The translations under genes and the position numbers were made by a program. From Apostichopus japonicus (taxonomy: Eukaryota > Echinodermata > Holothuroidea > Aspidochirotida > Stichopodidae): 64,000 nt of DNA. Below the pieces are notes generated by a model. That model was not told the origin of the DNA, did not search any database, and was given only the letters and a program-made list of their open reading frames with translations. Within the stretch, counting starts at the first letter, position 1, and each line of letters starts with the position of its first letter. Shown here piece by piece: positions 1 through 64,000 of the stretch. The stretch is from positions 19,480,321 through 19,544,320 of the forward strand of contig NC_092578.1 of assembly GCF_037975245.1 (NCBI RefSeq). The letters run 5' to 3'.

Positions 1-232
1 ATAGGTATATCTCCAACAAGCACATAGCCTATATGTAGGCTGTATGATTTCTTAACCATGGCTATATGTGACCAAGGAATAACATATTTGCAGATACTGG
101 CACACTTATTTATTCATCAATATGTTGCTTTACATATTATATATTTATTCATAAATATATCATATACCATATTAGTCTCCCTCCCCGCAGTCGTTACAGA
201 TTTTTATTAATTTTACTTTGTTTGCTGAAAAG
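1..232. other. No gene seen (probable intron)
   Basis: AT-rich sequence before the first recognised exon of the Tie-like gene. I see no coding signal, and it is probably intron. Confidence 0.5.
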
Positions 233-3200
233 TGGCACCCTGGGATTTTCATTGTTTCGTGACCCCTCCCGTTCGTAATCTTCGGTCGATGAAACCAGTT
301 GAACTATTGGCTGTTGCCGGGGGAGGTCCCGATGCGTTCACTACGACGTTCCGAGGACGGGACCACGGAGAGTTTTACAGTAATGGAATGTTCGTTAGTT
401 ACGAAGCGACACTGGTAAGCTATATATTCCCTTAATATGAAAAAGATGTTATTTTGATATCAAATGTAAAGCAACTAGTTGTGATTGCAGCGCCTCTCAT
501 CAGGGGAATACATCGGCTTACCTATATAATAGACCTATACTGTTCCTGACAATTGCGTCAGATAATAAAAGCGGAAATGGGATTAAGGATTAATACCAAT
601 TGATTAATTAATCTTCTGTCTACGCCAAAATCGTACTGAAATTTATGCGGGTTCATTGCGGTATCTCTCTGTGTGGAAAGAAAACTAGTGCTGAAAATTT
701 TCCAAAGTTGAATATTGCCTCGATATCAGAGCAATCACCCCCCCCCCCCCCCCCCCCTCAAACAAAAGTAATGGGTTAGTTCCATTTTCTTTTACAGTTT
801 GCATAGAGCGCATTATTATTCTAGCTTATATGTAATTACATGTCATACAACCGGTAAACTAATAGCTTTATCGATTTTACAATTAGGGGGCAACATCAAC
901 AGATGGGGACACGCTCCGAATATACAAATCAACTTTACTAGAACCAGAGAAGGAATGCAGCAAGGCTAAACGTTTTGGAGTACACTTTTGCGATTATTTT
1001 TCTACTGTGCAACGATTCAGCGCTCAAGTTTTAATACACAACCAAGAAGGTATGTATTGTTAAAAGTACAGAGAAATAATCACATCTCAAACGCGTTGAG
1101 GTTAAAAATGTACATGTGCATGATGTTACCAAAACTTCAAAAACTTACGATGCACAACTTAGGGGACTTTTCGTTAGTTTTCGGTCTATGTTGTAGCCAG
1201 GGTTGGGTTGGTATTAGGCCTCATCCCTACCCGAAATGTATGGACTAACATCGCCGAAGCAATTGGTTCATATGGTGATATGTATACAACACGACCCTCC
1301 GAAATAACACCCCCCCCCCTCCAAAAAAAAAGTTCTCCATCGACTCAACCCGTACAACGGAACCTCTCCCCCTCATAAGCTCTCGGCGCTACCCCCCCCC
1401 CCCAATTAATCGTGACTTTTCTTGCCAAAATATGAAAAATTCATATAAAAGTACAATGGTTAATCTTCACCTTTTAAATGATGATTTTATAAATGACAAC
1501 ATTCTTACCTTCGATTAAGAAAGAGAGTGTATTTTAAGAATCTACTCTTTTCAGCTGCGTCACTTCTTTCTTTTGAGATGCGTCACTTCCGGTTAGACCG
1601 AAGGAGAGGCAAATCCATCATGCTAGGGCAGACCGTGGGATATCTATGGATGGTGTGAAGGCGGCGGTAGTTGGGGGACGAGCGTGGGGACGGGTAGGGG
1701 GGGAGTCTAAAACGTGTCATTGAAAGTGGTATATTGGTAAAGGTATCCTTATTTACTTCTGAAAACATAAGGATGTTAAGTTTACCCTACACTAGCAATT
1801 CATATCGTCATTGCAACAACATATAAAATAGAACTGGCGAGTTCAGAGGATGTGGTCATTTATAGCAATGTTGACGCCATACAGGGTGTTTTAATCTTTA
1901 ATGGATTTCTTTCTTGATGTATTTCTTGATCCTTCTCTAAATTATGACGTATGTCTGCCTGATTTGTATATCTTCTAGTTCTAATTCCAAGGGACGCCAT
2001 ACGAACTGTAGTGGTTTCTACTGGTGAAACTCTTACATTGTGCATTAATCCAAATATTCCAAAGGCTTGGAAAGGACCCATTGCATGGAGTTTTAATGGC
2101 CGTGACCCACTTTGGTTACGTCGTTGGACCGGTTCTACTTGCATCCATGTTAAACACATTCAAACGTGTCAGGCAGGTGTGTACGAAGCTTATCGACGTA
2201 TCTGTGGAAGGAAGGAAAAACAACATGCTTACTTTGATGTCCGTGTACGGGGTATGAAAGTTATTTTCGTCAAAATGAACTTGATCAGTGCGTTAGTAAC
2301 GTAACACGTTTTTTTCACCGGCGGATGAATACACCTGTAATTTGCATCGCGTTCCGCAATAGTCGTCTGCTATTGTATTGCGCACTTAATTTGTATTTAC
2401 ACTATACAAGCACGGCATGGCCTGAATAACGTAAAAAAATGACTAGTGACAAATTGATCGTCACGATTAGCTTGGAGTTCTTTGTTCTGTGGCTTAAAAT
2501 TGTCAAAATATATCAAATGAGGTTTTTTCATAAGCTTTATAGAAGTTTACTTCCAGGAAGGAAAGATTTTAAGTGCAATTTTAACAATGGAATTAATATA
2601 GGTCTACGTATTATTTGTCTAGTTTCGTGTAGCCGAAAGTGCAAAGGTGCCTATAAACAAATTGCCAATTAAACCAGTGTACTCTAACGGTGAAAAAGAA
2701 TTCGCTTATTTTTTTTTATTGTCGTAACGAGTCACGTTATTACACAAATTATTACAAAAAAAAAAACAATTATCTCTTGAAAATATGAATGAATTAGCTT
2801 CTCTTCTCAGACGTTTTTGCGGAGTAAGTTACAGTGAAAACATTACAGAAATGGGAATAGTCCTACACTAATTTAAAATGCACGTTTCAAGGAACAGTAA
2901 ACTTCATTCTCCAAAACATGATCGCTTATTGTCCTGGTTCACACATGATTCCGTCTGATCAAATACCTTTTATTTTAAAGCAATGACACTACAAAGGTTA
3001 ACGCTTCACTTCGGACTGAACTTGGAATTGTTCACATAGCCTTCATGTTAAACTTTAAAGACTCAACTTCCAGCAATAACTAGGCTAGTACAGTATAGTA
3101 TAGTAAGTCCGTATGTGTGTGAAGCACACAATTCACCGACCATTTTGTCTATGCATTGTATTGCTGTCTGGACGTCTGTTCATGTTGCTATGACAACTGA

Positions 3201-4608
3201 CATTCATTTCATGTGCCGTATGCGTCAGATCCTTACAAGTGTTGTTCATATAAACCTATCATGGTTATCCGTGTTATGGTATTTGCTTTTTTACGTTGTT
3301 TTGAGACTGTTAACTATAATTAAGTAAGAACCAACTACAGGGTACCATTACAATACATTTGTTGGTTGTTCTCCCTGCATAATCTTGCGATAATGGCACG
3401 GTAAACCGGTCATAAACTTATAATGATTGTAACATTCGTTTTATAGAATAACAGGAAATAAATCTTTGAAAGATCACACGATCCTTCGAGAGGTGGCATG
3501 TGTCTGTCACACTCTCAGAAGCACCTGAAGATGCAGCCAGGCCTCGCGAGAGGATGGCGTCAAGGGAGCTGCAGCCCGCGATAAAATGGGATGCTCTGGA
3601 AAAGTGGGATAAAGAATAATGCGTTGCACTTTTCGGAATATATATACTTAAAAGCAAGAACCGGAGACTTCAAAATGGGGGACCGGTGACGTAGTTGTCA
3701 CTTGAGCCCGTCGTGGCCCTCACTAGTTTGTATAGATATTATAGTAGAGGAGATATTAGAGAATGTCCATTCAATGTTACATTTTCGTTCGTACAAATTC
3801 TATATTTTCTTTTCCACTTTCAATTTTGGCAGCATGTCCAGATGGTTTCCACACCCCTCCGGCTTGTAGCAGTACTTGCTCTGTTACTTGTGTGCTTGGA
3901 TACTGTGGTGACGATGGACAATGCTTGTGCAGGAATGGCCTTACTGGCGAAAATTGTGACACAGGTGAGATAACACTGCGTATAAGGTTAAAACAAAACC
4001 AAATCACCCTCCCCCAGCACATGCAGAAATGACAACCTCAATCCAAATTTCATCACAGATCGAACATCCCTAACCCGTGTTAAACAAAAATCAACACAAT
4101 AGTTCAAGTTTCATTACAAAATATCCCCAACCCCTTCCTTCAGTTAGTCTCATGCATGCAGGTGCCATGAAACTAAATATCAACTCAAAACTGTTGTGTT
4201 TCCATAGCAACTCGTGGACAGTTTGGTTTGATTGATGGCGACATTCCCTGTGCGACAGTCGGTCTGGACGCGGATTGTAAGGGTAGCTTGATGTGCAGTC
4301 AACATGCAGGGTGCTCATGCGCTCCCGGCTGGAAAGGAATAAACTGCGATGAAGGTAAATATATTTATCTTGAAAGGGATGGAGAAAGAATGGGGGACGA
4401 TGTGGGTGGGAGGGGGTCCGGCCCTATACCATTCCTCAGGTAAGGAAAGACATTTCTGACATATTTCTTCATTTTTTGTTCTTCAATTAATCCTTCAGAT
4501 CTTTTCTTCACAATTTCTTCAACAGAGTGTGAATCCCTGACATGGGGCCCTGATTGTGTTTTCTCCTGCAACGGAGGTACCTCTTGTGACCGCTTCACCG
4601 GAGTGTGA
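233..4608 (+). CDS. Tie-like receptor fragment (Ig-like plus EGF-like modules), 5' partial, ends at an early TGA
   Basis: Six exons join in consistent phase: about 233-414, 887-1049, 1979-2251, 3833-3964, 4208-4354 and 4526-4608. All except the start of the first have clear AG/GT borders, and upstream exons probably lie before the window. Exons 1-2 encode an extracellular segment with two cysteines (ECSKAKRFGVHFCDYF). Exon 3 is Ig-like (ETLTLCINPN, then IAWSFNGRD and CQAGVYEAYRRIC). Exons 4-6 are one EGF/Tie-type cysteine module each; CNGGTSCDRFTG in the last resembles the Tie1/Tie2 EGF repeats. Tie receptors are endothelial angiopoietin receptors in vertebrates, and echinoderm genomes contain related Ig/EGF genes; this is family knowledge. 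The frame stops at TGA 4606-4608, inside the module, where a Cys-rich CxC stretch would be expected, and no TM or kinase exon follows before the minus-strand gene. It may be a truncated or secreted paralogue, a pseudogene, or a gene with an allelic nonsense change. Confidence 0.72.
739..757. repeat. Poly-C tract
   Basis: A homopolymeric C run in the first intron of the Tie-like gene. Similar runs of 9-14 C occur near 1310, 1392, 20273 and 53711 and inside the 150-bp array. C/G homopolymers are unusually common in this window. Confidence 0.9.
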
Positions 4609-5269
4609 TATGGATGTCATCTCCTTATGTATATAGCTGGACAAGCAACCAGCGAGAGAGACGCTGTACTTTCATGCTTTCAAATTGATACATAGACGGA
4701 TTAGCTTACTTCACATGAAGACATTTTTACAATTTTAAATTCTTTATCCAGCAAGTCAAACCTATAAGAAGTCAAATTTCTCTTAGTCTATACTATACTA
4801 TTTCGACGTTTCAACATTGTATCATTATTATTATTATGATAATTCGCATATAACAATCGTCACAGAGTTGTTAAATTTATTTAATTCTAATTCACTTTTA
4901 GTGAATTCAGGGTCGGACGGAGCCATCAATTGTTACCGGCGCTGGGCTTTATCTCTTTTTTTTTTTTTTTTCTTTCGATGGGAGTTCAAGTCAGAACCAA
5001 TGGTGTGTAAGATGAAGGTTAACAGGGTTTTTTTCGATGAAAATTCTTCGTCATATTTTTAGTGATATGTTTCCGGGGAATCAAAGTTTAAGACATTGAA
5101 GAACAATTAAAGAATATAAATGTAATTTATCACTTATAAGCTGCGATTAGTTATTTATTCCGTTATATTCACTTATCATTATGTATAGGCTACATAAAAA
5201 GCTATTAAGGTTTTTATAAAAAGGAAACAACTACTAGGAAAAAAATAAACAAAGAGAGAAAACAAGAGT
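4609..5269. other. Intergenic spacer, nothing recognised
   Basis: AT-rich DNA between the Tie-like stop and the U2-headed retroposon. After the TGA the same frame stays open for about 25 codons (it begins YGCHLLMY) and then stops. No further Tie exon, TM or kinase segment was found. There is a short T run near 4955. Confidence 0.5.
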
Positions 5270-5523
5270 GCAATCCACGGAGTTACTTTTTAAGAAAAAG
5301 TCGCCCAGGAAAGAACCTGGGCACGAAAACCAAACTACTTAACGCCTGATCCGCTTCTAACCCCAGTCCCCTTGCATCGGGACTGTGACTGTGTGATCAT
5401 CGTCAGGTGTGCATCACCATTCCCCGCGAAAGGGAACAGATACTACACATGATCTTAGCCAAAAGGCCGAGAAGCGACTACACATGATCTTAGCCAAAAG
5501 GCCGAGAGGCAATCCACGGAGTT
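5270..5523 (-). mobile_element. U2 snRNA-headed SINE-like retroposon with 15-bp target-site duplication
   Basis: The sequence GCAATCCACGGAGTT is present at 5270-5284 and again at 5509-5523 as a perfect 15-bp direct repeat, flanking about 224 bp. Read on the minus strand, the insert starts with the conserved 5' end of U2 snRNA (CTCGGCCTTTTGGCTAAGAT, then GTGTAGTATCTGTTC, which includes the branch-point-pairing GTAGTA). A partial tandem copy of the first 32 nt lies at 5477-5508. After GTTC the sequence leaves U2. The stem IIa and Sm-site region is replaced by an unrelated segment of about 150 nt with several short hairpins, for example GCCCAGG pairing with CCTGGGC and AGTCCC with GGGACT. SINEs with snRNA heads have been described in animals, which is established knowledge. 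Assignment here rests on the head and the duplication. The alternative is a chimeric U2 pseudogene. Confidence 0.75.
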
Positions 5524-5788
5524 GCATATCTCATCACCAGCAAACCGTTTAAGAGGAGTAGTTTTTCCCAAATTTGCGCTTTGACCCCTTCCATAGTCAT
5601 GGACTTCCGGTCGCCGTGCATGGGGTTAACACCACCGTTGGTCGTTTGAGACCAATAAAGTCAACATACAAAGATTCTAATCCACTAACAAAACTGAGGT
5701 CATCACTACTGCTCTATACAATGTATATATGTATATTCTATTTTGAGGGAGGGGGAGCGGACCCGATATTCACGTCTTTTTGACGTAT
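5524..5788. other. 3' flank of the ZP-domain gene
   Basis: This short spacer lies between the retroposon and the stop codon of the minus-strand ZP gene. On the minus strand ATTAAA overlaps the stop (5788-5793) and could act as a weak polyadenylation hexamer. No AATAAA was noticed in this stretch on the minus strand. Confidence 0.4.
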
Positions 5789-8700
5789 TTAATCTGTTCC
5801 ATTCGAGAGTGCTTCATATCCTTTGTAGTTCAATCTGCGCATGACACGATGTAAGGCCACGCCCATCGTCATTAAAGTCATAACCATGATTATTAATATA
5901 ACGGAGAGAGCTGTAGTAAAGACACTTGGCATATCGTTAGCAGAACCACCTTCCTCGTTGTTGACTAACGTCTTCACGGAAAGTACTGAAAGTACAAAAA
6001 CAATTCAAATTGGTTGATAATTTCATATTAATTCTATATTTTTATGTCCGGGGTGCAGAGAGGATAGAACAGAGACCTATAACATAGGGAATGAAATATC
6101 GCAAAGTTACCTTAAATTTCTGACAAATTCCGATACAGACAGTGGCGTAGGAAGGTACTTTTGAGTGGGGGGGGGGGCTGAAGACTGATGGCCGGCCTGA
6201 GGGAGGGGTCTAAGGGGAGGGGGTGCCCCCCTCCCCTTTGGAATGTTTTGCATTTCCAGGTAGCCTCAGATGCAATTTGGTGCAATATAGCACACTTCAA
6301 CACCCACTCCATTTTGTAAACTTAATTTTGTATTTTCACCAGGCCTTAGATGCTATTTGGTGCTCCAAATGAGATTTTTTTTCTCATTTGGAAATGAAAA
6401 AGGGGTTTTCTGACTTGCGAAGCGGGGGGCGGAATGATACTTCCGCCCCTCCACATTTTTCACTGGGGGGCCCGCGCCCCCCCCCCCAGCCCCCCGGTTC
6501 CTACGCCCTTGGATACAGATATTCCGATGCTTAAGCGACTTCATCGCTCATCGCGGTTTATATTCTTATGGGCGATGGGTGGAAAACTCTGACTGTTCTT
6601 TTCAGACAGCAGATAGTACCAGCATATCAGTACATGTGTTTGGCCCAGACCAAGGATATAGTGACTATCTGAATTTGCACATGGATGATTTATACTCCTG
6701 TGTTACACTCACATCCAGTGGCATATATAGTTATAACTATTGTGTCTATAAATCGCGTATAACTCCGATATGAACTTACAGCTTTTTTCAGCGTTCTCGT
6801 CGTTACCGTCCAGTAGGATTGGTCCTCTTGTAACTCTTTTAACTTGCTGATCAGAGTCTTTTATGGATCGACGATAACGGTTCTCTTCGCAGCCTCGATG
6901 ACATTCTGAATATGCATCGTTTACGTCACACACGATGACCTCACAGTGAATCCAAACCTGTAAACAAAACAACAATCAATGTGACGTTCTTAATTAGGTT
7001 TCACACCACAATGAGAGTAGTGTAATTCCGTCTGAAAGGTTAATCCTCGTGAATTGTTCCTAAACGATCTACTATGTAATGACCTTTTGGCATGCTTGCA
7101 GTTATCATTAGAATTTCTTTATTATATGGATATTAAAAAGAATGAAATAAACCACTGATAGTGTCAAAATGAAGATGATTGAAAGTGATTTTAATACATT
7201 TTACAAATTCTTCGGAGAGTCGAGAGTTGACACATGGATTGGGAAAGTATGCCTTAGAAAACTTTCACCTCTTATATAGATAATATTGGCACAGCTATAG
7301 GCAAATATTCCACTTGTATCACATATTTTTTCAATAATAAACCAACAAGAAGATCAAAACAGATGGGAAATCTTTTGAAGAATATATGCCATCATAATGA
7401 CATCACAAACAATGACGTCACAGACACTAGTGTGTTCCACGTCCAGATGTATAGGAGATATTGGGGGATTTATCCAATCAAAGTAGGCCTTAGTTATATA
7501 ACACTCCATCAGTCATGTCTCGACTTCAGTAGCAGCTATACGGATGAGGATTTTCAACTAACTTAGACTAGAATATCCTACAAACAAAATGGCGATCCTA
7601 GTTGAAATATGTGTACTATTATGCTGACATCTTTAGCGAAGTTTCTTTTACCCTGGGGGAAACACTCGGGAATGTTCATGTTTACAAATATTTTCCTTTC
7701 ATGGAATACGGTTTAAATTGATATGTTTAAGACATAACTGTTCATTCAGGAGAATTCTTGAATGCGTCAAAGTATAAAGTTTCTACTCTTCAGAGGGACT
7801 CAATCTAGCACCAACTATATAGAAACAAATGGCGGTCTTAGTTCAAATGTTTTCACTATATTTGCTGATGTCTTGAGCGAATTTTCATGCGTGAAAACTT
7901 GATTTTGTTCTTAATTTATCATCATTGTTCCTCTTTTAATGATTATTAATTTCTTTGTCTATTGCTATTAGAACATTTATTTTTAATAGCTGGACTGCCA
8001 CTAATCTAGAATCCATTGTGAGGATTACAAAACGGCAGTAAGATTAAAATTTAATCTGAACTTTCTATCAAAAAGAAGAGATTATCAAATCGTACCTGTG
8101 AAAATTCACTACCAAGATCCTGTCTAAATCGAAAACTGGTTAATTCGAAGTCCGCCTGTGTCTGTATGTGTGGTTTGAGGACCCTCACCGCAGCACTGTT
8201 GGCACCACATCTAATGGATGATATGAAATGTTGATAAAGTCATAACAATTCATTCGTCCACATAAGATAGATTGAATATTTCAGTCTATTCATTGTATGC
8301 ATACTGCAATCTATATTATAATGCAATGTTGTATTCATAAATAAGTTATATTGGAATATTTATAGTAAAGCCTACTAAGTTTTCAATCTATTCATTTATT
8401 GAAAATTTCAAACCAATATCATCTAATGCTTTCACACTAATTTGTCATGAATTCGTCGTAAATTCATAAAAGAGTACACAGTAACATCAAACACGATGAT
8501 GCGATAGAAAATGCTGTTTTTGTGTTCATATTTCGTTATAATTGGTATGTTTAATTCCAAACAGATTGAATTCAATTCAACTTAGTAGAATTGTGTATCG
8601 GTCCATTTTATCCTAGAGAGTAGGCATGAGATGACACAACTTTTTAACTACATCTTCGTCTAAAGCTTACATTAAAATGATCAGTTATGTTAAAACATCC

Positions 8701-11700
8701 CATCTGATCTCACAAGGAAAACATGTTAACATATAACTATATAAATAGTTTGCTATAGTCTGCTTACCCGTCTTTGATAAACTCGTACACAAGACTATCT
8801 TCATAGTTAGGAGAAGGTGTTGCACGACAGCTACGCAGATGGATTTCTAAATTGTCAGCGGCTCGAAGCAGTTCAGAACGGAAGAACAAATTCGTACCAA
8901 GATGCGTCTCTACGGGGTACTTATTGTATTTGACCGTGTAGGAGATGTCCGTATAAATGGCGAAATCGTAAACAAATTCACCCTTTTCTCGTTTCATTAT
9001 GTAGTCACTGATCGTGACAAAATGCGAAAGAAGTTTCTTTGATCTGTCGTAATCGCAAGAAATCGGTATCTGGAGACTAAGGTATTCCACAATCATGTTT
9101 GTGTTATCATCGTGGTTTACGACACTGTTGGTGTAAAAACTGTGTGTAGCGTTGTCCTATAAGAAACAGAGAAACTTGAAGCTGCGTTTTGTGATGCTGA
9201 ATCTGTTTAATATATCCGTGCTGTTATATACTCGAGCACGGCTAAATAATCAATATAACTTAGTTGAAATTAATAACTTCACGGCGAGAAATGATCACGT
9301 AAGAAATGTATTCTGAAAGAATAACATTTGTGGGACACAATTTTAGCTATAGATTGCAGGCTTGGGTTCGGTACCACATTCGGTAAGTGAGCTGTTTCAG
9401 CTAAAATACGGTGGGTATAATCTTCAACAATTCTGGCATAATATGTTTGTTCCTTACTGTATATTCGGTACCACATTCGGTAAGTGAGCTATTTAAATTA
9501 TATGCGTGGGTATTATTAAAATATTCTGGCATAGCAATTTTCTTACTTACTGTGTATTCGGTACCACATTCGGTAAGTGAGCTATTTAAGCTTATGTACG
9601 GATAATTTGCAAAGCTTCTGCAGTTGGGGTTGACTGCATCACCCATCAGGTAAAGTCCCGTAGCTGGAAATGAAGCTTCTACCAGTTGTCTGGGAATGTC
9701 TATCTGGAATGATGTTGGACCACAAAGAAGGACGATTTCGTCAGCATATCGATCATCATCACCAGGGGTATCAGTTGTGACGTCAGGGGCGTCGCTCGTG
9801 ACGTCAATCAAGTCACTTGTAACAGGAAAGTATGTTGTAGCCTCAGGTACTGCAACACAAATAATATCATTGCCAAAAAGTAGAGCGAGAATGTTGAATT
9901 TCATAATTAGTGAGGGGACATTTTCTTCATTTTGTTTATAAGTAAAACTTGCTTTAATTAAACTGATAACATTCATGGATGACCATCAAATATAACAATT
10001 AAATACTGACCCTCGGTGACAAAGAATGACCATTCATTTTTGTAAGTCGTGGCCGAGGATTCTATTCCACAATACGTTGTGCTTCTGGCCACTCCTGATC
10101 CCATTAAGATGTAATATGACGTCATCTCTCGTAGATACTGAGCAGGGATGGTGAAGCGAAGAGTATTATCACCCGGAAAGTGGACTTGGTATCGATTTTC
10201 AGAGTCAACCTGGTATACCATGTTTCCATTTTGGCTGTAAAGCGATATCATGGTGGATCTAGATGGACGAGCAACCTAAAGTTATGAAATAATAATAAAT
10301 AAGGCCAATAGTAGTAATAATGATTTACCAATTTAAAGTGTAGCTGATCGGGGAGTTACTCTCACTTTTTCATTGAGATCACGAGCTCTTAAATTGCTGA
10401 CCTCTGCTAGGCGTATTGTTCAATCACAACCTCTATAAATATTCATAAAAAATGCTTTAAAAAGAAGAAGACTGGAAAGGAAACAAAGAATTGATGGAGA
10501 CTATAATGATGCTTACAGTCTGGTCGTAAATTAGCTCCATATGTAAGTCTTGCAGTGGTACGCGTCCTCCACGCGAAGGCGTCATAGCAATTATCTCTGG
10601 AGGAGAATCTGTAATGATAGGGGGAAAAAATGTTTAAATCAGCAACCACGGTTTCCTTCAATTGTAGGAATCTCCACGAGAAATACCTGTATAGTTATAG
10701 GAGCAGCAACCGCAATTTCCTTCAATTTCAGGAATCACCATAAGAAATACCTGTTTAGTTATAGGAGCAGCAACCGCAATTTCCTTAAGTTTCAGGAATC
10801 CCCGTAAGAAATACCTGTTTAGTTATAGGAGCAGCAACCCCGGTTTCCTTCAGTTTCAGGAATCACCATAAGAAATACCTGTAACGTTTGTAGGAGCAGC
10901 AACCGCGGTTTCCTTCAGTTTCAGGAATCACCATGAGAAGTACCGGTACACCAAAAACAAGCAACCGGAGTTTCATACATGGATCATCAGTTATATCATT
11001 CTATAAATAAAATTTATTAGCAGTAACTTCCTCAATATTAACGGAACATTCCAATTATTTCCAGACATGTGATAATTGGAGAACTAAATGTCCAAGTGAA
11101 TTGGATTGCTCTGAAGGTGATCGTTATTGAACTTTCTAGCACGTTTTTAGGCAATGCATACAAAGCTGTTTAGATGCACGTAGTTATAGTTGGTAATGTA
11201 TCAAACAAAGACTGAAAGTGAGAGAGAGGAGTTTTGCTTGCAGCCCTGGCAGTTTTGAGTTGTCACTCCATGTGAATAACAACAAACTACTTTATATTAT
11301 GAACTATATTATGTTGACATAAAGACATTATGGACTATTATTTGGACATATAGATATTATTGACTATTATGTTGACATATATTATGTTGACGGTGTAACA
11401 TAAAACTTGTCTCATCATGTTGAAACGAAATATTCATTTACATGTAGATATTCTTATATTACATAAATAGAATGAAATAAAATTTAAAGAAATTCATAAT
11501 AGCGATTAAAAACACTTACTTCCAGTTACAAGGGTTATACAAGTCTGTGGACTCACAGATCTGAAAAAAAGAGGTAAATATTAAAGGTATAACTGAAATG
11601 ATCAATAACAAGATACATCATATATTTATGTATGTATATTATATATATATATATATATATATACAGCAGAAATATTGTCCACAACATCGTAGGTGTGGTA

Positions 11701-14700
11701 GGAAATTTGCATAACAAAGCACTTTGGATAACAGCTGATATGCCGAGATGATGTCACCCATGCAGAGGCAGGGAAGTGGTTGAGTGAGGGGTTGAGTGGG
11801 TGTGGGACCAGATTTCGTCTTATAATGGATACATTTATTCTATAACGGTGTAATACTAACCCATCACTGTCTTCTGCAGTAAAACACATAATTTCTTCTT
11901 CACCAGTAGTGGTCGGTGTCCACGTAGTATTTATGTAGTAGTCAGTCGACAGACCGTAAGGATAAGGGGCCAGATCAGATTTGATCATACCAGGAGGTGA
12001 AATTGTTGCTATTTCTATGATACTGTATATAGTGAAAAATCCACATAAAAAACGAGCAGTTATACAAACAGGTATATTGCTTGTTATGATTTTGGGTTAT
12101 AGTAAAAACACCAATGATCCCTTGGTACAAGAAGAATAACGTCTAATATAGAGGGTGCGTTCTAACTGTAGTGAAATTACGGCCTTCCTTACCGGGTTTG
12201 AACAGTAAACGCAACAGGGTGTTTTGGGTCGGTAGGAACATTAAATTTTCCGACATGCTGTGACCAAGAAGGTTCTACTACAGTAGAAACTCCTTGTTGT
12301 GACATTGACTATAAAAACCTGTCATATATAGGCCTACCTGTTTACCACATCCGTTTTAATTTAAAAGGATAAACCCCTTTCTGTTTTGTTTCATTTACCT
12401 GACATTCGTAGAACTGGCTCTAGTGACGATAACTTCATGGTAAGTGCTGCTTTGCGGTATACCTAAACACGAATCATGAGGCCGTGTGGGAGGAATAATA
12501 ACAGGCTTCTCACCACAAGAAGTTGGACTGGAATAAACATCCACCAGAAATTGCAAAGGGATAAAACTTAAAGCCTTATTGGATGTCGTATTCGCAAAAT
12601 CCATAATTTCAATGGAAACACCATATAGTCCGGTGGATGCACTTGCTGCGTCCCATGTGAGTTCACATCCATTCTGTAGAGGGGACAATGAGATATGAAC
12701 TCCTGTTCCATGAACTTCGCACTATACCGTACTGCACTGTTTGATTAATTCATTGATTCATTCTTCCATACGCTAATTTATGATTCATGCTTTCATATTG
12801 ATTCTTCTATTCATTGATTCATCTATCAATTGATTCATCTATTCATTGATTGATTGACTGGTTCGTCCATCCATACACAGACTTATAAACTGAATAATTG
12901 GAGGTACCAGAAGCAATTAAAAATGTTGTTTTAAATACATTTACCTTGCGAATCTACAACCGTTCTATGCTGTGACGTGACCCTATATAGCATGGTTTTT
13001 ACTTACACTATCGAGCACTGCTCCGGGTAAGGTAAAACAACCAGTTCCACAGTTAATTGCAAAGAAGCACCTCACATCGTCACCATCCGGGTCAGCCACT
13101 GCAAGTATTAATTAAAGTATGCACAAGTGTTAGGTATATAAACAATAGACTTGTTTCACTGGTATCAACAGGTATTATGCCACAGGTGCAGGAGATGGCC
13201 GATGGGAACGGGAGTCGTCATTGTGTTCCGAGAGTTCAGACCCTTTTTAATATAGTGATAGTTGAAGTTGGAGTTGTTTCAATCTAAGGGGTCTCCTACT
13301 GTTCCGTTGGTAATTTATAATGTATTACGAGAAAAAAGTTGTGTGCAATAAAACAAAGATCCATCAGAATGATAACAGGACATTTAAAGGTTTCGTAAAT
13401 GTATACCGTTTATGACTACGCCTATGTACCTATGTATGACGTAAATGACTCACAAATAATGATAATTAAAAAGAACAATTAATCTGATAAGAATTTATTA
13501 TTTCGAAAGTCTGCCATAGTCATCAGAGGTGGGAGTTGGAAATGAAGTGTTGGGAAGCAGTAAGGATTGAGATAATTTGGTTGGGTAACTGACCCTCTCC
13601 CCCCCCCGCCCACCCCCTCCCAAGTGGCTATAAGTAATCTATGTCATACCTGGTATTGTGATGGACTTCTGGCATTCTCTGTGATATCGTACAATAGGTA
13701 ATATGGTAGTAGTTGGGGAAGAGTTAATCAAGCCCGTGTCACTTCGAACTGTTAAATCAACGGAAGTCGTCAACGTCCAACGTGCATCGGCTCCATTCAA
13801 AAGAGTACTTATCCAGCAACAATTAGAAAACCTGAATAAATTTAATTAATAAAAATAAAGTTTAATATCATCGCTTTTATTTAAAGGAAAAATGGCTTTA
13901 CAAATTTTTTTTTTTTACTTCAATACAGCCTTCCTGTACATCTAAGTCAAAAGTGTAGTTTTAATTTTTTTTTGTTTTTTTGTCATATGAAACACTACAT
14001 TAAATAAACGTCTGAGATTTACCCTTCATTGTAAATGAGGATCTTTTGGTTTCTCAATAACTTAATTTCAGAAATAATTTCAGGTTTTTGTTACAGAGCT
14101 ATACTTTATAAGTTCTTCCCTCTATGGTGAGGCTTTTCAACAGAAGCTGTCCTTACCCCCTTTTTCTCTTTCTGCCCCTAATGTTGCCCACGTTTATCTC
14201 CTTTTTAGCCTCCAAGAATTTCTAGATACTTAATATGATAAATTAAACCTCATGAAAGGTTGTTATTACTGCCCCCAGATATGTCATAGAAGTACATTTT
14301 TTGTCTAATTAAACACCAATCGCTACCGGCTCAGTTATCTAACCGGCGGCGCTGAGGACTTTAACCCGACCGCAAAATACGAATTTGGCGCCTCGGAAAA
14401 AACCCGCACTTTTCGCGACCAAAGAATAGATCGGTGCATTCGATGTTGACGTTGAAATTTAATGGTTACAGGTGTATGTTTAACTCACCATATTTCAAAT
14501 GTAGGAATGTTAGGTTGGTACAAGGCTGAACTGACACCACTAGTCCAATCTTCCGCCTCACTAAAGTCCGTACAAACATAAGAGAGTTGCTGATTTAATC
14601 CAGAGCAGGAACATTGCAGCGATCCTTCTCCGGTTAACATATTCCCCTCAGCGATATCTTCATCGGTACAATAGTGACGACTTCCGGTACTGCGACGCCA

Positions 14701-15678
14701 TGACATTCGATAGGATATTTCAATCTAATGGAATATTGAAATAGAATATTTCAATCTAATGGAAGATTGAAATTATCGTTAACGTGCTTTTGTTTTGTAT
14801 AATTGGATGAAAATAGAGATATAGAGACACAGAAAACGTTTTTAAAAGTCGCATTGTGAACCGTTGTCAAGTTACATTGGAATTATATTATCTGAGTTAT
14901 GCCTTACATGTTTCTTGTCTATTCTTGTCTAAACTGTTTGGAATTAATTTTACAAAATAAATGAAAAATCATGATCATTAAAAGATAAGAGGGAGCAAGA
15001 GAGAGAGGGAGGTGTGAGAGAAAAGACATTCTTGCAAATCCTATAAACATTGAAGGTGATGGAAAGTTTGATGTTAGCAAATGTTGGTTAATATCGAGTT
15101 ATGAACCTGACATCACACATGTACCGTTACCTGTTGTGACTTCAGAGAAAGCAATGTACATATGCATGGGATTGATATATTCAGTAAAAACAACTTTACT
15201 GAAGTTAGTCAATTCCTCTTCTTGATTCTTCTTCTTTCAACTTTTGCAGCCGTAAAGTTGGATTACAGTTTCTTGTAGATTTCAACAAGAAGGAAATACC
15301 ATGTTGTCACTATACCAAACAGTACTATAAACCATTTAAACCAAACAAATACTAACAAACATACAAACAAGAGATTGCTGAGAATAATAAAACGTAAATC
15401 AGCAGATGAAACACTATGACGTTATATCTTCAAATTGAGTTCATTCAAAATTATGTATCTTAATGAAAAGGATTATTAATAGGCTTAGGTTTTATCCGTG
15501 ATGGAACAAGTGGTTACAGAATTTTTTTGATGTTCACAGGAAACTTGACTGAACATTTATGATCAAAGCCACTCAAGCCAGATTGACATATGCTTGTGTT
15601 ATCAAGAAGAACTGACATATTAAAGAAAAACTCAACTGTTTCAACTATGAACTTGTGAAAATTTGAAATATATTATAT

Positions 15679-15752
<74 letters not shown>

Positions 15753-15931
15753 TCCGGCTTGACAAATGTATATAATTCAAAAGAAAGTTACACATAGCCT
15801 ACCTGTGTAATGTTACTACTTGGATATGGGTTGACTGGCCGCCAAGTGATAATACCTCCCCTAAAATGAGATGCATCTATCTCACTAGAAAAGATGAACA
15901 AATTAGCTAGAAGAAAGTAAATTGGCTTCAT
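5789..15931 (-). CDS. ZP-domain type I membrane protein with N-terminal extracellular module and SbsA-like Ig domain
   Basis: Fifteen exons in gene order (minus strand): 15803-15931, 14489-14724, 13650-13831, 13007-13098, 12399/12404-12673, 12193-12308, 11861-12022, 11520-11560, 10517-10608, 10011-10275, 9551-9849, 8768-9156, 8096-8210, 6780-6957, 5789-5985. The product is about 920 aa. It starts with signal peptide MKPIYFLLANLFIFSSEIDA. Next comes a module opening ASHFRGGIITWRP, rich in Cys/Trp, with VADPDGDDVRCFFAINCGTG. Exons 9-10 (RVPLQDLHMELIYDQTVARP onward) resemble an Ig-like SbsA-type domain. The ZP-N half is in exon 11 (VLLCGPTSFQIDIPRQLVEA, LNSSLTECGTE). The ZP-C half is in exons 12-14 (ISCDYDR, CRATPSPNYEDSLVYEFI, VWIHCEVIVCD, SECHRGC). 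It is followed by RYRRS, matching the consensus furin site of ZP proteins, then TM segment VFTTALSVILIIMVMTLMTM and a short cytoplasmic tail. ZP proteins polymerise into extracellular filaments after cleavage. All phases agree except exon 5 to 6, which needs a GTCAGG donor at 12403 instead of the nearby GTAAAT. I know of no named orthologue. Confidence 0.88.
6132..6519. mobile_element. hAT-type MITE with 8-bp TSD
   Basis: GATACAGA occurs at 6132-6139 and 6512-6519, flanking a 372-bp element (6140-6511) in the last intron of the ZP gene. Its ends are short imperfect terminal inverted repeats, CAGTGGCGTAGGAA at the left and CAAGGGCGTAGGAA read inward from the right. The interior is G/C-homopolymer rich and has no open frame of note. 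An 8-bp duplication with CA-starting termini is the pattern of hAT-superfamily non-autonomous elements. Superfamily assignment is inferred from termini and TSD length only. Confidence 0.7.
6958..8095. other. ZP-gene intron 13, no feature
   Basis: AT-rich intron between exon 14 (6780-6957) and exon 13 (8096-8210) of the ZP gene. I see no exon or repeat that I can name. Confidence 0.6.
8211..8767. other. ZP-gene intron 12, no feature
   Basis: Intron between the two halves of the ZP-C coding region. AT-rich, without recognisable elements. Confidence 0.6.
9366..9583 (-). repeat. Triplicated exon 11 end with 5' splice site (ZP gene)
   Basis: The motif GGTACCACATTCGGTAAGTG occurs near 9370, 9467 and 9560 (plus strand), with spacings of 97 and 93 bp. 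On the gene strand each copy is the end of exon 11 (CTCACTTACCGAATGTGGTACCGA). Copy 1 ends in donor GTAAGT (exon end 9551) and copy 2 in donor GTAAGG (exon end 9458). Copy 3 has lost the donor. Copies 1 and 2 are exactly 93 bp apart and the frame between them is open, so either donor keeps frame. Using the second would add 31 residues and repeat LNSSLTECGTEYT. Confidence 0.85.
10637..10965. repeat. 64-65 bp minisatellite, about 5 copies
   Basis: Units contain GAGCAGCAACC, TTTCAGGAATC and AAATACCTGT, with GAGCAGCAAC at 10701, 10765, 10829 and 10894. The array lies in intron 8 of the ZP gene, immediately upstream of exon 9. Copies differ by point changes. Confidence 0.85.
11639..11662. repeat. 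(AT)n microsatellite
   Basis: Dinucleotide AT run in ZP-gene intron 7. Confidence 0.95.
13832..14488. other. ZP-gene intron 2, no gene
   Basis: AT-rich intron with T runs at 13907-13916 and near 13966. A GC-richer patch at about 14320-14420 stands out in composition and may be a degenerate repeat, but I cannot classify it. Confidence 0.5.
14725..15802. other. ZP-gene intron 1
   Basis: First intron of the ZP gene. It holds a short duplication of the acceptor area (TTTCAATCTAATGGA twice, 14717-14763) and a long (AT)n tract. No other element is visible. Confidence 0.6.
15668..15750. repeat. Long (AT)n microsatellite
   Basis: About 80 bp of nearly pure AT, slightly interrupted at its left end, 50 bp downstream (in gene sense) of ZP-gene exon 1. 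Confidence 0.97.
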
Positions 15932-16002
15932 TTTTACTTCCTCTCTTTCAATCTTAACCGGGTTTTCTGTTAAACAGCTGGTTGTCGACTAACCCTTAGA
16001 TG

Positions 16003-16020
16003 AGGTTTTATTATAAAGGC
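16003..16020 (-). promoter_or_regulatory. Possible TATA box of the ZP gene
   Basis: On the minus strand TTTATAATAAAA lies about 75-85 bp upstream of the ATG at 15931, a suitable place for a TATA-driven core promoter with a short 5' UTR. AT-rich surroundings make this weak evidence. Confidence 0.35.
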
Positions 16021-16744
16021 TCTTAGTATTTATACAATTCAACGATCTCAATTGTTGAAATATAGCCTTACGACATGTTTATATAGAGGGCGGTCAGACT
16101 CCACTCTAGGACAATTTGTTACCTGCGATTATGTACAGTATACAGCCTTATTTCGTAGATTACCAATGACATGTATAAATTTCATTCTGACAATCCCGGA
16201 TTTTCACAGAATTTTATTGATAAGGCTTTTATCTGATTAACCTTCTTTAGAAAGATGACGTATAAGGCATTTTCAAGTATTGTTCAAGTCCTATATATTC
16301 TACATGCATGCAACGAATGCTAGCACGTGATAACAAAAGGAAGGAAGAAATGTCATCCAGTATGGTACTGAATGGATAATCACCCCTAGTGAGTCATGAG
16401 CACGAATCCATGTCTACGCAGTATGTACAACATGTTATAGAGCAATGGTAACCCCCCACCCCCACCCCACCCCACGCCGTCTTGTCTGGAAAGTGATCGG
16501 TATTATAAAAATCTCGGGTAGCTACGCGAAATATGTTTCGGGATTAAATTACCCAGCATGCCCTCTCCCTACCACCGTATCCCATCTTCACTCTTAATGT
16601 GTTATGCCAAGAGAATTGCCCGGGCCGGTGCATTGGTCCTTATAAATATGCAACCATATTTAAAATATATTAGATAATTAGGTTACCCAACTTACCCGCC
16701 CCCCCAAGATTCAACTTTTGTTCATTTCATTTCCCACTGTCCAC

Positions 16745-18718
16745 TTACCCACCCCCCCCCCACCCAACTTCTATCAACGTCATTTCTGATTTTGTTCTTC
16801 TGTATCAGTTTTACGCCAGGGATGTGAACTATATAGGTGGCATTACATCTACCTCCTAAAACATATTAACATACTTAGAGAATAAGCCCACCTTTACCCC
16901 CCCCCCCCACCAAACTACTATCAACGTCATTTCTGATTTTGTTCTTCTGTATCAGTTTTACGCCAGGGATGTGAACTATATAGGTGGCATTACATCTACC
17001 TCCTAAAACATATTAACATATTTAGAGAATAAGCCCACCTCTACCCAGCCCCCCCCCCCACCCAACTACTATCAACGTCATTTCTGATTTTATTTTTCTG
17101 TATCAGTTTTACGCCAGGGATGTGAACTATATAGGTGGCATTACATCTACCTCCTAAAACATATTAACATACTTAGAGAATAAGCCCACCTCTACCCAGC
17201 CCCCCCCCCCACCCAACTACTATCAACGTCATTTCTGATTTTATTTTTCTGTATCAGTTTTACGCCAGGGATGTGAACTATATAGGTGGCATTACATCTA
17301 CCTCCTAAAACATATTAACATACTTAGAGAATAAGCCCACCTCTACCCAGCCCCCCCCCCCCACCCAACTACTATCAACGTCATTTCTGATTTTGTTCTT
17401 CTGTATCATTTTTACGCCAGGGATGTGAACTATATAGTTGGCATTACATCTACCTCCAAAAACACATGAACATACTTAGAGAATAAGCCCACCTCTACCC
17501 AGCCCCCCCCCCCCACCCAACTACTATCAACGTCATTTCTGATTTTGTTCTTCTGTATCAGTTTTACGCCAGGGATGTGAACTATATAGGTGGCATTACA
17601 TCTACCTCCTAAAACATATTAACATATTTAGAGAATAAGCCCACCTCTACCCAGCCCCCCCCCCACCCAACTACTATCAACGTCATTTCTGATTTTATTT
17701 TTCTGTATCAGTTTTACGCCAGGGATGTGAACTATATAGGTGGCATTACATCTACCTCCTAAAACATATTAACATACTTAGAGAATAAGCCCACCTCTAC
17801 CCAGCCCCCCCCCCACCCAACTACTATCAACGTCATTTCTGAGTTTATTTTTCTGTATCAGTTTTACGCCAGGGATGTGAACTATATAGGTGGCATTACA
17901 TCTACCTCCTAAAACATATTAACATACTTAGAGAATAAGCCCACCTCTACCCAGCCCCCCCCCCCACCCAACTACTATCAACGTCATTTCTGATTTTGTT
18001 CTTCTGTATCATTTTTACGCCAGGGATGTGAACTATATAGTTGGCATTACATCTACCTCCTAAAACATATTAACATACTTAGAGAATAAGCCCACCTCTA
18101 CCCAGCCCCCCCCCCACCCAACTACTATCAACGTCATTTCTGATTTTATTTTTCTGTATCAGTTTTACGCCAGGGATGTGAACTATATAGGTGGCATTAC
18201 ATCTACCTCCTAAAACATATTAACATACTTAGAGAATAAGCCCACCTCTACCCAGCCCCCTCACCCATGCAACTACTATCAACGTCATTTCTGATTTTAT
18301 TTTTCTGTATCAGTTTTACGCCAGGGATGTGAACTATATAGGTGGCATTACATCTACCTCCTAAAACATATTAACATACTTAGAGAATAAGCCCACCTCT
18401 ACCCAGCCCCCTCACCCATGCAACTACTATCAACGTCATTTCTGATTTTATTTTTCTGTATCAGTTTTACGCCAGGGATGTGAACTATATAGGTGGCATT
18501 ACATCTACCTCCTAAAACATATTAACATACTTAGAGAATAAGCCCACCTTTACCCCCCCCCCCCCCACCCAACTACTATCAATGTCATTTCTGATTTTAT
18601 TTTTCTGTATCAGTTTTACGCCAGGGATGTGAACTATATAGGTGGCATTACATCTACCTCCTAAAACATATTAACATACTTAGAGAATAAGCCCACCTCT
18701 ACCCAGCCCCCCCCCCAC
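16745..18718. repeat. 150-bp tandem array, about 13 copies, each with a variable poly-C tract
   Basis: The motif ACGCCAGGGATGTGAACTAT recurs 13 times at about 150-bp spacing (for example near 16813, 16961, 17111, 17262, 17413, 17566, 18318, 18618). Units are nearly identical, and most variation is in the length of a C run (about 8-14) and in TTCTT/ATTTT. Two adjacent units share CCCCCTCACCCATGC in place of the pure C run. The array starts about 0.8 kb upstream of the ZP-gene start codon. No open reading frame of interest. Confidence 0.95.
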
Positions 18719-20288
18719 GCCCCCCCCATCAAAATGTCTCTTTTTCTTTTGTTTCTGTGTTGTCTTAAATATATTACTAAGATTAATACGCACGTGACGT
18801 TTGCATATGAGATTACCTTAAAGATAATAAATCTTATCTCTCCTCTTAATTTAATCTGATTACCAATTAATGATAGAGTGTCCGGGTGCTCTATTTGGTT
18901 ATTTACAGGTATATTGTTCAGATTCATCCCTTGTGGTAAGTCTGTTCACGAACAATGATTATGACAAACAGGCACACTTTTGTTTAAACATTGCAACGAT
19001 ATCTACTGTGAAACGGCAGTCATTATTTACATTACAAAATAAACCGGACCTTTTTAAATAAGTTAATATATAGTCTCTGTCCAACAAGGGGTCTTCCCTT
19101 TTGCAAAGTATTTTCATGTGTAAGTCTTTAGAATGACGTTCGTGTTTGACGTTTTAGTCTAAACTTTAATGTGTCAACATTGTGTAAAGGTTCACGTGTT
19201 AGCGAGTTTGCAAGGTAGGCAAGGCAAGGTCATCGACTACACCCCTGGCCTAGTCGTTTTGCCAAGAAATGTCAAAACAAGGCCTGTATAACTTGACGTA
19301 CCACACAGGCGTTGATCCAAGGGGTACATGTCTTCCATTTCACCCCCCCCCCTTCCCAATAAAAAAATAATAGTGCATACTTTATTTGTAGAACTTTTCG
19401 TGTAGGCCTCATTATATATTGATAGCCTAAATATACCTATCGATACAGCATTTCACGTCTAAAATTGTATTGTGTTCTGTATCCTTATATATACTTATAT
19501 AATATCATTAAAGGGAGGGGGGGCAGAGGGGGGGGGGGAGATATTTTTGAATAATTGAAGGTCCTTTGATGTGATCTGGTGCAATGTTTTGCCAGTTTCA
19601 ACATGATCATATGATACCATATTATCAACAGATTTTGTTTCCGGTTTGAAATTCTTTTACATGTTCTTGTACATATTATATCAGAAAGACAAACATAGTG
19701 CTCTTTTACAATTTTTCCCTTAGGATGATTCTTGTTTTTTTTTGTCCAATGTCTGGACTTTAATACATTTGACGAACTTAACTGATGGACAATATAAACT
19801 TTCATATTTTGTAAGACAGCCAGATGTGCAGTGGCCTAAAAACAAATATCGTTATCGCAGTGTATTATAACAGTGTAATAATTATTTATAGGAAGCGCGT
19901 ATCACATACGATTGATAGGTTAGCTTTATAACAAGCTGTTCGTGCAACAACTTTTGACGAATCATAAAGGATGAGAACGAACGTTGTCGACGTCGTTGTG
20001 CATACGGTTCTTGACAGTCCATCGAGTGCGGTTAGGTAGGCAATATGTATTTTATTACGCAGCGGCCAACTGTAGGCTTGTAATAGGCTATAGGCTAAAT
20101 TTAGCTAATTGCAAACTAAGTAAGTACCTGAATCAGTAGGCCTGAATGTTACTACGATTATAATCGAGTTAACAGAGCTGACGAGTATTCAAGATCAAAA
20201 GAGCACTGACAAAATACCATGCTAAAAAAACAACAGTTTTGAACATTTTTTCAACACTGAAAGCTCCCCCTGCCCCCCCCCCCCGGCT
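18719..20288. other. Intergenic region, no gene seen
   Basis: AT-rich spacer between the 150-bp array and the inverted repeat upstream of WDR75. It holds C/G homopolymer tracts near 19340, 19514 and 20272. Open frames here are short and show no protein features. Confidence 0.5.
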
Positions 20289-20381
20289 GCGAATTTTTTT
20301 CCCCTGAACCTTTCGGGCAGTGTACGTGGAGTTCAGCCAATCAGAGCGAGGCTGTGTTGATGACGTACTACTCAGTAAAGA

Positions 20382-20458
20382 TGGTCAGTCGGGTAAATGC
20401 GTTGCTTCAATAACATAAGGTGGAAAACGAAAGACCGCGAGTTCGAGCCCCCGTGTGG
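20382..20458 (+). repeat. Degenerate tRNA-like / SINE-head fragment
   Basis: TGGTCAGTCGGGTAAATGCG resembles a tRNA D-arm/A-box with one base missing. GCGAGTTCGAGCCCCC, 50 nt on, resembles a T-arm/B-box. No intact cloverleaf could be folded by eye, so this is called a tRNA-derived relic and not a tRNA gene. Confidence 0.4.
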
Positions 20459-20865
20459 ATTTTCCCCCCACTTTTTCTCATGTCCAAGTAGTTATGTCCA
20501 AGTATTATATCGATATTATAAGTTATGTCATGGTTTTAGTGCATGGTCATCTTATATATGAAACTAAGATAGTGTGGTGAATATATATATAGTTTCTTTT
20601 GTTTATTTTCCTTCTAGATCTTATTAGAGGGAAAACTCAGCCCCAAAATGTGGTACATCCGTTTTAGGAAAGTTTATCCTAATTTAAAGGCAGATGACTG
20701 GCTAGAATAAAAGACAAGGGAAACAGATATTCATTCTGGAGCAATTAAAAAGAGAGGATTTATTGCATAATAAAACAAGGGCAGTACTTGCACTCTTATT
20801 TACATTATTCGCTCATCAGTTAACAACAAATATTTGGCAGTTTCCACAATAAACCGTTCATTACT

Positions 20866-20927
20866 GGACCTCGTCTCTCACAAGGAGGTGCTATAGGAAA
20901 AGTTATTTTCCTATAGCACCGAGGTCC
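20866..20927. repeat. Perfect hairpin
   Basis: GGTGCTATAGGAAAA (20887-20901) and its exact reverse complement (20906-20920) are separated by 4 nt. An outer pair GGACCTCG/CGAGGTCC closes the structure. It lies inside the spacer of the larger inverted repeat, suggesting a nested fold-back element. Confidence 0.85.
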
Positions 20928-21320
20928 GATTGCAATTTTTATTAGTAATAGCTACCGTGGCCTCTAGTCTAGCTAGATCATAAAATTTCCTAATGCTGTA
21001 GGCCTACTGTCACTGTGTACAAATATTGCTGTGTAGATGTGTGTAAACTGTACGTACGTAACATACTACTGTACCAGTACTACAGTACTGAGTACCGTGT
21101 CATGTCAATCTGAAGACATTGTAAATTTGCACAACAGACAGCGATCATACATCGCCGTTTTTCAACAAAGAAACCGATGCAAACGTCACGTAAGTTGTGG
21201 ACAATGATTCAGTATAATGTTATTATTGCAAGGCCTTTATACCTTAATACTTTCTGCTGTTGTACAACAATTATGTTGACTTATCGAATGCGATTTTCCC
21301 ACTTCAACATTTGGTACGCA

Positions 21321-21375
21321 CGCCGCCATCTTAACTGTAGTACGTCATCAACACAGCCTCGCTCTGATTGGCTAA
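21321..21375 (+). promoter_or_regulatory. Candidate WDR75 promoter motifs
   Basis: The right arm of the inverted repeat contains CGCCGCCATCTTAAC (like a YY1 site), TACGTCATCA (CRE-like) and CTGATTGGCT (inverted CCAAT box) within 55 bp, 360-415 bp upstream of the WDR75 ATG. YY1-type CCGCCATNTT motifs are common at housekeeping promoters, which is established knowledge. Use here is inference; no TATA box was seen. Confidence 0.4.
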
Positions 21376-21734
21376 ACTCCACGTACACTTCCCGAAAGGT
21401 TCAGGAAAAAGAAATTCGCCCCCTGGCTACGTCCCTGTGTCCATATGGTACTGTTCAAAACTGTATATGCTCATGTGGGCGAAGGTTTGCCCTCTTCGGC
21501 AATTTCCCTATTAGTAAAGAAGGTAAAGGAACCGACAGCATAAGGTCAAGTCATGTAAACTGAAATTTGGTTTCCCAGTTTTGATGCCAACACATGAGCA
21601 GTGTTATTCCAGGGAGTTCATGGTTATTCGTTTCATGACAATTTCACTGATTCAATACATACAGGTAACAATTGTGTTGCACGGGTCTAATGAGTGTTGT
21701 AGTAGTTTTCAGCGTTTCTCCACGCATTTGCAAC

Positions 21735-24700
21735 ATGGCAGCCTCCTTCGACAGCATGAATGCAACACAACTTGTAACGGGGGGTGCTTCTTTAGTGAAT
21801 AAAAGACCCATTTTCACCAATGATTCCAAGTAAGCTACAAACGAAATTTAAGAATACATCAGTGCATTAAAAACGATCGTTGTATTCCATCATAGTACTT
21901 TTTATCAATGTTTGTATTTTTTTTTTTCGTGGAGTTTCGTGGAAACCATACATATGATATTGTAATGTACAGTAGGCCTGGTAGTTCTTAGTAGCATGGT
22001 GGACTCATAATTGACACACTAACGGATTTGATCAACGATGTCTATCAAGGAAAATCCAAATCACTCAACTGTATGCGTTTTTCATATGTGTGGTGGCCTA
22101 AGAAATGTAATGATCTCAAAATATTTATTGTTCTGTGCACGTGCAATGTACAATTGAGCAGAATTTGACCACAAAATGTGTGCCGTGTCAAGCTCTTTCA
22201 TACCCCTAAATTGACACATTCCTCGATGAGCTGAATGTAACTTTTGTGTAAGTATACATCAATTGACTCTGAATGCTGTTTGCTATGCTCTGAGCCTCTA
22301 AGCTCAGACAGGTCAGGTCCCAGAGAGTAGTGGTATCATGCTGAGGTAATTTTGGTTAGTTTTAGGAAGTAAGGTTTCCAAATGCCCAAAACATGTGCAA
22401 AATTGGGGGAGGGTGTTAAAAGCTTTAAAAAAAAAAATTGATCAGCACATAGCTGAAATGGATTCATACTCATAAAATATCTAACGCTGCTTCGCTGCAA
22501 AAAGTTCAGGTTGCCTGCTGTGTCATTTCTAGTAATATTTGAAGGTGCGTCAATAACGAAGGTGCGTCAATTATGAAGCCTTTACTATACAATTACAACT
22601 TCAAGTCTACTGTAACTTGGGCTACCAAATATATTCCATTAGTTAGTTATCACAATTCAAAGGATAGAAAAGCAGTACATTTGCTGTGAGGTTTATATGT
22701 TTTGTAAGACATGTTTTAAGTTTGTGTTGTGCGTGTAATCTAATTTTACAGTATGTATTAACTATTACTGTGGATCCTGCAGCACTAGAGCCTACGGGAA
22801 TCCTGATAAAGTACTTTGTTACTGTGGTCATTACTAATTACAAAGATATATTAGTTGTCTGTTATGCAATGTCATATAATCCAATGGGGATTGGTCTCAA
22901 CTACCTTCTACTATACAGTAGGACTGTATTAGGATGGGCCTATTATTTCTGTTTCTCTCTTGTAATATGGTTAAGCATTTGCACTGTCCTCACACCCAAT
23001 TCATTTCTTCTTTAGATACCTTTTGGTCTGTGTTCATCAGAAAGTCAGAATCTACAGTGTTGCAACAGGAAAGTGTGTCCAGAATCTTATTGGCCACTCA
23101 GATGTTGTGACAAATGTTTCATGTAATCCACACAACAAACTGCAGGTAATTTTCAAAGCAATTGGATATAGTTGGAAATATGTAACAACAAAATAGCATG
23201 TACTCTCTGTACATGCGCAGGGAAAAATTTACTGTTCAAATTTTGTGTAGCATTTTCGAATTGTCTGAATTTTTACTCTCATTATTAAATACTATAGTTC
23301 CTGCTTAGAAAACTGCTATACATCTTTACACTTGAAATTGTATAGCAATTTGACCAATTTGTATAGCATTTTGCAATGCGTTACTAGATAAATTATTCCC
23401 TAATGCAGGTTATGCAAGTTACTGCCAACAACTGTCAAAATATGCTTAAATGTGTGTTGTAGGCCGGCATTTAACATATTACAATCATGTTAGCAGATAT
23501 AAAAAGTTGGTTCTACAGTATAATCACTTATGTCCAAGGGATAGTAAGTTGATTAGATCTTTGGTCATCTTAATATAAATCTGAAATTAATACATGTTTC
23601 ATTCCAGTCAATGCTTGTTGGAGTTAAACACCAAAATCTAATTTGAGGATGACTTTAGGCAGAATTTTAGTCTTTCTTCTCTCTTTAAAGTATGCTAAAT
23701 TCACTGCAATACTCCTTTAAAGCTAAATTGATCATGATGTTGGCTCCTCATTGCTGCCATGGCATGTCAGCTCTTTGCTTCTAGTAAACTATTTTTTCAA
23801 CATGTTTTGAATATGTATCATCTTCATAAAATGTTATGCCTATTCATTTGCAGGCTACCACTTGCTCTTTGGATGGCACTGTTAGGCAGTGGGACATTAT
23901 TGACGGAGCCTTGCTGACGGTAAGCGATGAGCAGATGTGAAAGTGAAATGATGAGTCATTGAGTTGGATATTGAAGTTGTAGTACAATACTAGTGGCTCA
24001 ACTGGACTGTTGTTGTGACCTTATTTCCATATGACCGTCACCTTGTGACCTTATTTCCATATTTGTCAGGACTCATAGTCTCACCACTGATCCTCACACA
24101 CTGTACAAGAGAAGAGCATTCTCAATGACGGTCACTCATTTAAGTCACTATCAGAACTATGTCTCTCTTGGATTGGTTACATTTGTTAAAACTGTACCAG
24201 GTTCATAGCACACTAGTGTATGGTACTAGATGGAAAAATCACACTTTATGTTGAGTTTATTCCCAGCACACTAGTGTATGGTACCAGTTGGAAAAAACAC
24301 ACTTCATGTTGAGTTTATTCTCAGCACACTAGTGTATGGTACCAATTGGAAACACACTTCATGTTCAGTTTATTGTCAGCACACTAGTGTATGGAACCAG
24401 TAGTTGGAGAAACACTTCATGACATTCAGTTGCCCCACTGAAACTGACATCACTTAAAACTGGCAAGATCTTGCTCAGTTTATAGTTGTAAGCAAATGTA
24501 CACTCCTGGACTATCCACAACTTTCCATGTCAAAGTAATTGAGATGAGTCAGGTCCCATTAACTCAGGCAGTCTGTTTCCAGCTTAAATTAATTTCATAA
24601 CTGACTGGTACAGTATGGTAGTTAGTGACATTGGTACAGGACTTCCACTATAAATTTAAATGTGCTCTTACTTTGGAGAAATTGACCGTAATCATTGTAC

Positions 24701-27700
24701 TATTAATCATCAGTTAAGAGAAAACTGTCAGTTGTGTTGACTTAAAAGGAGACCATCTATTTCTTGTCAGAATGTCTATGATTAAGAAGTTTTACAACTT
24801 TTGATTTAAAAAGTGATTTAAAAAGACTCAGTTTCCATTAGTAATATCATGCAGGTTCTGATCTTGGATATTATTCCAGGACTTGTAGATACTTTTTCAT
24901 CCAGAGAATCTATTTGTCTCTTTTAGAGGAAATGATTTGAGGGTGTCAGGTAAAATGGTTGTTGAAGTTTGAGCATGAGTGACCATTTTCTGAGATTCTA
25001 GCATAGTTAGGGTGTAACCTTTGTACCAAAATTTCCAATGTTCCGGCTGCAAAGTGAAATAAACTCTTCTTTTGTTTTGTGCTTTCAAATAATTCTTCTA
25101 CAGACGTTTACATTCCCTTGGCCAATCTACAGCATGCTTGTCCACGAAACGTTTCCGACCGATCAGTTCTACCTCTGCAAACAAGGTAAGAATGTCCACT
25201 TTTAGAATCATTTGAAGTGGTTGAAAAATCATGCTAAGTTTGATATTCAATGAATGAATCAAACCGACTATAAACAAAGTTTAAAGTTTCCAAAAACAAA
25301 TTCACAGCGCACGTATAAAGAGACACATCGGTACATTTCCCATCCTGATAGTTCGTTCCATTGCTGAGATATGGAATTGTTAAATTTATTCATTTTTATT
25401 AAGACAAGCACATTGCCCAATAACTTGTGACATTATACATGGACAAAATATCAACTGTATTTGTTTTTATTTTTCTTTATTTTCATGAATGCAACAAGGA
25501 CCCCTACAAAAACAATTGAGCTCCCTGTTTGGTTGTGATGAAGTTACTTCATCACACATTGGCCAACATACAATTACATGTCATCACACAATTGAAATAT
25601 TTTCCAAGGTTATATAATCGTTTCAATTTTATAGAAAACGCAAAACCAGCTGTTGGTGTTGTCAATGAATGATACCACAGATTATTGCATAATGCAACCA
25701 TACATATTATAAAGTGAATAAACCATAATAATGCAAGTCTCAACACAGAGCAAGTTATTCAGCTGGTAGTTCCATCAATGTGCTTCCTTTCACAAGATAT
25801 GTATTTTGTATTTTTTCAAACATTTTGTTTCCCCTAAGGAGGAACATATTGTAATCTAAACATCCTGGTGAAACTCCCAGTCAGTTTTCCTACATGATAT
25901 GTTTGGACATTTGAAGTTATCACAATATTTGTGCTGTAATTGAACTTGAAGCAAGCAGGTTTGATGACGGAGATGCAACTAAGTGAATATTGCTAAATGG
26001 TAGACTGACTTTGAAAGTTCTATAGCAAACAGGATCAGAGGTTTATGGTCAAGATATTTCTTTTGATGTACAGAAGTTTGTGGGCACGTTTCTGAAAAGT
26101 TCTCGCAAAACACGGTCCTTATGTTAGCTTTTTTTTTCAACCTTGATTCTGGTATTTTTACATTTGTTTGCAGGAATAGAGACCGACGGTCTGAAAACTT
26201 GTTTCACCCTGATGCAAACATCAGCAGACAGAACAAAGGAAGATGCCGAGGTCATATTCTCTCAATTAACTGGTGAATGTGAAAAATTGACAGTCGTCTC
26301 TGGGAATGGAGAATTCATCGCTGGGATTGACGATAACTTTCTCCTCCTTCACTTCTTGAAAGGGAAGAAGAGGCCCACAAGGTAAATATGTAGAAAATAC
26401 TCAGTTTTTTCCATACGAACTTCAGAGTATCACAGTTCTCATTTTTTTCCTCCAAATTACTAACACTCTGTGTGAAAAATGGTTATATACATGCTTGTGT
26501 TTTGTACATTGGTTGATATTATTGGGTAGTGTTATGCCTTGTTATACCAAATAACTCATTCCCTGGCTTGGTCGTAAAATGAGTGGACGGCGCATTGACA
26601 TGAATTACATGAATTAGCGCCTTGGCATTCCAAATGTTTTCCTTGTTGAGCTCTATGTTTACCTTAATCACCTTGGCAACCCTCCAGTGGCAGATGTTGT
26701 ATCCTGGGAAAGGGGTCAAAATGGAAGAGTTCATATCCCATTCTCCCTTTGAGAAATTAAAAATATGATTTCAAGGTGACTAACGTTATGTTCAAGATTT
26801 TTCCACCTTACTGAAATTTTAAGCTTACCTTCCAAAGCACTTTCCAGACCCTAAAGAGGGTTGCGACTGCCAGTTTCAATACCAAGGCATTAAGAGTATT
26901 TTATGATGTTTGTGTGGAAACTTGCTTCATGCTGGTGTGGAACATGATAGTGCAACCATTTGCATATATTTATTGAATCATGCCCTAAGACATTTAATCT
27001 AATTTTGTAATCATATCTGAAGATTGATGGGATATATTTATATATCACATGATTTTGATTTCCTTCCACCCAGATTTAAGGCAGGCAGTCACCCACTGAC
27101 TTGCTTGGCGAGCCATCCGACCAAATCCACTGTTGCCGTGGGCAACGAAGCCGGCCACATTATCATCATCACTAATCTACACAGGAACATTATTTCTAAC
27201 CTGGAGCACTGGCACGCCAATAGAGTGGAAGATCTCTGCTTTTCTCCTGAAGGTAAAAAGCCATGAATCTTTAAATATGGTAATTTTCTGCCAGTAATGA
27301 ATATCGACGTCAACGTACCTACTTGGCTCGTGTCATTCTGTGGCTGACGTAAAATTAACGGAATACAACCGTCCTGTAATAAAATGAACGATTGGTTTGA
27401 GTTTATTTTGATAAATATTACATCATTTGTTTGCAGTCATTGTCTCTACCATGCACCAATGTCTATTTTTATGTGTAACATTATTTCAATTAGGAGTCTT
27501 CCTGTACAGTGTTGGCCATGAATGTGTGTTGGTGGACTGGAACCTTGAGAAGGGTGTGAAGAGTTTCTTACCTCGCCTCGGTGCTCCCATCAATCACGTC
27601 AGTTGCGCTGCCAGCAATGCATTAAAGGCTGTTTGCCTCCTTGATAACGGTAAGTAGCGACCATCATCAGAGGTGGCATTTAAAATGGGTTTGGTAGGGG

Positions 27701-30700
27701 GGGGGGTGGCAGGAGGGTGGCTGGAACTTTGAGAAGGGTGTGAAGAGTTTCTTACCTCGCCTCGGTGCTCCCATCAATCATGTCAGTTGCGCTGCCAGCA
27801 ATGCATTAAAGGCTGTTTGCCTCCTTGATAACGGTAAGTAGCGACCATCATCAGAGGTGGCAGGCAAGGGGCACTTAGAATGGGTTGGGGGAGGGGGATA
27901 GGGGGGAGGGGGAGAGTGGCTGGAACTTTGAAGGGCTAAGGGAGATGTGACTTTGATATGAATATTAAGCAAACTCACCGGAAGACATCCAGCTGTAAAA
28001 GATGTTCAGCACATTCTGTAACTTTTTTTTTTTTTTTTTGGTATAATTTTTATGTATATTTATCTTTTAGTTTGGTATAACTGTTGCAAGACCATGAGCA
28101 AAAATAATGCTAGTTATCTCAATACATTACATGTATAGAGATATTGTAACAGTAAGTGGGACTCTCTCCTCTCTTAAAAATTTTTCAGCGTCTTCATATA
28201 AAGTTCTTTTTCTCTGGAATTTTCAGAGCAAGCAAATATCATATAGGCCAACAAAAGTTACTATTTTTTATTCGAGAATTTTATCTCATTCTATGACTTT
28301 TTCACCGATTTATGTCCAAATCGGGCCAATTTGGTCTGAAATCCAGTTTAAACAACCCATTTTTGCACACGCTCCAAAACTTATGTTTTATGAAAGAGAA
28401 TAGAATAGAATTGTCTGTCAACAGTGGTATCGTCTAAGATAGGGTCCTATGTATTATATATTTTATTAACATTTTAAACTTTCATTTTTTGTTTACAGGT
28501 AGGTATTAATAAGAATTTTACCAGCTGTTTATGACATTTTATGGCTTTTATTTGCTTTATTTGATGTTTAAATGATTTTTCTTTCTTAAAACAACACTGA
28601 GCTGCCGCCCCTACTTTTAGTAAAAAGGTCCGTTTTTGATGATTAAGCCCCGCCCCCAAGTCTGTTTTGTAGCAGATTGGCTATGACTCATGGCAGCTAC
28701 ATGTTAGATATACGAAAATGGCTACCCTCGCGACCAATTTTTGTATTGTAGTTAGGTACGCCAGGTGTAGTATATTGCATGCTAATTACATATAAGTGCA
28801 TTTTATATCAGGCCTTCGGTTTTGTAACCTCCATTTAAGGATAGTACTGGTGTTCAGGTAGCTTTTCAGAGCAAGGGCCATGATAAGTTTGTTTGATTGC
28901 CCTTCATGTATTTTGTATAATTACGTATACACATTCTTGTATTTCTGAAGGCTACTTACTGTAGGCCTAGTGCATTTAAAAAAATATATATATAGGCCTA
29001 GCCTAGGCCCCCTAGGTCTATTAGGCTTTCAGTGATAGCCACATTAGCATTGTACTGGTGTTCAGACAGCTCTTCCTAGGAAGGACCAGGGTAGGTTTGT
29101 TGATGGGTACGAATAAAAGAGGAGCCGGCCATAGCATCACAACTTTTATAAGACTATAAAAATTGTATAAGGTTATGTTTTATTTATAAGGATATAAGAT
29201 GTATAAGGTTATAAGAAGTATGTTTAGCTTTCTTTTGAACCTGTAATGTTTGACATCAAATGTACAAAGAATTAAAATAAATTAACAAAATGGAGAGGAA
29301 CTGAGGTGGCTATTAGGGGAGGAAGAGGCCACTCATCACTTGCATATAAAAACTTGTAATCTTCTTTTACAGTATTTTTCCAAGTCATAAATCCATGAAA
29401 TCTTCATGTCAGAAAAATTGAGATGGAAAAACATGGGTTGTTTTGATATCTAGAAGTGGACACAGTTTTGATGGTAGTCACCACTGCAGTCTACAGTACC
29501 ATACAGTAGGTCAATAGGCCTAGCTCTCAAGGCAGGCATCAAGAATCTGGTCGAGTTGTTCGCCTCTTCTAATTTGGCCGTTGTCATTGACGTCAAACTA
29601 TATGACCAAAAAGTCCAACAGAGACTGACCCAAGATGAAGGATACCACATAAAAAACAAGTTCTTAAATATTCTATGACATTACTAAACCTTGCAACGTC
29701 GTTCTTTCGACTAACAGGCAATGAGCGCTAAGGCAAGACTAGCAGGATAAAGTGTAACCTGCAGAGACTATTCGTGGCAAAGTAGCAAAAATGCAAGTTA
29801 TATATTTGTTGTACCATGATTGATAATTGTAGAGACAGAGCAAAGATTTGAAATTAGGAATCAAAATTAAAACTTCCAGTATTGAGATACTGCGTCATTG
29901 ATGCTCTTGTTTTTACATTGTGATGAAACTGATCTAAAGAAGATTAAAATATGACTCTTTTGTTTTTCTAGCAATCCTTATTCTGTCCCAGAATGTGATC
30001 CAACAGACCATACAGGGGATAAGCAGAAGTAAGCTTTACTACCCAACCTCTTACATACCCTGCGGCCTACTGCTCGACCCCAGAACTAACGCCTTGGTGA
30101 AAAATGGACGGAAAGGCCATCTGCACTTCTACAATATAGAAGATGACACATCCCTTGTTTCGGTTAGTTATTTAGAAAAAAGATGACATATTTACCAAGT
30201 AATTAGCTGAGTCTTACAAGTTATGGTTGGCCTATGGGACAGTAGACTGTTAAGCCAGGACAACAGTCTGATATCAGACTTAGCCAGTCTTGCAATGGAG
30301 CATAGTCTGATGATAGTCTGATGATGTCAGACTTAGATAAGTCAGCTTTTAAGTGTAGTACGACACAAGACTTGGATAAAAAGTATACAGTCTAAGGAAA
30401 GTCTGAAATGGGACTTAGATAAGTCAGTTTTTAAGTGTAGTACGACATGCGACTTGGATAAAAAGTATACATTCTTAGGTAAGTCTGATGTCAGACTTAG
30501 GTAAGTCAGCTTTTAAGTGTAGTACGACACAAGACTTGGACAGAGAGTATACATTCTAAGGTAAGTCTGACGTAAGACTAAGGTAAGTCAAATTTTAAGT
30601 GTAGTACGACACAAGACTTTCACAGTGTACATCTGTAGTCTGTTGTTGGAAGTCAAAGAATCTAGGAAAGAGCACAGACTGACAACAGACTTAGATTACT

Positions 30701-33700
30701 GTCAGATCTAGGGTAAGAGAAACTGCAGTCTAAGAGCTGATGGAATTTCCTTTCTTTTGTTCATACAGTATCAAGTCAAGATGACCATTCAATGGTAAAT
30801 CCTCAGTATTGATTCTGTGTGCAGTAAATATAAGTTGTGTAATACTTTCTCCTACAAAGTGCATCACAGAATCACAGGGGACTTCCTGGTTTTTGCTATT
30901 TTCACAGATTGATATTACTGGTGAGAATTATGTCTCTGGAAATACGTTAGAAAACATCAGAATGTACACAGATGTGGTCCAAGCAGCATTTTCCATGAAC
31001 GGTGACTGGCTAGCTACGGTGGAAGAACAAAGGGCAGCGGACATTCGCGACGTCCAATGCAGGGTCAAGTTTTGGATATTTGACAAACAGAAACAAAGGT
31101 ATCAAGCTGCTCTCATCTCTGAAACTTAACGTTTGGGGTCAGGGTCAAGCAACAGAAGAGCAGAATTGTTCTTGATTTGCATAGTGTTGTCGTAATCTTT
31201 GATTGTTTTAAATTGAGAGAAATAATCATTTCAGTCTCCCAAAATGGATAATATTTTGCTTTTGTCCAATTGGAATTCCTGGTGAAATGTTTGTAGCAAG
31301 AAGAGAGAATGGCATTAATTTCAAGTATCATTTTTAATTTAAAAGAAATATTTAGAATTTGTATGTTACAAACAGTCCAGTAAGTTTGAAAAGCAATATA
31401 TCCTACACAGTGTACAACTTCAGATGGACGCAGTCAAGCCATGGATTCAAATGCTAGCGTAGCAGTTGATAACTTGAGGGTATTTGTTAAATGTAACGTT
31501 TGAAACGGCTACGGTAATGTTATTTGAGAGAGAGGGAGAGACCTAAGAATATTGAAATCTGTGACAGATATGACATAACTTTGCTAAGCATAGTGATTGC
31601 GTAAAATACGTTACCCCTTATGTACAGGTGTGGAAAGAAGTGAATAGCAATGACAGTTTCTCCTGTAACGGTTTGTTTTCACTCTGACAGCTTTCTGTTG
31701 AACACAACGGTAGAAAGGCCGCATGATGCTGATGTAAACGCCTTGGAGTTTCAACCCTGGCAGAAGAACCGGGAAGGAAACAACCCAGTTGCAGTAACTG
31801 CTAGTCTTGATGGGAAATTTAAAGTCTGGCGATACGGAGACAACTTCAATAATTACAGTGGGTGACAACTCTTTCTTAACCAGATCTGTGTTGTAGTAGA
31901 CAGAGACGTCCGATGTCAATAAACATCAATTTTTACAATATTCTGAAAAATTATAGTCTGCTGAATGATTCTATGAACTTGACTCAAGCAGTTGTTTATG
32001 ATAATTACTAATTTCATGAGTTGAGAGCACAAATACTCTATTAAAGGATAGCCGTAATGAAATTCTCTCTGATACTGCACTGTGGGTTATTTCTGTATTT
32101 CTACCGATTTCATCGATGGTTTGATCTAACTCTTTCTGAATGGGATAGATTTGTACTCCTAAAGGTCTTAAATCAATATGCGCTTAGCAAGGAGAAATTT
32201 CCCTAAGTTTTGCATTAAATGTTGTTATTCCATTAATTTGCTTGAGAATAGTAAATTAATGTTTCCTTGCTTTGGTATAACAATTTTAGCTTCTTTTATT
32301 CATTTCTTAGAACTACATAGATGAAAACTGGCAAAACAGACCAAACTGGTTAACAATCTGACATTTTGGCACAGTACTTTTTGCTATCGGTGCAACTACA
32401 TATGTGTAAACACATTACGCAGATTTAGGGCATCAGTTGTTAATACAACCACACAGCAAGCATTAAGATGGAAAATGAGAAAAGTTTGTGAATCATTATA
32501 AATCTAAGTATTTTTCATCCTCTCAATTAACAAGTGATCATTCTTAGGGAATCTGATCTACAGGTTTGTAAATAATTACCTCATTTGATGTATGTTAACT
32601 TCCTTTTTACAGAGAAATCCAAATGCTGGAATTGTGATTGTGTTGGCTTCTACAAGGACACTGTGTAAATTAATACCTCATTTGATGTATGTTAACCTCC
32701 TTTTTACAGAGAAATCCAAATGCTGGAATTGTGATTGTGTCGGCTTCTACAAGGACGCTGTGCCCTCAGATGTCAGTTTTTCTTCCGATGGCTCTCTTCT
32801 CTCTGTCAGTTTCAATGTGACCATTACTCTATGGGAGCCTGATGCCAATGTTCTCACAAAGACGTTATGTCACACCCTCTCAAACTTACCCATCAGGTTA
32901 GAGTTTTGCTATGTTCTTATGGTAACCTGTTATGCACTCAATGATTGGATGTTTGAAATCTATGGTGCAAGAGTCACCTAAAGTTTGAAGCTGAAACGGT
33001 TCCATCGTTGGTCACTCGTAGGTCAGAGGTACAGAGTTACCTACCAGGAGTGGTACTATAGTGTCCATAACCTACACTTGTTCTGTTCTGAAGTTACCAT
33101 GGTAACCTCAAGCCTTTTTTGTTACCTGCCTTAGGCAGTCAAGTCAAGTTGGTGTGTGTGTGTGTGTGACGCCCTAGGTTTAAACACAGGATCTCAAGAT
33201 ATGTAACCCCTGCAGCTCTCATATTTGGCCTGTGACTGACTTCCCCATCGTCTGTACAAGAACCCTATTGTTTTGAGCGGAGGTCAAAGGTCATTTGGGG
33301 TCAGCAGAGAGCAAAATGTGAAAATCTCAAAACTCTGTATCTCCAGTACCTGAAAATCAAAGGAGCTCATATATTCATGGTAGGATAGCCTTATGTAGTG
33401 AAAAGTGTTTACACATTCTGGTTTAGGTCAGAGTTCATTTAAGGTCACCAGGGGTCAAGACTTGAAAGCACAATATCTCCAGGATGTCACAGTATACAAT
33501 GTACTATAATATGACTGAATGTATTAGCTACTATAGACACCATTGTCACAGCAAACACCTAACAATGTGTGTAAAGTTTAACCTCTACCGTATTTTGAAA
33601 ACTGATGTCTAACAAAAGAAAAACATTTGACACAAACTATGATCAATTCACTAGGCAATACATGCTGCGTAGGCTGTGCCAGTTTTGCAAGATAATAAGG

Positions 33701-36700
33701 GCTATTTACTTTTGGCAAAGTCAACCATCAACTTTGGTTTATATTTGTGAAGAATAACTTCCCCAACCAGCTAAGAAACATCTTGTTCTGTGTAGGAGAC
33801 AACTTAGTTTAAAAGTCATGTTTGGGAGCAGTCAGTTTTGTGGATCTGCCACGTCATAGAGTCACTAAGATATGAATCTTTCACTTCTCTTTGTCGTTCT
33901 CTCATATTTCAAGGTAATACAATTAGCAGTTTTGACTTTGAGACCAATAAACATCATTTACTGAGAAGTTCAATAAAGTTAGATTCAGCATTTACAATAC
34001 TCCATTGTTCTGCATTACCGAAAATAAACATTGTAATGAAGAGGGTAAAAACATAAATAATTGTAGCGCATTTGGCTCTCTGATGTCGTTTTAAACTGGA
34101 TTAAGTCTTCCGTGTTGTGTGTGAAGAAGCATTAAATCTGTGAATAAAGAGCTCCCAAATGGAATAATATTTCTCTTAGTTGTTTGGGTAAGTTGTTTGT
34201 GACAGCAAAATCATATTAACCAATAATGATGCTTGGGTTGTGGCACTCTCCTTTAAGAACAGATTGATTAATCTTATATCTGTACATTAATGAAAGGAAA
34301 CAATTATCGCTTTAACTTTTACTATTCGCATTGAAGCCTTTTTGCAACCTTTCTTGGTTCTATAGAACTCTATGGTTTCATTTTCTGCTCATTAGCTCAC
34401 AATTAATGCCAATGCTCACTCAATGTTATGTCATCTTGAAATAGATACGATATTGTTTATGAAAGTTTGACTATTAACTTTCACCAGGGGGGGCTGGGGG
34501 GCTGGGGGGCTGGGGGGAGGAATTTCCTCGCTTTAGGAGACTTTCCAGAGGTAAGGAATCCATAAGTAGCTTATTTTTAACCCCATCCATGTGGTGAACT
34601 TTGGCTTAGGTCAACCATTCTCTCTATTTTTAATTGTTCAGTGAATTATGAACACTTGTAAGTGTTGCACGTGTTCCTGCTCTAAAGACCACCATTGAGC
34701 CTCCCCATCCAACAGACAAGAGGTACATTTGACTCCTTTCACAAATACTGAGTGAGGTGATGGTACCCTGTTTTGCATCACTGCACTACAGTGTAGTGAA
34801 GCTGTTCCTTTGAAAGGACAGAGCAAAGCCCATTTTAAATATGACATCTCAATAAGGGAAATCTTCAGATACAGATCCGTTAGTGATGTATCTAATTATA
34901 TTTTGGAAACCAACTATGCTATTTTTTGCATGTCTGGTTATCATCATAAACCTTATGTTAATGAGATCATGTGGTTGATAATGTTCCTGTCTAAAATTGT
35001 TCATATTTTTCTCTGTCAATTTTGTGGCCACAGGAAGCTGGAATTTGGCAGAGGGCAGTCTTCTCATATGCTAATTTGTGCAACATCTGATAGAATTACA
35101 TCTTGGAACATGCTCTCCTGTCAGGGTAAGAGATATTGTCTGGTCTATTTTCTATTTTTTTTTCGATATCCATTGTTGTTTGTCATGTTTCGTTCATATT
35201 AATATTTCTATTTACCATGTCCTATGTTTTGCTCATATTGTTCTGTGTCCTTTCCTTTATTCATGTTCTATTGTTCTATATCCTATTCTTTATGCACAGT
35301 CATTGTTCTATTGTTCTATGTCCTATCTTTCTTCATATTCATTGTTCTATGTCCTATCCTTTATTCATTTTGTATATCTTATCTTTTCTTCATAGTCATT
35401 GTTATATTGTTCTATCCTTTATTCATTTTCTATGTCCTATCTTTTCTTCATATTCATTGTTCTATTGTTCTATGTCCTATTTATTATTCATGTTCAATGT
35501 CCTATCTTTTCTTCATATTCATTGTTTTATTATTCTATGTCCTATCCGTCCTATCCTTTATTCATAGTCATTGTTCGACGTCCTATCTTTACTTCATAAT
35601 CATCGTTTTATTATTCTATGTTATATCCTTTATTCATGTTCTATTGTTCTATGTCCTATCTTTTCTTCGTATTCATGCTTTATTGTTCTATGCCCTATCT
35701 TTCTTCATATTCATTGTTCTATGTCCTATCCTTTATTCATTTTATATATCCTATCTTTTCTTCATAGTCATTGTTATATTGTCCTATCCATTATTTACGT
35801 TCAATGTCCTATCTTTTCTTCATATTCATTGTTCTATTGTTCTATGTCCTATGCATTATTCATGTTCAATGTCCTATCTTTTCTTCATATTCATTGTTTT
35901 ATTATTCTATGTCCTATCCGTCCTATCCTTTATTCATAGTCATTGTTCGACGTCCTATATTTACTTCATAATCATCGTTTTATTATTCTATGTTATATCC
36001 TTTATTCATGTTCTATTGTTCTATGTCCTATCTTTTCTTTGTATTCATGCTTTATTGTTCTATGTCCTATCTTTCTTCATATTCATTGTTCTATGTCCTA
36101 TCCTTTATTCATTTTGTATATCCTATCCTTTCTTCATGGTCATTGTTATATTGTTCTATCCTTTATTCATGTTCTATGTCCTATCTTTTCTTCATATTCA
36201 TTGTTCTATTGTTCTATGTCCTATGCATTATTCATGTTCAATGTCCTATCTTTTCTTCATATTCATTGTTTTATTATTCTATGTCCTATCAGTCCTATCC
36301 TTTATTCATAGTCATTGTTCGACGTCCTATCTTTACTTCATAATCATCGTTTTATTATTCTATGTTATATCCTTTATTCATGTTCTATTGTTCTATGTCC
36401 TATCTTTTCTTTGTATTCATGCTTTATTGTTCTATGTCCTATCTTGCTTCATATTCATTGTTCTATGTCCTATCCTTTATTCATGTTCTATATCCTATCC
36501 TTTCTTCATAGTCATTGTTATATTGTTCTATCCTTTATTCATTTTCTATGTCCTATCTTATCTTTATATTCATTGTTCTCTTTTTCTTTGTCATATATCC
36601 CACAGTGCAGTGGAGCGTTCAGCTAGCCTGCAAGTTACTCATTTCTGACCCGTATTCCGAGCTAATGGCCTCAGTTGACTCGTCAAATAAATGTAAGTTT

Positions 36701-39700
36701 GTCTTGGTTCATTGACCATGAGAGGCAGCCATTAAAGATATTGTTTGGACCTGCACAGTAAATGAAAACAATAAATAGATTCCTTAGAACATTCATATAA
36801 ACTCTGCAAACTGAAATGAAATGTCACGGTTGCAAATATTTCACAGGAATTTTGCAAAGCCTTAAAAGAGACACAACGCAGCTATCATCTTCAGCTAACT
36901 GAAGATCTTTGTATGTATAACTATATTGCCAAAACAGCTATGAAAAATGTTATTCCATTTATGACATGATTCACACAGGGGCTTTGGGGGGGGGGGTTGT
37001 GATATTGGAGTCTAAAAAAAAAAACTTCCTAATTTTTACACAAGTGAGACCTTTCAATGCGATGCATGACCCAATTACTTCGGCCTGTTTCTACCTATGG
37101 TAGACTTTACCAAAAGTGCAGAAAAACCGGGCCACGTCATTGAAACACTGCAATCAATCAATTGTATGTTATAGTGCTTTAAAGAGATGTAACAATAGTG
37201 ATAATGTGACACATTGTTAACTCAAAACATGATCTATTCTTGTATGTTGATCAAAAACTGTTTTTTAAAGGTCATTTATAGTTTGTAAGATAGACCCTTG
37301 GTTCTAAATGCCTTCTCATTGAAAGGGTTCTTAAAAACTCTCTGAATAATCATCGGAAACAGGCGTGATTGAAGCTGGTGTCCATCCACCGCCCTTGTGA
37401 AATCCTAAACTACACACTAGATCCATTAATTCTACCAATGTGTCTGTTTCCAGTCTACACACTAGATCCATTAATTCTACCAATGTGTCTGTTTCCAGTC
37501 TGCACACTAGATCCATTAATTCTACCAATGTGTCTGTTTCCTGTCTGCACACTAGGGCCATTAATTCTACCAATGTGTCTGTTTCCAGTCTCCACACTAG
37601 GTCCATTAATTCTACCAATGTGTCTGTTTCCAGTCTACACACTAGGTCCATTAATTCTACCAATGTGTCTGCTTCCAGTCTACACACTAGATCCATTAAT
37701 TCTACCAATGTGTCTGTTTCCAGTCTACACACTAGATCCATTAATTCTACCAATGTGTCTGTTTCCAGTCTACACACTAGGTCCATTAATTCTACCAATG
37801 TGTCTGTTTCCAGTCTACACACTAGATCCATTAATTCTACCAATGTGTCTGTTTCCAGTCTACACACTAGGTCCATTAATTCTACCAATGTGTCTGTTTC
37901 CAGTCTACACACTAGGTCCATTAATTCTACCAATGTGTCTGCTTCCAGTCTACACACTAGATCCATTAATTCTACCAATGTGTCTGTTTCCAGTCTACAC
38001 ACTAGGTCCATTAATTCTACCAATGTGTCTGTTTCCAGTCTACACACTAGGTCCATTAATTCTACCAATGTGTCTGTTTCCAGTCTGCACACTAGGTCCA
38101 TTAATTCTACCAATGTGTCTGTTTCCAGTCTGCACACTAGATCCATTAATTCTACCAATGTGTCTGTTTCCAGTCTGCACACTAGATCCATTAATTCTAC
38201 CAATGTGTCTGTTTCCAGTCTGCACACTAGATCCATTAATTCTACCAATGTGTCTGTTTCCAGTCTACACACTAGATCCATTAATTCTACCAATGTGTCT
38301 GTTTCCAGTCTACACACTAGATCCATTAATTCTACCAATGTGTCTGTTTCCAGTCTACACACTAGATCCATTAATTCTACCAATGTGTCTGTTTCCAGTC
38401 TACACACTAGATCCATTAATTCTACCAATGTGTCTGTTTCCAGTCTACACACTAGGTCCATTAATTCTACCAATGTGTCTGCTTCCAGTCTACACACTAG
38501 ATCCATTAATTCTACCAATGTGTCTGTTTCCAGTCTACACACTAGATCCATTAATTCTACCAATGTGTCTGTTTCCAGTCTACACACTAGGTCCATTAAT
38601 TCTACCAATGTGTCTGTTTCCAGTCTACACACTAGGTCCATTTATTCTACCAATGTGTCTGTTTCCAGTCTACACACTAGGTCCATTTATTCTACCAATG
38701 TGTCTGTTTCCAGTCTACACACTAGATCCATTAATTCTACCAATGTGTCTCTCTTTCCAGTGTTTGTCTTCCAGGCTGGACATTCCAAGCCATTGTTCTT
38801 CATGGACTGCCGTAACAGCATAATATCTGCTACTTTTGTACCCCGTACTAAATCGTCTCTGGGGTTGAAGGAGGATAACTTACTTCCCTGGCAAAAACAC
38901 AGTCAGTTGTATCTCATGACAGAAGAGGAGGAGATTGTTGCCATAGTGACCAAGGAGGAGGCTGATCTCTATAACAAGAAGCAACGATTCCAGGTAACTA
39001 TGTTCTTAATCTCTCTCTATCATGGCATTGTGTTAAGCCTAGAGTCCAAACAGAGACCCAAGATAAGTGGCAATGGTATAACTTAATCTTCTACATGAAC
39101 CTAAACTGTAACAAGGCTCAAAGTAACTGAATAACGAATATAGGTTGGAAGGGCCTGGAGAGCAAGACAATACCGGGTCCTTAGGTACAAAATTAATTGA
39201 CACGGTAACCAAAATAACAACTGAAGAAATGTGAAAGTAACTTCAAGAAACTACCAAATAATGTAAAATAATCCATAAGTTAAACATACCGTAGCACAAT
39301 GGTGTGTAAATTTAAACTTAACACTAGTCTTGCCATAATTGATGCTGTCCCCTATGTTAAGGACATGTTATGTTAAATACACAAAGTAGTAACTTGGATC
39401 TACGCTGCCTGCATACATTTCCATGGTAACATGTTGATATAATTTGTTTTAATTACACCTGCTTTACACTTTTCTTGCCATAATTGATGCTATCCCTATG
39501 TTAAGGACATGTTATGTTAAAAACACAAAGTAGTAACTTGGATCTACGCTGCCTGCATATATTTCCATGGTAACACGTTGATATATTTTTCTTTTCATTA
39601 CACATGCTGTGTGAAAGCAGTGATTAGTTGGCGACAGCTGGTGCTTATAGTGCAAAAAGTTAGAGAACTCAGTCCTTATGCCTTAATATTACTTTATTGA

Positions 39701-42700
39701 GGAAATGCCAACAAAGTATCATTGGAAAATAACAAAGGGCCCTTAACGCATTACCCAAACAAAAGAAGGATTTTCAGGTTTAGCGATAATCAAATATGCA
39801 TACTTTTATTTCTTTATTAATATTGATTTTGTATCGCCAACCATTTTTTCTTCACAGTTTAAATAATTGACTGGTTTTTTTGTCTTTTGATTGTCTCCTT
39901 CAGAATAACCTTGAGGAAAGTCTTCCATCTACGCCATTCGCTGAGTTCCTCCAAAGCCATGGCAACAGGGGCAGTGGCATCAGGAAAGCAACAACAGACA
40001 TACTGAAAAAATATGTCGGGGATGATACCTTGGTTAAAGAGGCAAGTTTGATGTCGATTTTAGTTTTGCTTTGTCATCTGGTTTCACTGATGCTCTTTCA
40101 ACGGTTTACCTGACATGCACGTTCTGTCACTTATGCTTCCCTTTTGTAAGTTCGTCAGCTCTTAAATTGGAGGCCATTCAGCATCAAGAGAATTGTCAAT
40201 ATATTTATACGAATAAAAACTTTGACGAATATTTAACCGAGTCGTATCTACTGCGTGCCATAATTTCAACATTTCAATGCGTCAAAGAAAAGAGGTGGGT
40301 GTCGGTGTGTGAGACATCTTTGAGATTTAATGAAAGGAGAATGGGTCTTTCATCCTCACTAACTTCACCATGCTAGTTTATTCTGGTGAAGGCAATGGTC
40401 TTTAACATTGTGAATTAATCATTCCTAGTACTTCTTTTGGAAGCCATTTTGTTTTACTCATTCCATACAGTGTCTTGTGTGCTTTGTACACAAAACACTC
40501 AAACTTATTACTAATTAGGGAAATTATCAATTTAATGATTTTACACCAAACATGAAATACTCTAAGGAAACAAGGGTGTGCTGTTCCAAACATTAAAACC
40601 CTCAAAATTTTGACTTTCATTTACAGGAATGATTTTGTAATGAAATCCTGAAACTAGTATTAAATGTACACATTCTTTTGTGGTGTTCTACAGATGGTGA
40701 TGACGCCACCACACATCTTACCCCCTGTGAGGACACTTGCCACCACCTTCCTTCATTCCTTGCTCCTCCCATCGGATAGTAAAAGGTGAGGCAAGCTGCA
40801 CAGGGCTAACTCACAGCTTTCTTTGTGATTTCAATTAATGCATGTATTATGTTAAGAGAAGGCCCATTGGTAGGGGGTGGGTGCAGTGCTTCTCAAAAAT
40901 GAATACTCTAATGTTTTTGTTTGACACCACTGATGTAGTCATGCTTGGACACATGGTTTGATGTATGGCAAGTACAACATTATTAGTAGAACAACATGAG
41001 TACAGCAGCTTGAGTACAACAGCATGAGTACAACAACATGAGTAAAACAACATGAGTACAACAACATGAGTAAAACAACTTGAGTTCAACAGCATGAGAA
41101 CAGCAGTGTGAGTACAACATCATTTAATAGTACAACATCTTGAGTACAACAGCATGAGTACAACAACATGAGTACAACAACATTAGTACAACAGCATGAG
41201 TAAAACAACTTGAGTTCAACAGCATGAGAACAGCAGTGTGAGTACAACATCATTTAATAGTACAACATCTTGAGTACAACAGCATGAGTACAACAACATG
41301 AGTAAAACAACTTGAGTTCAACAGCATGAGTGCAACATCTTGAGTTCAACAGCATGAGAACAGCAGTGTGAGTACAACATCATTTAATAGTACAACATCA
41401 TTTAATAGTACAACAGCATGAGTACAACAACATGAGTACAACAACATGAGTAAAACAACTTGAGTTCAACAGCATGAGTGCAACATCTTGAGTTCAACAG
41501 CATGAGAACAGCAGAGTGAGTACAACATCATTTAATAGTACAACATCTTGAGTACAACAGCATGAGTACAACAACTTGAGTACAACAGCATTAGTACAAC
41601 AGCATGAGTAAAACAACTTGAGTACAACAACTTGAGTTCAACAACATGAGTACAACAACTTGAGTACAACAACATGAGTACAACAACTTGAGTTCAATAG
41701 CATGAGTACAGCAGTGTGAGTACAACATCTTGAGTACAATGACATTAGTACAACAGCATTTAATAGTACAACATCTTGAGTACAACAGCATGGGTACAAC
41801 AGCATTAGTTCAGCAAGATGAATACAACAGCATGGGTACAACAACTTGAGTACAACAGCATGAGTACAACAGCATGAGTACAACAGCATGAGTACAAGTA
41901 AACATTCTCCTTGGTAAGAGTACAAGGCTAAAGCACAAGTAAGAGAAGATAGTCTTGCAGTCTAGTATCTATAGAACTAGATTTACATAATGATCTCAGT
42001 ACAAGTATCAGCACAAACCTAGCTAGTGTAGCCTACTATGCTTGACGACCAACACAAGATGGAATCAGTAGAAAGCCTGGTCATACCAAAGCAGAACAGA
42101 GAAATAACCAGATATAAATGATATGTTCATATGGTTATTTGTTGTCAGGTTCAGGGGTAACTCGTAAAAGTTTGAAAAGCACCACAACAAAAAATTGGAT
42201 GCAATTCAAATTTGAAATCCCATATTCTAGCCGACAAATGTTTTATTTTCTTTGTTTTTTCTTCAAATTTTCTTATACTTTTCCTAATCAGTCTTCCATT
42301 GTTCATTACCTCATTAATATATTAGTGTTAGAATCTTCCCCTCTCTATCTTCCTCTCTCTATTCTGTAAAGGCAGCATTTCTCTCTTTACCAAGTATTTT
42401 CACACGTATCTTAAATATCAAGTTTCTGAGAAGGTGCTCTAGGATAAAAATATAGCAATTACTTGCCTGTAAGACATCTATTAATCCAAGTACAAGGACC
42501 AGCTGTGAGGCTTTGCTAGTTTATCATGTGAACACATCATCATGTGAACCCACTTCTGTCAAATCCACCCCCCACCCCAAAAAAACACAAAAAACAAACA
42601 AATCTATCATGCAGTAGGAGCATGAATCTTCCCACAACATGATGGAGCAACTTTAATAATTCATTGTATTATGCGAGTGATTATACACTGGGATATTAAA

Positions 42701-45700
42701 TGGCATTGTCTTTCAGGTACATCTCTTTTAGTGAAAACACTCATTGATTAAAAGGTTGTGTACATAGTTACCGTGAATGCAAGGAACAGTTTAATGCAAA
42801 TAGAGTTACTTAGTGTACACGGCGAAGGTGAAAGAGAAGAAAGTACGTGGCTGCTGGATCAACCAAGAGTCACAGCCAAGCCTTAAGGCTGTCTAGATCC
42901 ACCAACAGTCATTGCCAAACCTTACTCTCTTTCTATATTCATAATTTCATACAGAATTTAACAGAATCAAAGTAAGACAAAAACTGTTAGCAAACTGCTT
43001 ATCCACTAAAGAGCCTATGTAAGAAAATGTAAAAGTAAGTTGGCCTCACATTTCGATCCTAAGCTGAAGAAGATTCTGCTAGGATCGGAACGTCAGGCCC
43101 ACTCACTTTTACATATTATAACAGAGGTAGAACTACATGCTCACACTTTTTGCTATAACTATGATTTGTAAAAGCTAAATTTGTGAAATTTATTGCAATG
43201 CAGTTTCATACCCTGAAGTTGTTAGACCTAAAAAGATTTTGTACAGAATAGAAAGTTTTTCAAACTTTACCTTAGTGAAGCTACAGTGCTAAGGAGAAAA
43301 TAATACAGCTTTGAAAACTAACCAGCTGCTCTCAGTTGAAAACATACATTCAGGGAGATTTTAAAAATTTTTCCATTGCAACAATTGCTAAGAGAACTTC
43401 TGAGAATACTGTCTCAGTTATAATTAACAATGGAAACTGGTCACAATTTTTAATCCCTCCATTAAAGATATCCCATCTCCAACTCTGAGTTGTAACAATG
43501 AACCCTTTACAATGGTTTGCCCAAACATCATTTAGGGGTTAAGGGTGCTAATATTGCTTCTATTTTCTCTTTATTCTTGTAAGTTTATTCAAAAATAATA
43601 TAACGTAGGAAATACGTTTCTGTACCTCGCTCTTATGTAGTACAATCTCCATGATGGCTTCTTTTTGTACCTCGCTCTAATGTGTTTTTTAAAGCTGTGA
43701 AGAGGTTATCTGTAGCCTGTGGCCAACAAGATGATCAGGACAAGCAAAAATAGATCAAGAAACAAGCACAGCACCGGAAGTGAGCAAATGTAAATGTCCC
43801 ATTTCATTTTTCAAACACGATGAGTTTTACCCCATCAGAACGGACAGGAACTTCCTGGACAAATTTGATTTGTTGTTGTATGGAATTCCTGTAAAAGATA
43901 TCTTACTTGTAGTGAGAGGACTCCTTGCAAGTGGAGTTTTAATGTTGTCTGTTCATCATTTGTTTTTTTGTTTTTTATTATGTGGTGAAATGGATGAGTA
44001 GAGTTACAATTGTAGTAAGCTCTCTGAGGTTGTTGAAGTGTTCCTGTATTTGGTTCACAAAGTGATTCACAGTGTTGACATAGCAATGTAACTGCGTTTT
44101 GACATACAATGGCAAAATATTGTCACTTAGCTGGTTTTCAGCAGGTCTGAACACACAAGTCAACTGTTGAGTTTTTATCTTGTAGGTTAAAATTAACTAC
44201 CCCCCACCCCCCTCCCATTCCCACCACACTCCCTCTCTCCCTTCTACTGCAAACATGCTGTTTCTTTTCACAATCCTTTGGATAAACTCAACTATGTTTC
44301 TTCTTTTAAGGATGACAAATAAGATATAGTGTAGTGTAGAAGAAGCCTAAAGGAAAGTTTGGGCCTCAAAGAACATTGAATTTGAATAAAGATGTAGTCT
44401 TCATCTTCAAAACACAATCAGATTCACTTCATACGCACTCTGCGAACCTAATTAGAAACGCTTCATGTCGTTAAAATATTTTATTTTCCATGGGGAGACC
44501 AAACAAAAGCCGAACCTAACAAGAGAGCAAACATATTATTTCTGATTTTAATAACTGGTCACTAAACTTTGTCCCGTAGACTAGCCCAGATCAGTACTCC
44601 ACGACCTTTTGTCCTCTAACTATCGGTAAGATATATTCCGTACATATACCGTACAAGTCCTCTGTGTTGAATATCAGCATGGGATGTGCATTCATTCTTA
44701 CTCTACTACTAGCACCTCCTCAACGGATACCACTTCTTGTTATTTCCCTCCTAGTATGTAAATTTGCAGTAGAATGGGTCATTAGCTAATCGGTGAGAGC
44801 CCTTCAACGTAGTGGTGTGTACTTATCGCTGAGTGGCGACTATTCCTGGGGCTGGTGAGTTGATGTGGGTCAATAATTGCTCTCTCCCGCTCCGTTGTTC
44901 GGTGCCAGCCGGCTGCCAGTGAGACTAATTTAAGGAAGAGATGGTCAAGTGTGTTGACTGTAGAATTTCATGTATGAAGTACACACACCCTCTTACCTTA
45001 AAGCAGGATAGGTAGTAATGCACTGAATATCTATACCGTAATACAATCCATAGGAATAATGAAATAGTTGCATATTAAACAAACTGGTCAAAGTTTGCTT
45101 CTACTTCAGAGGAGTAGAGACCAGTATTTACTTTGGTCCCTTGCTTACCTGTCTCCCCACAATGGCATTCATGCACTCTACTTTATCTAGAATGCACTGA
45201 TTATACTGATAACCTTCTTAGGGATACTGTACACCCCCTAGTGACAGGATATCATCTCTCCATGACTCTCCTTCTTATGCTACCTGAAACATTTTTGACA
45301 CTTTATTGACAATTTCATATTCTTCTGCTTTTATAAGTCAAAGTCTGTCCATTTAGTAGCCAACCATGTTAATTATTCAAAATGGCTTACCTGCAGGCAA
45401 AGATGAGGCAGATGCTTTCATCATTAATAATATGGAGCACATTCCAGCCATATTGGTGATTCAGTTAAGCTTGATGTGCCTCACGGTAGAATTGCTGTGC
45501 CAGGAAATTTAAAGACAAGAGTGTGTGCTATGCAGTAGTCTGCTTTAAAGAAGCCTATAAATGTTAGAATCGTCAAAGCTGTTGCTATTTCACCTTGAGG
45601 TTAATATTGTCTTGTTGGTTCTGAGTAAATTAATTCTTCATACTTGATAGAGGCGAAGACATGGTTTACCATGATAGCTGGAAGGATACTTGTCTCATGT

Positions 45701-48700
45701 TTTATAGACTTCAGAATTCTTTGAGAGGATTTAAGAAACTGTTAAATGATCACCTTGGAATGGACACAGGATATCACAGAATGTACTGTAAATTTTGAAA
45801 ATAATGTAGCAGGTTTTGTGTATGTGATCACAAGGAAATACCCTCAGAGCCTCACCACATGACACCTTAACTAGGCAAGAAATTAGAGTTAAATTAAGTT
45901 ACTTTAGTTGGCCATACACATTTTCAATAGAAATATTAAAAATGGAAACAGCAACTGGATATTTTCAATTTGTTTTGCTATCCTTCTTCATCATTTAAAA
46001 TTGAACTTGATTTAAGTCAAACTCTGGGACATTGATGTCCAATGTGCATACAATGTTAGTCAAACTATGGGACGTTGATATCCAATGTGCATACAATGTT
46101 AGTCTAACTATAGGACATTGATGTCCAATGTGCATACAATGTTAGTCAAACTATGGGACGTTGATATCCAATGTGCATACAATGTTAGTCTAACTATAGG
46201 ACATTGATGTCCAATGTGCATACAATGTTAGTCAAACTATGGGACGTTGATATCCAATGTGCATACAATGTTAGTCTAACTATAGGACATTGATGTCCAA
46301 TGTGCATACAATGTTAGTCAAACTATAGGACATTGATGTCCAATGTGCATACAATGTTAGTCTAACTATGGGACATTGATGTCCAATGTGCATACAATGT
46401 TAGTCAAACTATGGGACATTGATGTCCAATGTGCATACAATGTTAGTCTAACTATGGGACATTGATGTCCAACGTTCATACAATGTTAGTCAAACTATGG
46501 GACATTGATATCCAATGTGCATACAATGTTAGTCTAACTATGGGACATTGATGTCCAACGTTCATACAATGTTAGTCAAACTATGGGACATTGATGTCCA
46601 ACGTTCATACAATGTAAGTCAAACTATGGGACATTGATGTCCAATGTGCATACAATGTTAGTCAAACTATGGGACATTGATGTCCAATGTGCATACAATG
46701 TTAGTCTATCTATGGGACATTGATGTCCAATGTGCATACAATGTTAGTCAAACTATGGGATGTTGATGTCCAATGTGCATACAATGTTAGTCTAACTATG
46801 GGACATTGATGTCCAATGTGCATACAATGTTAGTCAAACTATGGGATGTTGATGTCCAATGTGCATACAATGTTAGTCTAACTATAGGACATTGATGTCC
46901 AACGTTCATACAATGTTAGTCTAACTATGGGACATTGATGTCCAATGTGCATACAATGTTAGTCAAACTATGGGATGTTGGTGTCCAATGTGCATACAAT
47001 GTAAGTCTAACTATGGGACATTGATGTCCAATGTGCATACAATGTTAGTCAAACTATGGGACATTGATGTCCAATGTGCATACAATGTTAGTCAAACTAT
47101 GGGACGTTGATATCCAATGTGCATACAATGTTAGTCTAACTATTGGACATTGATGTCCAATGTGCATACAATGTTAGTCTAACTATGGGACATTGATGTC
47201 CAATGTGCATACAATGTTAGTCAAACTATGGGACATTGATGTCCAATGTGCATACAATGTTAGTCTAACTATGGGACATTGATGTCCAATGTGCATACAA
47301 TGTTAGTCAAACTATGGGACATTGATGTCCAATGTGCATACAATGTTAGTCTAACTATGGGACATTGATGTCCAATGTGCATACAATGTTAGTCAAACTA
47401 TGGGACGTTGATATCCAATGTGCATACAATGTTAGTCTAACTATGGGACATTGATGTCCAATGTGCATACAATGTTAGTCTAACTATGGGATGTTGATGT
47501 CCAATGTGCATACAATGTTAGTCTTACTATGGGACATTGATGTCCAATGTGCAAACATTGTTAGTCAAACTATGGGACATTGATGTCCAATGTGCATACA
47601 ATGTTAGTCAAAATGGGATGTTGATATCCAATATGCATACAATGTTAGTCTAACTATGGGACATTGATATCCAATGTGCATACAATGTTAGTCTATCTAT
47701 GGGACATTGATGTCCAATGTGCATATAATGTTAGTCAAACTATGGGACATTGATGTCCAATGTGCATACAATGTTAGTCAAACTATGGGACATTGATGTC
47801 CAATGTGCATACAATGTTAGTCAAACTATGGGATGTTGATGTCCAATGTGCATCCAATGTTAGGCAAACTATGGGACGTTGATGTCCAATGTGCATAAAA
47901 TGTAAGTCAAATGTAAATAAAACTTTAGTATCCAGCAGAATACAATGTTATTCAATTTTTTTTTTCATATTTGGTTGTGTTATTTTACATTTACGTATCA
48001 GCAATTATTTATTTATTTTCCTTCCTTTAATAAAAGAGAAAAAGTTAAAAATTGTTGACCCTGATCAATATTCGCAACAATATTATTGATTATATTGATG
48101 AATATTGATGCAAAACGAAACCTATGGGTACTCTGATATACAAAAGCTATGAACTGTTGAAAATTGGATGAAATTTGTTAATTGCTTTCGAGATTAATCA
48201 ATTTTCACATGTAGCTACATAGGCTAGATACTGGCTTAGTTGGATGACAGCAATCTTTATCTCGAGTTTCACTTAGCAGTCAACTTGCTGACTCCGAAAA
48301 GTTCCTTGAATTATATATATATGACTCATATAATTTAATCCTTGCAAGGCACAACTTGTTTGTGCTAAGGAAATTCAGTGCCAGAGGGCGACAAGATGAA
48401 ATGTCTGTTTGCGGCCAGGATTTAGGGAGCTAGGTGTTGCACAGTTGATTTAGTATATAAGCATAACCAAATCCTGTAAAGTCACTGCAAACAAGCATAA
48501 CTTATTTTACTACCAACCATTGAATCACTGTACTACTGTTTGAATCACTCGGAAGAGAGTAAGAGACAGATAATGAAGAAGAAGCAGAAGAGCTGTCCAA
48601 GTGCATCACATTTGTTCTACTGCAGTGTTTTGTTCTTTTAATATTTTATGGGATTTTGAGAAGTACAGAAATAAAGGAAAATTAATGTTAACTCTGGCGC

Positions 48701-51700
48701 CATTGATATATTGAGTCTGTGTGAAGGTTTCAGTGGTTTAATAAAGTCTTGGAATTGGATATTCATAAAGGCACAACAAGGTTAAGAAAAGCCTTCATCA
48801 TACATATTAATCGACAATTGCAGTTCAGTTTCACAACTTTCCACTGGTGGATGTTTTATCAACATTTATTTCACACTCTTTTGCTTCTCTTCGCCAGTCA
48901 AATGGATCTGTCAATAAAAGATAATACTTGCTTCTAATATCCATAAGAAAGATTACGTTGTGTTGAAGAACATGTGTTTAGCTCAGAGCTATGATTACAG
49001 TGACTGGTCTAATAAATAAATGATAAATAGATGATCTTAATAACCAAAGAACTACTCTCAACTGCAGCATCCAGTCTGTAATTTATATACCACTGTCAGC
49101 CTCTTGAATATTTGATAGAATCAAGAAATGAAGAAACTTTTGTAATGTTAGTGTAGTCAGTTCCTGAAAGGAAAATATGTAATTTCAGCTTTTGAAGAAA
49201 GTTATTAAATTTTGTCATTACAGTCTATGGTTGAGATGTGTGGTTGCGAAGCCCTTGTCCCTATTGTTTATGATAAGAGGGCCCAATAATAAAAACCAGG
49301 ACCCTGTTCTGTTTTGAATGTATATGTTAAAGCAGGATATGATGTTGAGAAAACCCATAACATAATTTCTTTCCAAAGTTTTCAAAAACCACTTGCAAAC
49401 CCACTCGCTCTTCACACACCTGTTGGTAAGATTGTCACAAATTTACATTTAACAATGGTATCTAGAACAGACAGGGAGATGTTACCGAGGAAATGTCTTA
49501 GTTGGGTATGCATTTTGTGGTTAGAACAGTAGTAGCCATTGTTGTATAGCCACCGTGACACAAAGGGGAAATTGTTTTGTTGGCTTCTACCCAAAGCAGT
49601 GTACACTTGAAGCTCTGTCAATCTAGCCAGTTTGGACAATTTTGTATCGTTAATACTGTACCACCCTATACTGTCCTCCCACATTATGCTTCACAGCAGT
49701 TGTACTGACAGTACGGATAGTTCCTCAACTTTAATTAAGAAACATGATAAATCACATTTAGGATATTAAGCATGTAAGAGAGTGATGACTACCACAGGTC
49801 CCCCCATCCCCATCCCCCAATCTTCCCGTTTTGTAATCACATCGTTAAAACATGAAATGATATTGGATTAGTCAAGGTCATAAACTTTATGGGATAGCAA
49901 GGTTAATTTGTTCAATTGTGAACTGTTAACCTGTTCATTTTATGTATCGTAACACTGTTTTTAAAATGGTTTCGATGGTTAAACGGTAATCGAAAGCCTG
50001 GCAATTGCATGCCCGATCTGGAACTTTCACTGCGGAATTCTATGCAGCATAACCTATATACATGAAGAACGAAATCAACATTGAAAGCTATGATTAAATG
50101 TTGGTCTTGTCACTAACCTTTGTATAGATCTTTCAAACAGTCCATATTGGTAACACATTTGATGCCAGTATAATCGTGTCATGTGAATGAAAATAAAGAG
50201 CTACCCTATATGTACAGTCATAATCCATTGACTCAGTCAATATCAACTTTGTGCTGAACTTGTCTCAATATGTGTTAGAACCGTGTGCACTTAAAAAGAT
50301 GAAAAGATTTATTTCAAGTCATATTTAAGATGCAGAAGGCATTAACAAAGGTCTTTTGTTTGTTTGTTAGTTATGCATCAGTTCTACTAAGTATGCTTTA
50401 TGATTTTAAGATTTATGAAACATTTTAACAAGTTGTTGTTGTGAATATATAAATACTATGAGATTTATCATAATTATATGTAATAATTCAAGTTATTGCT
50501 TTAAGTCTATTTTTTTTGGGCATGATATTGCATAGTATTATAATACACTGTACTGTACATATAGTACTTACAGTAGTGTAGTCTTATGCAATCTACACTT
50601 CGCTGGTGCAGTCTGTGTGCGCTGAATGTATTATGTTGGTCTGTGTGCTGAATGTATTATGTTGGTCTGTGTGCACATGATGTGCTATGTTGGTCTGTGT
50701 GCATAGGATGTGTTATGTTGGTCTGTGTGCACAGGATGTGTTATGTTGGCCTGTGTGCACATGATGTGTTATGTTGGTCTGTGTGCACATGATGTGTTAT
50801 GTTGGTCTGTGTGCATAGGATGTGTTACGTTGGTCTGTGTGCACAGGATGTTTTGTGTTGTACTGTGTGCATAGGATGTGTTACATTGGTCTGTGTACAC
50901 CGAATGTGTTATGTTGGTCTGTGTGCACATGATGTGTTATGTTGGTCTGTGTGCATAGGATGTGTTACGTTGGTCTGTGTGCACAGGATGTTTTGTGTTG
51001 TACTGTGTGCACATGATGTATTATGTTGGTCTGTGTGCATAGGATGTGTTACGTTGGTCTGTGTGCACATGATGTGTTATGTTGGTCTGTGTGCACATGA
51101 TGTGCTATGTTGGTCTGTGTGCATAGGATGTGTTATGTTGGTCTGTGTGCACAGGATGTGTTATGTTGGCCTGTGTGCACATGATGTGTTATGTTGGTCT
51201 GTGTGCACATGATGTGTTATGTTGGTCTGTGTGCATAGGATGTGTTACGTTGGTCTGTGTGCACAGGATGTTTTGTGTTGTACTGTGTGCATAGGATGTG
51301 TTACATTGGTCTGTGTACACCGAATGTGTTATGTTGGTCTGTGTGCACATGATGTGTTATGTTGGTCTGTGTGCATAGGATGTGTTACGTTGGTCTGTGT
51401 GCACAGGATGTTTTGTGTTGTACTGTGTGCACATGATGTATTATGTTGGTCTGTGTGCATAGGATGTGTTACGTTGGTCTGTGTGCACATGATGTGTTAT
51501 GTTGGTCTGTGTGCACATGATGTGCTATGTTGGTCTGTGTGCATAGGATGTGTTATGTTGGTCTGTGTGCACAGGATGTGTTATGTTGGCCTGTGTGCAC
51601 ATGATGTGTTATGTTGGTCTGTGTGCACATGATGTGTTATGTTGGTCTGTGTGCATAGGATGTGTTACGTTGGTCTGTGTGCACAGGATGTTTTGTGTTG

Positions 51701-54700
51701 TACTGTGTGCATAGGATGTGTTACATTGGTCTGTGTACACCGAATGTGTTATGTTGGTCTGTGTGCACATGATGTGTTATGTTGGTCTGTGTGCATAGGA
51801 TGTGTTACGTTGGTCTGTGTGCACAGGATGTTTTGTGTTGTACTGTGTGCACATGATGTATTATGTTGGTCTGTGTGCATAGGATGTGTTACGTTGGTCT
51901 GTGTGCACATGATGTGTTATGTTGGTCTGTGTGCACAGGATTTGTTATATTGCACTGTGTGCACAGGATGTTTCGTGTTGTACTGTGTGCACAGGATGTT
52001 TTGTGTTGCACTGTGTGCACAGGATGTTTTGTGTTGTACTGTGTGCACATGATGTGTTATGTTGGTCTGTGTGCATAGGATGTGTTACGTTGGTCTGTGT
52101 GCACATGATGTGTTATGTTGGTCTGTGTGCGCAGGATTTGTTATGTTGCACTGTGTGCACATGATGTGTTATGTTGGTCTGTGTGCATAGGATGTGTTAC
52201 GTTGGTCTGTGTGCACAGGATGTTTTGTGTTGTACTGTGTGCACATGATGTATTATGTTGGTCTGTGTGCATAGGATGTGTTACGTTGGTCTGTGTGCAC
52301 ATGATGTGTTATGTTGGTCTGTGTGCACATGATGTGCTATGTTGGTCTGTGTGCATAGGATGTGTTATGTTGGTCTGTGTGCACAGGATGTGTTATGTTG
52401 GCCTGTGTGCACATGATGTGTTATGTTGGTCTGTGTGCACATGATGTGTTATGTTGGTCTGTGTGCATAGGATGTGTTACGTTGGTCTGTGTGCACAGGA
52501 TGTTTTGTGTTGTACTGTGTGCATAGGATGTGTTACATTGGTCTGTGTACACCGAATGTGTTATGTTGGTCTGTGTGCACATGATGTGTTATGTTGGTCT
52601 GTGTGCATAGGATGTGTTACGTTGGTCTGTGTGCACAGGATGTTTTGTGTTGTACTGTGTGCACATGATGTATTATGTTGGTCTGTGTGCATAGGATGTG
52701 TTACGTTGGTCTGTGTGCACATGATGTGTTATGTTGGTCTGTGTGCACAGGATTTGTTATATTGCACTGTGTGCACAGGATGTTTTGTGTTGTACTGTGT
52801 GCACAGGATGTTTTGTGTTGCACTGTGTGCACAGGATGTTTTGTGTTGTACTGTGTGCACATGATGTGTTATGTTGGTCTGTGTGCATAGGATGTGTTAC
52901 GTTGGTCTGTGTGCACATGATGTGTTATGTTGGTCTGTGTGCGCAGGATTTGTTATGTTGCACTGTGTGCACAGGATGTGTTATGTTGGTCTGTGTGCAC
53001 ATGATGTGTTATGTTGGTCTGTGTAAACCTGCAGACTGTCAATGGTCTGCATGTTACTGTTTTTGCAGGCTTCTCTCCGAAATGTGTAACACATGTGTGT
53101 TTGTATATTCTGCCTTAGTGTGATATCTCTGTGTATTAATACAGTACATTCTGTGCTAATGCATGCGCATCCCTTACTGCAGTTTGTGTACAGTAACTGT
53201 AAATCTGTGTTAATAATGCATTAGTAACTCTGTCTGCACCAGAGCAGTCTGTTAATATTGCAGCATGATGTTAGTTACTTCATGTATATGTTACAACAGT
53301 TTGTGTTAGCATTTATGTCTCTGTGTTAACACACACAACAATCTCTGCTACTGTGATATCTATGTAGTGTCTTTATATTACAGTATCTGTTACTGTAAAT
53401 CAGTGTTAAGGCAGCTAATCAATTAGTGTAGGCTATGTTACTGTAGGTTGTGTTACAGAAATATTTGTTTTGTTAAGTCTTTGATAGTGCAGTCTGTGTT
53501 AACGAAGCTTCTGTTAATATCCGTAAACTAGTACCTACAGTAGACCAGCCTGCAGGTAGCTGTGTTACAGACATGTGTTTAATGCATAAGTCTGTGTGAC
53601 GTGCAATCTGTGCCATTGATGCATAAGTACATCAAACCATTAGTTTACACTGTAAGTCCTTTCCATCTTTGCATTTAAATTCAGCTCAAAGTTATGGTCT
53701 CAATATTTCTATCCCCCCCCCCCCCTCGTCACAATTAGTTTCTCTGACAGTCAGTATTTAGGTCAAATCCAAAGAAACTGGCAGATATCATTGTTGAAAC
53801 CTGTTGCTTTAATCGTGGTCACCACTGAATTGTTTACATGATACGGTCTAGCCTGTGATGAAGCAATACAGAATTACTCTAACAAGCATGTTATCAACTG
53901 ATTGGACATAATCCAAGGCTGAGAGTTCAAAGCCTCTTCTATTAATAAAACCACTTTACGTACAGGAAATACTTAACCCAGAAAAACGTCAGAAATGTTA
54001 GGCCTCAGTAGCCTACTGAGTGACATTACTGTAGATTGGAATGGAATGTTAGGGATCAATTTAAGCGGGAGAATATGCTATTTTGGTAAAATGACTGTGA
54101 TCAAAGAATTATCAGATGTCTGGCTAACTTTTGACAGCAGCTGCATTCTCTAAGTCATTTTGTGAAGCCTTCGCTGGTACTGTGGCATTCTCCCTAATCT
54201 ACACCCCCTCTTCCTCCCCCCACCCCCACCCCTTACATGCAGTACAAAAGACATGTCATATTATAGAATTATTGTTACTGCAACATATGGTTCATCTGAG
54301 AAATGATAAGAATCAGCAACCCCTTGTACATGCTCCATGGTACAGTAAGAGACTGGTTTTGGTGTAAATACCGTTATATATTATACTGCATGTACAGTCT
54401 CTATATAGATAACATATATGGTAGGTGGTAGTAGTAGTAGTATGTGTACAAGAACATGAAGAATAATTGCTTTCTATGTGTTCTATATTACCATTTGTCT
54501 TAACTATACAACCTTGTATAAAATAGGCCAGCCCAGAATCACATCATTCACGACTTGTCCAGTGATGTTTTAGTGCAATATGCTTGCAGCGATTTCACTG
54601 ATATATCAAGCAAAACATTATAACCTGCTAAATCTATTCCAATTTGCAATGTAAATTGATGGGTGTTCAAGTTCTAGTTGTTAATTGTTCCTCTCTTCTG

Positions 54701-56570
54701 TCATGAGGTCTTTGTTTTTTTTCATACTCTTGACAAAAGCTAGCTTTCTTAGATTCTGAGCATCAATTCTGGAAGGGGTGGGGTCCAAACTGTTTGGGCT
54801 TTGTCCTTACAGAAGATCCTGGGTCGTAGGCCTAAAAGTTTGCATATCTTCATTAATAACTGCTTGCTTACAGGCTGCTCAAACTTGTGGAGCTGTATTT
54901 ATACATATCTTCATTAATAACTGTAATTTACCTTTCACAATCACTGGTCTCTCTATCAGTATGATCCTACTGATGTATTTATGCATATCTTCATTAATAA
55001 CTGTAATTTACCTTTCACAATCACTGGTCTCTCTATCAGTATGATCCTACTGATGTATTTATGCATATCTTCATTAATAACTGTAATTTACCTTTCACAA
55101 TCACTGGTCTCTCTATCAGTATGATCCTACTGATGTATTTATGCATATCTTCATTAATAACTGTAATTTACCTTTCACAATCACTGGTCTCTCTATCAGT
55201 ATGATCCTACTGATGTATTTATGCATATCTTCATTAATAACTGTAATTTACCTTTCACAATCACTGGTCTCTCTATCAGTATGATCCTACTGATGTATTT
55301 ATGCATATCTTCATTAATAACTGTAATTTACCTTTCACAATCACTGGTCTCTCTATCAGTATGATCCTACTGATGTATTTATGCATATCTTCATTAATAA
55401 CTGTAATTTACCTTTCAACTTTCATTGAACTTTTCTAATTTCTGTTATTTAATATGATCACTATATTTATCTTTTCTTGTCAAACAAAACCAGAGTTTCC
55501 TATTTGAAGATTAAATTTTTCAGTGCCCGGAGAGGAAAGAGCAAGTATTCTTGTCTCATAAGTGGTTGCATTCATCTTTGGTTCTTGTCACATGTTTTAA
55601 TACTAAAAATAAAACTCCTTTAGACTGACAGAGAATTTACCCTAAGGTTCAAAGGGCATTTGCAAGCGGGTACGACATTTCACTAAATTTAAAATCAAAT
55701 TGTTTACAGCCATTGAAACCAAGATGGCAATTGCCTGTAAGGTACAATTGCTAACCTTGCATTACACTATGTAACAACTGTTACAGGACAGGTTTCAGTG
55801 ATTGTAAATAGTTGCAGCTTTAATGTGATGTAGAAGATTAGTAACGCCCACCCGGTTTGCTCTTAGGTAACTTTTGGATTAAATCTGTTTTCGTTTTTCT
55901 TTTTCTTTTTACTTTTGTTTGAACAGAAGCTAAAAGATTTAATTAATCAATGCCTTTGAAATGTTTTGGCATCAGGTGTGGTTTAATCATCACTATAGAG
56001 AGAGCAAAGCCACATGCTTAACGATGCTGATTTTGTGAATAGTGTTAGCTTGTATTATACACTTGCTGTGTATTCTTCATGGAAAACTTTTGGATCACTG
56101 GATTGAAAGATATGTAAAAAAAAACAAATCTGTCGGTTTGGCAATTTTTTTGGGCTGGAACTGAGAATTTGTTTTTGGTTACATGTTATGCAAGATATGT
56201 TAGCTTCTGATAGCGTTTTTCTTTTCGGTGTGTTTGCTTTTCAAAATTTTATTTCCTCGTCAGTATTAAGTTAACTTATTGATTAAATAAATAACTTTGT
56301 TTCAATTTGCAAAACAGAGAACCAGAAGTTGACCTCTCTGATTCGGAGGAAGAAGAAGAAGATATGGAAGAAAATTCTGAAGGATCCGATTCTGAGATGG
56401 AAACGACAGAGATGAAGAAGAAGGTAGCAGTTGAGGGAGCTTTGGTGAGTTCTCTTGATACTCAGAGAGAAGAAATACCAGAGAAGGTGCTCGCTCAACT
56501 CTCCAACCGATCAAGAAAGCAGTTTTCATACCTGCAGACTGTATTCTCAGAATTATCAATTGATCCTTGA
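21735..56570 (+). CDS. WDR75: WD repeat-containing protein 75 (small-subunit processome, t-UTP/UtpA component)
   Basis: Seventeen exons: 21735-21829, 23016-23145, 23854-23919, 25104-25185, 26174-26381, 27074-27252, 27494-27649, 29972-30162, 30908-31098, 31691-31857, 32710-32896, 35034-35125, 36606-36692, 38761-38993, 39904-40041, 40694-40785, 56318-56570. They join in phase to 2547 nt, 848 aa, close to human WDR75 (about 830 aa). Recognisable blocks include KVRIYSVATGKCVQNLIGHS and SLDGTVRQWDIIDGALLT (N-terminal WD blades), then HWHANRVEDLCFSPEG, LLLDPRTNALVKNGRKGHLH, ASLDGKFKVWRYGDN and SFSSDGSLLSVSF (later blades). ESLPSTPFAEFL follows, and the C-terminus is acidic (SDSEEEEEDMEE). WDR75 (yeast Utp17/Nan1) is a nucleolar two-propeller protein needed for pre-rRNA transcription and early 18S processing. 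The start ATG gives MAASFDSMNATQLVTGGASL and aligns with the family N-terminus. Intron 15 uses a GC donor. The last intron is 15.5 kb and full of minisatellites. Confidence 0.96.
24207..24400. repeat. 55-58 bp tandem repeat, 4 copies
   Basis: AGCACACTAGTGTATGG occurs at about 24207, 24265, 24323 and 24378 in WDR75 intron 3. Copies diverge mildly. Confidence 0.9.
27535..27860 (+). repeat. Tandem duplication of the 3' part of WDR75 exon 7 with its donor
   Basis: The sequence from TGGAAC in exon 7 through its donor GGTAAGTAGCGACC and about 25 bp of intron (27537-27676) is repeated at 27720-27858 with few differences, for example CATCAATCAC versus CATCAATCAT. The second copy lacks the exon's acceptor and first 40 bp, so it is not a complete exon. 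A shorter echo (TGGCTGGAACTTTGA) occurs at about 27918. The gap is G-rich. Confidence 0.9.
28000..29971. other. WDR75 intron 7, distal part
   Basis: AT-rich intron sequence with a T run at about 28024-28039 and a GC-box-like CCCCGCCCCC at 28648. No exon or classifiable repeat is seen. Confidence 0.5.
30240..30650. repeat. Tandem repeat, about 83-86 bp, 4 copies
   Basis: Units contain TTTTAAGTGTAGTACGACA followed by GACTTGGA and AGTCTGA/CAGACTTAG. GTAGTACGACA recurs about every 80-87 bp (30356, 30438, 30525, 30602) in WDR75 intron 8. The units are rich in AGTCTG and CAGACT, so short inverted repeats are frequent. Confidence 0.8.
32576..32765 (+). repeat. Tandem duplication of the WDR75 exon 11 acceptor and exon start
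   Basis: The acceptor region and the first ~50 bp of exon 11 are present twice, 97 bp apart. AG-ends fall before 32613 and 32710, each followed by AGAAATCCAAATGCTGGAAT. In the first copy the reading frame reaches TAA after KDTV; the second continues through KDAVPSDV into the real exon. Use of the upstream acceptor would therefore truncate the protein. Confidence 0.92.
32897..35033. other. WDR75 intron 11
   Basis: It holds a short (TG)n run at about 33155 and direct repeats of RGGTCA half-sites at 33275-33460, including a perfect DR1 at 33281-33293 (AGGTCAAAGGTCA). A G-rich GGGGGGCTGG repeat lies near 34487. No exon is seen. Confidence 0.5.
35170..36600. repeat. Pyrimidine-rich minisatellite with 372-bp higher-order unit
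   Basis: Short units built from TTCATATTCATTGTTCTATG and TGTCCTATCTTTTC fill WDR75 intron 12 between exons 12 and 13. A 372-bp block recurs about three times with very high identity: GTCATTGTTCGACGTCCTAT is at about 35567, 35939 and 36311. Because 372 is a multiple of 3, a 474-codon open frame runs through the array. It is hydrophobic and low-complexity and is not called as a gene. Confidence 0.93.
37404..38760 (+). repeat. 45-bp minisatellite repeating an acceptor-like sequence, about 30 copies
   Basis: Each 45-bp unit carries ACACTAG(A/G)TCCATTAATT, then CTACCAATGTGTCTGTTTCCAG, a polypyrimidine tract ending in AG. The array runs directly into the true acceptor of WDR75 exon 14 at 38760 (CTCTCTTTCCAG). 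The last step is 47 bp instead of 45, so splicing to an upstream unit would enter exon 14 in a wrong frame. Units differ mainly at A/G and C/T positions. Open frames of 436-548 codons on both strands follow from the unit length. Confidence 0.96.
39330..39615. repeat. 144-bp tandem duplication
   Basis: CTTGCCATAATTGATGCT begins two similar segments at about 39330 and 39474 in WDR75 intron 14. Shared stretches include ATGTTAAGGACATGTTATGT and TAACTTGGATCTACGCTGCC. Confidence 0.9.
40975..41898. repeat. 14-bp minisatellite
   Basis: Units of AGTACAACARCATG type alternate with TTGAGTACAAC, TTGAGTTCAAC and GAGAACAGCAG variants over about 920 bp in WDR75 intron 16. Blocks containing CATTTAATAGTACAACATC recur several times, indicating local higher-order duplication. 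Confidence 0.9.
43027..43114. repeat. 88-bp imperfect palindrome
   Basis: The ends ATGTAAAAGT and ACTTTTACAT are exact inverted copies. CGATCCTA/TAGGATCG is the inner perfect pair (43054-43061, 43080-43087). Between them the arms pair with few mismatches (AGTTGGCCT against AGGCCCACT). The 18-nt loop contains CTGAAGAAG. It looks like a dispersed palindromic repeat and was not identified. Confidence 0.7.
46012..47915. repeat. 43-bp minisatellite, about 44 copies
   Basis: Units read TGTCCAATGTGCATACAATG then TTAGTC(A/T)AACTATGGGACATTGA. AGTCAAAC and AGTCTAAC units often alternate, giving an 86-bp superperiod. Each unit can form a small hairpin, ACATTG-ATGTC-CAATGT. Not coding. Confidence 0.95.
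50620..53030. repeat. 28-bp minisatellite with 420-bp higher-order repeat
   Basis: The basic unit is GGATGTGTTATGTTGGTCTG plus TGTGCACA. Blocks of 15 units (420 bp) starting at about 50799, 51219 and 51639 look identical over most of their length. A related block starts at 52451 (812 bp = 29 units later). A fragment with ATTTGTTATATTGCACTG is also duplicated (51949, 52751). Open frames of 137 codons repeat with the array and are artefacts. Confidence 0.96.
54843..55415. repeat. 80-bp tandem repeat, about 7 copies
   Basis: ATGATCCTACTGATGTATTT recurs at 54961, 55041, 55121, 55201, 55281 and 55361, exactly 80 bp apart. The copies look identical, with one diverged partial copy at 54843-54905. 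The homogeneity points to recent expansion. Confidence 0.96.
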
Positions 56571-57168
56571 CGATTGAGAGGTTTGTTAGAAGGTGAAGAA
56601 GGGTTCATCGGTCTGAAGGCATTCGCTGCTAATTAGTCGTCTGGATAAGATCAACTATATATGCCGTGTGACAAGAGAGAGTCACCTCTGATGGTATTTA
56701 GGATGGTGATGTTAATGGTAAGTGAATGAAGCCACTCGGAAGGTTAAGAGCTTTTAAGGAGGAGAAGTACACGGCATTTGCTTTGTTGGATCCAGGTATA
56801 AGTATTTAGTACTTGACCAGGATGCACGCTATTGCCAAATGTATGTTCTTTTGTAATTTGTTGATGCTAATAGTGTGGGCCTTGGGGCATTTCTCATGCA
56901 GTGAAGGATAGATTCTGTGTAAATCTTGTGTTACTAAAGTAGCTTAAGGTAGCTGAAGTTCATCTTGCAAGTGAAAGGTTAGCTATGCCATAGCAAGATT
57001 ATTATGTAGATAAAGGAAATAAGTTAAAAAAAAACAAGCTATTCAATTATTATTATGTTTGCTGATGAAAGTTTTTTTTCTTCTCCAGTGCATCATAATT
57101 ATGTCGAAAGTGTCGACAGTAATTCCTCACACATTATGAAATAGTATACAAATAAGAAATGGCTATGA
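56571..57168. other. WDR75 3' flank
   Basis: Probable 3' UTR and downstream sequence. No AATAAA was found by eye in this stretch; an ATTAAA occurs further on at about 57572. Nothing else is recognised. Confidence 0.4.
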
Positions 57169-57289
57169 GTGCAATAGTGCAAATATTTCATGAGTTGAAA
57201 GATGTAATTTGTTCCATTCAACGAGGCGCAGCCGAGTTGAATGGAACAAATTACATCTTTCAACTCATGAAATATTTGCACTATTGCAC
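57169..57289. repeat. Perfect palindrome, 54-bp arms, 13-nt loop
   Basis: The arm 57169-57222 (starting GTGCAATAGTGCAAATATTT) is the exact reverse complement of 57236-57289. The 13-nt loop is GAGGCGCAGCCGA. The outer motif GTGCAATAG recurs at about 57461, followed by AGCGGATTTTGCATTC, which may be the other end of a larger fold-back element. No TSD was defined. Confidence 0.95.
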
Positions 57290-57742
57290 GAATGGAGGCC
57301 ATTCATTATTCGTTATATACAACACCTTCAAATTTGGAAATAATTGGATGTAAAATGCACTCATGCAACAGATTGTTTTGAACAGACAGGCTTCTCTGCT
57401 CTCTTACTATTGCAAAAAGTGCTATCAAAAAAGTGTAACACATGGTTCTATTTCATAGAGTGCAATAGAGCGGATTTTGCATTCAATCGACGAGCAATTG
57501 ACCATTCAAATGGCCGGAATATAATTAGGTGTTGTATAATATCTGATATCAGTGCAAATGCATTAAGCATTATATTAAAAAGGTTATAAGGTTTTAAATG
57601 CTTATGGATGCAAACCCTGATATTTGTTTTGAGATCCCATTGAGATATAAGGTGTGTTGTAGTCAGTAGATACTGAATGAGTTTACAAAGCATTGTCATT
57701 TCAGCTTAAAGAGAAAGAACAAGCAAAGGACATTTTGCAGAG

Positions 57743-59465
57743 TTGATCTCTGGTGTCACATGAAGATAGCTTCAGTTGATCTCTGGTGTCACATCAAGAT
57801 AGCTTCAATTGATCTCTGGTGTCACATGAAGATAGCTTCAATGGATCTCTGGAGTCACATCAAGATAGCTTCAATTGATCTCTGGTGTCACATGAAGATA
57901 GCTTCAGTTGATCTCTGGTGTCACATGAAGATAGCTTCAGTTGATCTCTGGTGTCACATCAAGATAGCTTCAATTGATCTCTGGTGTCACATCAAGATAG
58001 CTTCAATTGATCTCTGGTGTCACATCAAGATAGCTTCAATTGATCTCTGGTGTCACATCAAGATAGCTTCAATTGATCTCTGGTGTCACATCAAGATAGC
58101 TTCAATGGATCTCTGGAGTCACATCAAGATAGCTTCAATTGATCTCTGGTGTCACATCAAGATAGCTTCAATTGATCTCTGGTGTCACATCAAGATAGCT
58201 TCAATGGATCTCTGGAGTCACATCAAGATAGCTTCAATTGATCACTGGTGTCACATCAAGATAGCTTCAGTTGATCTCTGGTGTCACATGAAGATAGCTT
58301 CAGTTGATCTCTGGTGTCACATCAAGATAGCTTCAATTGATCTCTGGTGTCACATCAAGATAGCTTCAATTGATCTCTGGTGTCACATCAAGATAGCTTC
58401 AATTGATCTCTGGTGTCACATCAAGATAGCTTCAATGGATCTCTGGAGTCACATCAAGATAGCTTCAATTGATCTCTGGTGTCACATCAAGATAGCTTCA
58501 ATTGATCTCTGGTGTCACATCAAGATAGCTTCAATGGATCTCTGGAGTCACATCAAGATAGCTTCAATTGATCACTGGTGTCACATCAAGATAGCTTCAA
58601 TTGATCTCTGGTGTCACATGAAGATAGCTTCAGTTGATCTCTGGTGTCACATCAAGATAGCTTCAATTGATCACTGGTGTCACATCAAGATAGCTTCAAT
58701 TGATCTCTGGTGTCACATCAAGATAGCTTCAATTGATCTCTGGTGTCACATCAAGATAGCTTCAATGGATCTCTGGAGTCACATCAAGATAGCTTCAATT
58801 GATCTCTGGTGTCACATCAAGATAGCTTCAATTGATCTCTGGTGTCACATCAAGATAGCTTCAATGGATCTCTGGAGTCACATCAAGATAGCTTCAATTG
58901 ATCACTGGTGTCACATCAAGATAGCTTCAATTGATCTCTGGTGTCACATCAAGATAGCTTCAATTGATCTCTGGTGTCACATCAAGATAGCTTCAATGGA
59001 TCTCTGGAGTCACATCAAGATAGCTTCAATTGATCTCTGGTGTCACATCAAGATAGCTTCAATTGATCTCTGGTGTCACATCAAGATAGCTTCAATGGAT
59101 CTCTGGAGTCACATCAAGATAGCTTCAATTGATCACTGGTGTCACATCAAGATAGCTTCAATTGATCTCTGGTGTCACATCAAGATAGCTTCAACTGATC
59201 TCTGGTGTCACATCAAGATAGCTTCAATTGATCTCTGGTGTCACATCAAAATAGCTTCAATTGATCTCTGGTGTCACATCAAGATAGCTTCAATTGATCC
59301 CTGGTGTCACATCAAGATAGCTTCAATTGATCCCTGGTGTCACATCAAGATAGCTTCAATTGATCTCTGTGGTCACATCAAGATAGATTCAATTGATCTC
59401 TGGTGTCACATCAAAATAGCTTCAACTGATCCCTGGTGTCACATCAAGATAGCTTTAATTGCTCA
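57743..59465. repeat. 33-bp minisatellite with 330-bp higher-order repeat, about 52 copies
   Basis: The unit is GATCTCTGGTGTCACATCAA plus GATAGCTTCAATT. Variant ATGGATCTCTGGAGTC units occur at about 58104, 58203, 58434, 58533, 58764 and 58863, that is, in pairs repeated every 330 bp (10 units). A 574-codon open frame (11-residue repeat CHIKIASIDLW) runs through it because 33 is divisible by 3. It has no other gene feature and lies downstream of WDR75. Confidence 0.95.
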
Positions 59466-59485
59466 TCCACATAATGGCTGTTAAA

Positions 59486-62400
59486 GGTCAATTGTCATTA
59501 TCCATTTTATACAATATTTATTGATTTTATTTTAATGTGAGCAAGTGTTCCAACTTTCAAGTATTGATCTGAAGTGTAACATGTAACTTACCCTTTGTAT
59601 ATCTTGAATGTTGTTTAGGAGGAGTAAAGCAGTAATTAACCTCACAAACTTTCATAGGGACTTATTTGATTTGTATCTCCACGTACTTGATTGATATCAA
59701 CAGGTATATAAGCCTTTATTGGTTGCCATAACATAACCTTTGGTTTGACTGTTTCATTTACAAGATCACAGCATTAAACAAAGTTATAGTATATTATGAA
59801 ATGAGAATCCATTATAATCCTCTTCCCTTATATATCCCCTGACCCACTACATGCCCTCAGTGGTGTAGCCCCTTCCTCCCCCCCCCCACACTCCCCCTCC
59901 CAGACTCCATGCTCTAACAAGAGAATGGCAACCGGTGCACTTTTGCAAGGTCAAGTGTGATGAATACAGAAAGATTGAAATTGGAATTTATTGCTGATGG
60001 TTAATAAAATATGCAGATATAAGCATTCAGCTTGTCATTTTCCTTTATGATTAATAACACATTTGAAATAAATAATATAAAAACAAAAAAGACAAATAAA
60101 TGTGTGATTGTCGTTATTTGAGTCAGCTTTTGTCTTCATTTATCATTTTGAATATTTAATCGTTCTTATGAAAAGATGAAGAGGTGTGTACAATCAAACT
60201 ATAAAGAATTGAAATTCACTCACCCACAAAACGGCCCGATTTATTGGTGTTTACATCATGAAGAAAATCTAAGAAATCTCCAATGGGGTACCAACGTCAA
60301 GATTTAAGTGTTTGACTAATTAAAGACCTAGATGTAGTAACCGAATTTTATAGACAAGGTCCTCAAAAGCCAAGAAAAGGAAGCATTTTAAAAGAAATAG
60401 TAAAAAACTGATCCAGACGAGTTGATAAATTATTATTTGATATGCAGTTCTTGTAAGAAAGTACAGGTTGCTAATATTTTGGTAAATAATTAATCTTCTT
60501 TAATTTTCGCATTGAAACGTAGGCTGCGTACTGTAACCTGCATATGATCATTTGTTGAATACCAGGTGATGAGCCATCAAAGGGGTGGGTTGAGAGTGGG
60601 CGTTAGCGAAGATCCTGTGACAAAAAATGCCCCCGTCATAAACTGTAGTGCTCCGTTTATGACACATCAATACTTCCTTTCGAAGTACTATACTCCCAGA
60701 TTCAATCCTGTACGCTGCACCTGACATAAGTTTCGCATCCACTCTCCCTCATCTCTCTACAAACCTACTTGTCAAGTCACTTCATTTCTCCTTAAAGAGA
60801 TAATCCAGGCAGCAGCTTACATTACAATCGCGTGAATTTTGGAAAAGGTTAGCGATTTGTATACTGGGATTCGTTTTAGATTTGTATACTTCCTTTCGGC
60901 TATCTTACAGGGAGAAGCTTCCTGCCAGAATTCTTAATCATATACCGATAGAAAATACCGCTAAGACGGGAGGCAAAGTTATTGAATCAAAGATGTACCA
61001 CTGAGAATTGGAGACTCATATTGCAGAGATAACACTGAGGTAGTGTCATTAACTGGGACAATAAATTAATTTACGAGCAACAACGAGGCAGATAACCAAG
61101 GAATATATTTATTGATTTAGACTTCTGAATCGTATTGACTGTTTGGTATGTTCGAGTGACATATTTTTTTTTAAAGATTTTTGTCAAACTATTTATTAGA
61201 ATTTCAAAAAAAAGAAGAAATGTGCGTTACTGAGTGTATTATAAACTGCTTCAAACGTCAAGGACATATTCGAAAATGATAATCAATGTTATTTGGAAAT
61301 GAGCAACAAAATGTCAAACTATTTTGGCTTTCTTTTTTATTTAATAAAACAGGTCATGTTTCTTGAATCGTTGTGATTACCAACCATTTGATAATACGCG
61401 AAATCACCAAACCAAATCAATTTAGACAAAATTTTAATGTTTCATGTCTTTCTGCTATGGTCTTTTGTTTTATCTTCAACAAAGCTTAATTATATTATAA
61501 AGGCCAACTATGTAATCACCAGGGGCTGACTGGGGTAGGAATATCTTCCTGGGCAGTGATTCAAACGTTGGAGATGGAAGCTTGAAACAAGCCGCGCATT
61601 GGCATCCATGATGAAACTAAAACCTCTTATGATCAATTGCACCTCGGAGCGCACCGGTTCCGAGCCGATTAACTGGTTAGCCAATAGATCCCCGGTAACA
61701 ACACAGCAGTTGTTTTATAAGTTCGATTATAGTTTATGACGTGCGAAACGTGCGCGCATTATTATATACGTATGCGTGACAAACGTTTATGTGTTTAAAT
61801 ATGCTTGTTTCAGGCGTGAGATCCAGAGGTTTTGAATGTTACACTCTTTTTCTTCAACCTCACTCAAAACGTCAACGGTAATTATTATCAATATCTTGCG
61901 TTTAACTTTTATATGCATCAGAATGACCCACCCATTAAAGTTTGACGTCTTCGTTTTATTTTCTTGGGGGGGGGGGGGGGCGAGAGGACTCTCAGACCCT
62001 CCAACATGAGAGCCGGGATCAACGACCTCAGGACCACACCCCTTCTTAATTAAATCATAGAACGGCCCCTGTATATTGTTAGGGACCTTCTGAAACTATA
62101 CTCGCGCATTTTACCAATAATGTACTTCTAGATATGATTTCTGTGTACTTCTAGTTATTTAAGTGTCTTGAAGTTACTGTCAATGCAACCGCGATGATCT
62201 TCAAGGGTTTTGTCAAGATATATAAGGTAACATATAAGTACCCAGAGGGAATATAAATCTAAGACGTGTAAAAGGATCCTATTTCACGTAAAAGTATCGA
62301 TCCCATGACTCTAGACTAAAATATATTCAAAATTTATCAACTTTGCAATTACGTTCCTTTTTATTGTTCGCTGAACACGATCAAACCTAGAATTTAATCC

Positions 62401-62850
62401 TTGATTTGAAAAAAGAAAAACAAAATTGCGTCTTGTTTTTCTTTTTCCTTCATTGTTTTTCCCTTTTCCTTCTGTTGTACTGACGAACACATTTGGTTAC
62501 GATTATTCTCATTATAGTGTTGTCGGTGTTATAGATGGTTTAAATTGTGAAACTGTCTATCATCTTTGATTATCTGTATAGTTGTAATAAGGCAAGTTAG
62601 AGAGAGAATTCGGCAAGCTATAAACCAACCTTAAAACTTTTCATGAATTCCATTATATCTCAAGTATCCTTTAAATTTATTCAGTAATATCCGCTGGTAG
62701 ATAAGATTACTGGAGAGAGAGGTAGAGAGAGAGAGGGAGACATCAAGGGCAAATTTTAATAAAAGGACACTAATCCCTTTGAAAAGAAAAAAAAGGCACT
62801 TCAGACAAAACTTTGAATTATCTCACTCATGTCAACTCCGAAGAAAAAAG
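59486..62850. other. Intergenic region, no gene seen
   Basis: AT-rich DNA without recognisable exons. C/G homopolymers lie near 59879 and 61967. Open frames are short (64 codons or fewer) and lack protein-like motifs. A GC-richer patch at 61640-61700 is unclassified. Confidence 0.5.
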
Positions 62851-62854
62851 GTGT

Positions 62855-62910
62855 AACCAATCGCTCTTCGCGTTTCGATTGGTTGCATGCATACGTCACG
62901 TTTATATATT
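62855..62910 (+). promoter_or_regulatory. Promoter-like cluster: paired CCAAT boxes, CRE-like site, TATA box
   Basis: AACCAATCG (62855-62863) and its exact inverse CGATTGGTT (62876-62884) are followed by TACGTCACG (62892-62900) and TTTATATATT (62901-62910). Order and spacing resemble a plus-strand core promoter with a start near 62935. A 64-codon open frame begins at 62964 (MSEKMIVTF), but it has no recognisable features and is not called as a gene. Confidence 0.35.
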
Positions 62911-64000
62911 TAACTTTGCAATCAATAACTTATACGTTTAACGAAGATCCATTGTAACGCTAAATGTCTGAAAAAATGATTGTGACGTTTCGAATTATAT
63001 ATAGTCCATGCATCGGCCCTGTCTCTCAGTTCAGTGATGTGCGCAAAGAGGATGAGTGGGCTTGTCTACGCAGTTTATGTGTTTTCTTACTTCCTGAAGT
63101 TAACATTTTTCTTTTTGTTAAGATTCAGCGACATCACGATCATATTCAAGATAAATAAAAAAGCTACCAGATTTAACAGATAGTGTGATTGGAAGTCTTC
63201 TCAAACAGTTGAATGTTGAATAAGTGTTCTTGTTTCAGCCAGGTAGTTAATCTATAAAGACGTGAAGAGTCATCTTCAGTAGATGATGGGTATGGCTCTA
63301 TTGTAAAGCTTTCTCTGACACATTGACCTTCAAGCTTCTTCTATTCAGGTTAACATAACACTTCGTGAGGTAAATATTAACCTAGAATGGCTTTAGGGAG
63401 GATTCGTTCGCAGAATATATCATTTCTCGTCATGTCATCTAATATATGCTTTAACGAAACTATTTGGCTCTGAGTTTGCTGCCTGTTTAAACGTCATAAC
63501 ACTTTTTGTTTTCAATCTTGATAAAGGCTGCCTTTTTTTTTTCTATACCAAACATCACATTTACCTTATGCAATACCGTAATTACATAAGTAGGTATAAC
63601 GGAGTCTAATTTGCAAAAGATGAGGCAAGTTGTTGAAATCTAAGGAAATGTAACCAGATAATACCGCCCAAGCCCGCATCACCACCCCACCCCACCCAAC
63701 CCAGCCTAATTCACCAGTCAGATTTTACCATGTCTAATTTGCAAATTTTCTTTTTCCAAAAGTTCATGTCCCGGAATCGAGTAGGAAATGTGGACACATA
63801 ACACAGTCAATAAAAAAAAGGAAATAATGTCTAGAATAGGTTTTGTAAGATTGGTAAAGTTTATTTCTCATATAGACCTGTTAACTTACTCTACCCTACC
63901 TACTAAAATCAAGTAATAATCGAAAAAGCTTCCCTTACCTAAATAAGCTAATTAATATGATAAAAATATTGATATGTCTTTTCATTCTACTCTATTTTCT
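62911..64000. other. Window end, no gene supported
   Basis: Sequence downstream of the promoter-like cluster. It is AT-rich, with a short T run near 63532. No exon could be recognised, and a first exon of an unseen gene is possible. Confidence 0.4.

Follow-up and report, generated by a model that had tools for sequence, protein, structure and literature searches.

The genome of the sea cucumber Apostichopus japonicus contains a family of short interspersed elements (SINEs) whose members begin with the first 45 nucleotides (nt) of the host U2 small nuclear RNA (snRNA), and some copies of this family reside inside U2 genes, between nt 38 and 39. According to the accessible text of one report, nt 38/39 of U2 is the insertion site of the retrotransposons Keno and Utopia (PMC4640811). 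The residence in U2 genes, the junctions, and the structure of the family are established at the level of the genome sequence. In our judgment, the best explanation is that the U2 promoter drives transcription of the U2-resident copies, whose RNA is then retrotransposed; we assign this a probability of roughly 65 per cent, and it is inferred, with no RNA data entering into it. The class of snRNA-headed SINEs (SINEU) is already known; what is new here is the host, the residence in U2 genes, and a probable origin of the head.

Under the proposed mechanism, the U2-resident SINE copies would act as source genes. The U2 promoter, which is used by RNA polymerase (Pol) II, would start the RNA at U2 position +1 and run through the SINE, and a LINE enzyme, most likely from U2-resident Keno-like LINEs, would copy this RNA from its GTA end. 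New insertions would be made site-specifically in U2 genes and, with relaxed specificity, at sites that start with T/C-C-T. Repeated insertion at one U2 site would generate tandem SINEs and double heads, which could then spread as dimers and as tandem-head copies, such as the copy described below. The use of the U2 promoter is inferred from identity of upstream sequences and has not been mapped, and the mobilising LINE is inferred as well. To our knowledge, the transcription of snRNA-headed SINE families and the way in which they gain their heads are still an open question. snRNA genes are transcribed from promoters that lie outside of them, so a SINE with an snRNA head should leave its promoter behind. 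We lean somewhat, and no further, toward the view that a SINE without a promoter of its own persists via repeated insertion into U2 genes, where the snRNA promoter drives it. If so, the U2 head is a host-gene leader that is carried along, which would explain the origin of snRNA-headed SINEs, the match of the head to the host U2, and the tandem arrangement of heads and units. The question of head origin would be directly testable in this farmed, accessible animal.

The analyzed window is a stretch of 64,000 nt of contig NC_092578.1, and it contains one copy of the SINE at positions 5284-5508 of the minus strand (Table 1). The preliminary description of this copy, made from the window sequence alone, had reported a perfect 15-bp target-site duplication (TSD), a U2 head of about 45 nt that is partly repeated in tandem, and a switch to about 150 nt of hairpin-rich sequence, and all of these features withstood closer analysis. 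On the minus strand, the copy reads as one extra base, U2 nt 7-37, U2 nt 2-45, about 150 nt of non-U2 sequence, and the family 3' end AAAAAGTA, which is made up of the terminal hairpin and the next A. This last A of the element, which completes its GTA, overlaps the TSD at 5284. Without the extra head, the copy is 98.5 per cent identical to nt 2-195 of the working consensus of the family. The Rfam U2 model matches the copy with 49.5 bits (gathering score 46), and the alignment covers the U2 5' domain but skips most of the remaining model, which confirms that the copy departs from U2 where stem II and the Sm region would lie. At a permissive threshold (E up to 0.1), U2 was the only Rfam family detected in the window element, with no known ribozyme family found. 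The working consensus of the subfamily to which the window copy belongs (subfamily A), head included, folds at -73.9 kcal/mol (z = -4.8 relative to 200 shuffles).

Table 1. Features of the SINE copy in the window (positions are those of the window).
Feature	Positions	Strand	Remarks
TSD GCAATCCACGGAGTT, 3' side of the element (minus-strand sense)	5270-5284		15/15 direct repeat
TSD GCAATCCACGGAGTT, 5' side of the element	5509-5523		15/15 direct repeat
Extra 5' head, U2 nt 7-37	5507-5477 (5508 is one extra base)	minus	private to the window copy
SINE head, U2 nt 2-45	5477-5434	minus	identical to host U2 genes, including GATCATGTG
SINE body and tail, subfamily A	5284-5433	minus
First body hairpin, in place of U2 stem IIa	5420-5436	minus	consensus fold
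3' hairpin GCCCAGG-UUCUUU-CCUGGGC	5303-5322	minus	consensus fold
Terminal hairpin ACUUUUU-CUU-AAAAAGU	5285-5301	minus	consensus fold

The tandem head is not a trait of the SINE family: with up to two mismatches allowed, its joint was found at a single place in the genome, and the left flanks inspected for 59 sampled copies contain no second head. The break in the extra head is adjacent to the insertion site at U2 nt 38/39. As a separate observation, the SINE sequence at 5402-5478 exceeds the Rfam gathering score for U2. Copies of this kind can pass for U2 genes, and the number of U2 genes counted in this genome may be too high; the available portion of the A. japonicus assembly paper lists 1,088 snRNAs (PMC10344927). 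Elsewhere in the window, long tandem arrays occupy 16752-18716, 46015-47911, 50611-53024, and 57743-59461, with periods of 151, 43, 28, and 33 bp, respectively.

The working consensus of the family is about 195 nt long and consists of U2 nt 1-45 followed by a structured body of 150 nt. In the searched genome (671,581,487 bases in 35 contigs), a 26-nt word from the body has 758 exact matches and 2,161 matches with up to three mismatches, in contrast to no genome-wide matches of the reversed word, either exact or with up to three mismatches. A DNA search with the SINE gave 45 matches from the best 40 of 2,567 candidates scored, and the exact 18-nt tail, under a weak constraint (no G, 16 bases downstream), matched the genome 514 times. 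The preliminary description had proposed a SINE family with an snRNA-derived head, to be refuted if the body were single-copy or the U2 similarity were confined to the window copy. The family is borne out by the body-word matches and by the different flanks and TSDs of the sampled copies; with 2,161 near matches the body is clearly multi-copy, and 55 of the 59 sampled copies begin within the U2 head. Of the sampled copies, 39 were selected through an exact match to the body word (20 of 21 listed for contig C1 and the first 19 for C2) and 20 through an exact match to the tail without a listed body word nearby; L074, a multi-copy locus in the list for C2, was also retrieved but is excluded from the counts. 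Almost half of the sampled copies (27 of 59) start at U2 nt 1-4, and four (L057, L097, L098, and L111) start inside the body. TSD words of at least 8 nt are found in 26 of the 59, compared to 0.1 expected from re-paired flanks (up to 3 nt of the element per end were allowed into a word, and L064 and L065 have one common flank). Inspection by eye of the flanks of the 59 copies revealed no common sequence above U2 nt 1.

By alignment score, 45 sampled copies belong to subfamily A and 14 to subfamily B. The two consensus sequences differ at five of 145 aligned body positions, in addition to small gaps, and at none of the 45 head positions; one dispersed copy (L069) is 100 per cent identical to the B consensus. 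Chimeras formed by template switching are known for other snRNAs, and the copies could in principle be independent chimeric U2 pseudogenes of this kind and not a family. Given that one head-body joint, one body, and two subfamilies recur across the sampled copies, we see practically no chance that this is correct. The family conforms to the definition of a SINE: its members are short, non-coding, and dispersed, with TSDs, and the head derives from a small-RNA gene, as it equals nt 1-45 of the host U2 and is recognized by the Rfam U2 model. According to the accessible part of the assembly paper, SINEs account for 159,644 bp (0.02 per cent) of the assembly (PMC10344927). With lengths of up to about 195 nt, the 2,161 near copies could together occupy about 0.4 Mb. 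We infer from this difference that the family was probably not annotated, or not fully annotated, as a SINE in that work.

SINEU, as described by Kojima in 2015, reportedly consists of crocodilian SINEs with U1- or U2-derived heads, and these heads are said to have been added recurrently, in connection with target-specific LINEs of the Tx1 clade. The sea cucumber SINE matches SINEU in having a U2-derived head but differs from it in the host, which is not a crocodilian; for comparison, the sea cucumber copies sit inside U2 genes at nt 38/39 and have dimers and tandem heads that are joined at or near that position. The preliminary description spoke of a rare class, which is correct, whereas "new class" would have been wrong: the accessible text of one source includes SINEU among the four SINE types of the Repbase classification and, citing Kojima (2015), mentions target-specific Tx1 LINEs in crocodilians (PMC5753468), and the class is also named in the accessible part of another (PMC8010984). 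In the open-licence PMC literature, we found no prior report of a U2-headed SINE in a sea cucumber or of a SINE that targets U2 genes.

The host U2 array is located on contig C16, which holds 42 of the 46 scored U2 matches (the other four are on C15), and the spacing between neighbouring units of the array is often 645 bp. With up to two mismatches allowed, the SINE tail with U2 nt 39-52 behind it is present at eight places in the genome: six in the C16 array, one on C20, and one on C5. Within the C16 array, seven SINE units are present at six U2 3' junctions, and the copies lie inside U2 genes at nt 38/39. Specifically, three units (L027, L028, and the second unit of L029) consist of U2 nt 1-45 (1-42 in L027) and the full body, and the first unit of L029 is a 5'-truncated SINE that has U2 nt 39-52 or 53 on both sides as a TSD. 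L026 contains two tandem SINEs, the first of which is truncated, with GTA joined to TCTGTTC, and L025 contains a truncated SINE behind a LINE. The four U2-resident bodies tested are one to three substitutions away from the B consensus. In the five SINE-bearing U2 genes that retain the U2 5' part (L026-L029), 449-450 of 450 upstream bases are identical to those of the intact unit L014, which was the single reference for this comparison. Another intact unit (L016) and the U2 copy L011 on C15 have other upstream sequence (130/450 identical bases each), and upstream sequence is thus not common to all U2 copies. Copies that look like sources are found in U2 genes whose upstream sequence is normal, at a site that LINEs are known to target, and beside LINEs with intact open reading frames. 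This residence at a known retrotransposon target could not be seen in the preliminary description, and it alters which mechanism is likely. On C20, the locus L030 has a diverged U2 sequence with an A-type SINE, followed by U2 nt 39-192; we considered a retrocopy of a read-through transcript and rejected it, as the alignment indicates an old U2 locus or a pseudogene that contains a SINE.

The U2-resident copies might be sinks only. The sources would then be dispersed copies, transcribed by Pol III or from neighbouring promoters, and the head would have been captured once, long ago. Dispersed copies do outnumber residents by hundreds to one, and the head of a dispersed SINE has itself served as an insertion site (at L031 on C5, a full SINE interrupts the head of another SINE precisely between nt 38 and 39). 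The head includes an A-box-like TGGCTAAGATC, but the best pair of Pol III A and B boxes in the SINE scores no better than in shuffled sequences (184 and 411 of 500 shuffles reach it), although this is a weak test that relies on sequence only. Additionally, a run of five T residues, which should stop Pol III early, is located inside the conserved 3' end. No promoter of the SINE's own could be recognised. Among the copies, divergence is lower in the head (50/1433) than in the body (243/4621; P-value = 0.006), for which a promoter in the head would account; either constraint on the head or trimming of ends by local alignment would fit this difference. As a test of renewal from U2, the conservation of head and body between the subfamilies (0/45 versus 5/145 differences) is not significantly different (P-value = 0.25). 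Sources among dispersed copies are also difficult to reconcile with 5' ends at or near U2 +1 that lack common upstream sequence and with dimers that are joined at the U2 site, one of which is cut inside its upstream unit. We therefore regard it as unlikely that the residents are mere sinks.

A joint at which the SINE tail is followed directly by U2 nt 39 of a next SINE is found, with up to one mismatch, at 12 places, 11 of which are outside the U2 array. The resident tandem L026 in the array has the same joint as the dispersed dimers. At ten of the 11 dispersed loci, the joint coincides exactly with the end of the upstream SINE, and the downstream SINE resumes at U2 nt 39 (eight loci) or 40 (two loci). 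One locus (L124) is irregular, and L125 and L126 look like duplicates of one locus. Outer TSDs are readable in five of the 11 loci (L116, L119, L120, L121, and L122) and not in the other six. The upstream unit of L116 is truncated at nt 161, where it borders directly on unique flanking sequence, and the TSD lies outside; the upstream unit of L123 has a similar truncation but is continued by a third unit, with the outer flank lying beyond the part that was read. The structure of L116 strongly suggests a copy of a dimeric RNA as the simplest origin; if template jumping at nt 39 were responsible instead, it would have had to happen again at the same base in the other loci. The dispersed dimers in which GTA meets U2 nt 39 point to RNAs that originated from tandem SINEs at the U2 site. 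Alternatively, dimers with full-length upstream units could have formed when a SINE inserted into the U2 head of a dispersed copy, and template jumps that recur at nt 39 could account for any of the dimers.

Double heads with different joints, which represent independent insertions, are present in the window copy and on C17 (L091), C19 (L092), C11 (L095), and C2 (L093). The joint of L095 is near nt 26, and L093 (C2:26232300-26233600) is a satellite-like run of U2 5'-head units of about 37 nt that ends in a degraded SINE body. On our preferred reading, that resident copies are the sources, the dispersed copies carry the scars of the route through U2: starts at or near U2 +1, GTA ends, and joints at nt 38/39. 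Short non-autonomous R1/R2 elements in rDNA, known as SIDEs, are not known to leave the rDNA. The SINE is like SIDEs in being a short parasite of a multicopy RNA gene that uses the promoter of its target (which for the SINE is inferred), but unlike them it has dispersed to about 2,000 sites elsewhere, taking the host-gene leader along.

The U2 array at C16:31.00-31.167 Mb (L032-L034 and L083-L086) is packed with several coexisting LINE groups, many of which have an intact ORF2. When P0001, the protein of a full ORF2 of the array, was used as a query, 20 of the best 40 of 4,647 candidates scored fell within this region, and the 20 scored matches outside of the array were at most 52 per cent identical to it. 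Matches within the array have identities of about 98-100, 75, 54-58, 51, and 37 per cent, and several are full-length open frames. According to Pfam, the two ORF2s tested (P0001 and P0002) each contain an APE-type endonuclease (PF03372) and a reverse transcriptase, with no RLE reported, and each of the two ORF1s tested contains a zinc knuckle. Among PDB chains, P0001 is most similar to those of LINE-1 ORF2 (9e-74), compared to 2e-19 for 8gh6 and 4e-15 for the best chain named R2. The 3' ends of the array LINEs join U2 at nt 39. Three of the groups end with ..AAAGTA or ..AAAAGTA before TCTG and so have the GTA of the SINE, and the P0002 group ends with AAAGAAA. The ORF1 start codon coincides with U2 nt 29-31 in L014, and ORF1 starts 11 nt behind U2 nt 28 in L085 and 14 nt behind U2 nt 25 in L033; the U2 leader hence makes up most of the 5' UTR in these LINEs. 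In the P0002 group, U2 and the open frame are separated by about 200 nt that belong to the element itself, and in another group the U2 part extends to about nt 51.

Keno is assigned to the Tx1 clade. The array LINEs resemble it in having U2 nt 39 as the 3' flank and, in the two ORF2s tested, an APE domain. They share the U2 3' junction at nt 39 with Utopia as well, but Utopia is of the RLE type, which the two tested ORF2s with their APE domains are not. According to the accessible text of the relevant report, U2 resumes at nt 39 downstream of Utopia in Phytophthora, and Keno, which is of the APE type, has identical U2 3' flanks (PMC4640811).

The first 100 of the 514 tail matches yielded 76 independent flanks for an analysis of target sites. 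The TSD starts with TCT in 11 of the 76 flanks, compared to 1.0 expected from the composition of offsets 11-15 (P-value = 6e-9), and with T/C-C in 30, compared to 5.8 expected; at offset 7, used for comparison, TCT occurs twice among the 76. Position 4 of the dispersed sites favours T and not the G of U2. This difference in target preference (T/C-C-T-T versus TCTG) raises the possibility that the resident copies are the sources but that a different, unidentified LINE disperses their RNA, while the U2 LINEs serve merely to bring the SINE into U2 genes. Such a scenario overlaps with our best explanation except for the dispersing enzyme. Matches of two U2 LINE 3' ends, searched genome-wide, are all on C16 (12/12 and 7/7), with no dispersed copies; the U2 LINE enzyme need not, therefore, be the one that spreads the SINE. 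The absence of dispersed U2 LINE copies, as against about 2,000 SINE copies, is the strongest evidence counter to our explanation, and dispersal of the SINE by U2 LINEs remains unproven. However, the SINE and the U2 LINEs share the ..AAAGTA end and the TCT start, and the related LINE group that could be read outside of the array has a poly(A) end instead of the SINE tail. A second LINE is quite possible, but we can entertain it as the disperser only tentatively, as the less probable version.

No LINE with the complete SINE tail was found, as all 20 examined tail matches without a nearby listed body word are SINEs. A comparison of the SINE to three LINE-holding array loci and 16 LINE-end loci retrieved only U2 sequence, the resident SINE in L033, and chance-level matches. 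A LINE group outside of the array that is about 50 per cent identical to P0001 was considered as a partner of the SINE and rejected, because its ends are poly(A) (five 3' ends read). LINEs of this group end beside tandem repeats in L075 (C15:7599300-7600800), and also in L077, L078, and L080. ARAGORN identified the repeats of L075 as eight tRNA-Gly genes and found none in the other four loci of the group. In L081 (C17:25098270-25099800), a LINE 3' region is closely followed by what appears, by eye, to be an inverted copy of part of itself.
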